Source: Polytrichum commune (lineage: Eukaryota; Streptophyta; Polytrichopsida; Polytrichales; Polytrichaceae). Taken from it: a DNA stretch of 64,000 nt. The stretch spans positions 49,476,001-49,540,000 of the forward strand of contig OX485804.1 in assembly GCA_950295325.1 (NCBI GenBank), written 5' to 3'. Each line of letters begins with the position of its first letter. Position 1 is the first letter of the stretch. Under the pieces are notes generated by a model, which was not told the DNA's origin, did not search any database, and was given only the letters and a program-made list of their open reading frames with translations. Below, piece by piece: positions 1-64,000 of this stretch. Both the position numbers and the translations under genes were made by a program.

Positions 1-495
1 CATAGTGTACTCCCATCATATATAACACGTGTCTTTTGGATGTTTGTTCTTACCACAAGCCTTGGTATACACCACTCAAATATAAGCGTTTGCATGTGAG
101 GTCCACATATCTTTACAACATTGATATTGGCGAGAATATCCATTTTGCAAGGATTGGGTATCGAAAAGGAGGCGGGTGGTTTCTCATACCTAGTCCTTGG
201 TAGTTCAAGCTTTTGAACCGACTAGCTCTCATAATTGCTTGACGAATTTTATGATATGGATGCCACTAGGCAATTGATGAACATAAAGAGAAACACATAA
301 TAATGGCCGAAAGTACCTACCCGCCCAAGGCCACTAACATGACACATGCTAACGATAGGGCTCGTGCTAACAATAGGATGTGGGGTCTCAATATTTGGCC
401 ATATACACAATTTATATGGGCTTCACCAAGTTCATAAATCATATTTTATATATTTATGTGTTTGATATTATATACATGTAGAATTTTGTCAAGGA

Positions 496-538
<43 letters not shown>

Positions 539-541
539 CAC
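1..541. other. Gene-free repeat DNA with a TA microsatellite
   Basis: No coding region is visible. The first 110 bases resemble the right part of the dispersed 370-bp repeat at 9949-10320 and 14701-15079, so the window opens inside a truncated copy. A (TA)n run of about 32 bp lies at 499-530, directly before the MITE that starts at 542. Confidence 0.5.
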
Positions 542-953
542 CACGGGGAGGTCACTTCGTTGTCAAGTTGACACCACTTGAGGACAAAGTTTGCTACCCC
601 TATATTACATGCCATATATAATTTTAAAATTTATGATATTTTTTCTACATATACATAACCATTGATAGTATCTTTTGTATACTTTTTTGAAATTTTTAGT
701 CATCTTTATTTTTTTTAGTAATTGTTTTAGTTCAATTCTATGTCATTCTAGTTAGAAATGGTATGTTTTATGAAATAAAAACAAATCATCAAATTTAGTT
801 ACCACTTTTAACTATGTCATAGGTACTGTGTATATCTACTCATGAAAAAAAATTGATAAAATTTTGACCCATTTTGGTGGTGCAACTTACCAAAAGAAGA
901 TTTTTTTTGGTCGCACGTGGTGTTCAACTTGACAATGGAGGGATCTACCCGTG
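542..953. mobile_element. hAT-like MITE, family A, copy 1
   Basis: A 412-bp non-coding element with terminal inverted repeats: it starts CACGGGGAGGTCAC and ends GGATCTACCCGTG, with the inner TIR including GTCAAGTTGACACCA and its complement. It is flanked by an 8-bp duplication with one mismatch (acacgcac at 534-541, acatgcac at 954-961). The TIR starting with CA and the 8-bp duplication are what hAT transposons leave. It aligns along its whole length with the elements at 45968-46375 and 46838-47244. Confidence 0.85.
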
Positions 954-3420
954 ACATGCACACACACAGAAATACTAGACATTGATGATCAAAATATGAT
1001 GTATTTACATCCAAGGACATCATGTTGCATATTTGAGTATATTCAATAACATTAAAATGTTTAATGTATTCAAATCATGCACTTGAAGAATAAGTTGATT
1101 TTATAGATGGCCAATCTTGACATAATTAGATTAAAAAAAATGAAAGTACGTAGCTCAAATGTTACACTATTTTGTTTTTGCTTAGAGAGGCCTAGTCTAG
1201 ACCTCTTAGATGTTTAAAGGTTAATCCTTAAAGAAAGAATGGTCTCAATATACGCCCATATACATAATTTATACATGCCCAAACAAGTCTGACATCATAT
1301 CTTGTATGTTTATGGGTTTGAAACATTATTTTATACATTGTCTTATGTCAAGAAGAAAATGAAGATTACACTACACTTGACATTGATGATCAAAATACAA
1401 CATGTGTATTTGACCACAAGGGAATTTGAACTCAAATACTCGATAATATCAAGGGCCACTCTTTGACATAGTTAACTAAACCTGCATGATTTTTAAATTT
1501 TTTTTTTTGTAAAGTGGACCCCTTGGATGTTTAATGATTAACATTGATATTGTAGAGGACTCTGTACCTCAACAAGAAAATCATAAAGTCCCTTTTAAAT
1601 CATGCCGTGCGTCATCCCTTCATTGGTTGAGACCATTAAAATCCTACATGAAATCTTGGGGCGATCACACCCCCTTCCGTTTCGTAATCACATGCAATAA
1701 TGGGGTAGTGAATGGGGGGATATTTATGCACCTCTCAATATTTTTCCCTCCTTATTTGTGAATAAAAAGTTACTTTTACGTATTTTTTTAGGACCCTATA
1801 TTTATTTGTAATTTTTTTAGAGATGTAATTTTTGGCACATTTTTTAAAAATAAATTGTACAAGTACCAAATAATGGACGGAATACTATAGCATTGCGAAC
1901 CCGACTATGTGAACAATCAATTATTACAAAACCGACTATGTGAAATTGAAAAAGAGATTTGAACTTTTTTTTTGTGTGTTGTCCATCAATCCCACCAAAG
2001 TCGTTTCTACACTCATGACAATAAAGAACCACAATAGCTTTGTCATGGCAATCGTAAGACTTGAGGTCTCGTTTTTTATCCTCCAAAGAAACATCCTTCA
2101 ATGTTTTGCGCAATTTCACCTCTCTTTCCATGTAGATTGCCATGACCTTAGTTGACACAATTTATGACTGTAGCAAACACTCCTCACTTGAACCACTAAC
2201 CCTAGAACAAGAGGGTGGATCTACAAGGATTTCATTGTATTCACTAGTCTCGATAGTGGGAGGTTGTGGCACCATGTCCTCAACTTCATTACTCTGAATT
2301 GCGTCCACAAAATGGTACTCACCTCTAAGGCGCTATCATTTACATGTTAAATTTTCAACATTCTCGTAGAGAACATGGATCATGAATTCCTTATTCTCAA
2401 GGTCATTACGGGATTCAAGACTGGTTGCCACTCTACAACACTTGTATGTATCCCAATATTGAAATTCAAACTTTAAAACTTTATTTTCTTCTAGGCGCAC
2501 TCTTAGGTCAGCTAAGGATTCTCCATTATCTCCCTTCATGATTTCAATGCACTTTGAAAATGCTCCTTTATCAATGAGTGTATACATCTTGATCTTCTTC
2601 GTTCTCGTGCCAAACTATAACCCTAAATTACCTATAATACCTTGAATTAACTATAATACCTTGCAAGATTATACCCAAAAACCCAATAAAAACTCGTAAT
2701 AAGAAAACCGACAACAAATAATAAAACCATGAAAGCTAAACCCTAAACCAAATACACACGGAAAGCATAGTGAAGGGAGTGGCCACTCTGTAGCATCAAT
2801 CTACATGAAAGAAACCCTAGAAAATGCTCAGAAAAAATATGAGCTTGATGATCAACGACCGAGGTTATGAGAAAACCAAAACTGATCGCAAGAAGCGGTT
2901 GAAGGTGAAGGTGGAGGTTATTAGGTTTTAAGCATCCAACAATGTCCCACATGTTCAACATTGTTGCAAAACCCAACAACCATTGAGGAATGCCAACACA
3001 TCCCTTCTCCTAAAAACAATCTTACAACATTTTTCTCCATACTAACACACTTGATTCAAATTTGGACAGAAACTACACACTTCTTCATCCAAGTAGTCAA
3101 ACCCATAATTATTTTACTAATCCTACTACACACTTTTATGGGGATCCTATGTCTATGACCATTCTTTCCTACCAATTCTTAAATGGAGGAATTATCCACC
3201 ATCTTATTTTACATATAACCATGTAGGGGACATATTTCCAATGCTATGGTAGATCTAACAAAATTATAAATTCTACCCTAAACAAATGATATTGACCTTA
3301 TTTTTAATCTCATGTGGTTTTCTAAAATTTTGATAGTCACTTCCTTGGGCATGAGATCTACATTCTAGCAATCATAAAGATGAAATAGAGCCCCCTCTCC
3401 GATGGTCTCTAAAGCAAAGA
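954..3420. other. No clear gene; AT-rich repeat remnants
   Basis: Apart from the weak fragment at 1844-2587 I see no coding signal. The stretch is AT-rich with many short homopolymers. Short ORFs here have no recognisable motifs. Confidence 0.5.
1844..2587 (-). pseudogene. Possible transposon-protein scrap with a Cys motif
   Basis: Two short minus-strand reading frames, 2587-2336 and 2158-1844, lie in the right order for pieces of one decayed gene. The second contains a CHDKAIVVLYCHEC segment followed by GGIDGQHTK and a Phe-rich stretch, which reminds me of the Cys-x2-Cys N-terminal modules of some plant transposon proteins. A GTGAGT donor-like site follows the first frame. No full domain can be traced and no start is convincing. 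It could be chance ORFs in repeat DNA. Confidence 0.22.
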
Positions 3421-3660
3421 GGGAGAGAGGGAATTTTCGTATACAAATGTACCTCTCATCCATCCAACATAAAACCTTGAAACCCCTGTAGGTTCATTGT
3501 CACTTCATCTCAAATGACCTTGAGTACACTAAGTCGCGGTTTTTAAAGCTTATTTCGGTGTCAAATCATCTTGTTAATCTCCAGGCTTGATACTATTTCA
3601 CGTTGTTTATGTTGGATGAACAAGAGGCATGCTCGTATAAGATACATAATTCCATCTCTC
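3421..3660. mobile_element. MITE, family G, copy 1
   Basis: A 240-bp element with about 60-bp imperfect terminal inverted repeats: the left end GGGAGAGAGGGAATT and, further in, CATCCAACATAAAA are matched in complement by the right part (TTATGTTGGATGAAC ... AATTCCATCTCTC). Related copies lie at 56711-56906 (interrupted) and 63513-63750. No clear target duplication was found. Confidence 0.7.
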
Positions 3661-5045
3661 AAGCAAATACATACTAAGGTAGATGAGGCTAATATGGACA
3701 CCCCCAACTTTGTGGAACCATCCAACCGATGGATTCGAGCATTAGAAGCCTAAGCATGTTAGCAATTGCAAATCAAGATCAAAGAATTTGAAATCGCTGA
3801 AATCGAAGTTGAGGAAGGTGTTGATCTAGGCTTTGGAATCAAAGATTATGTACTTCCCAATGTGGTGTTGTACGGGGGAGCTCTTTTATCGTTCAATGTT
3901 GTGTAAGTGGACAACATCAATAGCTAATTCTACACATGTCATTTGCCAATGAAATCCAAGTTCGATGCCAATATCGGTTGTGTCATGTCTCTAAAGTGGT
4001 CACATGTGTTGCATAATCGTTTTTCATTATAGAATACCCATAATGCAAGTTGGTTGGCACCTCATAGCCACATGCCACCTCCTAATTTGCCCTGGTGGTT
4101 GCTTCCTAATTTGCCCACCTCATACACAACAATCTAGCATGTCATAGCTTGGTGGATAGCACTCCTCATCATGAAGGACGTGGGTGTAGTATGACTTCTA
4201 AGAATGTGACTAACCCAAACATCATCAAAGTGACAACTAAATCACCATAAATTACTCACCCACCAAATTGAAGCGACTATACTACCGATTTGGAACCAAA
4301 AATAAGTGTCTGATAAGAAATTTAACCGAATTAGCCTCATCTACCTTAAACTAAAGACAAAGTAAAAGTTTAGATTGCCATCATGCATACAAATTGAGGC
4401 CAAGTATGGAATGTGAGAATGATGATGCAAAATGATGGGACCGGGACTCTACTAGTGTAACATTACCATGGCATACGATTGCTTGGCAACCTTCATGATG
4501 GAATCGACATAAATCCGGTACCACCTTTACTTTTCTTTGAACTCGATTGTGACTTGTACAACTTATCGGAATAGTTTCATGGGTCAAGGAACTCAAGATG
4601 TGATTTGTGGTTATCGAAACATCCATTTGCTACTCATATCTAGGAAGCTCGTAGAGAAGCTTCCCCACCTCACTTTTGCTTGATGTGATTGGAGTATGCT
4701 TTTTCTAAGGATTTTCAAGGGGCATTTGCACATGACCACAACCACGGTCATGGTTCATGATTGTAGTTTATTGTTGATTTTTGGCTCGATCGTTGATAGA
4801 AAACGAAGTCACCATAATCACTACATCTACTTGATCAACTGCATTACAAAGCTTAGTTGAGGGTGCTTATGATGGTTGTAATTTATGTTATGTGCTTTTA
4901 GTCCAATTTTATATTACTTGTAATTGTTGCTATGTAGCATTGGGACTCTATGTTAGGAATCATGTATGTATTCTAGAACATAATTCACCCTTTTGTTCAC
5001 AACATTCTTTTGTCCGACTTTATTTATTTACCGATAAGAGGGATG
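3661..5045. other. No gene seen
   Basis: About 1.4 kb without a credible ORF or a repeat that I can match elsewhere in the window. Confidence 0.5.
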
Positions 5046-5416
5046 CTACACTAAATATGATATTTAGTGTCACCAATTCTAATTGCCTTGCTCAATACTA
5101 ATTGTAAACTGCGGTATAGTGTCACCGACACTAAACGTTAGCCCAACATTATTTGTCATTCCTTGTAAATTAGTTGGGAGATTATAGACTTGCAGTGTTG
5201 CAATTACTGTCACATATCAAGTGAATTTTCATCCGAATTTCAATCATCTATGACAATATTTCATCACAAAGTTGTTGACAAGAGAAGGTAGGGTTTTGTC
5301 CAATGGATGAACTCAAGCATCATCCATGACAATATTTGTTCGCTTATTCATAAGAAGTGTCATCCGTAAAGCTACCGTTGTGACATTAAATACCATATGA
5401 CACATGTTTAGTGTAG
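5046..5416. mobile_element. MITE of the 'CTACACTAAATA' group, long type, copy 1
   Basis: Left end CTACACTAAATATGATATTT and right end TTTAGTGTAG are inverted. The first 70 bases align in complement with the right end of the 490-bp element at 54829-55318 (shared words GTGTCACCAA, TTGCTC, ATACTAATT). Length here is 371 bp, so one of the two copies has lost or gained internal sequence. Confidence 0.6.
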
Positions 5417-5784
5417 TTGAGGTCAAATCCACTCTTCAAATTACAACTACACCTCGTGTTACATCAATGCGAGTAAAGATTGCAATTATGGTTGCAAGTG
5501 AACATGAACAATATTCCTCTTCCTAGTTTGAGAGACCAATCTTGAGTTCGATGGTAAGGTCCATCAAGGGGTGTTTTGGACCCTATGTTTATTGGACCTG
5601 GACCTAGTGTAAATCCACCCTCATAGTAGGTATGGTTGTGGTTGTGGTTGTGGTTGTCATCAATGCAACATTCCCCTCCTCATCCCTCAAAAATAGAACC
5701 AAAAAAATTTAACTACGACCATCAACTAAGAATATGGCGATTGTGTGTAAATGGATGTTGAGAGTCTTCACCTTGCAGTTCCTA
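5417..5784. other. No gene seen
   Basis: Contains a short GTGGTT tandem (about 5635-5660) and otherwise nothing recognisable. Confidence 0.45.
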
Positions 5785-6008
5785 CTACACTAAATATGAT
5801 ATTTAGTGTCACTTACTATTTGCGTTTACAAAGTGCTTTATCTTTTTTACTATAGATGTAATTTTCTACCAAGAAAAGTTGTTAGTGTTCTATAATGTCC
5901 AAACAACTAATTCAACATTTGTCGGTAGAACATGTGACATACAATAAATAGACATGGCGTTGTGTAGATCCAAATAGTAAGTGACACTAAATATCATATC
6001 TAGTGTAG
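5785..6008. mobile_element. MITE of the 'CTACACTAAATA' group, short type (Tc1/mariner-like), copy 1
   Basis: A 224-bp element whose 38-bp terminal inverted repeats match at all but one position, starting CTACACTAAATATGATATTT and ending ATATCTAGTGTAG. It is flanked by TA on both sides (5783-5784 and 6009-6010), as left by Tc1/mariner-type transposases. A second copy of the same length is at 17911-18134. The TIR itself contains a palindrome around ATATGATAT. Confidence 0.8.
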
Positions 6009-6293
6009 TACCTTTCGGTGACGGAAGGCTTATATGGCATCACACTATTGGACCGTCCCATGTTTATTTATGGTTTGGATGAATGTTGACCGGTAGATAG
6101 GTGAATGCATGGGCATCAATAACTAACATCAATATTGATACCAAGAACTTGCATCTGGGTATCAAAATTGCAATACTAATAAAAAAAATATTGATATTGG
6201 ATGAATATGTCAAAATGAAAGAATCTTTGTATACAAGTGTTGTTATTTGAATCAATGCCATTCCAAATCATATTGATACTAGGATGATTTCAC

Positions 6294-6637
6294 CTCGGGG
6301 GGGGGGGGGGGGGCAGTGTGTTAAAAAGTTAAGGATATAGGTGCGAACAACCACTATTTTATAGGGGGGTATTACTTTCAAATTTTTTTTTTTCACATGC
6401 TATCATTATGTTAATTTCTACTTTGGGTTAATAGAAAAATGGCTTGCATTACTTATATTTCCAAATTACCTATTATTCCATACCCTATAGTACTTTAAAG
6501 ATGTCCAGTGCCATTTTTAATACCCTATATTACTCTTAAGTCCATTTATAATTTTTTGCCCCCATGTTTTTAAAATACCCTATCATTTGTTCGCACGTAT
6601 ATTGCTACTCCAACCAATGACTACCCCCCCCCCCGAG
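6294..6637. mobile_element. hAT-like MITE with a 17-G run in its terminus
   Basis: A 344-bp non-coding element beginning CTCGGG with 17 G (6297-6313) and ending with 11 C then GAG. It is flanked by a perfect 8-bp duplication, gatttcac, at 6286-6293 and 6638-6645. Subterminal sequences GTGCGAACAA and TTGTTCGCAC are also inverted and are shared with family A. The 8-bp duplication points to a hAT-type transposase. Confidence 0.85.
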
Positions 6638-6668
6638 GATTTCACCTAGGTGTGTGTAGGGTTCTTAC

Positions 6669-6727
<59 letters not shown>
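6669..6727. repeat. (TA)n microsatellite
   Basis: About 59 bases of near-perfect TA dinucleotide repeat directly downstream of the MITE at 6294-6637. Confidence 0.95.
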
Positions 6728-6729
<2 letters not shown>

Positions 6730-7189
6730 TCAAAAGGTATTGAAAACACAAATACTACCAAATACCCAAACCCTAATTGTATCAAAAATACGAAGTCCTC
6801 ATTATAGATCTTCGAATGGTATCAAAAGAGGACTATATGAGTCCAACACTGGCTCTCTTTGGATCATGGCATTATCTGGCTATGTTAAAGTCACAACTTT
6901 CCCATAGCCAGATATTTGTTACAAGTAACGTGTTGAGTCGGGTATTTATGTTGCAATACATGCACACACGATTGAATTTTGACATGCTTTTGGAGAGCAA
7001 ACTGGAGAATCACTAGGAGCAATACTAGAGGCTAAGAGGTATGCCCTAACGTACCAACTTCTTTTACTATATATATATATATAATGGTTTTTGTTTTTTT
7101 GGGTGGATCGTATAGCATGGCATTACTCAGCATGCCATGCATTTTTTCTTTCGAAATTGGAGACTACCCACATGTGATGATGGTTAATA

Positions 7190-7620
7190 GAGTAGCTTAT
7201 GAAGTAAAGGAGTCAAAACTTTGGGTTTAGTCCCAAACTCTTAGTTTATGAGACTTAACACAAAGTCACCCAAGTTTTCTAATGTCTAGATTACCGTACA
7301 CAAAGAGTGGTGTCATGCTATTAAAAATAAGTTTTCTAGTTAATCCTAATAGGATGGGTGGGCCAAGCTAACCTTGCATAGGTTGATCCGTGATTTAGGA
7401 CAATGGGTCCCATGTGTGTACTTTATTTTTAGAACATAAACTTTAAAATCCTAAGATCTCAAAATTTGAGAGGTGGAAAGAGGAGGTCCCAAAAGTTTTG
7501 CCCAACTTTCAAAATAGGCTTTAATACACAAGGAGTTGACGAGCTCGAGATATAAAGTTATCCCAAAGAAGAATCAAACCGACAGTGTTTTGTCCTTCTT
7601 TGAGGGATTCTATGGATAAC
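7190..7620. repeat. Dispersed repeat shared with 22460-22920
   Basis: This stretch and 22460-22920 align over about 430 bp (shared words TACACAAAGAGTGGTGTC, CCTTGCATAGGT, AGAGGTGGAAAGAGGAGG) at a divergence suggesting an old pair. No ORF and no terminal structure was found. Confidence 0.65.
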
Positions 7621-7897
7621 TCTAATGTGGTTGGTCAAATTATAAATGTTGAGATAAAGAAGGATCGTGTTAGATCTCATGAAAACTTCGCCTCCATACT
7701 TCATATTCAACCTTAGAGTGTTGAAATTCCCTAATAATCCTCGAACGAAAGTGATGTAGTTCGCTCTGATTCTTTGGCCCACAATGACAAGTTCTCAATG
7801 TTGAGTGATGGTGTGTATAGAAACTTCACTTGCAAGAAATAAACTACAACCACCAAGTTAGACGTCTGTTATTTGGATACTTTTTTTCTTCTCTCTG

Positions 7898-8206
7898 CAC
7901 CCACTTCTCGTAGGATATGAAACACTTAATTAGTGCAAGCTGATTAGCATATCCAAATCGTGCTCATACCCGTTTGCCTCATAATATTTGGAGTTCAAAT
8001 GAACATATGATTCGTTATCCAAGTAAAGATTACTGTGGTCATATAGCTCCCTCCCCTCCCAATCATGTTGACTATATTGAACCTAGAATGGTTAGCATGT
8101 TTTGAGCAAACAATCCAATCTCTTTTGTACACATGTTTTTTTTGTGATGTCCATTATGAGATCCACACCTAAGGGCATGCCACTCACCTTGCATTTGTAT
8201 TTTTAC
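7898..8206. repeat. Dispersed repeat I, truncated copy
   Basis: Aligns with 9949-10320 and 14701-15079 through words such as ATTAGTGCAAG.TGATTAG and AGAATGGTTA. The left inverted terminus seen in the other copies is missing. Confidence 0.6.
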
Positions 8207-8400
8207 ATCTGCAATGCAGATTCGGATCCAAGGAAGTTGCCCACTCACTAGCGTGTAATTCAAACACAAATGAAAAATGATGCCAGAAGCCTCGAACTCT
8301 CTGCATATGTGAGAGATATGCAAGAAGGGATGGATATATATATATAAGACAATATTGTTTTTTTAATCTTTGACCTACTACTTTAATTCTCTAGTGTCAG

Positions 8401-9867
8401 CTAGTTATAGATGAACCGGATGTGTTTGAGAAATAACCGTTTGAGGTTTTGGGACTTCAAGAAAAATACTAGCTACAGATGAACCGGATGTGTTTGAGAA
8501 ATAACCGGTTGAGGTTTAAGACTTCAGGGGAAAAAAACTAATCACAGATGAACCGGACAAGTTCGAGAAATAACCGGTTGAAGTTCACGACTTCAGAAAA
8601 TTACCAATCATTCTAGAAGAAATTCAAAAGTTAGTGGAAAAAAACAATACACGATAAGTGGCAGCTTTGCATGGGTACGCATTCGCATACCGGACAAAGG
8701 CCACTTTTCATTCCCGGATGTAGATGCAGATCCAAGAACGACTAGGCTTGCTCGAACCGCATTACCAGTCAAAAATATGGGTGTCAAGGTTATTGCTATG
8801 TTAGCTTTTGGCACGTCTAGCTGAGTAGAAATTCGCGAATTCTTGCCATAGAAATATCATTGGAAGAAAGCTGGATTCACCCCCTGACAGAGAGTGTCGG
8901 GAGATGACAAGTGGCACATCTCACAACCTCAGAAACCCACCTCACTTTTGCTGCCGAATCCAATGTCCGGATCAATAACTTAACTTACTTGATGTTCAAC
9001 GCTCGCCTGCAAAGTGGTGTCAAGAAGACCACGTGGCTGCAGTCTGTGTGAGGATGTGAGCTCGGCTTGCCATTGGGACGTGCATTTTATCCACGTACCA
9101 ATCTCATGTACTGTACTTCTTATTTATGAGGTGATTCAACGACAAAGGTTTGTGAGAGTACCGTGCCATGAAGGTTTGTACTAAACAAACAGGAGCTGGT
9201 TTCGTGATATTATACACACAACTTCCTGGAAGATGATCGGTGACTGAAAACGGTGGCAGTGTCCGGGGAGTGTTTTGGGCATCATCGATCGAAATCCGGG
9301 CGTGTTTCCAAGTCCAGGCAGTTGCGTGTTGTGATCTTTTGGATTTCGTTGATGAGTTTGAGGTATATAAGGTAGAAATACCATAACCCGTGAAAATAAG
9401 GTGTTTCGCATTGAAGATCTGGTCTGACAATCAGGAGATAATTTTCCAAGATAGATGAGAAGGATTCGTGAAGAATGCAAGTTGTTTCATACTTTTCTGC
9501 CCTATACACAAAATGCTACAATTTTTCAAAGTGGAAAGTTTGTCCTTCCCCCTACTCGTTCACTAGATTCTCCCTACACCAAACACGGTAATCCGCATTT
9601 CCATACAGAACATCGCCTAAATCGGTTACCTCATGAGCACAGTAATACTTGACTCCCATTGGCTACACTAAGTGTACACGCATTGAAGTTGCCGCCGAGC
9701 CATGATTGGTTTTAGAAATGGCACTTCACCATTATGATGGCGGTCTAGTGCACAGCTAGAGGGTGGTTAATGGGTTATGGTATTTCTACCTTATTCCGGA
9801 GCCTCTTCTAAAACGATCGGTAATTTTCCTAAAGCCTTGAGCTTCAACCGGTTATTTCTGTAACTAG
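8401..9867. mobile_element. TIR element H with triplicated terminal unit
   Basis: The left end carries three direct units (8401, 8469, 8538; 68-69 bp each) with the core GAGAAATAACCGGTTGA. The right end (about 9800-9867) carries one unit in inverse complement, ending CTGTAACTAG. The body is about 1.0 kb once the MITE at 9370-9791 is removed. Parts of the body recur at 58975-59140, and a single left unit at 63285-63400. No transposase ORF is present, so it would be non-autonomous. Superfamily is unknown. Confidence 0.6.
9370..9791. mobile_element. Stowaway-like MITE, family E, copy 1 (inside element H)
   Basis: A 422-bp element with TIRs AGGTAGAAATACCATAACCC / GGGTTATGGTATTTCTACCT, flanked by TA on both sides, as for Tc1/mariner-type insertion. 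The corresponding sequence at 59031-59050 (GAGGTATATTCC) lacks it, which acts as a related empty site. Copy 2 is at 16126-16548 and a truncated inverted copy at 52507-52745. Confidence 0.85.
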
Positions 9868-9948
9868 CATTCAGTTCTCCCCGTGCATTGAAAGGTGATC
9901 AGGGCTCCTGTTGGTTGTGAAATTCGGTTCATGGAGCTACTGTAAGGT

Positions 9949-10320
9949 AAGTGGGCCTTGAACGGGCACTTTTCAATCTGCATCCACTTTCTCATAGTCT
10001 GTAATTAGTGCAATTAGTGCAAGATGATTAGCAAATCTGAATCACGTCCATAGTGATTTTCCTCACAATTTTATGAGGTTGTATGATTGCTTTGTTTATT
10101 ATCGAAGTGAAGATTTTCTTGAATCTCATTCAACGATCATATAGGTTCCTCTAGTTATGTTCATTGCTAAGTTTAGAATGGTTAACACATTTTGAACACG
10201 CAGTCCAATCATTTTTTTTAACACATGTCCTTTTCTTATCCGTTGGTAGATTCATACATAACCATGTATCACTCTACTGTAGGTGGCTATTTAAGAGGAC
10301 ACTTTGAGTTGTACCCACTT
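9949..10320. mobile_element. Dispersed repeat I (MITE-like)
   Basis: About 372 bp with weak inverted termini: left GTAAGTGGGCCTTGAACGGG, right ending GAGTTGTACCCACTT. Internal words match 7898-8206 and 14701-15079. No ORF. Confidence 0.55.
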
Positions 10321-11039
10321 ATTGAAGGGTTTTTTTGCTCTTTGAGATGAATCTCACCAATCTTCCTTAAGATTGAAAAAATCAATCAATTTTGTTGAAG
10401 CACTTAAATTACTTCTGATAGTTGTCGAGGAGGAGGCTTATAGCCTCTTCCCGAAATGCTGCCCTCTGGGGCGGCCACGTCACCTCTTAGGGTTAGGGTT
10501 CGTTTTGTTTCCATGTTTAGCATCAAAGTCATCAAATTAGTCTAGAGAGATCCAATTGGGATGAATCAACTACAAACCTATGGGGGCACATGTCTTTATT
10601 AGATTATATTAACCTTAGTAAGCTTAGTGGGGTTCCAATATAATGTGCACAAAAAATAAGAACACTGCAATTTTCGACCCAAACAAATATTCAAATAGAC
10701 ATATATATAAACCTCAACTTTGGGAGGAGCAAACATGAATCAACCCCTAAAGGCCATGTAGTACAATGCAGTGTTGAAAAATGTGTGGAATTAGATGAAA
10801 GATTATATACACCAATCAAGGCTAATGAACCAATCCGTCAAGGTAGCTACATATGGAGGTTTGGTGGATCAATTCATCTTCTATTCTGTTTCAACACAAC
10901 GTTGGCAACTGCTTGGCGCCATGCAAAAGAGCCAATCTCTGCACCCACAATCTCAAATGTTCTTTAGGTATACCGCTTCGACAATTGGATTCCTCCTATT
11001 AACAAGGTATGTATTGAGTAATGAAGACTCAAATGCTTT
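10321..11039. other. No gene seen
   Basis: Short ORFs at about 10785-11043 lack recognisable motifs and overlap one another in two frames, so I do not call a gene. Confidence 0.45.
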
Positions 11040-14000
11040 GTAAAGATTGTGTTTAGAATGAGGTTAAATAGATTTTTATCATAGCATTTTATATGAGATG
11101 TAATAAGTTTATAATGTTGAAAATAACAACTCATTTGGTACTAGTACTTAAAACCAATTAAGTCAGAGCAACAAATGCAAAATATACCAATTATTCTTAA
11201 ATCTATATATTTTGACATTACGTATTTAATTGTTTTTATATAGTCATTATGATTTATTTATTTATACTTACATATTATACTTATTGAACATACATATCCA
11301 TATTTATATGCCCATATAATAATAAATTATTTATCATACCACAATGAAAATATGAAAACATTTTTAATATTTTTAATATTAAAATAGGCATATAATACAT
11401 AAGTTTGAATAAATACATTAATATTATATTAAACATATTAATGGATGGGATATAATTTATATCCAACATGCAACCAATCCCTACCACCAAAAAAACTTTT
11501 ATAAATATTTTAATATTTTACAATAAATGATAATTGGTCAAATATCAATCAACAATATTTTATCATTATCAAATATATAGATATTTAAGATGTATGATTA
11601 TTTAAAAAAAGTTTTTTTCAATTACCAATCCTTGACCATTTATCATTATTAAACAAAAAGATAGTCAAGATATATATATATATATATTCATTAAAGGCAA
11701 TTTGGAAAATTATTAATTCTTAATTTCATAGAATAATCATACTTAAAGGCATTCAAGAGACATCATTGTGTTCATACATGTATATAAAATAAATAATTTT
11801 TTTAAATCGAAAATTAATAATTTAAAGTAATTTTATCTTTATATATTAATTAAGTTAAATATTTCTATAATAGCTGAAAATATAAAATAATCATAACATA
11901 ATTATTTGGATATGAGTGTAATAATATGAAAACATTTCAATTTTTCAATTAATACAAATAAATAATTTTTAATAATATTGTTGTGATATAGGACGCTTGG
12001 TAGTTAAATTATAAAATTTATGCGTTTTTATTGAATATATAAATATATATATTTGATGGATATTAGTATAAGATATTTTTCTAATCGAAGTTTCAGTTCA
12101 TGATAAATTGAGAACTGAGTTATTTAGGATCTTGGTTAAAGATCGAAGTAATTCATAAGGATATAAAATTTATATTTATATTTGTAAGTACGGAAATAAT
12201 GATGAAATATATTGGTGAAATATATTGGTGGCGGCCGAATCCTAGAGATCAAGAAGTGAATACTTAAGGAGAAGAAATTGGAAGGTAAAGCATAGTATCT
12301 GGAATTTTGAATTCATGCTGGATTAAAGGACTTGTGGATTGAGATTTTGAAGGTTTTGAAAGTCTTGTAAGTATTTCTAAGCACTTAGATTAGTAAATGG
12401 TGTTGATATGACTTGAATTAGTGAAACAATGTATATATTACAGTAAATGATAAAAAAAAAATTTAAAGATCCTTAAAAAAATTTAAACTTTAATTCACAA
12501 GTCCTCTAAACCAACACAAACTTGAAATTCCACATACTATGCTTAAGCTCCTAACTTCACTTTAAGTATTCATGTTTTAGTCTTTAAGGTTCGGCTGCCA
12601 CCAATCCTAACTCCCAACTATATTACTATATCACCATATCTACCACCAATCCTATTACTAATTATTTTATAGTTTGAATTATTTTATATCGATTTTTTTT
12701 AAATTTCAAATTTTTTTTTATGTCCAATCATTCATTATTTTCGTCATTTCTTCTATTCATCATTTAATCATATTCATCTTTTGTTCATATCCACGAGTAA
12801 CCTCTTACTTAATTTTATTCCTCTACATACTCATTCTTATCATTATACTAATTAAAATATTTTCGTATACCTTTATGAATTACTCCGAGTCTCAATTAAA
12901 AACCTAAACAACAACTCGATTCTTAATATACCATAAACTTACACTTTGATTAGAAATACCTTATACTAATGCTCATTAAGTACGTATGTATAAATCTGAT
13001 AAATATGCAATTTTTTATAATTTAATTACTAAACATCCCACATAATGATAACGTAAATTAAATTTTGATATTGTATGATAATAATATATTAATAACTTAT
13101 GATAGTAAGGAACAAATAACTTACAGAAAAATTTGATTGGAACGTGATCTCGACTATTTATTATTTGATGATCTATCGAGTAATTTGGAATTTGATCTTA
13201 AAAGGTATATGACAATATAATTACTTACAATAGAAACTACTATAATTTAAAATTTGAATTTATAAGTTATTTAACTAATTATAAAAAAAAATTGGAATTT
13301 TTGCATGAGAAATATTTTTCTACTTGGTTGTTTAAAAATAAAGTTATTTGTAGATCATTTGGAATTATTTGATTATTTTAAGATCTATATACAACAAAAA
13401 AACTCGTTTAATTAAGAAGATTAATTGATGTACATTAATTAATGAGCCACTTCAAATATATGATATATATTATAATTAAACAACCAAATAATAGAGGCTT
13501 CAAATATTAAAAAAATTTGTTTTAATAAAATAATAAAAATATATAAATTAAAATTAGAACATGACAAACAATATGGTTACAATAGTTAGATATGGTAGTC
13601 TAACTATTTATAATTAAAAATATATTGATTCTAATTTCATTAAATTAAATTATTAACTCAATTTTATAATAGTAAAGTTATTAATAAAATTTTGTTGTAA
13701 CCAGTTAATATGATAACCAATCGACGTTGGTAGTGGATAAAATAAGTGATTAATTTATTTACTGTATTTAATCGATGAATAAATTAATCAGTTGCATTTT
13801 TTTAATGGAATATTAACAACTTACATTATATAATAAATTTAATCGAAGTTGCAGACTACAATTTCTTTTCCTAAAAAATGATCAACGTCATAAAAAGACA
13901 ATTGTTGAAAAACCTTATAGTATTGTTAAGTCCAATCCGTCTTTATTACAACATCTTTAATTCAAACAACATGCCTTTTTATGGAAAAAAAGACAACATA

Positions 14001-14130
14001 TTGCTAATGAAACAAAGAATAAACTTCAAATTCTAAAAGATTTAGTGTTTCAAACAATGAAGACATGTAATGTATTGCCAATATAGATGAGATTTATGTT
14101 TTTTATTGAACAAAGTAAAATTTTATGTGG
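11040..14130. other. Strongly AT-rich block
   Basis: Base composition shifts sharply: this 3.1 kb is markedly richer in A+T than both flanks and has almost no CpG. It contains no credible gene. Its centre is the foldback at 11991-13040. The block is probably one inserted element or a pair of elements in inverted orientation, but I could not find its outer ends. Confidence 0.6.
11991..13040. repeat. Large imperfect foldback in the AT-rich block
   Basis: Left arm 11991-12345 and right arm about 12491-13040 are inverse complements with gaps. Shared landmarks include TAGTTAAATTATAAAA, ATTAGTATAAG, GTAATTCATAA, TGAATACTTAA, AAGCATAGTAT and GGACTTGTG. The right arm is about 200 bp longer. GC-richer motifs GGTGGCGGCCGAATCC and its complement-like partner sit in both arms. 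Confidence 0.7.
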
Positions 14131-14700
14131 CGAGAACTTGTGATTGATTACCCCCACAAAGACTTTTGACAATTGTCGTAGCCAAGGAGTAGCATTAAGA
14201 TGAGCACTTATGGGTTCACCTATAGATCAACTTTGTGTAACCCTAAAATTTACGCTTCGAAATTTGCAGCAATTTCCATATTCATAATTTTTTATAGAAA
14301 TAATGGCATTCTCCTTAAAAAAAATCTTTTTGCAAGAAAACTAGTTTTCCGCTGTTATTCCTCCTAAACATGTGCAAAAACTCTTTTTTTATTAGTTATA
14401 AATGCCTCAACCATACATTTGGAATACTTGTTGGAATTGGAGAGCTTCTGACAAACATAGCAACGACAAAATGCACCTCCAAACACAAGATGGTTGCCCC
14501 CGTCCTTTTAAGAATATCTCCGTTGCCCATGAAAAGAGAGTTTTTGGCCACGTGTGCAGCTTGGTGATCTTAAAAGTGGAGAATGCAATGTTCTATCCAT
14601 GTATATATTTGGCTGCCCTAGGCACCACCTGGCAACTCATCATCTTGCCCTGTGTGGATCCTCAGGTTCAATATGTCCAATAATAAGTTCATACAACTTA
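14131..14700. other. No gene seen
   Basis: Two overlapping ORFs (14370-14683) in different frames have no motif and no support. Confidence 0.4.
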
Positions 14701-15079
14701 AAGTAAGTGGATTTTAAATGGACACTTTTCTCTTGGAACCCACTTCTCGTAGATTTGAAACATGCAATTAGTGCAAGATGATTAGTAACTCCAAATCGTG
14801 GCCATTGCCACTTTCCTCATAGTTTTGGGCGTTCACATGAATGTCTTAGTCATTTATCAAATTGAAGATTCTATGAGTTAGTTGTGAAATGATCATATTA
14901 TAGGTCTCCTCGAATTATGTTGAGTATTGCATCTAGAATGGTTAATTTTTCTTGAACATACAGTTTGGTGTCTTTTCACCACATGTCTTTTTGGTTTTTG
15001 TTCTTAGATTCCTACCTAACATAATACGACTCAAATATAGGTGTCCATTTAAGGTCAAACATTGAATTACACACGTTTA
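14701..15079. mobile_element. Dispersed repeat I, copy at 14.7 kb
   Basis: About 379 bp, weak inverted ends (GTAAGTGGATTTTAAATGGA and the complement of TCCATTTAAGG...), colinear with 9949-10320. The split MITE B begins 8 bases further on. Confidence 0.55.
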
Positions 15080-16125
15080 CCTTATGCACGGGTAGGTCAC
15101 TCTATACGATTTTTGTGCACCACGTTCGGCGGAGGGGTATTTGTTTAGGGGTTATTTACCCCAAGGCACAAATTAAAAGCTCCCTATAATTACTTAATTT
15201 TCTACAATGGCCTATTTTTTGCACCCTACCATTACTTATAATGCCCATGTCATTGCTTTTTTTTTTTTTTAGTCTACATTCCTTTTAATTCAAAAGTGTA
15301 TGCAATGCAGAAGTGGTGGGAAAAAGCATGGCAACAAAAAGGCATGAAGAATACATACACATAACACAGAACACATAAACTTTGATTTGTCAAGAAGATA
15401 ACCACAAAAGCAACCAAAGTTAATGTAACAAGATATGTGCAACATATACATCAACATTTCTACCTTTAGCTCAACTTATGATCTCGGTCAAGGCAATGAT
15501 TTTACAGTTACAACGGAACCTCACGCACATGCATATTCATTGACAACTTACTAAAATGTAAACACATGACACTTGCCATTAGTATGTTCAACAATATCTT
15601 CCCCTTCCATACTAAAACGCAAAACTATCATCTCAAGTATCTCAATGTCATTATGCAAATAAGAAAGTTACTTATCCTAACAAATGACACCATTTCGGTA
15701 ATCAGTGGACGTGACACTTTGAGACCTATAGACATCTAGATTAGGCCCTTTGCAAATAATATACGTGACACTAAAGACTATAAATGGTTTAGATCCTCAA
15801 GCCTTGAATTCTCTCTCTCTTTGTTTTATATTTTGTGTGTCAATGTTGATCTAAATCCTCTGCTAACTAACTATGCTACATACCTTTGCACAACTTATAC
15901 ATGGACTCAGGTGTGTTTGAATTGAAGCGAGTAGTTTTGTTGCATAAGTACACATGGTGTTTAGTTGGACAGGTTGTGAACAGGCAACCGTGCTGCTTGT
16001 ATTCTGGACAATTTGGAGAAGAACTGCATTCACTTTCTTTGCAACTAGGAGATTCAAATTGGTAAGGAGAACCTAGCCACCTGAAAGGGAGTGGATATTA
16101 AACAACCTTAGTCTTCATTACATTA

Positions 16126-16548
16126 AGGTAGAAATACCATAACCCGTGATAAATAAGGTGATTCGCATTGAAGATCTGGTCTGACAACCATGAGAGAATT
16201 TTCCAAGATAGACGAGAAGGATTCGTGAAGAATGCAAGTTGTTTCATATTTTTCTGCCTTATACAAAAAATGCTACAATTTTTCAAAGTGGAAAGTTTGT
16301 CCACTCCCCTATTCGTTCACTAGATTCTCCCTACACCGAACACGGTAATCCACATTTTCATATAGGACATCGCCTAAATCGGTTACCTCATGAGCACATT
16401 AACACTTGACTTCCATTGGCTACACTAAGTGCACACGCATTGAAGTTGCTGCCAAGCCATGATCGGTTTTAGAAATGGCACTTCACCATTATGACGGCGG
16501 TCTAGTGCGCGGCTAGAGGGTGGTTAACGGGTTATGGTATTTCTACCT
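16126..16548. mobile_element. Stowaway-like MITE, family E, copy 2
   Basis: 423 bp, colinear with 9370-9791 over its full length with few differences, same TIRs and TA on both flanks (16124-16125 and 16549-16550). Confidence 0.85.
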
Positions 16549-16639
16549 TACTCCCTGCATGACATTTGAGATACTGCACGGTAGTGTTGAAAGATGGCAT
16601 TTATGATGCATCATAAAGCGGAGGTTGAAAATGTAAAGA

Positions 16640-16888
16640 TTGATAGTTGCACCAGAGAGTCGGGAAGAAGTCACCGAAGCTGCAAGAATTACGTCGACGG
16701 AGGAGGAAAAAAAGATGTGCTTGGATCACGGTTTCAAATATATATGCAGCATCGAAGGAGTTGCACCCAATGAGGCAACATTCACTACAGTTGCTTGCTT
16801 GGAAGTGGCACATGGTGATGGTGATCTTGCTTTTGATATGGTCAGAAAGGATTTGAGTGAACCAACCCATACACTCGTTTCTTGTTGA
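16640..16888 (+). pseudogene. PPR/PRORP-like gene fragment
   Basis: An 83-codon stretch reads EGVAPNEATFTTVAC then LEVAHGDGDLAFDMVRK. The spacing of GVxPNEAT, VA and GDGDLAFDxV is what I associate with the pentatricopeptide region of plant protein-only RNase P (PRORP), an organellar or nuclear tRNA 5'-processing enzyme. Only about one and a half helix-pair repeats are present. There is no NYN nuclease domain, and the frame stops at 16888 in sequence that no longer resembles the family. It sits between the halves of the split MITE B, so it may be a captured or retroposed scrap. A generic PPR origin is the main alternative. Confidence 0.4.
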
Positions 16889-17287
16889 ATGCCTAAACCC
16901 TTGCCTCCAAGGAACCAATATACGGGTTGTTTCGCCCCAGCCGTCAAGCAGATGGTGGCCGCTTACCTTGCACCCAACCAAATCACCTCCTCAAGCTTAA
17001 TCGACTCTTATTAGCATGTCATGTGATTCATTGAGGTTGTCTATGATCAATTCCTTTTTTCTTTTCTTTTTTTTTTGAAGGGAGGGAAAAGGAGATGTCT
17101 ATTGAGGGGAAAGTTGTAAACAACAAGTTCCAGGTGTAACTGTGGTCTGCAAAATTCAAAAGCGAACAGTTTGAGGGGATTTATGGACTACAAGCAACTG
17201 ACAGACAATAGAGTTATCCTTTAACTTAAGGAGACTTTTTTGTTGGGAGTTTTGTTGTGTCCATTCTGAAACCGGAAGATTTGAGAG

Positions 17288-17535
17288 GTGGCCTCTCATT
17301 TCCCTCGGTGGCCTCCACTCGGTGTCTTATTTCAGATCTTAAGGTCAACAGACACTTCAATCTCACAAAAAATTGCGAAGGTGTATGGACGTTGACAAAA
17401 CTGCGACGGTGCAATGAAGAAGCGGTGGTGGAAGTGGACATACATGTTGGAGATGACGATGTCGGAGTAGAAAAGCTGATGAAAAATGAGAAGCCATGGG
17501 GGAAATGAGAGGCCATCGAGAGAAGCCACGGAGAG
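17288..17535. repeat. Short inverted repeat
   Basis: GGCCTCTCATTTCCC near 17290 is matched in complement by GGGAAATGAGAGGCC near 17500, with further partial pairing outside. The ORFs read through it in both strands are not supported as genes. Confidence 0.5.
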
Positions 17536-17910
17536 AAGTGGGGAGAAGAGTTAGGGTTAGACTTACAATTTCATCCATTTTGGGTAAACGGTGTGTCATT
17601 TTTCATCCATCCCTCGTGAGGCATGCGTACAAAATTGATCCTACTAAACATACATCTTAGGATCCTCATTTTAGTCCCTATATTACTTTTACAAAAAGGA
17701 ATGGCACATTTTATACCTATCTACCTTACTTGTAATGGGATTGTCTACTATTGAATGGACCCTTCATTATATGGAATTCTTTTATAAATTTTATGTCAAA
17801 CAAATTTAATCCTTCCTATATTATGTCGTCTTTGAGAGGCTTAAATGAAGCCAATAATAATACATTACGGATACAACATCGAGTTCTTCAATATGGATGG
17901 AAATGTGAAA

Positions 17911-18134
17911 TTTACACTAAATACATTATTTTATGTCACTTACGATTTGGAATTATGAAATTCTATGTCTATTTATTGTATATCTCATGTTTTACCAACT
18001 AATGTTAAATTGGTTGTTTGGACATTATGGAACATTAAAAAATTTACTTGGTAAAAAATTACATCAATAGAAAAAATATATAGCATTTTGTAACTCCAAA
18101 CAATAAGTGATACTAAATATCATCTTTAGTGTAG
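17911..18134. mobile_element. MITE of the 'CTACACTAAATA' group, short type, copy 2
   Basis: 224 bp, the same length as 5785-6008 and colinear with it (GTCACTTAC, ACCAACTAATG, AAGTGATACTAAATATCAT, ending TAGTGTAG). The left terminus is slightly decayed (TTACACTAAATACA). Confidence 0.75.
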
Positions 18135-18842
18135 TTCATGATAGAGTAAGGACAAGTTTACATTAGCGTTAGGGGTCCAAGAAACTTGGGGTTTTAAATA
18201 AGCCTTACTTTCCACTCAATTTGCATCCAAGCTTGACAATCGATTTCTCAAAATGGGAGGAGTATTTCATTGAGTTAGAACCATCACGATTTGACAAGAA
18301 ACAGAGGTCACAATAATGCCACTTCATTTTTTCATACCCAAGATCCGGAGCTTACTGAAATTACCCCAAATTTTGTTGGGCCCAACACATTGTGGGAGCA
18401 CACGAACACCAAAAGTTTCTGGATAGGCATTTTTCAATGCCTAATCCGGTCTGTCCGGATGATCCGAGTATCATCCAAGGATTCTGTAAAGTGCAGGATG
18501 TCAGGGACGCACTTTTCCTGCTTGAAAGTCGACCACCGGCCGGATATCCGGATCCGGATAGTCCTTTGGAAGTCTTTATTCCGGGACTTGCCTTCCGGAT
18601 TGAACCTCTCTAATTAAGTCTTACTCCTACATGCATCTTTCCTCAATACCTACCTACCTACTTCCTACCTCCATTGGTGATTGGGTTCATCCGGCGAAGA
18701 CGTCCCTACATAGGTAGAATCCGGATTTCTCTCACAACCAGTCCGGATCGGCCTAATCTTTCCTGGCAGGTCACACAGAGAATCCGGATGGTTCCCGGAA
18801 CTACAACGACAGAAAGGTTAAGTTTGGATCCGAGACCTGTTA

Positions 18843-19313
18843 ATCCGGGATAACTGGGCGATCCGTACCACTTTCCGGATTACCCCGCCCAAAGACTGTG
18901 AGACCTCTTCAGAAGATCGGATGGCGTAAGTCCGGCACCTCCCGGATCTTACCCAGTCCTAACGACGGCTATCTCACATGGACGTTACCCAGGCATCCGG
19001 AATAATGAGGTTTCCCTCCCACCACACGCCGGAAATGCTCTACGGACCGGAAACCTAACCGTTCCGGTTTCTCTCCTCCTTCCGACAGATCAATCCGGCT
19101 ACGGCGAACTTAGGCTCAACTAAATCGGAGATAACTGGGCAATCCGTACCGCTTTCCGGATTGCCCCGCCTAGGATCCGTGAGACCTCTTCAGAAGGTCG
19201 GATGGCGTAAGTCTGGCACCTCCGGATCTTACCCAGTCCTAACGACGGTTATCTCATATAGGCGTTACTCAGACATCCGGAATAGCGAGGTTTCCCTCCC
19301 ACTACACTCGGAA
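18843..19313. repeat. Direct duplication of about 185 bp inside the 3.75-kb element
   Basis: About 18850-19030 and 19130-19313 are colinear copies about 282 bp apart (shared words ATAACTGGGC.ATCCGTACC, GAGACCTCTTCAGAAG, GGATGGCGTAAGTC, CTTACCCAGTCCTAACGACG). They lie near the 3' end of the element in its minus-strand orientation. Confidence 0.8.
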
Positions 19314-19909
19314 AGGAGCCATAGTACTTATAGTCGGATCCGATCCGGGTTTCCTCCCCTTTGTCCTATCCGTATTTCCTACTCATCCATTCCCTCTAGA
19401 TCTGCAACGTGCTCCTAACCGTCCGTGCACAAAACAAGTCAGAATAGGTGGAGAACTAGAGCTTTATTGAGTGGGAAAAGACGAAATACAACATCGGAGA
19501 GAAGAACCCTCCTCAAGCTCCTTATTCAGCCTTAAGTAGAGGCTTGCAATCCCTAACTACTGGTGGCGGCCCAGGCGGCCGCCCAGAAAACCCTAGGCAG
19601 CGAGAAATCCGGAAACGTGTCCTTCGCGGAATTTCCGGATCTCGATCCGCTTTTTGCGCTGACAGAAAATTTGAATTCACAGTCTTACCAAAACTCAAAA
19701 AACATCCTAAACTATGTCTGCCTAATTTTGATCTACCTAATGTTAATCTACCTAAGTCTAATCTAAGTGGTGCGATGCTTTTTCGAAGCCGTCCCGTCCT
19801 TGGAATGGCTTGCGGGCCCGCTGATGGCGGAGGAGCCTCCTCCGGGGGTCAAAAGTCGCCGCTCCTACAGTCTTGTAAGTTGAGGGTGGGGGTGCCCACT
19901 GCTCCAGTA

Positions 19910-21639
19910 TCATACAATCCGGAGCAGGAGCTGGGCCTGCGACATAGGCGCCTTACCCCGATCCGGAGTCTTCGTCCGATCCGGTGTCCTCATCCTTTCC
20001 GGAGTTCTGGCCCTCTCCGGTGTTCTGGACCGATCTGATGTCCTGCCCCGATCCGGATTCGGTGATTGTCCACGTCCGGACCTGGCTGACCATTCCGTAC
20101 TCTTCCTCCGCACCTGGGACGAGCGGGTCCGTTCTGGGACAGGAGTCTTCTCTCTATCCGGAGCTCTTCCGGATTCCGGCGGATGGGAAGTTCCGGCTGG
20201 TTGACTGGGCCCTGCACCTGTCTGTGAGGCCGGAACCAGTTCCACCTCCCCAATAACTTCGTATAAAGTACCCGTCGGAGATCCGGGTGGACCTGAATAG
20301 AGCATCCGTCTGGGGGTACCACCCGGCAGGAGCTTCTGAATCTCCTTGAGTAAATCCTTCATGGTGCGAGAGTACTTTACCAGGATAGGGAGCGTTTGCC
20401 GGGCGGAAGACGGATCCGCCGACTCCATCAGCTGGTCGTAAAGATGCGCCTTGTTGACGATCTCTCCCGGATGGCCCACCAACTCCCAGACCCGGCTCAA
20501 CACCACGTCTTGTTCCGCCTGGAACTTCCGGATCTCCTCGCTCTTCTGGGCGAGCTCCCGGGTCATAGCGGCCACTTGTGCTGCTAGTTGTGCCTTCTCC
20601 GTCTCTAGGGCCTCCACCTGTTTCCGGTCCGTCCGCTTGGCCAACTCCCGGAGGATATTTCCGGGTCCACAATTGCCCAGGGCCCGGTTCACTCCCCGGG
20701 TGATGTGCTCCATCTGGAAGTACTGGTTCTGGAGCTCCGTCAACTCATCCAGGACGTGCTTGAAGGGGGCTTCCGGAAACTCGAAGGTGGAGAGATCAAT
20801 GTCCTTCCAAGGAACTTCCCGGCTGGGTCCAGCTTCCTGTCGGGGTGGCGGCGAGGCTGGTTTCCGGACCTTCGGAAGGGACGAAGCGGGAGGTGGTTCC
20901 GGAACTGCGGTGTCGCTGGAATCCTCTGTTCCGGTCTCCGGAACTTCGACTTCCGGACTGATCTTGTACACCACTTCATCTTCCGCTATAGTCAGCATGT
21001 CCTCTTCCGCTTCGTTGATGCAGCCGTGGTGTTGGTAGAGATGGAGGATGTAGGGGGAGAGAAAGGAGGGCTTCTGGCCAATGTGAGGGAGGGATTTCTC
21101 CACGTGTTCCTGAATTAACCTCGCCCAATTGACAGACCGGACTCCGGACATGGCCCCGAACAGGGTGTTGGCCATGGTAAGGCTGAGCCGCTTGGGCTTT
21201 TCCGGGCTAAGGATGGGGAGAATGAATTCTATGACTCTCCTCTCTCTAAGGTTCCGGCAATTCCCGGGACGGAATCCGTCCTTCAGATCCGGATCCGTTC
21301 GGAATTTTCCCACATAGAAACTATCCCTGCGGCTAGCCCAGCCCTCGCCCTTTCCTCTCGGAAATCCGTAAACCCCAACCCATTCCTTCGACGTCCATTT
21401 CTCCGGATCCTGCCTAATATTCCAGAACCACTGATTGCCTCTCTCTCGAATAGAAATTCCCGCAATGTGGCTTCCGCCCGGAGATTCCAGGGCTTGGCGA
21501 GTAATCCCCCGCACCTCATCCGGCTAAGGTCCTCTATGAGCTCCTTCAGCCCGGATTCTCTCTTCGGGATGGCCGGCGATACATGTTTCACGGGAATTGG
21601 GACCTGCTCCCTCTCATCTTCCTCTCGTGCTTCTGGCAT
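19910..21639 (-). CDS. Gag-like coiled-coil protein of the 3.75-kb element, one frameshift
   Basis: Two overlapping minus-strand frames together make a protein of about 575 residues. The ATG at 21639 opens a 42-residue N-terminus (ESGLKELIEDLSRMR). Around 21515, next to a run of five C on the plus strand, the reading must shift to the frame that runs 534 codons to 19910. That frame lacks an early ATG of its own. Visible parts are a globular N-terminal half with WTSKEWVGVYGFPRG and SPYILHLYQHHG, a Pro/Ser linker, a heptad-rich coiled coil (about residues 315-370 of the long frame), and a basic C-terminal tail of TPER/TPDR repeats. There is no zinc knuckle, protease, RT or integrase. I infer a structural or nucleic-acid-binding gag-like role in a non-autonomous element. 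A plant 'mobile domain' protein is the alternative. Confidence 0.55.
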
Positions 21640-22208
21640 TTTGCTTCACACCCTCAAACCTTCAACAATCCCCGGATTCTTTCCTCCGGAATTCCACCCG
21701 CTAATCACTTCGGAATCCCAGCAAACCAACTGCTGGTGACTCGGAAAAACAACTCACCCCTTGTTCTCTCAACAATGCCGCTCGCGCAAATGGCTCGGAG
21801 AAGAGGAAAAATTCTTGTAAGTACTCTCTCTCTCCTCCTCACGGGTCTGGTTCCGTAACCGTTTCCTCCGCAACCGTTCGGAATCTGTTGTAACCGCCTC
21901 CCGGTCAGGATGCTCCGGACCGGACCGTTCCTAAACGGTCTTCCCTGGTCAATATCCGGTCCGACCAAAGTGTCCGTTTTAACCATTTTAACGCGTAAGG
22001 CGGATGCCTAGAACCTTATTTCTTAAAACAACTAACCTACCCTAGGAAACCCTACTTTAACAACAACCTCAGGGTATTATCCGGGTATTAATCCGGTTAG
22101 GAAGCCAATTCGGACTTCCGTGGATTTTTGGGCTCCCACACACATTCACACCGACTAATACGATTACTTGATTAAAATGAAGTTTCTTCCAATCTTGGAC
22201 CCAAGTGT

Positions 22209-22241
22209 AAACCCTAAACCCTAAACCCTAAACCCTAAACC
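22209..22241. repeat. Interstitial plant telomere-type repeat
   Basis: Four to five perfect tandem units of CCCTAAA, about 70 bp beyond the right edge of the 3.75-kb element. This is the Arabidopsis-type telomere repeat used by most land plants. The tract is too short to be a chromosome end. Confidence 0.9.
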
Positions 22242-22459
22242 ATGTTAGCTTACACCAATTCCCAAGTATTTGCTAACCAATTGGGAGGTCACACATGCTA
22301 GCCTAGAGGTCAAATCAAACAACAATATTAGTGAAGAGATACTCAAGGCAGTAAGAAACCAAATTCCACGCTCATGTCAATTTTAACCATAAAAAATGAA
22401 AACATTGAGATACTGAAATTTGAGATAAGTTGCTAGAAAGTGGAGAAATTTCTAGACAT

Positions 22460-22920
22460 TAGAGTTATTTCTAAAGTAAATGAGATGAAACCATGGGTTT
22501 AGTTCCAAACCTTGAGTTTATGAGAATTAACACACAAAATTATCCAAGTTTTTTTGATGTTTAAATCACTATACACAAAGAGTGGTGTCGGGCTATTAAA
22601 AACTCAGATTTCTAGCTTGTTCTACTAGGACAGGTGTGTCAAGCTAGCCTTGCATAGGTCAATCTAAGAATTAGGATAGAGAGTCCCATGTGTTTTATTT
22701 TTATTTTTATTTTTATTTTATTTTATAATAAAAAAACTTAAAATCTATCAAAGTTTGAGAGGTGGAAAGAGGAGGTCCCAAAGTTTCACCCAACTTTCAA
22801 AGTAGGCTCCAGTGTTCGACAAACTAACGAGCTCTTAATAGAAAAAAATTCCCAACTAAGGATCAAGCCCACAGTCTCATCGTCTTTGAGGGACTTTATG
22901 GATAACCATGGTCTCTAAAG
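22460..22920. repeat. Dispersed repeat shared with 7190-7620
   Basis: Colinear with 7190-7620. It contains an extra (TTTTA)n run at about 22700-22728. Confidence 0.65.
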
Positions 22921-23508
22921 TCTTAAGAAATCAAGATTTGAAATAAAATTAATCATCTTGGTCTTATTTTCATGTCCCACAATAAGGCTACATGCCTTAT
23001 TTGGAAGGACAAGGTATAACATCAAACTTTTGTATGAAAAAATAGACGTTACCTAGTTACTACAAAATAGTCCTATTAGTGTGGATGTGAAATTCGCATG
23101 GAAATAATTAAAGTAGATCACTTTGACTATCTAGTGGGGGTGGAAGTAACATAAGTCCAAGACTTGGAGTCTTTCCCTTATCTTTCTTGACATTTTGGAC
23201 GAACACCTAGCATAAAATAAAATAATTCCTTAGATCAAAAGTGGTATTAAATAAAACATACATCCACAAAAATAGCCTAGATTAAAAATTTATGTGGCTC
23301 ACACTACATTCAACTAGAGATTTAACTTGTACGAGTTACATTTTACGGGTAAAAAAGTGTTTAATGATTTTATCAATGATAAATAAGTACTTTTAAAGTG
23401 AAAAAAATTCAGGCTTATTTTTTAGACAATGTTTTTTCATTGTATACGTATGTTAGGCTTTTTCTTTTTTTAATTTACTTTGAACATGCATACATATGTT
23501 AGGCTTAT

Positions 23509-23559
23509 GTATGTATGTGTGTATGTATGTGTGTATGTATGTGTGTGTGTGTGTGTATA
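23509..23559. repeat. (TATG)n/(TG)n microsatellite
   Basis: Alternating TATG and TGTG units ending in a pure TG run. Confidence 0.9.
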
Positions 23560-23647
23560 TCATTTATTTCATGAAACAAAAACCGTATATAGGGGTATTA
23601 ATTTGGAGCACACACGTTATGGCTTATTTTTAATACTAAATTGTGCA

Positions 23648-25188
23648 TGTGAGCATCAAACCTCCACCCCTTTATGCGTCATAGTCCGGGGGGAAATCAT
23701 CAGCCCACATGAGTCTACCTCACTTGAACTCCCAGTGGATTCAAAATGCGTCATGCTAATGAAACAAGGGTGGCTCATGCAATTTTCAATTCCTTTTGGT
23801 ACCTCTTGGAAGTGATGGCATCAAGCATTAATGAATGCTTCCCCTACTTCCTTGAGTTTAACATTCAATTGTTACTTACATCCAAGCCATCCATACTGCC
23901 CAATTTTCCTACACTAAGATTGGCCCACTGGCGCGTCTATTGGTAACTCTAAAATCCACACTCTACCTAACTGCCATTCATCTAAGCTTAGCTAAGCCCA
24001 ACTCTTAATTCCTTAAACCCACCGGCCAGCATCATGCACCTCGGCTCCTACCTGGTTAGTTGGTGCCTTTGTGAAGGAGCTCCAGATCTTGAGAGTCCTC
24101 AGTCTGCCCCTGCCGTTTATAAGCGAATGCCCCTTCGAAGAGCATTCCCCCTGTTGGTACAGGAAGAGTGCCTGGGTGAGCCGAATCAGCGACTAAGCAG
24201 GCTGGGTAGGCAACCATAATTCAATCACACCCTGATTTATCCCTCCCGAATTTCGACAGGGGGCTGCAAGCCAGCTGCACAACCTTTGGGATCAATGGCA
24301 CAAATTCACATTGTTGAGGGCGCTGATGTAGTAGACCCCTGTTTTTGAGCTCCCCCAAATTTGCCAAAAACCTCATCAAAGTTGATCCCTCCTCACAGCC
24401 ACCGTGCCATTGAATCTCCCTGGTACCATTATCTTTAGACCTGATCTGCACGTCACCATGTGAACCCATCAGAGTCCTCCCTCCTCCACATTCCTCGCGC
24501 AATCACATTTTCCGGTCAGTGCACGATTCGCCCGAACAATTCCTCCTCCCACACACACAATGGCTCCTCCTCATTCCGATTCATTCACTGCCCCCGGGTG
24601 AATGTCACCGCACCAAGGGCGGCTGGGTTAACCTGAAGCGTTTCCCAACTGTTCCTTTTGTGTTGCCTCTCCCGCCGCAAGAGCCTCCTGTCACCTCCGT
24701 GTAATTCCCTCTTTCTCCCTCTTCTCTGTTGTGATGTGAGAGGGAGCAGCGTCAACCCCCAGTGGTGACAGACTACAGATCAGCGGAGTTGTGCCTCCGC
24801 CCGTCCTCAGCTCTCTTGTTCCGAACAACTCCCCTTCCCTGCCTAGGCACCAGGGGCTTCCCCTGGTCTCCTGGTCCCGCACCTGGCCTATCCACAAATG
24901 ATACCCCCCTTAACCAGCGACCTTTTAAGCCCAAAACAAATAATACTTCCAGCCGCTTGAGCTTAATCATCACTCAACCCCCTTTCAACTAATTCACTTA
25001 TTTTTAGTTTTGCTCTTTTAAAAATTCAACCTCACACCTAAACCCCAAATCCAACGAACTACGCAATATCTAAGATTCAATTCACACCACACTTTTATAA
25101 ATCCCCCTTGGCTCAACCCCACACCACTTCTTGAGATTTAACAATTTTTATGATTAGATTGACATATGAACCCAATATTGGGCTCACA
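23648..25188 (-). mobile_element. Solo LTR, TGTGAGCCC family
   Basis: About 1.54 kb bounded by TGTGAG and GGCTCACA, with a near-perfect 5-bp duplication (gtgca at 23643-23647, atgca at 25189-25193). On the minus strand it starts TGTGAGCCCAATATTGGG. The other end (CCTCCACCCCTTTATGCGTC) matches the corresponding end at 43800 and, inverted, at 42735-42760. It is GC-rich compared with its flanks. Short ORFs inside it are not supported as genes. Confidence 0.75.
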
Positions 25189-25859
25189 ATGCACTCCCTA
25201 GGTATGTATCCCTATATGGATCAACATTATATGTCGCAAAATGGAGTGAGCTAGAAACGTGTCTGTGATCAATACAAACACGTTGGTTCGTGTTGGTACT
25301 TAAGGTTGTATTGTGTTGATTGGTGTGTAGATTGTTGATATGTTTATAAGTGCAACAAGATAGGAGGTGAGGACAATTGTCATTTTGGTTGAGCTAGCAC
25401 ATGGTACGAAAGGGTCAAAGGGTGGAGTCAAGGATTTTTTAGTTTACAAAAAATACCCATATAGCGTCCGTATAAAGAAACAACAATCTTGAGTAATTTT
25501 TGCAACAAAGGGCACTTTGGGGTTTCCAAAAAGATTAGACCATTGTGGATGTATGTCACTATTTCCAACAACTTGGCTATACAAGGGTATGTGTTTGTAG
25601 CACATTAAATTTTGTAGCCGAGGTGTTCCTTTTCAATATAAAGTTTAAGATTCCTTACGGAGCATGATTTAGGGTAGATGCGGGCCAATAGGGTATCCAG
25701 TGCCCTATGAGGTGGAATGGATGTGCAAAATAATATTCGCTGTTGAACAAATTCAAACTACATTAGAGATACCAATTGCGAAAGTGGTACTAAGTCAAGT
25801 CACATGCACAATCCAACCAAATTATCGAGGGTTGAAGTTGCTACTACGTGACACTAAAT

Positions 25860-26078
25860 TCATGAAGACGGTTGCTTCCTCAAACACTACCCACTCAACC
25901 AAAACACTCCCTATTGTTGCTAAGCTTATACTTAACCACACAAAACAGGCTTAAAGCCTAAAACATAAACCACACCAATCCTCACTCTTTTTATACTTTT
26001 GATTGTTTCAATAACACTCCGAATGCAATTCTAAATAAATTCTAAACATAAAACAAATATGAGCACTCATTTTGGGCT
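25860..26078 (-). mobile_element. LTR fragment, TGTGAGCCC family
   Basis: Minus-strand start TATGAGCCCAAAATGAG at about 26086 and a colinear CACTCTTTTTATACTTTTGAT segment match the beginnings of the LTRs ending at 36161 and 45286. It abuts and supplies the last codons of the MULE gene. The far end could not be located. Confidence 0.5.
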
Positions 26079-28564
26079 CATACCAACCTTCACTGGCCAC
26101 ACCTTAGGGAGATTTGGCCAATCAAACACCCATTTCTTCTTGCTCCCCTTCATACATCGATTAATGTCATCTGCACAAAACCAAAAATTTGTTGGAACAT
26201 GGTTGTTGGAACGGTATTCTTTTTTCATGCCTGTGTACATTGGCGCAGGTGTGCCATGTGTACTTTTCCCAACTTTAGCCCTACATGGATGTCCAATATT
26301 GGCCTGCAATGCCTGACACTCTTTCTTGGATGGATAAGGCAAACGTGAAATATACCATTGGGATTCAGGACACTTTGACTCCAACACATTAGTGGTGTGA
26401 GACACCACATTCTCATCACGCTTGAAGGATTCATCTATGCGTGCCCTCGTTGACCTTGTATTAGGGTGAGGGATGGAGTAGTTCACTTTGTTGGGACGAT
26501 GAGAATCATACTCAAATCCAGGTGGTAAGTCTAGTTTTCTCTTGGTTGATCCAAACAACTCAGAGCCTTCAAGTGCACAATTCCTTGTATTAAGATCCTC
26601 TGCCCCAGGGTATGACCTCATTGCCTCTGCAAGAAGCTTGGGATCACCAGTGTGTTCTGCAGCTTTGAGCTTCAATGATGCTTGATCTGGCCCTTTCCCT
26701 GAAGAGCCCCCTTTAAGCCAAGAACGATAATTTGCGATCTGCATGAATGCGCGGATCATGTCATCCACGGTTGCCTCGTACAAGCATGTCATTTTGTTCC
26801 CTGATTGTTGTAGCCACTTGTTATGCACTGTTTCTGCTAGGTTGCAAGTTGGCATCTCAGCACGCTGATCCAAAGTCAGATCCTGTAGTGCATATTGGGG
26901 ATATTTTTAGTTTTAAAAATTGAGATGACACAAGAATTTTATCAATAATAGAGGAGGGGCACTTGTATATAGAAGAAACTTACAATGAGCATGTGACCTT
27001 CCCATTGTCTATATCGATAATGCCAAAACCCCAACCATTGCGACAAGCTATACATGCCCTCCTCGGTGGTTGCCCCTGATGACAACCACCATGCATGTAT
27101 TACATGGTATTTGATGTCGGTGTCCTCCAAACTGTTGGCATCCTTGTAGTCTTTACAAAGTTGTTTGTGTTCATGTTGCAATGACGGTCGGATGTGTTTT
27201 TGTGTTATTTTATCCAAATTGGCATACCAATGAAAAAAACATGTACGTTCGCGATCCTCGAGGGGAACAGATGGGTCACCATCCCCGTAAATCTTCCTCA
27301 TAACAATCCAATTTGCTTGGGCACTATCCGCCATGAATCCTTTGAAATTGACATTGAGAACACCATTCTCCAACATTATAGCATTTAAATTTTCCCAAAA
27401 AATGGTTTGGGCCTGAGCATCCTCCAATTGCATATCACAACATGCTATTGTGAGAACCTTGCAATGTTTGCTATCATAGACATGACACGCCATTGTAGTC
27501 ATGTCTTGTAATCGCTTCACATGATCAAACATGATCCACGAATTTTCCATGTCTCCTCCATACTGCATGTGCTTTACCAAATCGACTCCGCTTCCAGCAA
27601 GATCAACAGAGATCTTGAACACAAAGACCTTATCTTTGGATTGCCCTGGAAATCGACTATCATGCACATATTTGAACCCAGAGTGGTTTTTTAGCGCCAT
27701 GATGCTATCCAGGGAACCCATTCCACTACGAATGAAACGTTTGGAACCCGCTACAAAGTTCCTACAGTTAGGGGAAGCCAAAGTGGAGAATTTATCCATT
27801 ACCACCTCCAAGGATGCTCCATGAAGATGGTTTTTTTCTCCTAGGAGTGGGGATTTGAGGATGTAATCAGCCAAAAACTGTTTACTGGCAGCCATAACAA
27901 TAGCCGAGTTCTTTGCAGTTGGAGTTTTAGCCACCTCATTTGCCACACACTGGTAAGCCATGTCTAGTGACTCACGACACACTCCACTAGACACAGGGTG
28001 GTTGTGAACACCCAAATGAATACAAACACGGGACATGTTTGACGATTGTGAATGCACGTATATAATTTTTGCATAGCAAACATCAAGACATATGGGAGCA
28101 GCATGACAAACCTTGCATTGAACCTTAGATTTCTCTGGTGGGTCTGTACCAACCATGAAAGGAGTGGGTGTAATACCGATCCATTCAATAGAGTTGCAAA
28201 CTCCACCATTTCGTGAAAAATACTCACATGAGTTGTTAGGACATTGGAGATGACCAACGCATGAAGACCTCCGAAAAGTCAAACCAAAGTCATTTTGAAT
28301 GTTTGTTGTTTTGGTTCTGCACCAGACATGTCCGTCGTAAATCTTGTCCATGCCATCCATCACCTTGCCATAAGCATCTGGAATTCCAGTCTTTACCGGT
28401 GGCAAAATGAAAAGGACATCCTCATTGAAAGAATATAGCATATACTTCACATCCTCTATAGCAATGTTATCGAAGTCAATATTTTTGAGATCGGATTTGG
28501 ATCTTCTACGACATTTGGTGATTTTGAGGGCTTCTAATACATGGACATCATATATGGATAACAT
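26067..28564 (-). CDS. MULE (Mutator-like) transposase, two exons
   Basis: Exon 1 is 28564-26984 and exon 2 is 26882-26067, joined across a 101-nt GTAAG..CTACAG intron (26883-26983) in phase 0, giving about 798 residues. The N-terminal part has Cys residues at 102/108/113 and an HNHP at 187-190, as in FLYWCH/WRKY-like zinc modules of MULE proteins. The catalytic core shows D364 in CHVYDSKHC, TIACCDMQLED after it, D413 in GFMADSAQANW and the C-x2-H of CFFHW (442-445). A Glu for the DDE triad is expected downstream and E501/E502 are candidates. It would cut and insert transposon DNA in the nucleus. The last residues (GMSPK) come from an abutting LTR terminus, so the original C-terminus is lost. 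A possible upstream exon exists near 28650-28690 but its frame does not join. No MULE TIRs were found. Confidence 0.8.
26883..26983 (-). other. Intron of the MULE transposase
   Basis: Donor GTAAGT just after ..GCTCATT and acceptor CACTACAG before GATCTGACT. Removing it joins two long frames in phase 0 and restores a continuous LTLDQRAEMPTCNLAE segment. Reading through instead adds 13 unrelated residues and a stop. Confidence 0.85.
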
Positions 28565-29603
28565 AGGATGAACATGAGGTTTTTTGGAAGGTATCTAGTG
28601 ATAAAAATTACTCAAATTCAGTGGTTTGTAAGGGGAGGGGTCATTACCAAGCGAAGCTTGTACAGAAGATGTAGAAGGAAAAGAACAATACATCTTCATA
28701 AACTTTGTATATTGATACTACAATTTAGATAGTGGTAATCGTTTTATTATTAGAATTCACATGGAGTATTTTAAAAAAATGCTCAAAAATATTGCAATGA
28801 CAGCTTGAGTAGGATGTGAAATAATGCAAGGGTGTTATGCACCTTTAATAGGAACCCCACCACATACAATGCATCTACACACAAATTTTAAATTTGTGAC
28901 GGCCAATAATAGGCTTTGACGTATGGAAATGTGAAACCCTAAGGGCCGCTTCATACTATGGCCGTCCAAGTCGAAAGGAGACAGATCATAATAGTAGTCA
29001 GAGAATATTTGCAAGCAAGGCATAGAATCCTAAACCAAATCCTTAAAAATATCTCCTTTAGAAACTAAGCCATAGGAAATTCTACGTAAATGGTTCTTAC
29101 TTGGAGGTTGAATCTCAAACTAAGCAAATCTTCTAAAACAACCACACAACCATCACCCTCGAGGCAAATTGAAGGGTACAAAGGATCCATGAGCACGGAT
29201 GGTAGCCATGAAGAATATGTGGATGCAATGTACATCATACTATGGAAAACATGACCTACTTGTATTGTGTGTTGAAAATCTTAATATGTGGAATTGAAAA
29301 ATATATTAGATGAAAGTCTATTGAAATAGATGATGCACATCGGCTGGTAGGTGTAAAAAAAGTAATGCCAGTTGTTGCTTATATTGGATAGACAATGATC
29401 AATGTAAAGATGATATTTTAATAGTGTATCTCTAGCTTCCAAATAAAATTCAATATCTGAATGTTTGGGATTCAAGATGATGGTGGTGGGCCATTGATAA
29501 ACCCTAAATTCCAAAGAAGAACAAGACATAATGAGTTATGATCTTTTTCAAACTTCTTATAACTTCAAAGTGAAGCAGAGTTTTTAGGTTATGCAAAAAG
29601 CGC
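28565..29603. other. Intergenic, between divergently transcribed loci
   Basis: The MULE gene (minus) and the ParB/methyltransferase locus (plus) are divergently oriented. Around 28940 the word TAAGGGCCGCTTCATACTAT matches one terminus of the PIF/Harbinger-like MITEs at 51945 and 61796, so a degraded copy probably lies here. Confidence 0.45.
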
Positions 29604-30075
29604 ATGCAGAGAACTGAAAGATTTTCAAAGTTGCAAATGCAAGAACGGGATTATGCGACACCAACAAAGTGGAAGAGAAAGAGGGGTGGTTTTAAGTACT
29701 CCACCAAAAAAACATTGGCGAGATCAAGAATGGGCAAAAGATTGAGTAGGGTCGATGAGGGAGAGGCATTTTTGACATTGAGAACTGTATTGTTTAAGCC
29801 CGGAGACGAAGATACTTACACTGATGGGCTTGGCTCAACACCTTACATTGGAGGCGAAACCAATACGGACACCCAAGAATATTCTTCCGAAGCCGAGGAT
29901 GAAGGGGAAGACTTGAATGAAGATGAAAAAGGAGGAGATAGTATAGAAGATGAAGTAAGAGGACGCTTGATAGAAGGAGGAGGGAGCATGGAAATCGATG
30001 GAGGGGGCAACTCCACCGCGGTTCAAAAACTTCACGTAAGAAGATTGAACTTGAATACTAAAAATGTTTCTTAGA

Positions 30076-30757
30076 GGTTGAGGGCATGAATTTTATCACC
30101 TCCCCCGAATCCTTGCTTTTATAAGGTGCTAAAAATGAGACATTAATACCCACAAAAACAATAAACGAAGAAACAAGAAAAATCCTCAAAACTTCAACAA
30201 AGGAGGTTTCGGTTCCGAGACTAGGTTTTTTGGAATTTTAGGGTTTTTTTCTTGCCTCTTCATGTCTTATTTTTGTCTTTCTTCTTGCACTTGTTTATGT
30301 TCATAACTTGTATCTTGCCTTGACATGTATGCTTGGAAGTTGTTGTATGGTTTGCTTGATGGGTTTGTAGTGCATCAAAGAGTTTCAATGAAGAAGCTTC
30401 AAGGTTTCTAAAAGGTTGAGGGCACGGATTTCATCACCTCCCCGGAACCCTTGCTCTCATAAGGTGCTGAAAATGAAACATTAATACCTACAAAAACAAG
30501 AAATGAAGAAGCAAGAAAAAACATCAGAATTTCAACAAAGTGAGTTCCAGTTCCGAGACTAGGTTTTTTGGAATTTTAGGGTTTTCTTCTTGCCTCTTCA
30601 TGTCTTGTTTTTGTCCTTCTTCTTGTACTTGTTTATGTTCATTACTTGTATCTTGTCTTGATATGTATGCTTGGAAGTTGTTGTGTGGTTTGTTTGATGG
30701 GTTTGTAGTGCTTCAAATAATTTCAATGAAGAAGCTTCAAGGTTGAAATTGAAGCTT
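30076..30757. repeat. Two tandem 338-bp units inside intron 1
   Basis: Units start at 30076 and 30414 (GGTTGAGGGCA...). They are nearly identical (ATCACCTCCCC, GGTTTTTTGGAATTTTAGGG, TGCTTGGAAGTTGTTGT). A third start is visible near 30770. They lie wholly within the intron 30036-30899. Confidence 0.85.
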
Positions 30758-30899
30758 CAAGGATTTCTAAAATGTTGAGGGTTTGGCTTTTTGTTTTGAA
30801 TGGTTGTTTGTTGATGAATAATGTTCAATTAGTTCGATTGAATGTTGTTTTTTTAATAGTTGTTTGTTTATTTTATTTTATTTAAAATTTGTATTTCAG

Positions 30900-31471
30900 G
30901 ATGGTAGAGATAACGATGGCGGTCCTCCACTGCCCAATGATTTGTTGAATGTGGAGGAGACTATGTCTCATATGCAAGATTTACAAAATACCAACTTCAA
31001 TTATTTGATTGGAGGACTTCGTATGAAGCCGTTTTCAACGTCAATATTTTTAATTCCTCTTTGTCGGTTAATACCGTTGCCTGTTGTGAGGCCAATCTAG
31101 GAAATCGATGTACAACTTTTGGAGAATGAATTTATGAATGTTTATAGTGAGGGTGATAGGGTATTATATGTATCTCCATATGACAAAGATGGAAATACTA
31201 TGGATATTCGGGATGCAGACACTTGGGGAGAACATTTGCAATCTTCCAATAAATCATTTGAGGAAATCTTCAAGAATTACAAAAATTATGAAAGATTTTG
31301 TGGTAAAATGTTCTTTGTTTGGGAGGGTAACCATCGGGTGACAGCTTGACGCCGCCATATCGATAGGCTGCATGGAGAAAATAGAGATTGGCATTACTCT
31401 GTTGATTGTATAGTACTTGAATCAACTGGTTCGGTGGCCCTTCTTCTAAATGCTATACATGATGTGAACAA
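30900..31471 (+). pseudogene. ParB-like exon with GNHR motif
   Basis: Read in one frame, the exon gives PLPVVRPI, stop, EIDVQLLENEF, then FFVWEGNHRVTA, stop, RRHIDRLH and SVDCIVLES. The order RPI..(V)..LL..F..G, a long gap, then V(x)EGNHR..A and a following beta-strand is the ParB/Srx fold signature, in which the G-x-H-R motif binds nucleotide. Both stops are one transition from a sense codon (CAG to TAG and TGG to TGA), as expected from deamination of methylated cytosine. The exon then splices (AA|GTATAT to TTAG|G) in frame with STESDHVKKN. With residues missing only at the two stops, the fold was probably functional in the ancestor. Confidence 0.55.
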
Positions 31472-33500
31472 GTATATTTCATGGTCCATGTTTTTTTTAA
31501 ATTTTTTTGTTTATGATTTTTAAATTATAAAAATCTTTGATATTTTTGGTGTCATATCTCTTAGGTCTACGGAATCAGATCATGTCAAGAAAAATTTGGT
31601 TCACAAGCTCCATCGTGTCAAAAGTTTTGGAATCAGGAAGTTGGAGGAATTTAAAGATCTTTTTACCCCTGATCAATACACCAAGTGTTTGAAAAAAGGT
31701 GGAAATGAAACTTTGTATACTCTCACTTTAGAAGTCTTTACTCAGTTTCTATACAATGTGAGTATTCTAATTCATGTTGAGCCTTGTTATTGAAGATATT
31801 TTTACTAATGAATCTTTAACTAATTCTTATTTTTTGTTTATGTAGCATGAGATAGCCTCTATGACCGAAGAGGCATCTCGTAAATACAATGAGAAAACTC
31901 CACTTCAATCAAGGACAACAAAAGGTATTTGGGATGTCATGCAGAATGCAACAACAAACAATATCATCAATTCGTAGAAAAGAATTTGAAAAACTTCTCG
32001 CTGTTGCAAATCCAGCCAATGGGTTCGATTTCTTAAATGAGATAAGTCATTATGTTTTTCTATGTAACATTCATTTCGGCATTCTATATGAGAGTTTTTC
32101 ACTATTTTCACCTTCTACTTCGCAGATCAATAAACATTTTGGATATCACTCCAAGCCTACCATGACCCTAGAGAAATTGCAAATGATTGCAACTGCTCTA
32201 GTGGAATCAATCTTCAAAATCAAATGGTTGAGGTGGTGGAATTCTAGCGATATATCCTGTGAATCTCTGCGCTTCCCATTGGGAGATATCAAGGAAAAAG
32301 AACTTGGAAAATGGTTGATCAAAGCGTCATTCTGGGCCCAGGTTTTTCTTCATCCTTAAATGTCTACGTGTTTTCATTTCAAATTTTTAATGTTTTATGA
32401 TTTGTTCAATGGTTGTGATGCATATGTGTCATTTTGCAGTTGGAAGATGGTTTTGTGAAACAATTTGAGGATATGGAAAAAAAATGAATGTCAATATTCT
32501 TTGGAGCGCACATATACTTAAGCCTACTGAGTACATTGAAAAATGGCGCATTATGCTTTGGACAAAAGCATTCCGGCATTTTTTGGTGGCATGAGTGCAT
32601 TTACAAAATCTAGTCTACTCGGTAAAGTTTTTTGTGAAGGCATTGCTATCAAACAAGTGGTATTTAGGTATTCTATCTTTTTTTGTCTTATGGCTTTTAT
32701 TATTTCATTGCATGCTTGAAATTTGTCTTGAAGGAATTAATTCACTAACGTCAATAAACTTGTTATTTTGTGTCAAAGGTACATAAAGAACAAGTTATTG
32801 GCTTCAAATGCCATCTCCCTGGGCTCCATTCCAAGTTGATTCTCTTCATGGGGTGACAAATCTAGTGACCTTTGCATTTTTACGGCAACCCAGATAAGAA
32901 TATAAAATTATACCACTTTGCAGTCTTATCCATGGTTTATTGAGTGTCCTCTTACATTTTGTTCAAGTGAGGAGGAGGAGCTCAGGAAACACTCATGTCC
33001 AATAGACTTGCCTCCTGATGATATTGACATGATAAACAATGAGGATGTGTGTGTGGTGAAAATAGTCAAACCAAAGGGAAAAACTAAACGTAAGCGTGGC
33101 TTAAAGGTGGATGAGGGTAATCCAACACCTTCATCTCAAATTGGTATTATGGTACGCAATCCTAGTCCTTCAACATCTACACCTAGCACTCAAGGCAATG
33201 ATGGACCTAAGTTTTCTCCTATTTCGAGATCACAACGATCTCAACATGTGTCAAAAATCATTGTTAATGGTGCTTCACCTTCTGGGCCTATTTCTTCAGT
33301 GATGTTGGAGAAGATTTCAATACAAACATTGATGGAGAATGGTGGTCATGAGAATCCGTTAATGTTGAAAACATTCGAATTTGTGACTAATGTTAATATA
33401 CTGAATATTGAACTTATTTTTATTTTATAAAATATGGTGTTGATTTTGCAACATGATTTGGACTTGAGTGTAATTATTGTGTTTTTGGTTCTTTTGATAG

Positions 33501-34541
33501 GTGGGTTCCGGATGCAAGAGGAGGGTTTCTTCAAAGGATTGTAATTTTGGAGGTTTTGATCTTATTATTGCAGATTTGCCAGAAGATTTACCTGTACCTA
33601 ACGTTTCATCTCCTCCACATGTAATCCCAGCTTGGAACGACCACAAGAGAAAGAACATTGAGGCTCTATTTGAATTTGCATGTGCATATCTCACCGATGA
33701 TGGCCCCTTGCTTTTGTTTGTCCCTGAGAAGAAAGATGTCAGAGACAATGTAAGGACATTCGCAACCTCCTATGATTTTGTATTGCGAAAAGATTGGTGG
33801 GGCTTCAACGAGTTGCCTTTGTGTTATCCACTTGACACGTCATTGACGGTATACATTAAACTCTATTATTTATTACTTCGATTTCTACCTTTTCATTGTA
33901 TTGCAATGTTCTCCTCAATTTTGCAATCGATTCCCCCGCTAAAGATTTTCTTGTGGTTTATAGACTTGTCGTTTCCGCATCATATTGTTTCTTCGTTCTA
34001 CTCCCAAGTCGGAGTTTGTTTTTCAAAAAAGAAACGGAAATACCGAGGTGGATGTGGAGGCCTTGGATGTGTTCTTCAATCTCACATCGGCGAGCACTCA
34101 ACTCATGAATGGAAAAGTGCCATGGAGAAGTGGTAGGGAGGACTTGGAATCTATGCAAATCTTAATAGAGACTTTAACAACCCCCGCATCGGTTGTCCTC
34201 GATGCTTACGCATCTACAGGTCGGTTTATCTCTTAGTCAAGGACCTATTATATCATATCTCAATGTGTTTTAATGAAGTCATTATAGTGTTGTCAGTGGT
34301 TTTTGCAAATTAACTGACATTGCAACAATTCATTGGCAGGTGCATCTATTCATGCTTGCAGAAATAATGGCCGCCATCTAGTTGCATACGAGGAAGATTC
34401 TGCATTGTTTGATGCTATTTTATACCCATTAAGTGATCCACTACCAACTACTAGTGTAGGTGGATTTATGCCACATAATGCCTCCATTGATTCCGATGAA
34501 GAGCCTGTTAAGAAGGTTGCGAGAAAAAATTGATTAAGAAC
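33501..34541 (+). pseudogene. Methyltransferase-like exons (motif IV then motif I)
   Basis: Three exons (33501-33848, 33964-34219, 34340-34541) join in frame without a stop. The first has GGFDLIIADLPEDLP, resembling the (D/N/S)PP(Y/F) motif IV in a strand-loop, then a helix and LTDDGPLLLFVPEKKD, the next core strand. After about 150 residues comes ASVVLDAYASTG|ASIHACRNNGRH followed by LVAYEEDSALFDAI, which has the shape of motif I (FxGxG) with the acidic residue that holds SAM. This order matches circularly permuted N4-cytosine/N6-adenine DNA methylases. The catalytic DPPY is altered to DLPE, so activity is doubtful even if expressed. Two introns interrupt the module, one inside motif I. Confidence 0.5.
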
Positions 34542-34811
34542 GTAAGTTTTAATTTCTCCATATTGTTTGCTAGCTTGGCCTCCAATGTCTGGTATGTGTG
34601 CACTAGAAGTCTAACACTTATGATTTTATTTCGCAGAAAAAAGAACAACATGACTTCATCTCCGAATATGGGTTTGCCAATATATGCTGAAAATGTTGCT
34701 CAAATCATGGCAAGATCAGTGACGCCAACACCTCCCCGTATGTCTGCACGAATTGCCCATAACCCGTACGTAGATGATGAGGCGATTCAATGCGATGATC
34801 TAAATGATTAA

Positions 34812-35289
34812 GCTAAATTAGTTTAGGGACATTTAGGTAGTTGTCAATACCATCCACTATGTGTTTGATTGGATTGGATATTATTTGGTTGGATGTGTGA
34901 CAAAGTTTGGATTCATCATTTTAAATTACCACCATTAGTGAACATTGAATTGTGTGAGCAATTTCCTCTTATTCCTGAACCCTATATCCTAGAACTTAAT
35001 TACCTCCATCAATTCATTTTTCAAACTTACATGAATTTTAGAAATACAGTTCAAAGTAATACTTGGAAGGTGCTTCCATTGATATTACAATTGGATGTTG
35101 AATCCAACAACAATATTAAAATTCTTTTTCAAACCCTCAAGCCAAGCTTGTAGTTGTTGAATTTAAAAATAGAGTTAGGCATTCATGAGGATAATTAGAT
35201 TTTTTGAACTCTCCATTAATTTTATTTTAGAAAAAATATATTATTATTTATGCCAAAATACCACGGATATAAGGTACTAGTGCGTGTAT
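34812..35289. other. 3' flank of the pseudogene; no gene seen
   Basis: AT-rich sequence with one 94-codon ORF lacking motifs. It may include the 3' UTR of the preceding locus. Confidence 0.4.
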
Positions 35290-36161
35290 TTCCAAAAATC
35301 TTTCCTCACTCACCGTTCACAAGTTACTACTCATCGCTCACCGCTCATTGCTCACCGCTCACATGATAGCACTCCCCTTACTCAGCCATCAATCCGAACC
35401 GCAGGGACCGGGCAACCAGAATTTGAAGTCACTGCACCCCTTGGCTTAATCGAGCTGCCTGTAGAATTTCTTACCAAAAAAAACAATCAATGCAATGTGG
35501 CTCGTTGAATGCGGTGCCACCCGCATTGCACTTCAGAAATTGATTAGCCCAATGTCGTGGCTGCTTTGAGCGTGATTCGGCACCCTGCCTCTCTCCTGGT
35601 CCTGGATCCTTCATTTTCTACTCCAATTCCTCGCCCTCCTCTTGCTGAATTGCTCTTCGTACCAGCTGCGCAAGCAACACCTCATTCGCATCCAACCATG
35701 TCCCACGAGCGTGATCAGCTTCAGTCCATTTCTTCCTCAAAGATCTCTCTGGCCGCATTCCCTCGACTACCCCTTGCTTCCCCTGGCCGTAGCCGCCCCC
35801 AGACGCATTGAGAGAGAGCCAACCAAAAACAGACCAAGGCTTCTCCTCGGTCCCGGCCCGAAAATTGTTAGGGGTGAGGTGCACCCCCCCTTAATCAAAC
35901 AGTTGTTAAGCCTAACTCAACTGGGTTGAACCCCGCCCCTATTAACTAACTTCCTACCTACCACTACGGCTTGGCATTTCCTTACTATTGCCTTACTAAG
36001 GTCGACCAATAACCCCCACCATTATACTTAATGGTCTAAAAACCACACACACATGCTTCTACTCTTTTTATGTTTTTAATATGATCAACGCAAAGTCAAA
36101 ACTCAAGTCTTAATGAACTTTTAGGTTAAATAACCTGAGTGAACCTGTATTTGGGCTCACA
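35290..36161 (-). mobile_element. Truncated LTR, TGTGAGCCC family
   Basis: The right edge TTTGGGCTCACA ends at 36161, and the adjacent CTACTCTTTTTATGTTTTTAATATG matches the same region before 45286. The interior is GC-rich like the other LTRs. A CTCACCGCTCA tandem lies at 35320-35362. The expected left terminus is absent. Confidence 0.5.
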
Positions 36162-38358
36162 CCCTACAAATATGTGTAATAATGGATGCAATGAGAAGTT
36201 TATCATGGGGTTGAATCAAAAATTTCACCTCAAATGTTACATGATGGAAAAACTCCGACCATTCTCAATAAGTTGCACATGATGCCACCCCAATGTCTTA
36301 AGCCTTGGACCACAAGGTTGAGTGCCTTGCACTCAGGAATGTGCAATGAACGTGATGTGGCCTTTAGCTATCACATCACATTACAAATGTTGTGATGACA
36401 TCACATTTCTTCACATATGGGCGTGTAGTAAGTTTTTGCTATGACTGAAAACAACAAAACCCAGGGAACTATGTCTCCAGTAAGACTGAGATAGTGTCTA
36501 TAAGGGTTAATGTCACATTGGATTCAAGGATCACAATAACAACTTAAGGTCTTTCTTACTTCATTCCTTCTTAATTCCATTTATTCCCCACTCTTATGGT
36601 TCCTTGGTGTTCTCTCTGTCGTGAGTGATTCCGTCCTATATTCAGGGTATTTTCTATCACTCTATGTTTTGACCTACTGCAGTCGTGAAGCTCAAAGCTT
36701 TGGCAATAGTCTTTTCGGATCTTGGCAATAGTCTTCCAATGGATTTTCATCCTATTGGGGTTAGTATCTTCTTCCTTCATTAATTGATCATTTAATGCCA
36801 TCAATCATAATTCAAATTGTATTGCTCAAAGAATTTGTTCCTTCACTTTATCTCATTTATCATTTATTAATCATAATTAAAATTCACTTATCTCGTGCTC
36901 TTCATTGTCACACACAACACACAAGGGCTTGCTTTGATTCCAGCAATATCCTTACATAATCACACAACTCATAGGCTATAGCCATTAAATTCCAACACAA
37001 TCTACTCGACGGCTAGCCTAATTCCTCACATCAAACCATATCACTCTCACTCCTAATCATATCAAAGCACGCTCTTTGTTACTTAGATTACTTATTGATT
37101 CGACACCATCATAATTCTCTTATTATCATCCTATCTCGGTAATCCCTCTAAAATTCTTGTCTTTCCTAGCAATAATCACTTTAAACTACCTCATCACTTC
37201 AGTTCAAGTGGTTACTTAAGACTTCTCCCTCTCTTGTTCCTTCTGGCAGTTTCTACTTCGCCTTCATCAATTTCCCCTCTCACAGGCAATAGTCTATTAG
37301 GTTACCCTCGTCCCTCGGCCATGGTTGCACCAAACTCTCGGCGTTCGGCTCTCTGTTTCTGTCTCTTAGCTCTCTGTAGAATTTCTCTCTCTGTTGTGCC
37401 TTAGTGTGACTTAGCCGTCTCTGAGGATCACTCATCCTTGTAATGATTCTCCTATCTTTACAATATTGGCCATCTCATGACACTCTTGGCAATGTTATGA
37501 CGCTCTTGGCTATGGCCCTTATCTTGTTTTCGTCTTGGCTATAGTCCACAGCTCTCACAAGCTCTTCTTCAATTTCTCACACCAATGCTCCAGGCATCCT
37601 ATCAGTGCTACAGACTATGGCCCTTGCAATGATTTCTACTTAGGCTATAATCAGTCTTCTTTCTTTAGGAGTTCCTCTCTTGATTATGCTTCACGTTATG
37701 ATTATGTCTCTCTCCAACTATCAATTACTCTTAGGTTTTCCCTGGCCGTAGCTGTAGCCTTTTTTGTTGCTTCGTGATTCAGTTCAAGCTCTCAAAACTA
37801 CAACAATGCCTTCTTCAAACAACTTCTTTTAATCTCGATATACTTTGATCACTGGATTAGGGTAGCACCAACACTTATTCAACAACCTCTTACACTTGAC
37901 TTACTTACTTCACTCGCATTGCATTCTTTCCACTCACTGGATTCATACATCTTCCTGTTATGCACTCGCTCAACCTTGCACTTCGGTCATAGACTATTGC
38001 CAACCTCGTATCCATAACATAATTATATTTACTCAATCAATTTTGATTCAACTTGTTTGTCTGCATCCCCCTATCACAGGCGGTGATGCTTCAACTCTAA
38101 TCCTACTCACAAGCTAATACATTCGATTCTAACTCTATTGCCTATAGCCTGACTCTCCACGGCTATGGCCTCAGTAGATATAACGAGAAGTATCTTCTCC
38201 TTGGCGATAGCCCGCTTATCAAGCTCGGAGCTCCCGGTGGTTGCAACTCCCAAAACTACTTTCCTCGGGCTATAGCCTTCTGATTTCATCCTAAACTAAC
38301 TTTCATCTATCATTTTAGGTACTTTATCATAAAAAAAAGTTTTTTCTTTCTTACTACT
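36162..38358. other. No gene; sequence studded with CTATAGCC/GGCAATAG words
   Basis: From about 36690 to 38360 short words such as GGCAATAGTC, CTATGGCC and GCTATAGCC recur every 50-150 bp on both strands, as they do at 42960-43700 and 46590-46690. No ORF is credible. The pattern may mark the internal region of a non-autonomous retroelement, since these stretches lie next to TGTGAGCCC-family LTRs. Confidence 0.5.
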
Positions 38359-40390
38359 AGGCTATGGCCAGAAAAATGGTATTACAGGGCGTGAGGCCTA
38401 ACGGATGTTATTATAGCAATAATTTATTTACCATAAGTAGTTTTTATAGTGTCACTATAAAGTTCATTGCCAATGGTAGTAAACACCTCTACGATCAACT
38501 ACTACTATGGCAATCTATAGGCTCATTTGACCTCACATGGTCCATCTACATCCAACATCTCACGATAGCCAAGTCAATGCAACTCCCCAAGGATTCCTCG
38601 CACGAACAGTTTAGGATCAAGGTCCAAAATTTATGATCCTCTCTAGCATAGAGTATTGGGTCATGACCATGCTTGCAAAGTTGTCATACAAGTTTGCTAA
38701 CCGTAAAGCTCTCAACCTCCTTTGTGTGATATTCATATGAATCCTAATGAAAAATGTTATCACCAAGTGCATTTTTACTCATCGACCAACTCGACCTTGC
38801 AATTGATCTCCTCCTTCGTGGTGTACGTGCTGTTCCACAACTCTAGTCCGAGATGGGGCAAAAGTGAATGGTATTGGGGAAGGATTTCCCCAAGAACGGG
38901 TGTTTCGATATCTTCGGTGACTGGACCGTATTGAATGATAAGCTTCATGCCGGTGGCCTTCGAGAAGCGAAGTCGGCCAATAGGAGCATCGCATTGACGT
39001 TCCATCACGGGAGTGTCAACGGTGGTGACCATTGGTGCCCAAACATACGACGAAGCGCCGCTTACTAGAACATGGACATGCAAAGCTTCAAAGGGAAGCA
39101 CCTGGGCGAAAGCCTCACACAATGCCGGATTTTCCTTGGTTGCGAGATAGGCATAGGTTGTGATGCCAAGCTTCTCCCATGACAACTTGATCTTTTGGCC
39201 ACTGGTGATGCGGACTTGACGCTTGAGGTCAACCTTTGGAGTTGCGTTGGCAATCGAGGTGTTGTAAGTGTGATGTTTGCCGGCCTCCCAGTCGAAATGG
39301 AAGATGGCCCAGGACGTGTACCTGTTGAAGTAGCGAAGGAAACCACGAGTTAGTAGACGCAAGTCTTTACGATTTGCGCCTTTGGCCAACGCTATGGTGG
39401 CGTCAAAGAAATCCGCCATCTCAATGAAGCCGTTGTAACGCATATAGGGAATGTAAGGGCCGTTGAGCTTCTTCATCATGTCCACGACTTGCGCATCTGA
39501 GTAGTTCTTGTCATCTGTCAATTGAACTAGTGGGTACCAAGCTCCCATTGGAAGATCGCGCAAGAGACCCCATGCGAATTCCCAAGTGGAGAAAAATTGA
39601 CCACCGGCTCCGATCGGGACTTGACCTGTGCGAATGGCCTTGAGGTCGGCAGGCTCTTGTTTGTCATTCCTAAGAATGGCAAAGGCAAGAGCACCAACCA
39701 AGTCATTGAAAGTTTTGAACTGAGACACCATGGTAATTTAATGATGAAAGTGATGGTTGAGGGCTGAGAATTAAAATGTGTAGATAAAAATGAAAAATAG
39801 AAAATTGAAGTGTTGGATTTTTGCTGAAAATGATGAACGTTGAGGGGATTTTTCGAAGTTGTATGAAACAATAAAGAAAAAAAACTCAAAGATGGAGGAA
39901 TGAGTTGATGTGAGATATAATAAACAACATTTGTGTTTGCAAGCCAGAGGTTAATTTGCATTTTGCATTTAATTATTGAGTAAAATGGTCTTTATTAGTC
40001 CCACTTAAAGTTATTTTTGGTCCGAGATCATTAGCTAATGTGATATTCTATAGTAACTAATTATTACCTATCTCAAAAAGAATAATGCCTTCTTAATACA
40101 AAAAATAATTTAATGAAATATTTAAATACTTTTATTAAATAAGTACCACAACATCAATCTCTTTCAATAAGTGACTCAAAAGTACTAAATAAACTAAGTA
40201 ATGAGTCCTTCAACTAAGGATAATGTTGATCGAGGTCAAAAACGGTTAGAGTTGAAGGAAATAGAAACTAGAAATGAAGGAATATGGGCCTCAAGAGGTT
40301 CAAGACTGAGAAGACGATTACAGAGAATGGAATGATAGAATGTCAATTGATCGCGCTTTATATAGGGTTGCCTCAAACGATGGTCTATTC
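38359..40390. repeat. Segmental duplication, copy 1
   Basis: Colinear with 46672-49500 in direct orientation, including coding sequence, 5' flank and 3' flank (shared edge words GCCAGAAAAATGGT on the left and TAGGGTTGC.TCA on the right). Copy 1 lacks the MITE present at 46838-47244 in copy 2. Its uninterrupted target is TCTATAGG at 38514-38521. Confidence 0.85.
38775..39731 (-). CDS. Unrecognised single-exon 318-residue protein, copy 1
   Basis: An intact 318-codon frame with a good initiation context (ACCATGG). The ATG is chosen because it is the first one shared with the paralogue at 47506-48462, and the 5' flanks also align. By hand count the two proteins differ at about 48 positions with no gaps, many of them conservative, while flanking DNA has indels, which suggests selection on the protein. 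The N-terminal half looks helical (FNDLVGALAFAILRND, FIEMADFFDATIALAKG, GFLRYFNRYTSWAIFHFDWE). The C-terminal half looks beta-rich (VRITSGQKIKLSW, SGASSYVWAPMV, MKLIIQYGPV). No signal peptide, membrane span or known catalytic motif is visible. I do not recognise the family. An endogenised viral capsid or nucleocapsid-type protein is one untested possibility. A TATTATATC box lies near 39915-39925 upstream. Confidence 0.75.
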   Translation of the reverse strand: MVSQFKTFNDLVGALAFAILRNDKQEPADLKAIRTGQVPIGAGGQFFSTWEFAWGLLRDLPMGAWYPLVQLTDDKNYSDAQVVDMMKKLNGPYIPYMRYNGFIEMADFFDATIALAKGANRKDLRLLTRGFLRYFNRYTSWAIFHFDWEAGKHHTYNTSIANATPKVDLKRQVRITSGQKIKLSWEKLGITTYAYLATKENPALCEAFAQVLPFEALHVHVLVSGASSYVWAPMVTTVDTPVMERQCDAPIGRLRFSKATGMKLIIQYGPVTEDIETPVLGEILPQYHSLLPHLGLELWNSTYTTKEEINCKVELVDE

Positions 40391-40490
40391 ATGTGCCGTA
40401 ATTGTGTTGGGTTCTTCATCTGTCGTAGTTGTGTTGGGCTCTTCATGTGCCGTAGTGTGTTGGGCTCTTCATATGCCATAGTTGTATTTT
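40383..40490. repeat. Tandem repeat of about 28 bp, four units
   Basis: Units of the form TTCATNTGCCGTAGTTGTGT plus TGGGC, the last degenerate. More diverged relatives follow at about 40545-40590. Confidence 0.8.
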
Positions 40491-40901
40491 AAGCTCAAGT
40501 GTTATTTCTTTAGTATTATTCTAAATCATGTTGACTTTTCCTCGTACGTCGTAGTGTTGTAACTTCTTCATGTGTCGTTGTTGTCACTTTTCTCTTTTAC
40601 GTAGCTAGTCATCTTCCGTCAAATAGTGTAATAGCCAAGTAATAAGTTATTCTTCTTTTCAACTAGCTAGTTCACTTTTCCTTCAAGTAGCTAAGTGACC
40701 AAGTTGCCAAGTAACAACACTAGAAGAATTTCTTCAATCAACAACTGTATTTAATACTCTAAAACATGTAATAAAGGACAAGAATGACTATAAAAATGTT
40801 AGTTATTATGGACAAGTTGTAACGGACATGTAGTGATTGTGGACATGACATAGCTTCCACGTCAACTTCATCCAAATCGGACACACGTGATGCTCATTTG
40901 C

Positions 40902-41083
40902 CACGTGGCTCCAACGTGGTAGCCACCTTCTGACTAGGCATACATGATGGCATCCTTGTCACCATCTATGTGGCAGGGCCTACGAGGATGTGGCATTCCT
41001 ATTTTGGCATGTGAGTTTGTGCCACGTGTCATTATGTCATAGTTACATGTGGCTAAACCATTCCAGTCGCATAATGCCACGTG
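40902..41083. promoter_or_regulatory. Cluster of three CACGTG (G-box) words
   Basis: CACGTG occurs at 40902-40907, 41023-41028 and 41078-41083, each preceded by C or GC, with additional TGTGGC words between. G-boxes bind bZIP and bHLH factors in plants. No adjacent plus-strand gene is seen, so a role is uncertain. The minus-strand 318-residue gene starts 1.2 kb away. Confidence 0.35.
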
Positions 41084-41398
41084 TGAAAATGCGTAGTCAT
41101 TGTCTAGTTGCAAGTTTCTCTTCTCTTCCAAGTAACTAAGCATCTTAAGTTACCGAGTTGTCAAGTAGCACGTTCTTCTTCTCTTCCACTTAGCTAAGTA
41201 TCTTAACCCTTTCTTGCCCCATGGTCCAGGACATGAGATCCTTAAATTTCATACCACCTTCGTTGTTATACAAATTTCAAGCCTTTTAAATCAATCCATC
41301 TTTCAATAGGGCTTTTGTTTGTGTTACAAAAGTTCAATACACATTTTATGGTCCAAGAAAATATAAACTTCATGGAAATCTCACAAAATCCAACGGTG

Positions 41399-42771
41399 TG
41401 TGAGCCCAAATTATGTGCCCACATGTGTTCTTAAGCTTATGGAACATTAAAACTTTGTGTTGAATTTTTATTGATTTATTAAAAACTTAAAAAGAGTGGA
41501 GCATTTGATTGGGAGTTGATTTAAGCCTTAGCTTTGAATTCTAGTGTTGCTTGTCTTGAAGAGGGAAAAGAGTTAAGTGAGAGCTAGTTAATTGTGTGGG
41601 GGATTTGTGGTTTGGTATAGGGAGCTGGAATTATTTGGTCGAATTAGGGGTGGGGAGTGTTTGTTTTAGGGCAGGTGTGAGTTAGGAAGGGGAGGAGTGG
41701 TCGTTAGCCACTGTGGATGAGGCCCGGATTACCGGATCCAGGGGTGGGTGCCCTGGACCTCCCGGTTCTCTTCCAGTGTTCGCTCTCTCGAAGCTGGCCA
41801 GGGGGGAGGCGGCCGCAACACACAGCAGCCGGAAGAAAATGGCTACCGCCTGGGGGGCGAGTTCGATACACCATAGAGCGAAGGGGGAATTCTTAGGCAA
41901 CAGACCGAGACCTCCTTTGGGAGGAGGAGGTTACAGAGATGAGAGCACGCCGTATGGCCGCATCAGGAGAGGTTGAAGAGAGAAGCAAGCTCGCCTGGCA
42001 GAATTCAGCATATGCGCATGGAGAGGGGCAATAACTGATGAAGCAACCTTGGCATTCAAATTTCATTTTCAGCTAACCGAAATTGAAGCAAAAGAATGTG
42101 AGGCTCAACCCAAACGGAATGCGAGCTGATATAGCAAGGAGGGAAGAATGCAGAGTTTTGTGATGTTGGGAATAGGTGCTTGAGCTGATGAGGAAGAGAG
42201 GGCGATTCAGGTGTTGAGGCAGGCTCAGTGTGCCCGGTTCTGTAGACATTGCTCTCCCAGAAGGATACTCAGGGCATGGTGGCTGGCTTCGGCCACGTAG
42301 AGCCGATGTCACGGTCTGGAAGCTAACCGGTTGGAGGCAGGGCCTGGGGGTCCAACAGTATGTAACCAGAGACCACCCAGTGCGGACCGGTTGGAGGCAA
42401 GGCCCCTGGTGGTCCAGCAGTAGGCAGCCGGAGAGCACCCAACATACATCTAGGCACTTCTGATCTTGCGAGGGAATAACTGGTGGGCCCTAAAGACTGT
42501 GGCTAACCGAGGGTTTAATCAACACATTAGGTGATTAATTTAGGGGTTAGGGATTAGATGAAGTGATTAGATTAAGTTGTGTCAGCTTGTACGGCCAAGT
42601 GTTTGTGAACACTTGGTACCTTTTAAATAAAGGAGAAAAGATTGGAATTGAGAACTTATTGTTGAGGGGGTGAAGGGCGCTACCTTACCTTGTTAATTGA
42701 TAATCTTGTGGAAGGGAGATCCCCCATTCAGACCACGACGCACCTAAGGGTGGGGGTGATCCTGGCTCACA
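41399..42771 (+). mobile_element. LTR, TGTGAGCCC family, plus orientation
   Basis: 1373 bp from TGTGAGCCCAAA to GGCTCACA. It matches the solo LTRs at 23648-25188 and 43786-45286 in inverted orientation, including GGGTGGGGGTGATCC near its end. A PBS-like sequence follows directly at 42774. No matching 3' LTR in the same orientation is present in the window, so the element is truncated or rearranged. Confidence 0.65.
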
Positions 42772-42773
42772 TA

Positions 42774-42793
42774 ATGGTGCGTCCGCCGGGAGT
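42774..42793 (+). other. Primer-binding-site-like sequence
   Basis: Two bases after the LTR comes TGGTGCGTCCGCCGGGA. A start of TGG (complement of a tRNA CCA end) followed by a GC-rich 14-mer fits a tRNA-primed LTR retrotransposon. It resembles the TGGCGCCGT..GGGGA site of plant Ty3/Gypsy elements with changes. A decayed internal site is the likely state. Confidence 0.4.
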
Positions 42794-43785
42794 GAAGCGG
42801 GATTAGGAGATCAAAACTTGGAGGCACGAACTTGAGAGAGAGGAAGGAGCACTTGGTGCAAGGTAAGCATCTTGCTTAGGGTTTTGTTTTTTGTCATTGA
42901 TTAGGTTAGTTGAATTCCATTAACGCCTTCTCCTTCTCTAGTAACGTCCCGGCATCCTATGGCCTACATGCTACTGACTTCTCGCCTTCTTCTCTCTCTC
43001 TCAGCTCAATGGCCCTACCCAGGCTATACCCTTACCTCGGTAACTGTCGGGTAATGTCTATCTCTGACACTTATGCTTCAGCCTTTGAAGACGGCTATGG
43101 CCACTTGATCTCTCTTTTGGTAATGGCCTTGCTTCTCTCAAGCCTCTCAGCCTTTACTGTGTCCTCTCAGACTACTTGCCTCATTTATTTTCTCTCAACA
43201 TCTATTAAACTTCAGCCTCTTGACTGGATAATCTCTTTATCTTATTGACGAATAGGCGATCGCCCCTCTCAAGCGACTCATTTTCTCTCTCACTGACTCT
43301 TTGGTTATGGCGAGTACATCCTTGCTTATCGCCAAAGCTTTTACTTCTCTCTCTCTCTTATCTCTCAGGTAATACCCTTGGATCACTCCATCAAACTGGC
43401 CTAAGGCTCTCACAGCCTTCTTGAGTCTATTTGCCCTTCAAACTATTCAACGTCTTCTCTTTTCCCTCAGGTTATGGCTAGACAGTCACTCCTCTAGGCT
43501 GACTTATGACTTTCACAGGCTTATCAAATTACTCACTTTCCTGGTCACTCAATATTCTCTTGACTATTGCCCTTAAGTTTTTTTACTATGTCATGATATT
43601 TGACAGTATTGATTTCTGCAGACATTACTCTTCAGGGGTTCACTTAGACTTCTCTCATTAGGCCTATCGCCTGATGCTTCTCTCATGTTTCTCACATACC
43701 ACTCAATTTCTCCTTACTTCTTCTCATGTTCATTGACAGATTACTGACTTGACTCGTGATTGACTATCTATGTCCTTACGCACTA
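42794..43785. other. Internal retroelement-like sequence with CTATGGCC words
   Basis: Between two LTRs that face each other. Rich in CTCTCT runs and CTATGGCC/TTATGGC words like 36690-38360. One 112-codon ORF (42910-43248) has no motif. Confidence 0.45.
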
Positions 43786-45286
43786 TGTCAGCCCTAAACC
43801 CCCACCCTTGTGCGTCCTAGTCCAGGTGAGAGTCTAGGGCTTACATGTAATTACTTGCTCGCGTGAGTCTTCCTTCCCGATCTTAAGGGCCCAATTGATA
43901 ATAACATGAAACACACAGCTTCTTTATTCTAATTGAAAATGATAAGTGTTTATAAACACTTCTCACCCCTTACGGACTTACAATCCACACAATGCCTCCA
44001 CTGACCAACATTCTGGTCAATCCCTCAAGCCACTAACTCTTACTTGCTAATCTAACTAATACTCCTAACAACCATTAGTCTTGTGCCTGGTAACTAACTA
44101 AATCCCCCCAGCCTAATTGATTTCCAAGCCAATTGAACTGCCACATTTTCCTACAGTCGGTGTTGGAGAGAACTCGGTAAGGACCGGTAGCCTAGAAGAG
44201 ACCACACCTTGCTGGCCACACCGATGCGGGGCTAGCCAACGAATTCTGATGTCGGTCCTTCACTTCCTCTCTGCTGGATCCAGTAGCTGCGCTCCTCCTC
44301 TGCACAAATTGTGAGTTGTGCTCTCCCAATCAACCCCCTGTCTCGCAATCAGATCTCGTCCAGCAGATCCCCCAAATTCTTCCAACCAGTCTTACTTCGT
44401 TTTCGAACCTCCCTCGCAATTTGACCAACCCTTTCTCCCTATTAGCAGAGCTCGAATCGATACCTTGAATTTGGGATTTCCTGACCATTCCTCAACTCAC
44501 CTAGACACTTGCAATACCTTCTCCGAGCCCCCACTGTGGACTTAGCATTACCCCGATGGTTGTGTTGCCTTGCAGCACTGGACTCTTCATGACCCCGACT
44601 CAACCTCGCAATCACTTCAGGTTCAGTGGCCTCTCCCACTAGCGACCCACATAATCTCACACAAAAACACATTTTGGTCAGAGACATCCTCTCAGATTGT
44701 CACTTACAAGCGCCGAAGACCACCGAGCGCAACCGCATCTGTCCATGTCTGAACAACTATGGGTGTCCGTCCACCCACACCCTGGACCTTCCTCAGCCAC
44801 CTCTCGCAACCAACACATCTTGTCACCACCTGCATTCGGCTCTCGGCCATTGCCCATCTCAGATACTCCTCATTCGGCAAGGGTCTCCTTCCTTCGCTGC
44901 CCCAGACCTTGCTTTGTTCGAGAGAGAGAGAGAGAGAGGAGAGGAGCCGACAGAGGCCCTCAACTGTCCTCAGCTTCCTGGTCCCGGGAAAATCTAGGTA
45001 ATAGTGCTGCAATCCCTTTATGAACAGCGGCGATACCCAAAATGGTCAATTGCAAGGCTCGGCTCCCACAACCTTAATCCTAGGCCCATTCGGTGACTAA
45101 CTGCCCTTTTACCAGCCCTTTCAACTCCGCCCATTAACAACATTCTAACTTAACCTAAGTCCTATCATGAATAAAACAATGTTTTCTCTCTTTTTATGTT
45201 TTATACTAACTGATGCAAAATCAACGTCTGAATTCTAATATCTTCTAAGGGTTAAAAACACGTATGGGCTCAACTTTGGGTTCACA
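43786..45286 (-). mobile_element. Solo-like LTR, TGTGAGCCC family, minus orientation
   Basis: About 1.5 kb from TGTCAGCCC to TTTGGGTTCACA, with similar 5-bp flanks (cacta at 43781-43785, cactc at 45287-45291). On the minus strand it begins TGTGAACCCAAAG. It is inverted relative to 41399-42771. A (GA)n run lies at 44920-44941. ORFs in several frames across 44626-45023 are composition effects. Confidence 0.65.
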
Positions 45287-45449
45287 CACTCGAAGTAACA
45301 TTCCAATGTATGACAAACGCACACACACACATTACATAGCTTGCACTTGCAATCACAAAGAATATAACATTTCCTTCTCCACTTTACTTCCACTAATCAA
45401 AGTTTAATCACAATTAGAGTCCGAATCACTCGGCTCTTAAGAGTCTATG

Positions 45450-45946
45450 CACGGGTAGATCACTCCAAGGCATTTTTGTGCACCACGTGCGGCTGGGGGT
45501 TATTTGTTTTGGGGCTATTTACCTTCAAGGGCTAAATTAAAGCCTCCCTATAATTACTTAAATTTCAAAAATGGCCCATTTGTTTGCACCCTTCCATTAC
45601 TTATATTGTCCAAGTCACTGCAATTTTTTGTACTCTATATTCCTTTTAAGTAATTTTGGACAGACGGAAATCCCAATTATCATCCATCCCCGTGAGTCCC
45701 AAACCCATTTACATACCATACTAAACATACCTTCTAGGATCCTTATCTTCAGCCCCTATATTAATTTTACAAAAAAATAATGGCCCACATTTTATGTCCA
45801 TCTAACTTACTTATAATGGGATTGTCTACATTTAATGGCCCCTTCATTATTTGGAATTCCTTTATAATTTTTATTTCAAATGATTTTAATCCTCTCTATA
45901 TTATGCCGCACGTCGTTTTTAAAATGCACTAAGTGATCTACCCGTG
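45450..45946. mobile_element. hAT-like MITE, family B, intact copy
   Basis: 497 bp, TIRs CACGGGTAGATCACT / AGTGATCTACCCGTG with further subterminal pairing, and a perfect 8-bp duplication agtctatg at 45442-45449 and 45947-45954. The left TIR word CACGTGCGG is shared with family A, so A and B may use the same transposase. Confidence 0.9.
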
Positions 45947-45967
45947 AGTCTATGTTCAAGCCCACAA

Positions 45968-46375
45968 CACGGGGGGGTCACTCCATTATCAAGTTGGAAA
46001 CCACGTGCGGCCAAAAAAAATGTTCTTTTGGTAAGTTGCACCACCAAAATGGGTCAAACTTTTATCAAAAAAATTCATGAGTAGATATACACAGTACCTA
46101 TGACATAGTTAAAATTCGTGACTAAATTTGATGATTTGTTTTTTTCATAAAACATACCGTTTCTAACTAGAATGACACAGAATTGAACTAAAATAATTAC
46201 TAAAAATTTAAAGATGACTAAAGTTTTCAAAAAAATATAAAAAAGATACTATCAATGGTTATGTATATGTAGAAAAAATATCATAAATTTTAAAATTATA
46301 TATGGCATGTAATATAGGGGTAGCAAACTTTGTCCGCACATGGTGTCAACTTGACAATGAAGTGACCTCCCCGTG
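45968..46375. mobile_element. hAT-like MITE, family A, copy 2 (inverted)
   Basis: 408 bp, inverse complement of 542-953 over the full length, with an 8-bp duplication carrying one mismatch (gcccacaa at 45960-45967, gcccgcaa at 46376-46383). It starts only 21 bp after MITE B ends. Confidence 0.85.
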
Positions 46376-46837
46376 GCCCGCAAGCATCTCACTTGGGGTT
46401 GCCTAATTGCCACCCAACCTCAATCACTGAGTTTTTGTGCTCCTACCAGCCTATTGCTATCGACTAAGAGACTATGCCTGATTTCTGAAAGTGAAAATAG
46501 CATGTCGTCCTCCTCGGCCGCCTCCTCCTCATAGAGTCGGGGAAGAGGAGCAGTCAGTTAGAACTCCTAACCGTCTGAAACGGCAATAGCCCTTCCATCC
46601 CACATTGGATGGCTTCCAATGGCTAATAGCCGGATGAATCTCATCAAAAATTGAAAATGGCCATCTTCGGCCAGGCGATAGCCAGAAAAATGGTTCTACA
46701 GGGCGTGAGGCCTAATGGATGTTATTATAGCAAGAATTTATTTACCATTAGGATTTTTTATATAATGTCACTATAAAGTTGACTGCCTATGGTAGTAAAC
46801 ACCTCTTCGATCAACTATTACTATGGCAATCTACGGG

Positions 46838-47244
46838 CACGGGGAGGTCACTCCATTGTCAAGTTGAAAACCACGTGCGAACAAAGTTTGCTACCCCTAT
46901 ATTATATGCCATAGATAAAATTTAAAATTATGATATTTTTTCTATATATACATATCCATTGATAATATCTTTTGTATATTTTTTTGAAATTTTTAGTCAT
47001 CTCCATTTTCTAGTAATTTTTTTAGTTCAATTTTGTGTCATTCTAGTTATAAACGGTATGTTTTCTAGAAAAAACAAATTATCAAATTTGGTTATAAATT
47101 TTACTATGTAATAGATACCATGTATATGTACTCATAAAATTTTTTGATAAAATTTTGACCCATCTTGTTGATGCAACTTAGAAAAAGTAGATTTTTTTTG
47201 TTCGCATGTGGTTTTCAACTTGACAATGGAGTGACCTCCCCGTG
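46838..47244. mobile_element. hAT-like MITE, family A, copy 3, with empty site in the paralogue
   Basis: 407 bp, starting CACGGGGAGGTCACTCC and ending GGAGTGACCTCCCCGTG. It is flanked by tctacggg (46830-46837) and tctacagg (47245-47252). The duplicate block at 38359-40390 has a single tctatagg (38514-38521) at this point, showing the insertion happened after the duplication and with an 8-bp target duplication. Confidence 0.92.
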
Positions 47245-47505
47245 TCTACAGGCTAACATGACCTCACATGGTCCATCTACATCCAACATCTCACAATAGC
47301 GAAGTCAATGCAACTCCCCAAGGATTCTTGGCACAAACAATTTAGGGTCATGGTCCAAAATGTATGATCCTCTATGGCATAGAGTATTGGATCATGACCA
47401 TGGTTGCAAAGTTGTCGTACAACTTTGCTAACCGTAAGGCTCTCAACCTCCTTTGTGTGATATTCACATGAATCCTGATGAAAATCGTTAACACCAGGTG
47501 CATTG

Positions 47506-48462
47506 TTACTCATCCACCAACTCGACCTTGCAGTTGATCTCTTTCTTTGTGGTGTACGTGTTGTTCCACAACTCTAGTCCAAGTTGGGGCAGAAGTGAAT
47601 GGTATTGTGGAAGGATTTCGTCGAGAACGGGTGTTTCGACATCTTCGGTGACCGGGCCGTATTGAACGACAAGCTTCATGCCGGTGGCCTTAGAGAAGCG
47701 AAGTCGGCCGAGAGGAGCATCGCATTGACGTTCCATCACAGGAGCGTCGACAGTGATGACCATTGGTGCCCAAATATACGATGAAGCGCCGCTTACCAAA
47801 GCATGGACGTGCAAAGCTTCAAAGGGAAGCACCTTGGCAAAAGCCTCACACAAGACCGGATTTTCCTTGGTTGCGAGATAGGCATAGGCGGTGATGCCAA
47901 GACTCTTCCATGACAACTTGATCTTTTGGCCACTGGTGATGCGGACTTGACGTTTGAGGTTGACCTTTGGAGCTACGGCGGCAAGAAAGGTGTCATAAGT
48001 GTGATGTTTGCTAGCCTCCCAGTCAAAATGGAAGATGGCCCAGGACGTGTACCGGTTGAAGTAGCGAAGGAAACCATGAGTTAGCAAACACAAATATTCG
48101 CGATTCGCGCCTTTGGCCAACTCTACAGCGCCATCGAAGAAGTTCGCCATCTCAATGAAGCCATTGTAGCGCAAATAGGGGATGAAGGGGCTGTTAAGTT
48201 TCTTCATCATGTCCACGATCTGTGCATCCGAATAGTTCTTATCACCGGTGAATTGAACCAATGGGTACCAAACTCCCATTGGCAGATCGCGCAGAAGACT
48301 CCATGTGAATTCCCAAGTAGAAAAGAATTGACCACTGGCTCCGATCAAGACTTGACCTGTGCGAATGGCCTTGAGGTCAGCAGGCTTTTGTTTGTCATTC
48401 CTAAGAATGGCAAAGGTGAGAGCACTGACCAAGTCATTGAAAGTTTTGAACTGAGACGCCAT
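47506..48462 (-). CDS. Unrecognised single-exon 318-residue protein, copy 2
   Basis: An intact frame paralogous to 38775-39731: same length, no gaps, about 85 percent identical by hand count, same C-terminus (EINCKVELVDE). The frame is open for another 25 codons upstream (to 48537), but that extension is not conserved in the other copy, and ATG 48462 has the same ACCATGG context, so I use it. Differences concentrate at surface-type positions around residues 107-130 and 155-165. The AT-rich upstream region lacks the TATTATATC box seen in copy 1, so expression may differ. A MITE sits about 260 bp downstream of its stop. Function unknown. Confidence 0.75.
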   Translation of the reverse strand: MASQFKTFNDLVSALTFAILRNDKQKPADLKAIRTGQVLIGASGQFFSTWEFTWSLLRDLPMGVWYPLVQFTGDKNYSDAQIVDMMKKLNSPFIPYLRYNGFIEMANFFDGAVELAKGANREYLCLLTHGFLRYFNRYTSWAIFHFDWEASKHHTYDTFLAAVAPKVNLKRQVRITSGQKIKLSWKSLGITAYAYLATKENPVLCEAFAKVLPFEALHVHALVSGASSYIWAPMVITVDAPVMERQCDAPLGRLRFSKATGMKLVVQYGPVTEDVETPVLDEILPQYHSLLPQLGLELWNNTYTTKKEINCKVELVDE

Positions 48463-49734
48463 GGTAATTTGATGATCAAAGTGTTGGTCGAAGGGTGAGA
48501 ATGAAAGAATGTTGGTGAAAACAAAAAACAAAAACAAAAAGGTTGGGATATTGTTGAAAGTGATGAACGTTGGAAGGGACTTTTTGAGGTTGTTTTGATT
48601 GGTAAAGAAAAAAGAAAAAATTGAAATGTATGGGAATTAGCTCTTGTGAGGTAAAGTAAGCACCCCTTGGGTTTTCAAGCCAAGGGTTATTTGAAGTTTT
48701 TTAATGTAGTTTTATTATTATAAATCAATATAAGATGGCCTAAAATTTAATACAACTCTTTAAAATTCTTAATTATTTTAAATAACAAAACGAATATTGG
48801 AGGTTTTTTTTGAGTTGCCTCATGGAATTGCCTATAACTTTATGTAAAATTCTTAGAACATCATAAGAATAATTATTTTAGAAATATAACTTTAATATCT
48901 ATCTAGAGATATAAATCTCATAGAAATGAACATTCTTACAAGCTGCTGTAAAACTACAAAGTCGGCAGTACAAAAATAGAGGTTGTCTTACATAAATGCT
49001 AATACCTTCTAGACAATATTTTGGATTTTTATAGGGCTAATTTAATTAGAAAGGAAAATTTTAATATCTATCTACACATGTAAAACATGCTAGGATTAGA
49101 CTTAGAAACAAGATGTGGTAAATTTCTAAAGTCCGTTGTCATTTTTTGCCCAAGATCATTAACTAATGTCACATTTTATAAAAATTAATTAATGTCTACC
49201 AACAAATTAGAATGCAGATTTAATACAAAAATAAGAGTTTAATAAACTATAATAATACAATCTCATTCGCTTTGAAGAAATACTACCATTCAAAACTACT
49301 ATATAAACTAAGTAATGGATCCTTCAGCTAAGAGTAAGGTTGTTTGAGGTCAAAAGCAATCATAATTGAAAGAATATAAGCTAGATGTGAAGGAATTTGG
49401 GCATTCGGAGGTCTGAGACTGAGAAGACTACCGAAATCGGAGAGTAAGGTATGATGAAATTGAAATTGGAAGCCCTTTAAATAGGGTTGCTTCATGCATA
49501 GGATTTTGAGTCCTTTGTTGGTTTCGTTTCAACACGTTTTACTTGTTTTAGATTCCATTTCGAAAGATTTAGTCACTATCAACTTTTCATCCAAAAGTCA
49601 AAAGATATTCTCGGTCTATTCGTCGGATTCTTTTGGCCTGTTGTCGAGTAGAGAGGGGTCCGCTTTAGGAAAGCACTGGGCTTCTGGCTGCAACTGGCTT
49701 TACTTGCCGGACCGTCGAATCTTCAATTGTCTTC

Positions 49735-50400
49735 AAAACTTCTTCTCTCTTTCAAATCTTTACAAAAAAGAATCTATCAATAAGTGCTACTCCCTCAAAG
49801 GATTGTTGCCAACAAAAGACTTGTCTGTCTTTTTGTGGACGGTTGAAGTCTCAGCCCTTTCTATGCAAGAGCTAACAAACTTCCCTCCACTCAAACTAGC
49901 ACAACTTTGTTTTTGCTCACTCTCCTTCAAGCATGTAAACATTCAAGAGAAAACAGTCACATGAAACGCAATTGCATTTTTTATTTCAAGTTTCTTCTCA
50001 AAAAAACCACACACACACAACAACAACGAGCTTTCCACAACAAAGACTCTTGTCTCCTCAACATCTCTTCTCTTCAACCACACATGTGAGAAGGCCTCAA
50101 ACCCTCCTCTTATCCTCATCACATGATTTCTAATTATCCATTGGTCTAAAGATAAACTAAGAATAAAACTAGAAATAAGGCTAAAAGGGTAACAAGAGAG
50201 TAAACTAAGAGTAAAAAAAGATAGATAAGAATAAAAAAGATAAACTAAAAGTCACTAAGAATAACTATGAGTAAACAAAAAGGTAATCTAATTCTACTCC
50301 CTTTTACTTTCCTCCAAATGAAGGAATCACAATGAAACACAAAATACGTACACATGTATATAGTGTACGTATTTACACTACGACACCGTACTCACCTCGG
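49735..50400. repeat. Dispersed repeat shared with 57620-58260
   Basis: Direct copy of 57626-58260 at moderate divergence (shared words AAGTGCTAC/AAGTACTAC, AGACTTGTC, CCCTCCACTCAAACTAGCAC, ATGGGCTTCTAAT-like, AACTAAGAATAAAACTAGAA, TATATAGTGTACGTATTTAC). The 156-codon ORF starting at 49494 reads into this repeat and is not supported as a gene. Confidence 0.75.
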
Positions 50401-51944
50401 ATACCAACTATTCAAGAAATTTAAATAAATAGTCCATCTTTAAATAATAATCCAACCGTATGTTATTTAATATATATAGCTATGGATGTTGCCCATGAGA
50501 CTTATCGAATAAGTGGAATAGCGTAGGCATTCCATAATTGCCAATAGGCATAGATGGTCTATGGATTTGAAAGCATTTTTAAAGTCGATATATAAGATTT
50601 ATGTATTTTAGTGGATAAATTTAGTGTCTTCCAATGTGGCAAGTATCATGTGGATTTGGCAAGTGTAGAGAGGGGGCATGTTGTAGAGCAATGAAGTTAG
50701 AGGGTGATAATGGGCGGTGGATAAGGGGCAAAGGGGGGGAAATTTGGCAACCAAACATAATCGGCTGTTGTTGATATTGATGGTGTCCCTTGTCCTTGGG
50801 AATGGACTTGGGAATCTAAGTGAGGGGATGGCAAGTTTTGACATTGAGGAAGAAGTTGCAAAGATGAAGAGGAGCCTAGCATGGGAAGGTCATTGTTGAA
50901 GTTTTATTGAGCCACATGGGAAAAAATATAAGATATCTTTAATTCAATAGAGCAAAAAAATACCACAAATTTTGGAATTACTATAGTTTGGATAAGATGA
51001 CTCATACAATATTGTATCTAAATCAGAGTAGATGAAAAGTATAGGTGGTATTTAATTTCAATTATAAAGCATGGTATGTATATTTGGACGAAAAAAGAAC
51101 TTATGTGAGGTTCCCTAAATGTATTTGGATTGGATGAAAATTTGCCTCAATTGACTAAAAGTCATCCAATTTAGAAGTTGGCATTGGATATCTTTGTTTT
51201 GGGCCACTTCACACACGAGCCAAGAGTTGTGACCATGAAATTCTGAGAGCCCAAAAGAAGTGTCTAAAGGCCATCCCAAGACACTTCAAAGTCATGTAGT
51301 GTGGTCACATGCCCTCAAGTGTAATATGAAATCATATGTGACCGGCCCCTCAACCAAATGCTAAACATTTCAAGAAATTCCTATTCATGCAGGGTCCTCA
51401 CACATGATAAAATGTAATAATTTGACATTTGTGAGATTTCGGAGTGCCATGATCTCTAGTTTTGTGTTAGGCCTACCTCCAAGAGGTGGTTTTTTTGAAG
51501 ATTATCCAAGTGACCACACCAAATTGCAATACTTTAGGCATTGAGCATAATTGTTATTATTTAAAAGTTCCATTGAAGTCTTGTTGTCGTTTTGTTACAA
51601 ATTTACGTCAGTTTAGGTCAATATTCCAAGATTTTGATAAATGTTACTTTACAAATAAAATAAAGTCTGTAAATTAATTTACCTATAAGATCTTTAAAAG
51701 TATCTCAAAGTACTAGATTTATCTATTAATAGTTTGAGTTTTATTCAAATATAATTTTAGATAAATAGCCCACTTTTAAGTAACCCCTGACCGCACGTGG
51801 TTTACAAATGTATATAGTTAGTGACCTCCCGTGGTCCCCTTTGAGGGCTTTGCCAAAGTGGCTACCTATGGCCTTGAGAAAGTCGGGCTATCAAAATTGG
51901 TCGGCCAAGAGACCAACTTGAACCTTAGATAGATGGGTACTTGA
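50401..51944. other. No gene seen
   Basis: Near 51793-51835 the word GCACGTGGTTT..TTAGTGACCTCCCGTG resembles a family A right terminus, but no left terminus was found. Otherwise unremarkable. Confidence 0.45.
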
Positions 51945-52443
51945 GGGGCGCTTCACACTATAGCCGAAGGTTGAGAGGCTGTTGATTTCCACCAATCATA
52001 TTGCAAGAAACCAAGAGTTCGGCCTCTCGACCCTTCAAACTAAGGCCAAATTCCAAAGGCCATCGCAATTCAAAATGATCACTTTTTAAAGAAGGCGACG
52101 GACTCTCAAAAGAAGTTTGGGTCAAACGGAAATGGAAACCCAAATTATGATTGGGAGGCCGTCGGATTTTTTCATAAAATAATAAAATAATCATTGACAA
52201 GATCTTGGCCATTAGATTGGAGGGGTTGTTTTGGGCAAGGAATAAAGTGGGATGCTGGTTCTTCATGGGATGGGTTTGGACTTTGGGCTTGGCCTTTGGA
52301 GGCTTCACACTATGCCCGGTCAAAGGCTCCAATTCCCATATTTTATTGGCTATTTTCAGTCCATTTCTTTGAACTCTCAACAAAGTTTGGCCACTCAATC
52401 CCAAGGCCTCTCGAGTTCGACGGCCATAGTGTGAAGTGGCCCC
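51945..52443. mobile_element. MITE with GGGGCGCTTCACACTA termini (PIF/Harbinger-like)
   Basis: About 499 bp: left GGGGCGCTTCACACTATAG, right CTATG-complement ending TAGTGTGAAGTGGCCCC. Its termini resemble those of the element at 61796-62347, which has a clean TAA duplication. Here the flanks (tga / aag) are not a clean match. Confidence 0.7.
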
Positions 52444-52506
52444 AAGATGGCTTATCCCACAGTTGAAGGTATTGGAGATAGGCACACCAAGGCTAGACCT
52501 AGACGG

Positions 52507-52745
52507 TAAGGTAGACATACCCAAACCGGTTAACCACCCTCTACCCGTGCACTAGACCACCGTCATAATAATGAAGTGCCATTTTTGAAACTGATCATGG
52601 TAAGTCAACAACTTCAATGCGTGTACACTTAATGTAGCCAATGTGAGTCAAGTTTAATGTACTCATGAGTTAACCGGTTTAGGTGATGTTTTGTATCAAA
52701 ATGCAGATTATCGTGTTCGGTGTAGGGAGAATCTAATGAACGAGT
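52507..52745. mobile_element. Truncated, inverted copy of MITE family E
   Basis: Starts TAAGGTAGACATACCC and runs as the inverse complement of 16548-16320, then stops where a 'CACTAAATATC' element begins near 52745, which probably interrupted it. Confidence 0.7.
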
Positions 52746-53027
52746 AGGGGGTTTGACACTACTTTTCAATTTCTTGACAATTAGTGTCAAACATAAATGT
52801 GCCATTACCTTCCCTACCGCCACCTCCCTTCATTGTTATTTTCTTTCTTTCATATTCTCACTGACACTAAATTCAAACATGCAACTTCCACATATTACCA
52901 TAGTTGATATTTAGTGTTTGAGTTTACATTTAATGTTACTTACTTTCATAGGGTTATTGATATTTAGTGTATGCGTTCGTATTCAGTGTATCAAACACAC
53001 AATATCCTTTTTAGTGTATTGTAAGGA
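52745..53027. repeat. Diverged single arm of the 'CACTAAATATC' hairpin element
   Basis: Colinear with the right arm of the palindrome at 53464-53727 (TTGACAATTAGTGT, ATAAATGTGCC, CTTCCACATATTACCATAG, TTGATATTTAGTGT) with scattered differences. It may be the ancestral form from which the palindrome was made. Another relative is 61527-61795. Confidence 0.75.
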
Positions 53028-53181
53028 CCGGAGTCTAAACTCTGTGGCGCTATGACCTGGGTCGCAACGTTTAAACTTCTTTATGACAAACAACTACACA
53101 AAATATGATATTTAGTGTTTGATCATATTTAGTGTTGTTACCACCCTACCATGCTCAACACTAATTTTCAATTCTTTATGA

Positions 53182-53727
53182 TACAACAAAATATGATATT
53201 TAGTGTTTGATACACTAAATACGAACACATACACTAAATATCAATAACCCTATGGAAGTAAGTAACATTAAATGTAAACTCAAACACTAAATATCAACTA
53301 TGGTAATATGTGGAAGTTACATGTTTGAATTAAGTGTAAGTAAGAATACTAAAAAACATATATATAGTAAGGGAGGTGGCAGTAAGGAAAGTAGCGGCAC
53401 ATTTATGTCTAACACTAATTGTCAAAGAATTGAAAATTAGTGTTGTTACCACCCTACCATGCTCAACACTAATTTTCAATTCTTTGACAATTAGTGTTAG
53501 ACATAAATGTGCCGCTACTTTCCTTACTGCCACCTCCCTTACTATATATATGTTTTTTAGTATTCTTACTTACACTTAATTCAAACATGTAACTTCCACA
53601 TATTACCATAGTTGATATTTAGTGTTTGAGTTTACATTTAATGTTACTTACTTCCATAGGGTTATTGATATTTAGTGTATGTGTTCGTATTTAGTGTATC
53701 AAACACTAAATATCATATTTTGTTGTA
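53182..53727. repeat. Perfect palindrome: 264-bp arms, 18-bp loop
   Basis: 53182-53445 and 53464-53727 are inverse complements with no mismatch that I could find by eye. The loop at 53446-53463 is TTACCACCCTACCATGCT. Transcription would give a long hairpin RNA. The two equal-length ORFs on opposite strands (about 53330-53579) are mirror images created by the palindrome. Confidence 0.9.
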
Positions 53728-54828
53728 GCTGATGAACTAGAGACCGCAAAGAGGGCGAACTGAGTCTTAGACAAATTGAACATAATATGTAGCTGCAAAC
53801 AAGCACAAAGGAGAGAAGCTAAGGAACCGCAACTAGTTTCCTCATGGCCAATGAACTTCCTTGGCCAAAAACTAAGTGTTAGTTTACTCCGCCAACTGAG
53901 CTATGACGGCATGGAGTTTTAAAATTGAAGATCACCTTTCACAACCTATCTTTAAGGGTGAATGTTCACAATCAAAGGCATTGGCACCCATATTACATAA
54001 CCTCGTCTACAAAGACATATGTTGGACTTGAATTTTTCATGTCCAAAGTCTTAACATGAAGCCCTTTTTTTCTTTTTTTCTTTTTTTCCGGAACCAAACG
54101 CATTCAAGAGCAACAAAATCTTGTAAGCAATGACCGTCAAATTGAGGAAATTTATTTTGAACCTTGTGTCAAAACTATAGTTGAGAGGGACCGCTATTTT
54201 GATAGGTGTATTCAAACAACATGATTCCTAGTAATTGTGTTTATTAAAATCGACATGTCCAATTTAGAATAATTGTCTCACTTCTACAAGCAAGTTGTTT
54301 GGAAACGTGGTGTTTGGAACCGAATATTCTCCCTATTTTCTAAAGCTAGCGGATGATGCGGACCATGGAGACTAGCACACATTGGCCACTTGGAAGGTTG
54401 AAGTTGCCTACAAAACCCCGATAACTTAACCCCAAAGCCTCATAAACTTATGTAGTGAGATTCCAAGACAAGAATCTTTGCCAAGTTTTCTAGAACAATA
54501 TAATAGATATACTTTGAAAGATCATGGTAGTGGACTTCGGTGGCCCGTGGAGGCAAGCGGTTTTGTATGTACTAGAACTCCTTGAATTGTGCACCCAAGA
54601 CAATCATGCCCTTAAAATGGATGTCGCACATTGGAATTGTTGTAAAATCCAAAGATATTATGCATTTGGGTACAAAGAGTCTCGAGCTTGCCAAAGCAAG
54701 GAGCTCACATACAATCCTTGTGATTCCAAGGGGCGATGGTCCAGTGGTTGAACCCTATCTTGTCTCCAGGGGACTCTTGAATAGGATAGGACCAACGGAT
54801 TCTATTTCATGTTTGTGTAAACCAATGT
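53728..54828. other. No gene seen
   Basis: Two overlapping ORFs near 54524-54836 lie in different frames and show no domain. Confidence 0.4.
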
Positions 54829-55318
54829 TACATTAAATATTGTATTTAGTGTCGTATGTTATTTTATGTCACTATGATAATTTTTCTAGTGACACTCCTT
54901 ATGCACGTCCTTATGAATGAGTGTGCAAACACTATCGCCCCAACTAACTTTTTGTTTATACACCGCCCAAAACCCTACATACTCTGTGGACTAAGGATGT
55001 GTGTTTGTGGGCCTGCTCTTGCTTGCCCACTATTATGTGGCATAATGTTAGAAATCCATGATAGACATTAAGAATAAAACTTTAGTATATTTCCACCCTA
55101 ACAACTCCGTAATGAAATATTGTCGTGGATGTTTAGAATTTGGATTAAAAATCAATCAGTAAGTGAAAATATTTGCAACATTGTAAATCTTTACTGCCCA
55201 AATGTTTTTACAAAGAATGCAGATATTGTTAGTGTTGGTGACACTACACAGGCGGTTTGTAATTAGTATCGAGCAAGACAAATAAATTTGGTGACACTAA
55301 ATACAATATTTAGTGTAG
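54829..55318. mobile_element. MITE of the 'CTACACTAAATA' group, long type, copy 2
   Basis: 490 bp with inverted ends TACATTAAATATTGTATTTA and TAAATACAATATTTAGTGTA. Its right 70 bp align in complement with the left of 5046-5416. Confidence 0.6.
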
Positions 55319-56710
55319 TTTTTTGTTTGAGGGGGGGGGGTTATTGTTTTGGTTTTGGTTTTGTGGGGTGGTCTTGGATGTTTGGTGACATGGTGTCACA
55401 AAGTGTTGTATTCAAAACTGCTCATTTATTGATAACAATCCGGGGTGTCATGTTCTTGATGATAGAGAGGAACGGGCTCCCATTCACGTCGGAGTACAAG
55501 TAAAACTCTGATGTTACTTTTATTTTATTTTATTTATTCTTGATGATAGGATTAGGAGTTCATTATGCCAAGAAAATTCTTGATGATCTCATTTTTGTAA
55601 ACATGCACTGGGTAATAACACACATGGTCGCATCATCTCAAAGATTCCATCCACTAGGTTGTGGGTCTTTGACACTACATTGTCGACACACCTTGCCTTA
55701 CACGGTAATAAGACAACGTGTGCAATAATATTCACTTAAGTAAACTTATGTTTGATTCAGCATGAACTCTAAAGATTCACATGGATGATCGTTCAACCCA
55801 TTATTTCTACTATGTGGTGCGAAAGTTAAACATTTGTGATGCCACTTATTTTGTGGAGACCATGGACTTATGAAGTTGCCCAAAATGCAAATGACTGATG
55901 TTTAACGTTGAGTCGATGGGTGCAAGCATGGTAAAGTAGACCAAAAAAGTGCTCGGATATCTTAAAGCCATAATTTTTTTGGTCAAGCGCTTACAAGTAG
56001 TAGCAAAACGTTGTTTAAACTAATTATTTCATGGTGACGTTTATTGTTGAACATGTGCAAGGATCAGGAGTTGTCCACTTTACCGTGCTTGCACCCCAAT
56101 GGTGATACATACCTTCACAAGTTTTTGTTACATTAGGGTCCAAGACCAAGGAAACTTCAAAATCCAACAATCATATTTGTCGAGAGCAACAAAATTGAAC
56201 CCAAGGAGTTTACGCTACGGTCCTGGTCCAAGGTGTAACAAATCGAAGTGGTTGTGAAGTGGAATCACTATCCTGCCAACCCTTGTTGGTCCCCACTTAA
56301 GATAATACTCCCCCTAATTTGAAAAGAATCAATCTTCAAGCTTGGGTCCAATCTTGAATCCAAAAGAAAGATCCATTAGGGGTGTTTTGGACCCCAACTT
56401 TCTTGGATTTTTTTTCCCAATAACTACCATTGGTGGCATGAAAAAAGTATGCCCCCTAACTTTGTGGTTGATTCATCCTAAATCAATCTTAGGAGACTAA
56501 TTTTTTCTGAATCTATCAATTCCCGGGCTCCACATAGCAATCGATGTCTTCACCCTCCCACCTTGGTAGGTGCTACGAACCATCACCAACGTTCTTGGAC
56601 TTGGACCTTATTGTAAACTCACCACGAGGAGTGTTTTAAACCCCAAGTTTCTTGGGCCTGGATCCTAAAATCGACCTGCCCTAAGAAATGTTTCAGACCC
56701 CAAGTTTCTT
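55319..56710. other. No gene; short inverted repeat at 55918-56098
   Basis: GGGTGCAAGCATGGTAAAGT at about 55918 pairs with ACTTTACCGTGCTTGCACCC ending near 56098, giving a small stem with a 130-bp loop. A G9 run lies at 55331-55339. Nothing else recognisable. Confidence 0.45.
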
Positions 56711-56906
56711 GGAGAGAGAGAGAGGGAATTATCGCATGAAGTGTACTTATTGACTATCCAACATAACCTAACCTAGTAACCCCCTTATGAGTTTGTGGCC
56801 AATTTTATCTCAAATGACTTAGACAAGATTGATTCATGATCTTAAGAACTAATTTGAAATAGCTGCATATTATTTAAAGGCTTTTATGTTGGATAAAAGA
56901 GAGGTA
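56711..56906. mobile_element. MITE family G, copy 2, interrupted
   Basis: The left TIR (GAGAGAGAGAGGGAATTATC) and most of the body match 3421-3660, but the right TIR breaks off at 56906, where the foldback element begins. Confidence 0.6.
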
Positions 56907-57921
56907 CGTTGTGTGAGTTTATTTTATGGGAATTTTGAAATAAAATATGGAGGAGTTGTGTTTCATGGTGTTATTTCTCTAGAGTGATCTCACTTGCTTG
57001 ATTTAAAGTTAGCAATTAAAATTTGTGCTAGTTTGAGTGGAGGGAGGTTTGTTGGCTCTTATAAAGAAGGGTTGAGACTTCGACCGACCATAGAAGACGG
57101 ACATGTCATTTGTTTGCAACGGAACTTTGAGAAAGTGTAGTACTTATTGTTAGCTTTCTGTAAAGATCTCATTCGCTCAATTTGGCGTTCATATGAAGAT
57201 TTGAAGACTTGAAGACTTCTCAAGACTCAAGTGTGTTGTGGCTTTTGGTTCGTTGTTCTTTCTGTGATTCCCAGCCGGATTTGAAGCTAGTCGCATTTGA
57301 TTTTTTTGCATCGTAAATTTGTTGCGGGTTTTGTGGGAATCCATAAAAACCCCATTTCATGTTTGTGACAACGAAGTGGGATTGTTGACCCACAAGGTTG
57401 TTTTATGTTGTTCCCATTGGTGAGGCATGATTGCTAGTCACCATGGGTTTGAAAGTTTAGGAGCCAATCTTTCGGACGTCAGCTCATGATCTGACGTCCC
57501 ATTTTATCCGTCCGAGGCTTGTGGTTTCTTATCACCCTACCCTTACCTTTAACCCATTTAGAGCCGCAACATGATAGGCCGACGGGAAAGAATTTGAAGA
57601 TTTGAAGAAACTGAAGACCGAGAAAATCTTCATATGAACGCCAAATTGAGCGAATGAGATCTTTACAGAAAGCTAACAATAAGTACTACACTTCCTCAAA
57701 GTTTTGTTGCAAACAGAAGACTTGTCCATCTTCTATGGTCGGTCGAAGTCTCAGTCCTTCTTTATAAGAGCCAACAGACCTCCCTCCACTCAAACTAGCA
57801 CAACTTTTAATTGCTAACTTTAAATCAAGCAAGTGAGATCACTCTAGAGAAACAACACCATGAAACACAACTCCTCCATATTTTATTTTAAAATTCCCAT
57901 AAAATAAATTCACACACCACG
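56907..57921. mobile_element. Foldback element with about 295-bp arms
   Basis: Left arm 56907-57200 and right arm 57626-57921 are close inverse complements (TTTATTTTATGGGAATTTT, GGAGGAGTTGTGTTTCATGG, GTTGTGCTAGTTTGAGTGG-type words, GGCGTTCATATGAAGAT). The 425-bp loop has no ORF. The right arm continues into sequence shared with 49735-50400. Confidence 0.8.
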
Positions 57922-59270
57922 AGCTTCCAAAAAAAAAAACCCCCTCTTCTCCACACCAACCTCTTTACTCCCACCACCTCCTCTCTACCACAACCTCCTA
58001 TGAGAGAGACAAAGTCCCCCTCTTATTCTCATCACATGGGCTTCTAATCACCCATTGGTCCAAAAGTAAACTAAGAATAAAACTAGAAGTAAGACTAAAA
58101 GGGTAAACTAAGAGTAAACTAAGAGTAAACTCAAAGTAAACAAGAAGGTAATCTATTTCTATTCCCTTTACTTTCCTCCAAATCAAAGAATCACAATGCA
58201 ATACTAAATAAGTACACATCTATATAGTGTACGTATTTACATACGACAACGCTCGTATGTGATAACGTAGTTGAGCCTAAAAGTGACACCTTTAAAAAAA
58301 ATTGCCTATTTCAAGAAGGTTAAATAGCTCAAACAAATTCAAAAAATGTCCATAGATTTGCAAAAATACAAAGTGTCTACACAATTTTTTCTCAAAAATG
58401 CGTGTTAAGAAATGGGCTTCTACTACCCACTGGGGGGGGGGGTCATTGATGTTGGATTGCTAGGTGAGAATCATCACTTCTATGAGATGAAAGTGTGGTC
58501 CCCCTTTTGTGGATCACTTCTTACACCGTCTTGTTGAGTGGATATGTCCTCGATTAGCCATTGAGATCGGCCAAAGTTGGTGCTCTTTTAAAGCGTTCCT
58601 GCATCTCTCTTACACCGATACTATGAATGACCAAAACGGTGGTATTTTGTACTTGATGCCGAACATGATTAATCGCTTTTAACAATGACTTACTCGATGG
58701 CATCACCTTTACTACACCAGAACTCACTCGTTGATAGCTTAAGGATGAAAAACGTGCGTCACCAAAAGGAAGGTTTCACTTTAAGGCACTTTTAACTTAA
58801 TCTCAAATCCCCCATCCCCACGTTTCGTGGACTCGGACCCTAATATAAACCGACCCCCAAACGTTCAATAAGACTTCATGCGAGATGTCGTACTTAAAAA
58901 AAAAATTGAACGTGACGTGGCATCCTCATCCGAACAGTGTCCTTATTTGTGGGTTATATTCGGTCAAAATCCTAGTGTTGTTTCCAAGTCCAACCAGTTG
59001 CATGTTGGGAGCTTTTTTTTTTCTTTACTAATTTGAGGTATATTCCCATAGGTTCCTCTCAAGGGATGGGTGATATTTTTCCTGAAGCCTTGAACTGCGA
59101 CCGGTTATTTCTCAAGCCCAACCCGTTTGTCCCCGGTCATCAATTAGAAAGGGGCGGGCACCCCAGTTTAGCCAAGTGGGATCCCCGAGCAGCATCCGGG
59201 CAGCATCCGGGGTGCCCGAACGGGCAAGGGCGGTGCCGGGGGGTTTCTTCAAGGAGGAGGAGGACCTGGG
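57922..59270. other. Repeat remnants; no gene seen
   Basis: To about 58260 this continues the repeat shared with 50060-50400. A G10 run lies at 58433-58442. At 58975-59140 there is a partial copy of element H, including the empty site for MITE E (59031-59050). The last 130 bp are GC-rich with two GCAGCATCCGGG units. Confidence 0.55.
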
Positions 59271-60844
59271 GGGCTGGGGATTCGTGGCACTCACTAAAAA
59301 TCATCCATCCAAGATATCGTGGATGAAGTGGCTCCAATAAAAAAAGCCCCCCTATGGGGTTGAGGGCCGATTCATTCAAATGTGACATCACTAGACTAAT
59401 TCGGGGTCTTTGACTCTATTTCCGGAATCAAATTGCCCAAAATAGTCATTTAGATGATTCCTGTGTTTTTTTCATCCGCATGGATGATTTTACTTGAGTG
59501 CCACGAATCCCCGGCCGACTTGGGGGGTCTTGTGACTACAGTCTAACCTCCTTAATTCGACACTCGTTTATACGACACCCTCGGTATTACGACACATTTT
59601 TGGGCTGGGGATTCGTGGCACTCACTAAAAATCATCCATCCAAGATATCGTGGATGAAGTGGCTCCAATAAAAAAAGCCCCCCTATGGGGTTGAGGGCCG
59701 ATTCATTCAAATGTGACATCACTAGACTAATTCGGGGTCTTTGACTCTATTTTCGGAATCAAATTGCCCAAAAATAGCCATTTAGATGATTCATGTGTTT
59801 TTTTCATCCGCACGGATGATTTTACTTGAGTGCCACGAATCCCCGGCCGACTTGGGGGGTCTTGTGACTACAGTCTAACCTCCTTAATTCGACACTCGTT
59901 TATACGACACCCTCGGTATTACGACACATTTTTGGGCTGGGGATTCGTGGCACTCAAGTAAAATCATCCATCCAAGATATCGTGGATGAAGTGGCTCCAA
60001 TAAAAAAAGCCCCCCTATGGGGTTGAGGGCCGATTTATTCGAATGTGACGTCACTAGACTAATTTGGGGCCTTTGACTCTATTTTCGGAATCAAATTGCC
60101 CAAAAATAGCCATTTAGATGATTCATGTGTTTTTTTCATCCGCACGGATGATTTTACTTGAGTGCCACGAATCCCCGGCCGACTTGGGGGGTCTTGTGAC
60201 TACAGTCTAACCTCCTTAATTCGACACTCGTTTATACGACACCCTCGGTATTACGACACATTTTTGGGCTGGGGATTCGTGGCACTCAAGTAAAATCATC
60301 CATCCAAGATATCGTGGATGAAGTGGCTCCAATAAAAAAAGCCCCCCTATGGGGTTGAGGGCCGATTTATTCGAATGTGACGTCACTAGACTAATTTGGG
60401 GCCTTTGACTCTATTTTCGGAATCAAATTGCCCAAAAATAGCCATTTAGATGATTCATGTGTTTTTTTCATCCGCACGGATGATTTTACTTGAGTGCCAC
60501 GAATCCCCGGCCGACTTGGGGGGTCTTGTGACTACAGTCTAACCTCCTTAATTCGACACTCGTTTATACGACACCCTCGGTATTACGACACATTTTTGGG
60601 CTGGGGATTCGTGGCACTCAAGTAAAATCATCCATCCAAGATATCGTGGATGAAGTGGCTCCAATAAAAAAAGCCCCCCTATGGGGTTGAGGGCCGATTT
60701 ATTCGAATGTGACGTCACTAGACTAATTTGGGGCCTTTGACTCTATTTTCGGAATCAAATTGCCCAAAAATAGCCATTTAGATGATTCATGTGTTTTTTT
60801 CATCCGCACGGATGATTTTACTTGAGTGCCACGAATCCCCAGCC
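59271..60844. repeat. Five-unit tandem array, 331-332 bp period
   Basis: Units start at 59271, 59602, 59934, 60266 and 60598, the last one partial. Each begins with a 246-bp inverted-repeat element (GGCTGGGGATTCGTGGCACT ... AGTGCCACGAATCCCCGGCC) and is followed by an 86-bp spacer. Units 3, 4 and 5 appear identical. Units 1 and 2 share older variants (CACTCACTAAAAATC, TCATTCAAATGTGACATC), and unit 1 has extra changes. Confidence 0.95.
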
Positions 60845-61526
60845 ACATTTTTGCACAACCAAACTTTTTAGTCCAAAACCTCCCTCTTTTATACGACTAT
60901 GCCACTCGGTAATGCGACGCTTAAAAACTCCGTTTTGTCGTATTAAAGAGGCAGTTAATGTTAAGACTCTTTTTATTTAATGTTATGTACATCTAAAATA
61001 CATCCATTTTCATTTGGGAATTACTTGGGGAACTTCACTTGCCATTGGGAACTTAATGATAATTAGGGTTACCAGTGTAGAATGGACATGGTTAGGGTTA
61101 GAGTGGCCCTCCTGCCTAGTACGTTGCTAAACATCATTGCATCATTATTGTCTAGTTTCTTATTGGAGAACTCTTTATCTTTTGGAGTTAATGAAATGAT
61201 TAGTTTCCAAAAGTTAGTAGGGAATTTAGATAAGTTGACGGTTGCTAACTTGGGTAGGCAACACCGGAGATCTTTGGACTCCTATTTCAAGGGTTCTTGA
61301 GAACATTTGCATTTGTTTGGAGTTATAAGTTATTATTTACCACCATCTATATTGCTTAAACTCGTTGTATATATATATTTTTAAGCTCATATTACTTATG
61401 TTTTGTGTATTGCCTCAATCATACGACAACTTTACGCCCTTTTGTCATATTAATGAGAAGATGGCACCTTGATAATACTACTTTCTTTTTTGTGTTTCCC
61501 AAACGTGTCATAGTAAAGAGGGAGAA
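59559..61526. mobile_element. Possible pogo/Tigger-like (Tc1/mariner) MITE hosting the array
   Basis: The array spacer starts ACAGTCTAACCTCCTTAATT and has CGACACTCG, ATACGACACC and TTACGACACA words. After the array the same kind of sequence recurs (CCTCTTTTATACGAC, GTCGTATTAAAGAGG) and near 61490-61525 its complement-like end (CGTGTCATAGTAAAGAGGG). Termini of the form CAGTNNAACCTC..TACGACA are typical of pogo-like elements. No transposase ORF is visible. Confidence 0.4.
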
Positions 61527-62375
61527 CAATACACTAAATACGAATGCATACACTAAATGTCAATAACCCTATGAAAGTAAGTAACCTTAAAAGTAAATTC
61601 AAACACTAAATATCAACTATGGTAATATGTGGAAGTTACATGTTTGAATTTAGTGTCAGTCAGGATATGAAAAAGAAAATGATAAAAGTAGAATTCCAAC
61701 ATATCTTCTAACACTAATTGCCAAGGAATTGAGAATTAGTGTTGACTCTTGAGCAGGGTAAGGTGGTAACAACATTAATTATAATCAAACACTAAGGGCC
61801 GCTTTACACCTAGGGCCGGGCCAATTCGTTGTGTAAGAGGCTTGAAATCCTCACTTGTGATTGGCCAAAAGGTTGAAATCGGTCTCAACCCCTTTACACA
61901 CCTAGAGGCTGGGCCAATTTGGTGGTATGATTTTTTTTAATCAAAAAATGCATGGTATGACACAACCCAAGCTCATTGAATTGGGTGCACCCAAAATGAA
62001 AGGTCAGTTCTTGCCCTCAGGGCCGATGTCAAATTTCAATAAAAAAAAACTTTAAAAATAAATAAATAAATATATATATGATTTTTTTTAGCAAAACCAT
62101 ATCCATTGGATTATGTGGTAATATGAACGGCTCTATACTAGATTATGCTAGATCCGTTGGATTATGCTAGATTTATGGAATCAGCCTAGCTTCTTGACCC
62201 TAAGACCTTTACATATGGGAAAATTGACCCCCATTATAATCTTATTATAATGTGTAGTTGAGGCCAACCTCCAACCCAAAAGGGGCTGAAATTTCATGCA
62301 ATCGGCCTCAAGGGGAATTGGCCCGGCCTCTAGGTGTAAAGCGGCCCTAAATATCATATTTAATGGATTGTAGTG
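61527..62375. mobile_element. 'CACTAAATATC' element copy, split by a nested MITE
   Basis: 61527-61795 matches the left arm of the palindrome at 53182-53445 with substitutions. It resumes at 62348 as AAATATCATATTTAATGG, so removing 61796-62347 plus one TAA restores a continuous element. Confidence 0.75.
61796..62347. mobile_element. PIF/Harbinger-like (Tourist-type) MITE
   Basis: 552 bp with TIRs GGGCCGCTTTACACCTAGG / CCTCTAGGTGTAAAGCGGCCC and TAA on both sides (61793-61795, 62348-62350), the 3-bp duplication of PIF/Harbinger transposons. It is inserted in the element above. Internally, CTTTACACACCTAGAGGCTG shows a second, partial terminal copy. Confidence 0.88.
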
Positions 62376-64000
62376 GAACATTCGATCATAATGAAATACA
62401 AACTACACAGAAATGGCGGCCAACGCAATCCGCACCGAGGGCGGGAGTGGGCCATGTCTCTAGACCCATTCTCGGAAACATCATTCGACTCGATGATCAT
62501 CTTTAAGGCCCGCTTCACACACACTCACTCACTCGATCGTGTGATTTGTCTTTTGAGACGTGCTTGTGCTTTTGGTGCCTCTTTCCTTTTTGGCTTTCCT
62601 TCTCATCACTAGAACAAACGAGCACCGAAAGCGGAGAACCGACCGCTACACCACTTCGTCTAATTAGTGTGGGTGAGAGATTCATGTGCGTTGGGAAATT
62701 AGTGTGGGGTTGGCCTTAGGTTTCGAGTACTTGCCTTCGTGAACATCATTTTGGATGAAACTTGTGTTTGTGGTTTCAAACACTTTATCCATGTATGTTA
62801 GGGTTTGGTTGTGATGCGCCATTGGTCGGAAACTAGACTCGAGCACAACCACGATTCGAGCACGGACTGGAAGTGTTCGTCTTTTCTTTGTTGCCAAGCT
62901 TAATAGAGGAGGAGTCACTTTATAACCGACTGAAGTAAGTAGGTATTTATTTATTAGTTGTTGCACTTTTGGTCTTTCAACTCATCTTTATTGTTAGGTT
63001 GTGCTTGTAATTCCAGTATTTGATAGATTAGAAGGTCAGTTATTGGATTTTGGTTACCAGTATTGCTCATCTTTGCTTTTTCCAACATTTCTTGCAAATG
63101 TACATGTTTGATTGAGGATAGTTGCATAATACAATTGAACGAAAACTTGAATTTTCATCCCAATATGCAAACGAAGAAGTCCACGCTAAATTGTCACACT
63201 AAAAATTACAATGGGCCACTCCAAACTATAATGAAAAAGAAGAAGTGTGGGTTGTTGGGAATCAGTGTGGCCCACACTAAATAGAAACAGTTACAGATCG
63301 GGTGAGTTTGAGAAAGAACCGGCTGAAGTTGAAGACGTCAGGATAATGACCGATCATTCTAGAGGAATCTATGGAATACACCTCAAATTAATAAAGAAAA
63401 ACTGAAAGATCACGCAACATGTAACCCGTTGGACTTGGCAACACTAGGAATTTGACCGCTTGTGTTTGAAAATCTCTTGGGACACTGCCACGGAGTGGAC
63501 TCCTTCGGCTCGGTGAGAGGGAATTCTCCCATATGAGCATATCTCTCATTCATCCAACGTAAAAATTGCGAAACAATATCTAGTCTGGAGGTTATTGTTT
63601 TTAGTCGATCTGACACCAAAATTAGTTTCAAAGACCTCAAATCAGTCTAGTGGAAGTTACTAAGGTTGACCTGACCACAAATCTATATGGGATAAGGTTT
63701 TCATCTTGGATGGAACAAAGGTGTGCTCATTTGTGATAATTCTCTCTCACCTTCCAACTTTGCTTTTGGTGGTGAACATGTCATGATGTATAAATAAGTA
63801 TGTGGCAATATTGTGGGTACTTCCCACTCCACAAACAATCTTGGTTGTTGGATTGGATCTCGAATTGTATCACTTGGTTAGGGTTTGTGATGAATCACGA
63901 AGATTGTCATTTCAGATTTTTTAAAATAAAAGTTAAGATGCAAACGTTAATATAGGTCAAAATGAAAGTTATTTCTCTCTTTGAGCAATCATATAGATGT
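62376..64000. other. Repeat remnants; no gene seen
   Basis: At 62505 TAAGGCCCGCTTCACAC looks like another Harbinger-type terminus. 63285-63400 is one left-terminal unit of element H. 63513-63750 is MITE G. Beyond that I see no ORF with a motif up to the window end. Confidence 0.45.
63513..63750. mobile_element. MITE family G, copy 3
   Basis: 238 bp with TIRs GTGAGAGGGAATTCTC / AATTCTCTCTCAC and inner pairing of CATCCAACGTAAAA-type words. Same layout and almost the same length as 3421-3660. Confidence 0.75.

Follow-up and report, generated by a model that had tools for sequence, protein, structure and literature searches.

A ParB-like and methyltransferase-like accessory gene in a putative Mutator-like transposon family of the moss Polytrichum commune

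Introduction

What kind of gene has left its remains at positions 29604-34811 of the 64,000-nucleotide stretch of Polytrichum commune DNA analysed here (the window), and does it belong to the plant or to a mobile element? The initial annotation, made from the letters of the DNA, saw the relic of an intron-bearing eukaryotic gene in which a ParB-like module is fused with a permuted DNA methyltransferase-like module, either domesticated or carried by a transposon. Papers are cited by PMC accession, in each case for the passages that bear on the point made.

Results

A broken gene with many relatives

What stands at the locus is an intron-bearing ParB-like/methyltransferase-like gene in a broken state, here called the accessory gene, whose parts are collected in Table 1. 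The strings that the initial annotation named are all present at their coordinates: exon 2 holds VVRPI(stop)EIDVQLLENEF and WEGNHRVTA, exon 8 holds LIIADLPEDLPVP, and an intron splits VLDAYASTG (34219/34340), after which ASIHACRNNGRHLVAYEED follows. Their resemblance to other copies is far beyond chance. When 82 amino acids of exon 2 were used as a genome query, 968 first-look candidates were obtained, the best 150 of which were scored and listed with E-values from 4e-53 to 6e-14, and at least 226 relatives of the window gene are listed in the genome. That the window copy is a relic is borne out by two stop codons in exon 2 (TAG at 31098-31100 and TGA at 31347-31349) and by middle exons that lie in differing frames and contain stops.

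Table 1. Features of the decayed element, with positions in the window
Feature	Position	Strand	Basis
Remains of the element's other gene, interpreted as its transposase and placed head-to-head to the accessory gene	26116..28594	-	550-aa open stretch at 26942-28594
N-terminal stretch, basic and further on acidic, probably the first exon(s)	29604..30057 (boundaries approximate)	+	Open frame; similar DNA in the window subfamily
Tandem unit of ~338 bp, two copies, in the first long intron	30063..30700	+	Three complete relatives have 3.3-6.3 copies of 360 bp
Imperfect palindrome GTTTCGGTTCCGAGAC, candidate parS-like site	30206..30221	.	6 of 7 arm pairs
Exon 2, with EGNHR in a ParB/sulfiredoxin-like domain	30900..31471	+	Fold predicted on the L016 homologue
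Exon 3 (STESDHVKKNLVHKLHRV...)	31565..31757	+	Window reading and L016 model
Decayed exons 4-7	31846..33430 (boundaries approximate)	+	Changing frames, stops; L016 exon model
Exon 8, degenerate methyltransferase motif IV region	33501..33848	+	ADLPED where xPPY is expected
Exon 9, ending with first half of motif I (VLDAYAST)	33964..34219	+	Window reading
Exon 10, rest of motif I and acidic SAM-site strand (GASIHACRNNGRHLVAYEED)	34340..34533	+	Window reading
Last exon	34637..34811	+	L016 exon 11
Right end of element, inverted terminal repeat ending CACTCCCC	35330..35377	+	L009-L012 have the same end with different flanks
TTACTCAGC, position of right target-site duplication	35378..35386	.	No left copy found for the decayed window element

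Not all copies are broken, an observation that goes beyond the relic reading. The relative L016 splices intact into 11 exons, with 10 of 10 introns bounded by GT-AG and the frame kept over 1063 aa (its first exon was started at the first in-frame ATG, so that an earlier exon is possible), and in the relative L029 the motif I intron is absent and DWHCGVGGSITAC reads through uninterrupted. The splice model of the window copy is supported by these two relatives. The median dN/dS is 0.13 for the ParB-like exon (36 of 406 pairs usable) and 0.11 for exon 8 (36 of 190 pairs), and by this measure both parts of the gene are under purifying selection.

Two modules with predicted bacterial-type folds

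The model of the ParB-like exon, made on the L016 homologue, has a pLDDT of 77 and a pTM of 0.75, and 25 of its first 26 Foldseek matches in the PDB are sulfiredoxin, ParB, Noc, PadC or SbnI, at weak E-values (best 0.069, prob 0.98). The predicted structure therefore suggests that this part of the accessory protein folds like the ParB/sulfiredoxin group. The assignment rests on the predicted fold, because the Pfam ParB profile PF02195 matched 0 of 29 members; the best other Pfam family was DUF6551 (E 0.0095, 2 members), and an alignment of the ParB-like members found no ParB among PDB sequences and Pfam families. Single exons of the window gave neither a ParB nor a methyltransferase match in Pfam, being queries too short to show absence. 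A GxxR phosphate motif (Box II) is present as GNHR in 34 of 41 loci, some places being counted twice, and the divergent L086 copy reads WDGNHR. At the sensitivity used, no convincing relatives of the ParB-like exon were found in prokaryote genomes and viral contigs, and the three matches in phage records, all at E 9, were not convincing either. The middle region gave nothing useful against the PDB and no HTH was recognised in it.

For the methyltransferase-like part, all of the first 38 Foldseek matches are DNA amino-methyltransferases, obtained with a model of mean pLDDT 46 that includes an in-frame intron. Sequence comparison points the same way (PHROG 1e-5; PDB 5hfj 0.003). Motif IV precedes motif I in the gene order of L016 and L029, i.e. 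the arrangement is permuted, and on the model this part folds like the permuted N6A/N4C methyltransferases. The profiles that the initial annotation had suggested for a check thus divide: PF01555 matched below the cut-off (21.7 bits vs 26.7, E 2e-4), and PF02195 failed as described. The intact frame of L016 and the predicted folds support its main reading, an intron-bearing eukaryotic gene that joins the two modules.

The catalytic motif [DNS]PP[YFW] is found in 0 of 29 copies; DVPE, DIPE, DLPE and similar strings stand in its place, and no copy has an aromatic residue at the fourth position of motif IV, so the catalytic motif of the fold seems to be gone. This degeneracy had no place in the earlier reading. 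The SAM motif I, read as DWQCG(T/V)G, and the acidic strand, read as ALESD, appear largely kept, in that most of the copies examined show them; the window type has DAYASTG and L018 DWSPST in the motif I place.

The gene as part of a transposon

The question of plant gene or transposon cargo is answered by the surroundings of the gene. Three complete elements of 12.2, 11.2 and 12.6 kb have inverted ends and target-site duplications (GTAGGTTGG, CCTGGGCGA and CTTCTGAAA(G)), and an element of a second type, 15.05 kb long, has the duplication GTCCACTTG(AG). Terminal inverted repeats and a 9-11 bp duplication thus occur in all four elements whose two ends could both be located, and they stand outside both genes. 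An inverted-repeat search of the window copy showed no pair of ends and its left end was not found, nor were the ends of the L086 element.

To the left of the accessory gene, on the minus strand, lies a gene that shares 70-71% DNA identity with the same gene of the three complete elements, and the window element is collinear with these three up to the accessory gene. Among 150 transposase matches in the genome, 94 have a ParB-like gene head-to-head within 20 kb, 1 has it in another arrangement and 55 are without a listed partner; random placement (200 trials) gave a mean of 0.7 and a maximum of 5. With the other transposase query the figure was 15 of 16 pairs. The left gene is most likely the transposase. 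Motifs resembling a SWIM-type zinc finger and a D...C-x2-H region can be seen by eye in the transposase (SWIM profile E 0.9). Aligned by hhalign to Mutator-type sequences it reached no more than P 0.04, with the register correct; a shallow hhalign against three Mutator-type loci was not informative. Even with an E limit of 1, four transposase protein pieces did not match the MULE transposase domain PF10551, and its 142 places genome-wide do not coincide with those of the element family in a by-eye comparison.

Taken as a whole, the sequence features identify the window gene as the second gene of a putative Mutator-like transposon, 11-15 kb long, whose ends are inverted and whose target-site duplications measure 9-11 bp, and the window holds a dead copy of this two-gene DNA transposon. 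Of the two origins proposed in the initial annotation, transposon cargo therefore stands and the domesticated gene is largely refuted.

Two other delimitations of the elements were tried and rejected. L016 and L017 do not represent transposase-free elements of 6.3 kb, since the L017 junction is found in 1 of nine sister copies and not in the other 8, and the full element of one sister extends further left and holds a transposase; the right end is identical in all nine L016/L017 sister copies. A repeat of ~975 bp beside several copies, at one point a candidate terminus, was rejected as such and is read as a solo-LTR-like insertion.

Between A9 and L086, 88% is common in the transposase core and 44% in the ParB-like domain, which suggests that in this pair the accessory gene is fast-evolving or exchanged relative to the transposase. 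For module exchange, the outgroup-rooted site counts are few for the transposase (4 vs 2 and 2), and the distances are clear. The L086 copy itself has a stop in the ParB-like exon, and its exon 8 was found only as a 21-aa piece.

Arrays of palindromes

In four element types there are arrays of palindromes, 20-28 bp in length and specific to the type. Palindromes with arms of at least 10 number 3, 6, 11, 12 and 30 in five sampled stretches of these types, against shuffle means of 0-0.02. Counted over the whole genome, the four type palindromes occur 1903, 9231, 1998 and 84 times, and the reversed controls 0 times. For two of them, nearly all of the 50 places listed for each (49 and 48) lie within element spans. 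The palindromes are arranged in tandem and are seen between the two genes and in introns. A core, CNCGG-NN-CCGNG, is common to the palindromes of three types and points to a family of related sites. Long palindromes of a sequence other than the type's own are also present (2 of 11 in L024, 3 of 6 in L023 and 3 of 12 in L086 and L088).

No palindrome with arms of 10 or more occurs in L015, L018, A9 or the window, the last two having imperfect 16-mers only, and L013 has none at arms of 9. The imperfect 16-mers of the window subfamily number 1-6 in each of five copies and 0 in 64,763 control bases. In the 52,000 bases of the window outside 24-36 kb there are no long palindromes, while 44,476 bases taken as flank contain 10; seven of these are inside the L017 element, between the transposase and ParB-like places, and two of the remaining three are in the L087 flank. 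By their sequence and position the palindromes look like candidate binding sites of the accessory protein. They could also belong to another protein.

Discussion

A candidate self-recognition system and its alternatives

The explanation that we somewhat favour sees in the window a dead copy of a two-gene transposon whose accessory protein, of ParB fold and methyltransferase fold, would recognise the palindromes and serve self-recognition and anti-silencing. The protein encoded is ~1060 aa long, with an acidic N-terminus, a predicted ParB/sulfiredoxin-fold domain that retains the phosphate motif GxHR, a middle region and a permuted N6A/N4C methyltransferase fold. By analogy with ParB on parS, the ParB-like part might, as a dimer, recognise the intergenic and intronic palindromes of its own element, with one palindrome per element type. 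The protein may load at these sites with a nucleotide and then spread, and the methyltransferase-like part could be a DNA- or SAM-binding platform and not an enzyme. Self-recognition and anti-silencing of its own copies, as VANC does for VANDAL, would be the most likely outcome. The full version of this scheme is a tentative and rather doubtful proposal: a ParB/parS-like system of the transposon, loading at element-specific palindromes and spreading, with a methyltransferase-derived, non-methylating domain that shields the element from silencing, with co-divergence of protein and palindrome, and with modules exchanged between transposase lineages.

The methyltransferase-like part might instead be a working DNA methyltransferase in a protein that would bind to the element and place 4mC or 6mA on it, DxPE being an unusual catalytic motif. 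The predicted permuted fold, a SAM motif I and acidic strand that most of the examined copies retain, and the purifying selection on exon 8 agree with this, and the authors of the Ectocarpus study propose self-binding and self-modification for the algal proteins (PMC12477816). We nevertheless hold it unlikely, as 0 of 29 copies are aromatic at the fourth position of motif IV and the change of SPPY to APPA abolishes the activity of the rotifer N4CMT (PMC8885841). A comparably low probability applies to the view that the palindromes are not sites of the accessory protein at all, being transposase-binding sites, products of replication slippage or hairpin-forming repeats. Their tandem arrangement speaks for it, as do the merely imperfect versions of the window subfamily, the three other stretches with none, and the commonest palindrome (9,231 copies), which lies partly far from any listed transposase place; the recurrence of perfect palindromes whose sequence differs by type, at a shuffle expectation of 0-0.02, and the core common to three types speak against it.

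It seems quite improbable that the accessory protein is a transposition co-factor, acting in integration or in assembly of the transposase complex without an epigenetic role. The model would be maize MuDR mudrB, which is apparently required for integration (PMC6446971), and the accessory gene is likewise the second gene of a Mutator-like element. The palindromes seen, however, do not lie at the termini, and in the A9/L086 pair divergence or exchange has affected the accessory gene much more strongly than the transposase, which would not be expected of closely matched partners. A domesticated host gene, or a fragment of one captured by the transposon, is already largely refuted and very hard to credit: the structure is rich in introns and MULEs do capture host genes (PMC6446971), yet the gene is listed in at least 226 places, stands head-to-head with the transposase in those element types that were read, and has the termini and target-site duplications outside it and its neighbour.

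Comparison with known systems

The closest known counterparts are algal. Sola1-1_Ec32 of the brown alga Ectocarpus, 1104 aa in length, is a ParB-methyltransferase accessory protein of a transposon, and cases from green and red algae are cited with it (PMC12477816). Like the moss gene, the algal genes encode a ParB-like part and an N4C/N6A-type methyltransferase in ~1100 aa, on the strand opposite to the transposase of a large DNA transposon. The superfamily differs, being Sola1 in the alga and Mutator-like in the land plant. In addition, xPPY is lost in the 29 moss copies examined and palindrome arrays are present, two points on which the relevant passages of the algal report are silent. The initial annotation knew of no described plant system; for plants this agrees with the literature searched, in which no description of a land-plant Mutator-like setting, a lost catalytic motif or palindromes was found for ParB-methyltransferase genes, while the algal transposons qualify it. 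The moss elements thereby take this kind of accessory gene beyond the algae, into a Mutator-like family that is abundant in a land plant.

Fusions of PF02195 and PF01555 in bacteria and phages have the same domain pair; the moss gene differs in its introns and its length of ~1060 aa. PF01555 is among the domains more often fused to the ParB fold in phages (PMC12704722), and a ParB-methylase of Bacillus nicks DNA (PMC5512222). Another bacterial-type permuted amino-methyltransferase in a eukaryote is the N4CMT of bdelloid rotifers, represented among our structural matches by 8s9o, 8s9n and 8s9m. The rotifer gene belongs to the host, has SPPY, and its product places 4mC on transposons (PMC8885841), whereas the moss part is transposon-encoded and without the motif. 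That the motif is gone while purifying selection acts suggests that a former DNA-modifying enzyme serves as a reader or shield.

It is also of interest to compare the moss element to ParB/parS, in which the gene of a ParB-fold protein likewise stands beside arrays of long palindromes, the moss fold being predicted. The moss protein has GxHR in place of the GxxR P motif of ParB (PMC12704722), and differs by a middle region in which no HTH is recognised. The arrays add a cis part to the system, so that each of the four types offers a candidate protein-site pair together with natural mismatched controls.

At the level of function, a close parallel would be VANC of the Arabidopsis VANDAL elements, described as an accessory gene of Mutator-like elements. 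It targets motifs that are repeated in tandem within introns and upstream regions and that differ between families, much as the moss palindromes do (PMC5735166, PMC10398659). The described VANC21 motif YAGTATTAY is short and non-palindromic, in contrast to the 20-28 bp palindromes of the moss. Should the proposed mechanism prove right, selfish DNA of plants would have converted a bacterial DNA-partition fold into a means of recognising itself, in parallel to the VANC proteins and built from other parts.

Two genes of one mobile element

The locus is very probably one gene of a two-gene mobile element, with two predicted folds, a lost catalytic motif and signs of selection. The strings named in the initial annotation are present in the window where it had placed them, and its reading of the locus as a relic is borne out by two stops in the ParB-like exon and frame shifts among the middle exons. 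In L016, an intact-frame relative elsewhere in the genome, the splice model contains 11 exons, all 10 introns are GT-AG and 78-105 bp in size, and the protein is a single open frame of 1,063 aa (the first exon is taken from an in-frame ATG, and a still earlier exon is possible). The splice junction in motif I is independently supported, since L029, a further copy, has no intron within this motif and reads DWHCGVGGSITAC uninterrupted. In L029 exactly this intron is gone and the preceding one is kept, a clean difference of one intron between copies of a transposon gene.

The copy numbers in the 408 Mb genome are lower bounds: at least 968 first-look candidates for an 82-aa piece of the window ParB-like exon (best 150 scored and listed), at least 1,245 for the ParB-like exon of another type, i.e. 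an element group of differing sequence (127 of the best 150 scored matches have no internal stop), and at least 1,012 for the methyltransferase exon (best 150 scored). As a separate observation, the plant-specific LEAFY family (PF01698) has four matches in this genome (L080, L081 and two further places) and none in 14 control genomes, which points to a plant; their residues resemble non-seed-plant LEAFY, and four is more than would be expected in most plants.

Coordinates and sequences of the features
Feature	Location	Sequence or remark
Accessory gene, decayed copy	window 29604-34811 (+)	
ParB-like exon (exon 2)	window 30900-31471	
Motif IV region (exon 8)	window 33501-33848	
Imperfect palindrome	window 30206	
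G+C-rich stretch	window 18001-22000	
L029, motif I intron absent	L029:236-1150	
Complete L016-type element	C2:22685093-22700143	15,051 bp
Palindrome 1	 	GAGGCCTCGG-AT-CCGAGGCCTC; 1,903 in genome
Palindrome 2	 	GACCCTCTCGG-AA-CCGAGAGGGTC; 1,998 in genome
Palindrome 3	 	CAATCCCACGG-AT-CCGTGGGATTG; 84 in genome
Palindrome 4	L086:1877-1962 and 6362-6659	GTTTGGGTCG-NN-CGACCCAAAC; 9,231 in genome
Palindrome 4, distant cluster	C1:616088-626110	
Solo-LTR-like repeat	L012:1082-2056, L014:1422-2416, L015:40-1016, L023	~975 bp
75-bp repeat	L013:8823-10000, L014:2431-4092, L015:804-1800 and 6210-8984	

The predicted domains

The ParB module that had been proposed is recognised by predicted fold but not by the Pfam ParB profile, which matches none of 29 members. 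The AlphaFold2 model of the ParB-like exon (29 copies) has a pLDDT of 77 and a pTM of 0.75; its best Foldseek E-value against the PDB is a weak 0.069, yet the class of the matches is consistent, as 25 of the top 26 are sulfiredoxins, ParB, Noc, PadC or SbnI, with Arabidopsis sulfiredoxin first. Of 41 loci, some being one place counted twice, 34 retain GNHR, which lacks the catalytic cysteine of sulfiredoxin.

The methyltransferase module also stands in part. A PHROG methyltransferase matches at E 1e-5, phage methylases at best at 2e-4 and the PDB entry for M1.HpyAVI at 0.003, whereas the PF01555 match (2e-4) is below the family cut-off. All 38 top structural matches are DNA amino-methyltransferases, although the model behind them is poor (pLDDT 46). 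Motif IV reads DVPE, DIPE, DLPE and the like, with an aromatic residue at the fourth position in 0 of 29 copies.

The transposase and the element ends

In the window subfamily, the group of copies to which the one in the window belongs, the likeness extends left beyond the accessory gene into a minus-strand gene and breaks off sharply at both ends. Three copies have clean ends (left GAGGGAAGC..., right ...CACTCCCC), target-site duplications (GTAGGTTGG, CCTGGGCGA and CTTCTGAAA(G)) and lengths of 12,221, 11,168 and 12,594 bp, and their termini are imperfect inverted repeats composed of GAGCGGTGAGC-like units. The complete L016-type copy is flanked on both sides by GTCCACTTG(AG), and its inverted ends share GCATGAGCGTAGAGCG. 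Searches located neither the window copy's left end nor the ends of the L086 element.

The minus-strand gene is likely to encode a Mutator-like transposase, judging from the duplication length, a SWIM-like CxC...CxH stretch at its C-terminal end and FMADSAQANW...ERTCxFHW. This falls short of proof because the profile search gave no PF10551 match and the profile comparison with Mutator-type sequences, while placing the correct segment in register, reached a P of just 0.04.

Among 150 listed matches of the L016-type transposase, 94 have their nearest ParB-like place (from at least 226 listed) within 20 kb and head-to-head, one has another arrangement and 55 have no listed partner; random placement gave a mean of 0.7 and a maximum of 5 in 200 trials. 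With the window-type query, a listed ParB-like or methyltransferase place lies no more than 20 kb from 16 of 135 listed matches, and in 15 of these cases the pair is head-to-head (random placement: 3.4 of any kind). The 119 without a listed partner mostly have 78-88% identity to the query, and L086 (86%), the single element read from this band, carries the accessory gene too, at 28% identity across 523 columns including an intron; WDGNHR and the methyltransferase tail are both present. L019, of a further type, retains an N-terminal transposase piece at the corresponding place.

Other repeats were also seen. The solo-LTR-like repeat lies in and beside elements (92-96% alike); the 75-bp repeat, without long palindromes, occurs in up to 37 copies in one element type, flanking the gene on either side in opposite orientations. 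On the left side of the decayed portion of the window element, G+C rises to 0.48-0.57 from about 0.35-0.40 immediately around.

Palindromic arrays

The non-coding parts of the elements contain tandem arrays that differ from type to type, and in four types these parts hold perfect palindromes. Counting palindromes whose arms are 10 bp or longer, there are 11 (L024), 6 (L023), 30 (L019), 3 (L016 type) and 12 (L086 and L088) in the sampled stretches, of which 9, 3, 30, 3 and 9, respectively, are the type's own sequence; dinucleotide shuffles gave means of 0-0.02. L013, L015 and L018 have no long palindromes in their sampled stretches. The window outside 24-36 kb has none in 52,000 bases, and other presumed flanks have 10 in 44,476 bases, 7 of which turned out to be inside an element. 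CNCGG-NN-CCGNG is common to three types. The window subfamily has imperfect palindromes (e.g. GTCTCGGTTCCAAGAC), 1-6 per copy in all five copies and none in 64,763 control bases.

In the genome counts the second and fourth palindromes were taken as 22-bp cores with two free central bases, and the reversed sequence of each of the four gave 0. For three of the four types, the palindromes are found mainly in these elements: of the first 50 places listed, 49 (first palindrome) and 48 (second) are inside transposase-to-accessory-gene spans, and the 50 places listed among the 84 of the third group, by eye, into seven clusters next to L016-type copies, with one cluster some 30 kb away. Part of the fourth repeat may live outside the elements, because several listed clusters are distant from the transposase places among the matches listed. 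This repeat is often spaced in short regular periods.

Selection and module exchange

The median dN/dS (Nei-Gojobori) is 0.13 (0.08-0.26) for the ParB-like exon (36 of 406 pairs, dS 0.15-1.5; 348 pairs above and 22 below this range left out) and 0.11 (0.06-0.23) for exon 8 (36 of 190 pairs). The 22 low-dS pairs have ratios of 0.18-1.06, as expected for recent, decaying copies.

The window element looks like a mosaic, since A9, another copy in the genome, shares 88% of the transposase core and 44% of the ParB-like domain with L086, as opposed to 73% and 84% with the window. The transposase side of the window element is 70% identical in DNA to a complete element, whose accessory side it matches mostly at 88-90% and whose tandem repeats at 75-80%. 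An exchange of accessory modules between transposase lineages is thus likely; the outgroup-rooted sites are clearer for the ParB-like domain (9, 1, 0) than for the transposase (4, 2, 2), whose small counts keep it short of proof.

Comparison with known systems

The initial annotation knew of no described plant system of this kind, which holds for land plants in the literature searched (subscription papers mostly outside it), but the protein class is already known from algae: according to the available text of PMC12477816, the Ectocarpus Sola1 element encodes a 1,104-aa ParB and methyltransferase protein opposite to its transposase, and green and red algal cases are cited there. The lost catalytic motif and the palindrome arrays are likewise unreported in that literature. 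In the accessible part of a ParB-fold survey, sulfiredoxin is the commonest eukaryotic form and N6_N4 methyltransferase is among the phage-enriched fusions (PMC12704722). The Mutator accessory genes named in the consulted part of PMC6446971 are mudrB, mutB, vanB and vanC, and neither "methyltransferase" nor "ParB" occurs in its main text.

We consider it rather probable that the ParB-fold protein would bind the palindromes of its own element in the manner of parS. Self-recognition and anti-silencing would go a step further and are a tentative suggestion, somewhat less likely than not to be right, drawn from parallels with VANC. As far as the sections consulted tell, VANC is likewise encoded by Mutator-like elements and diverges rapidly between families, and its target motifs, like the palindromes here, occur within tandem repeats located in introns and upstream regions (PMC5735166, PMC10398659).
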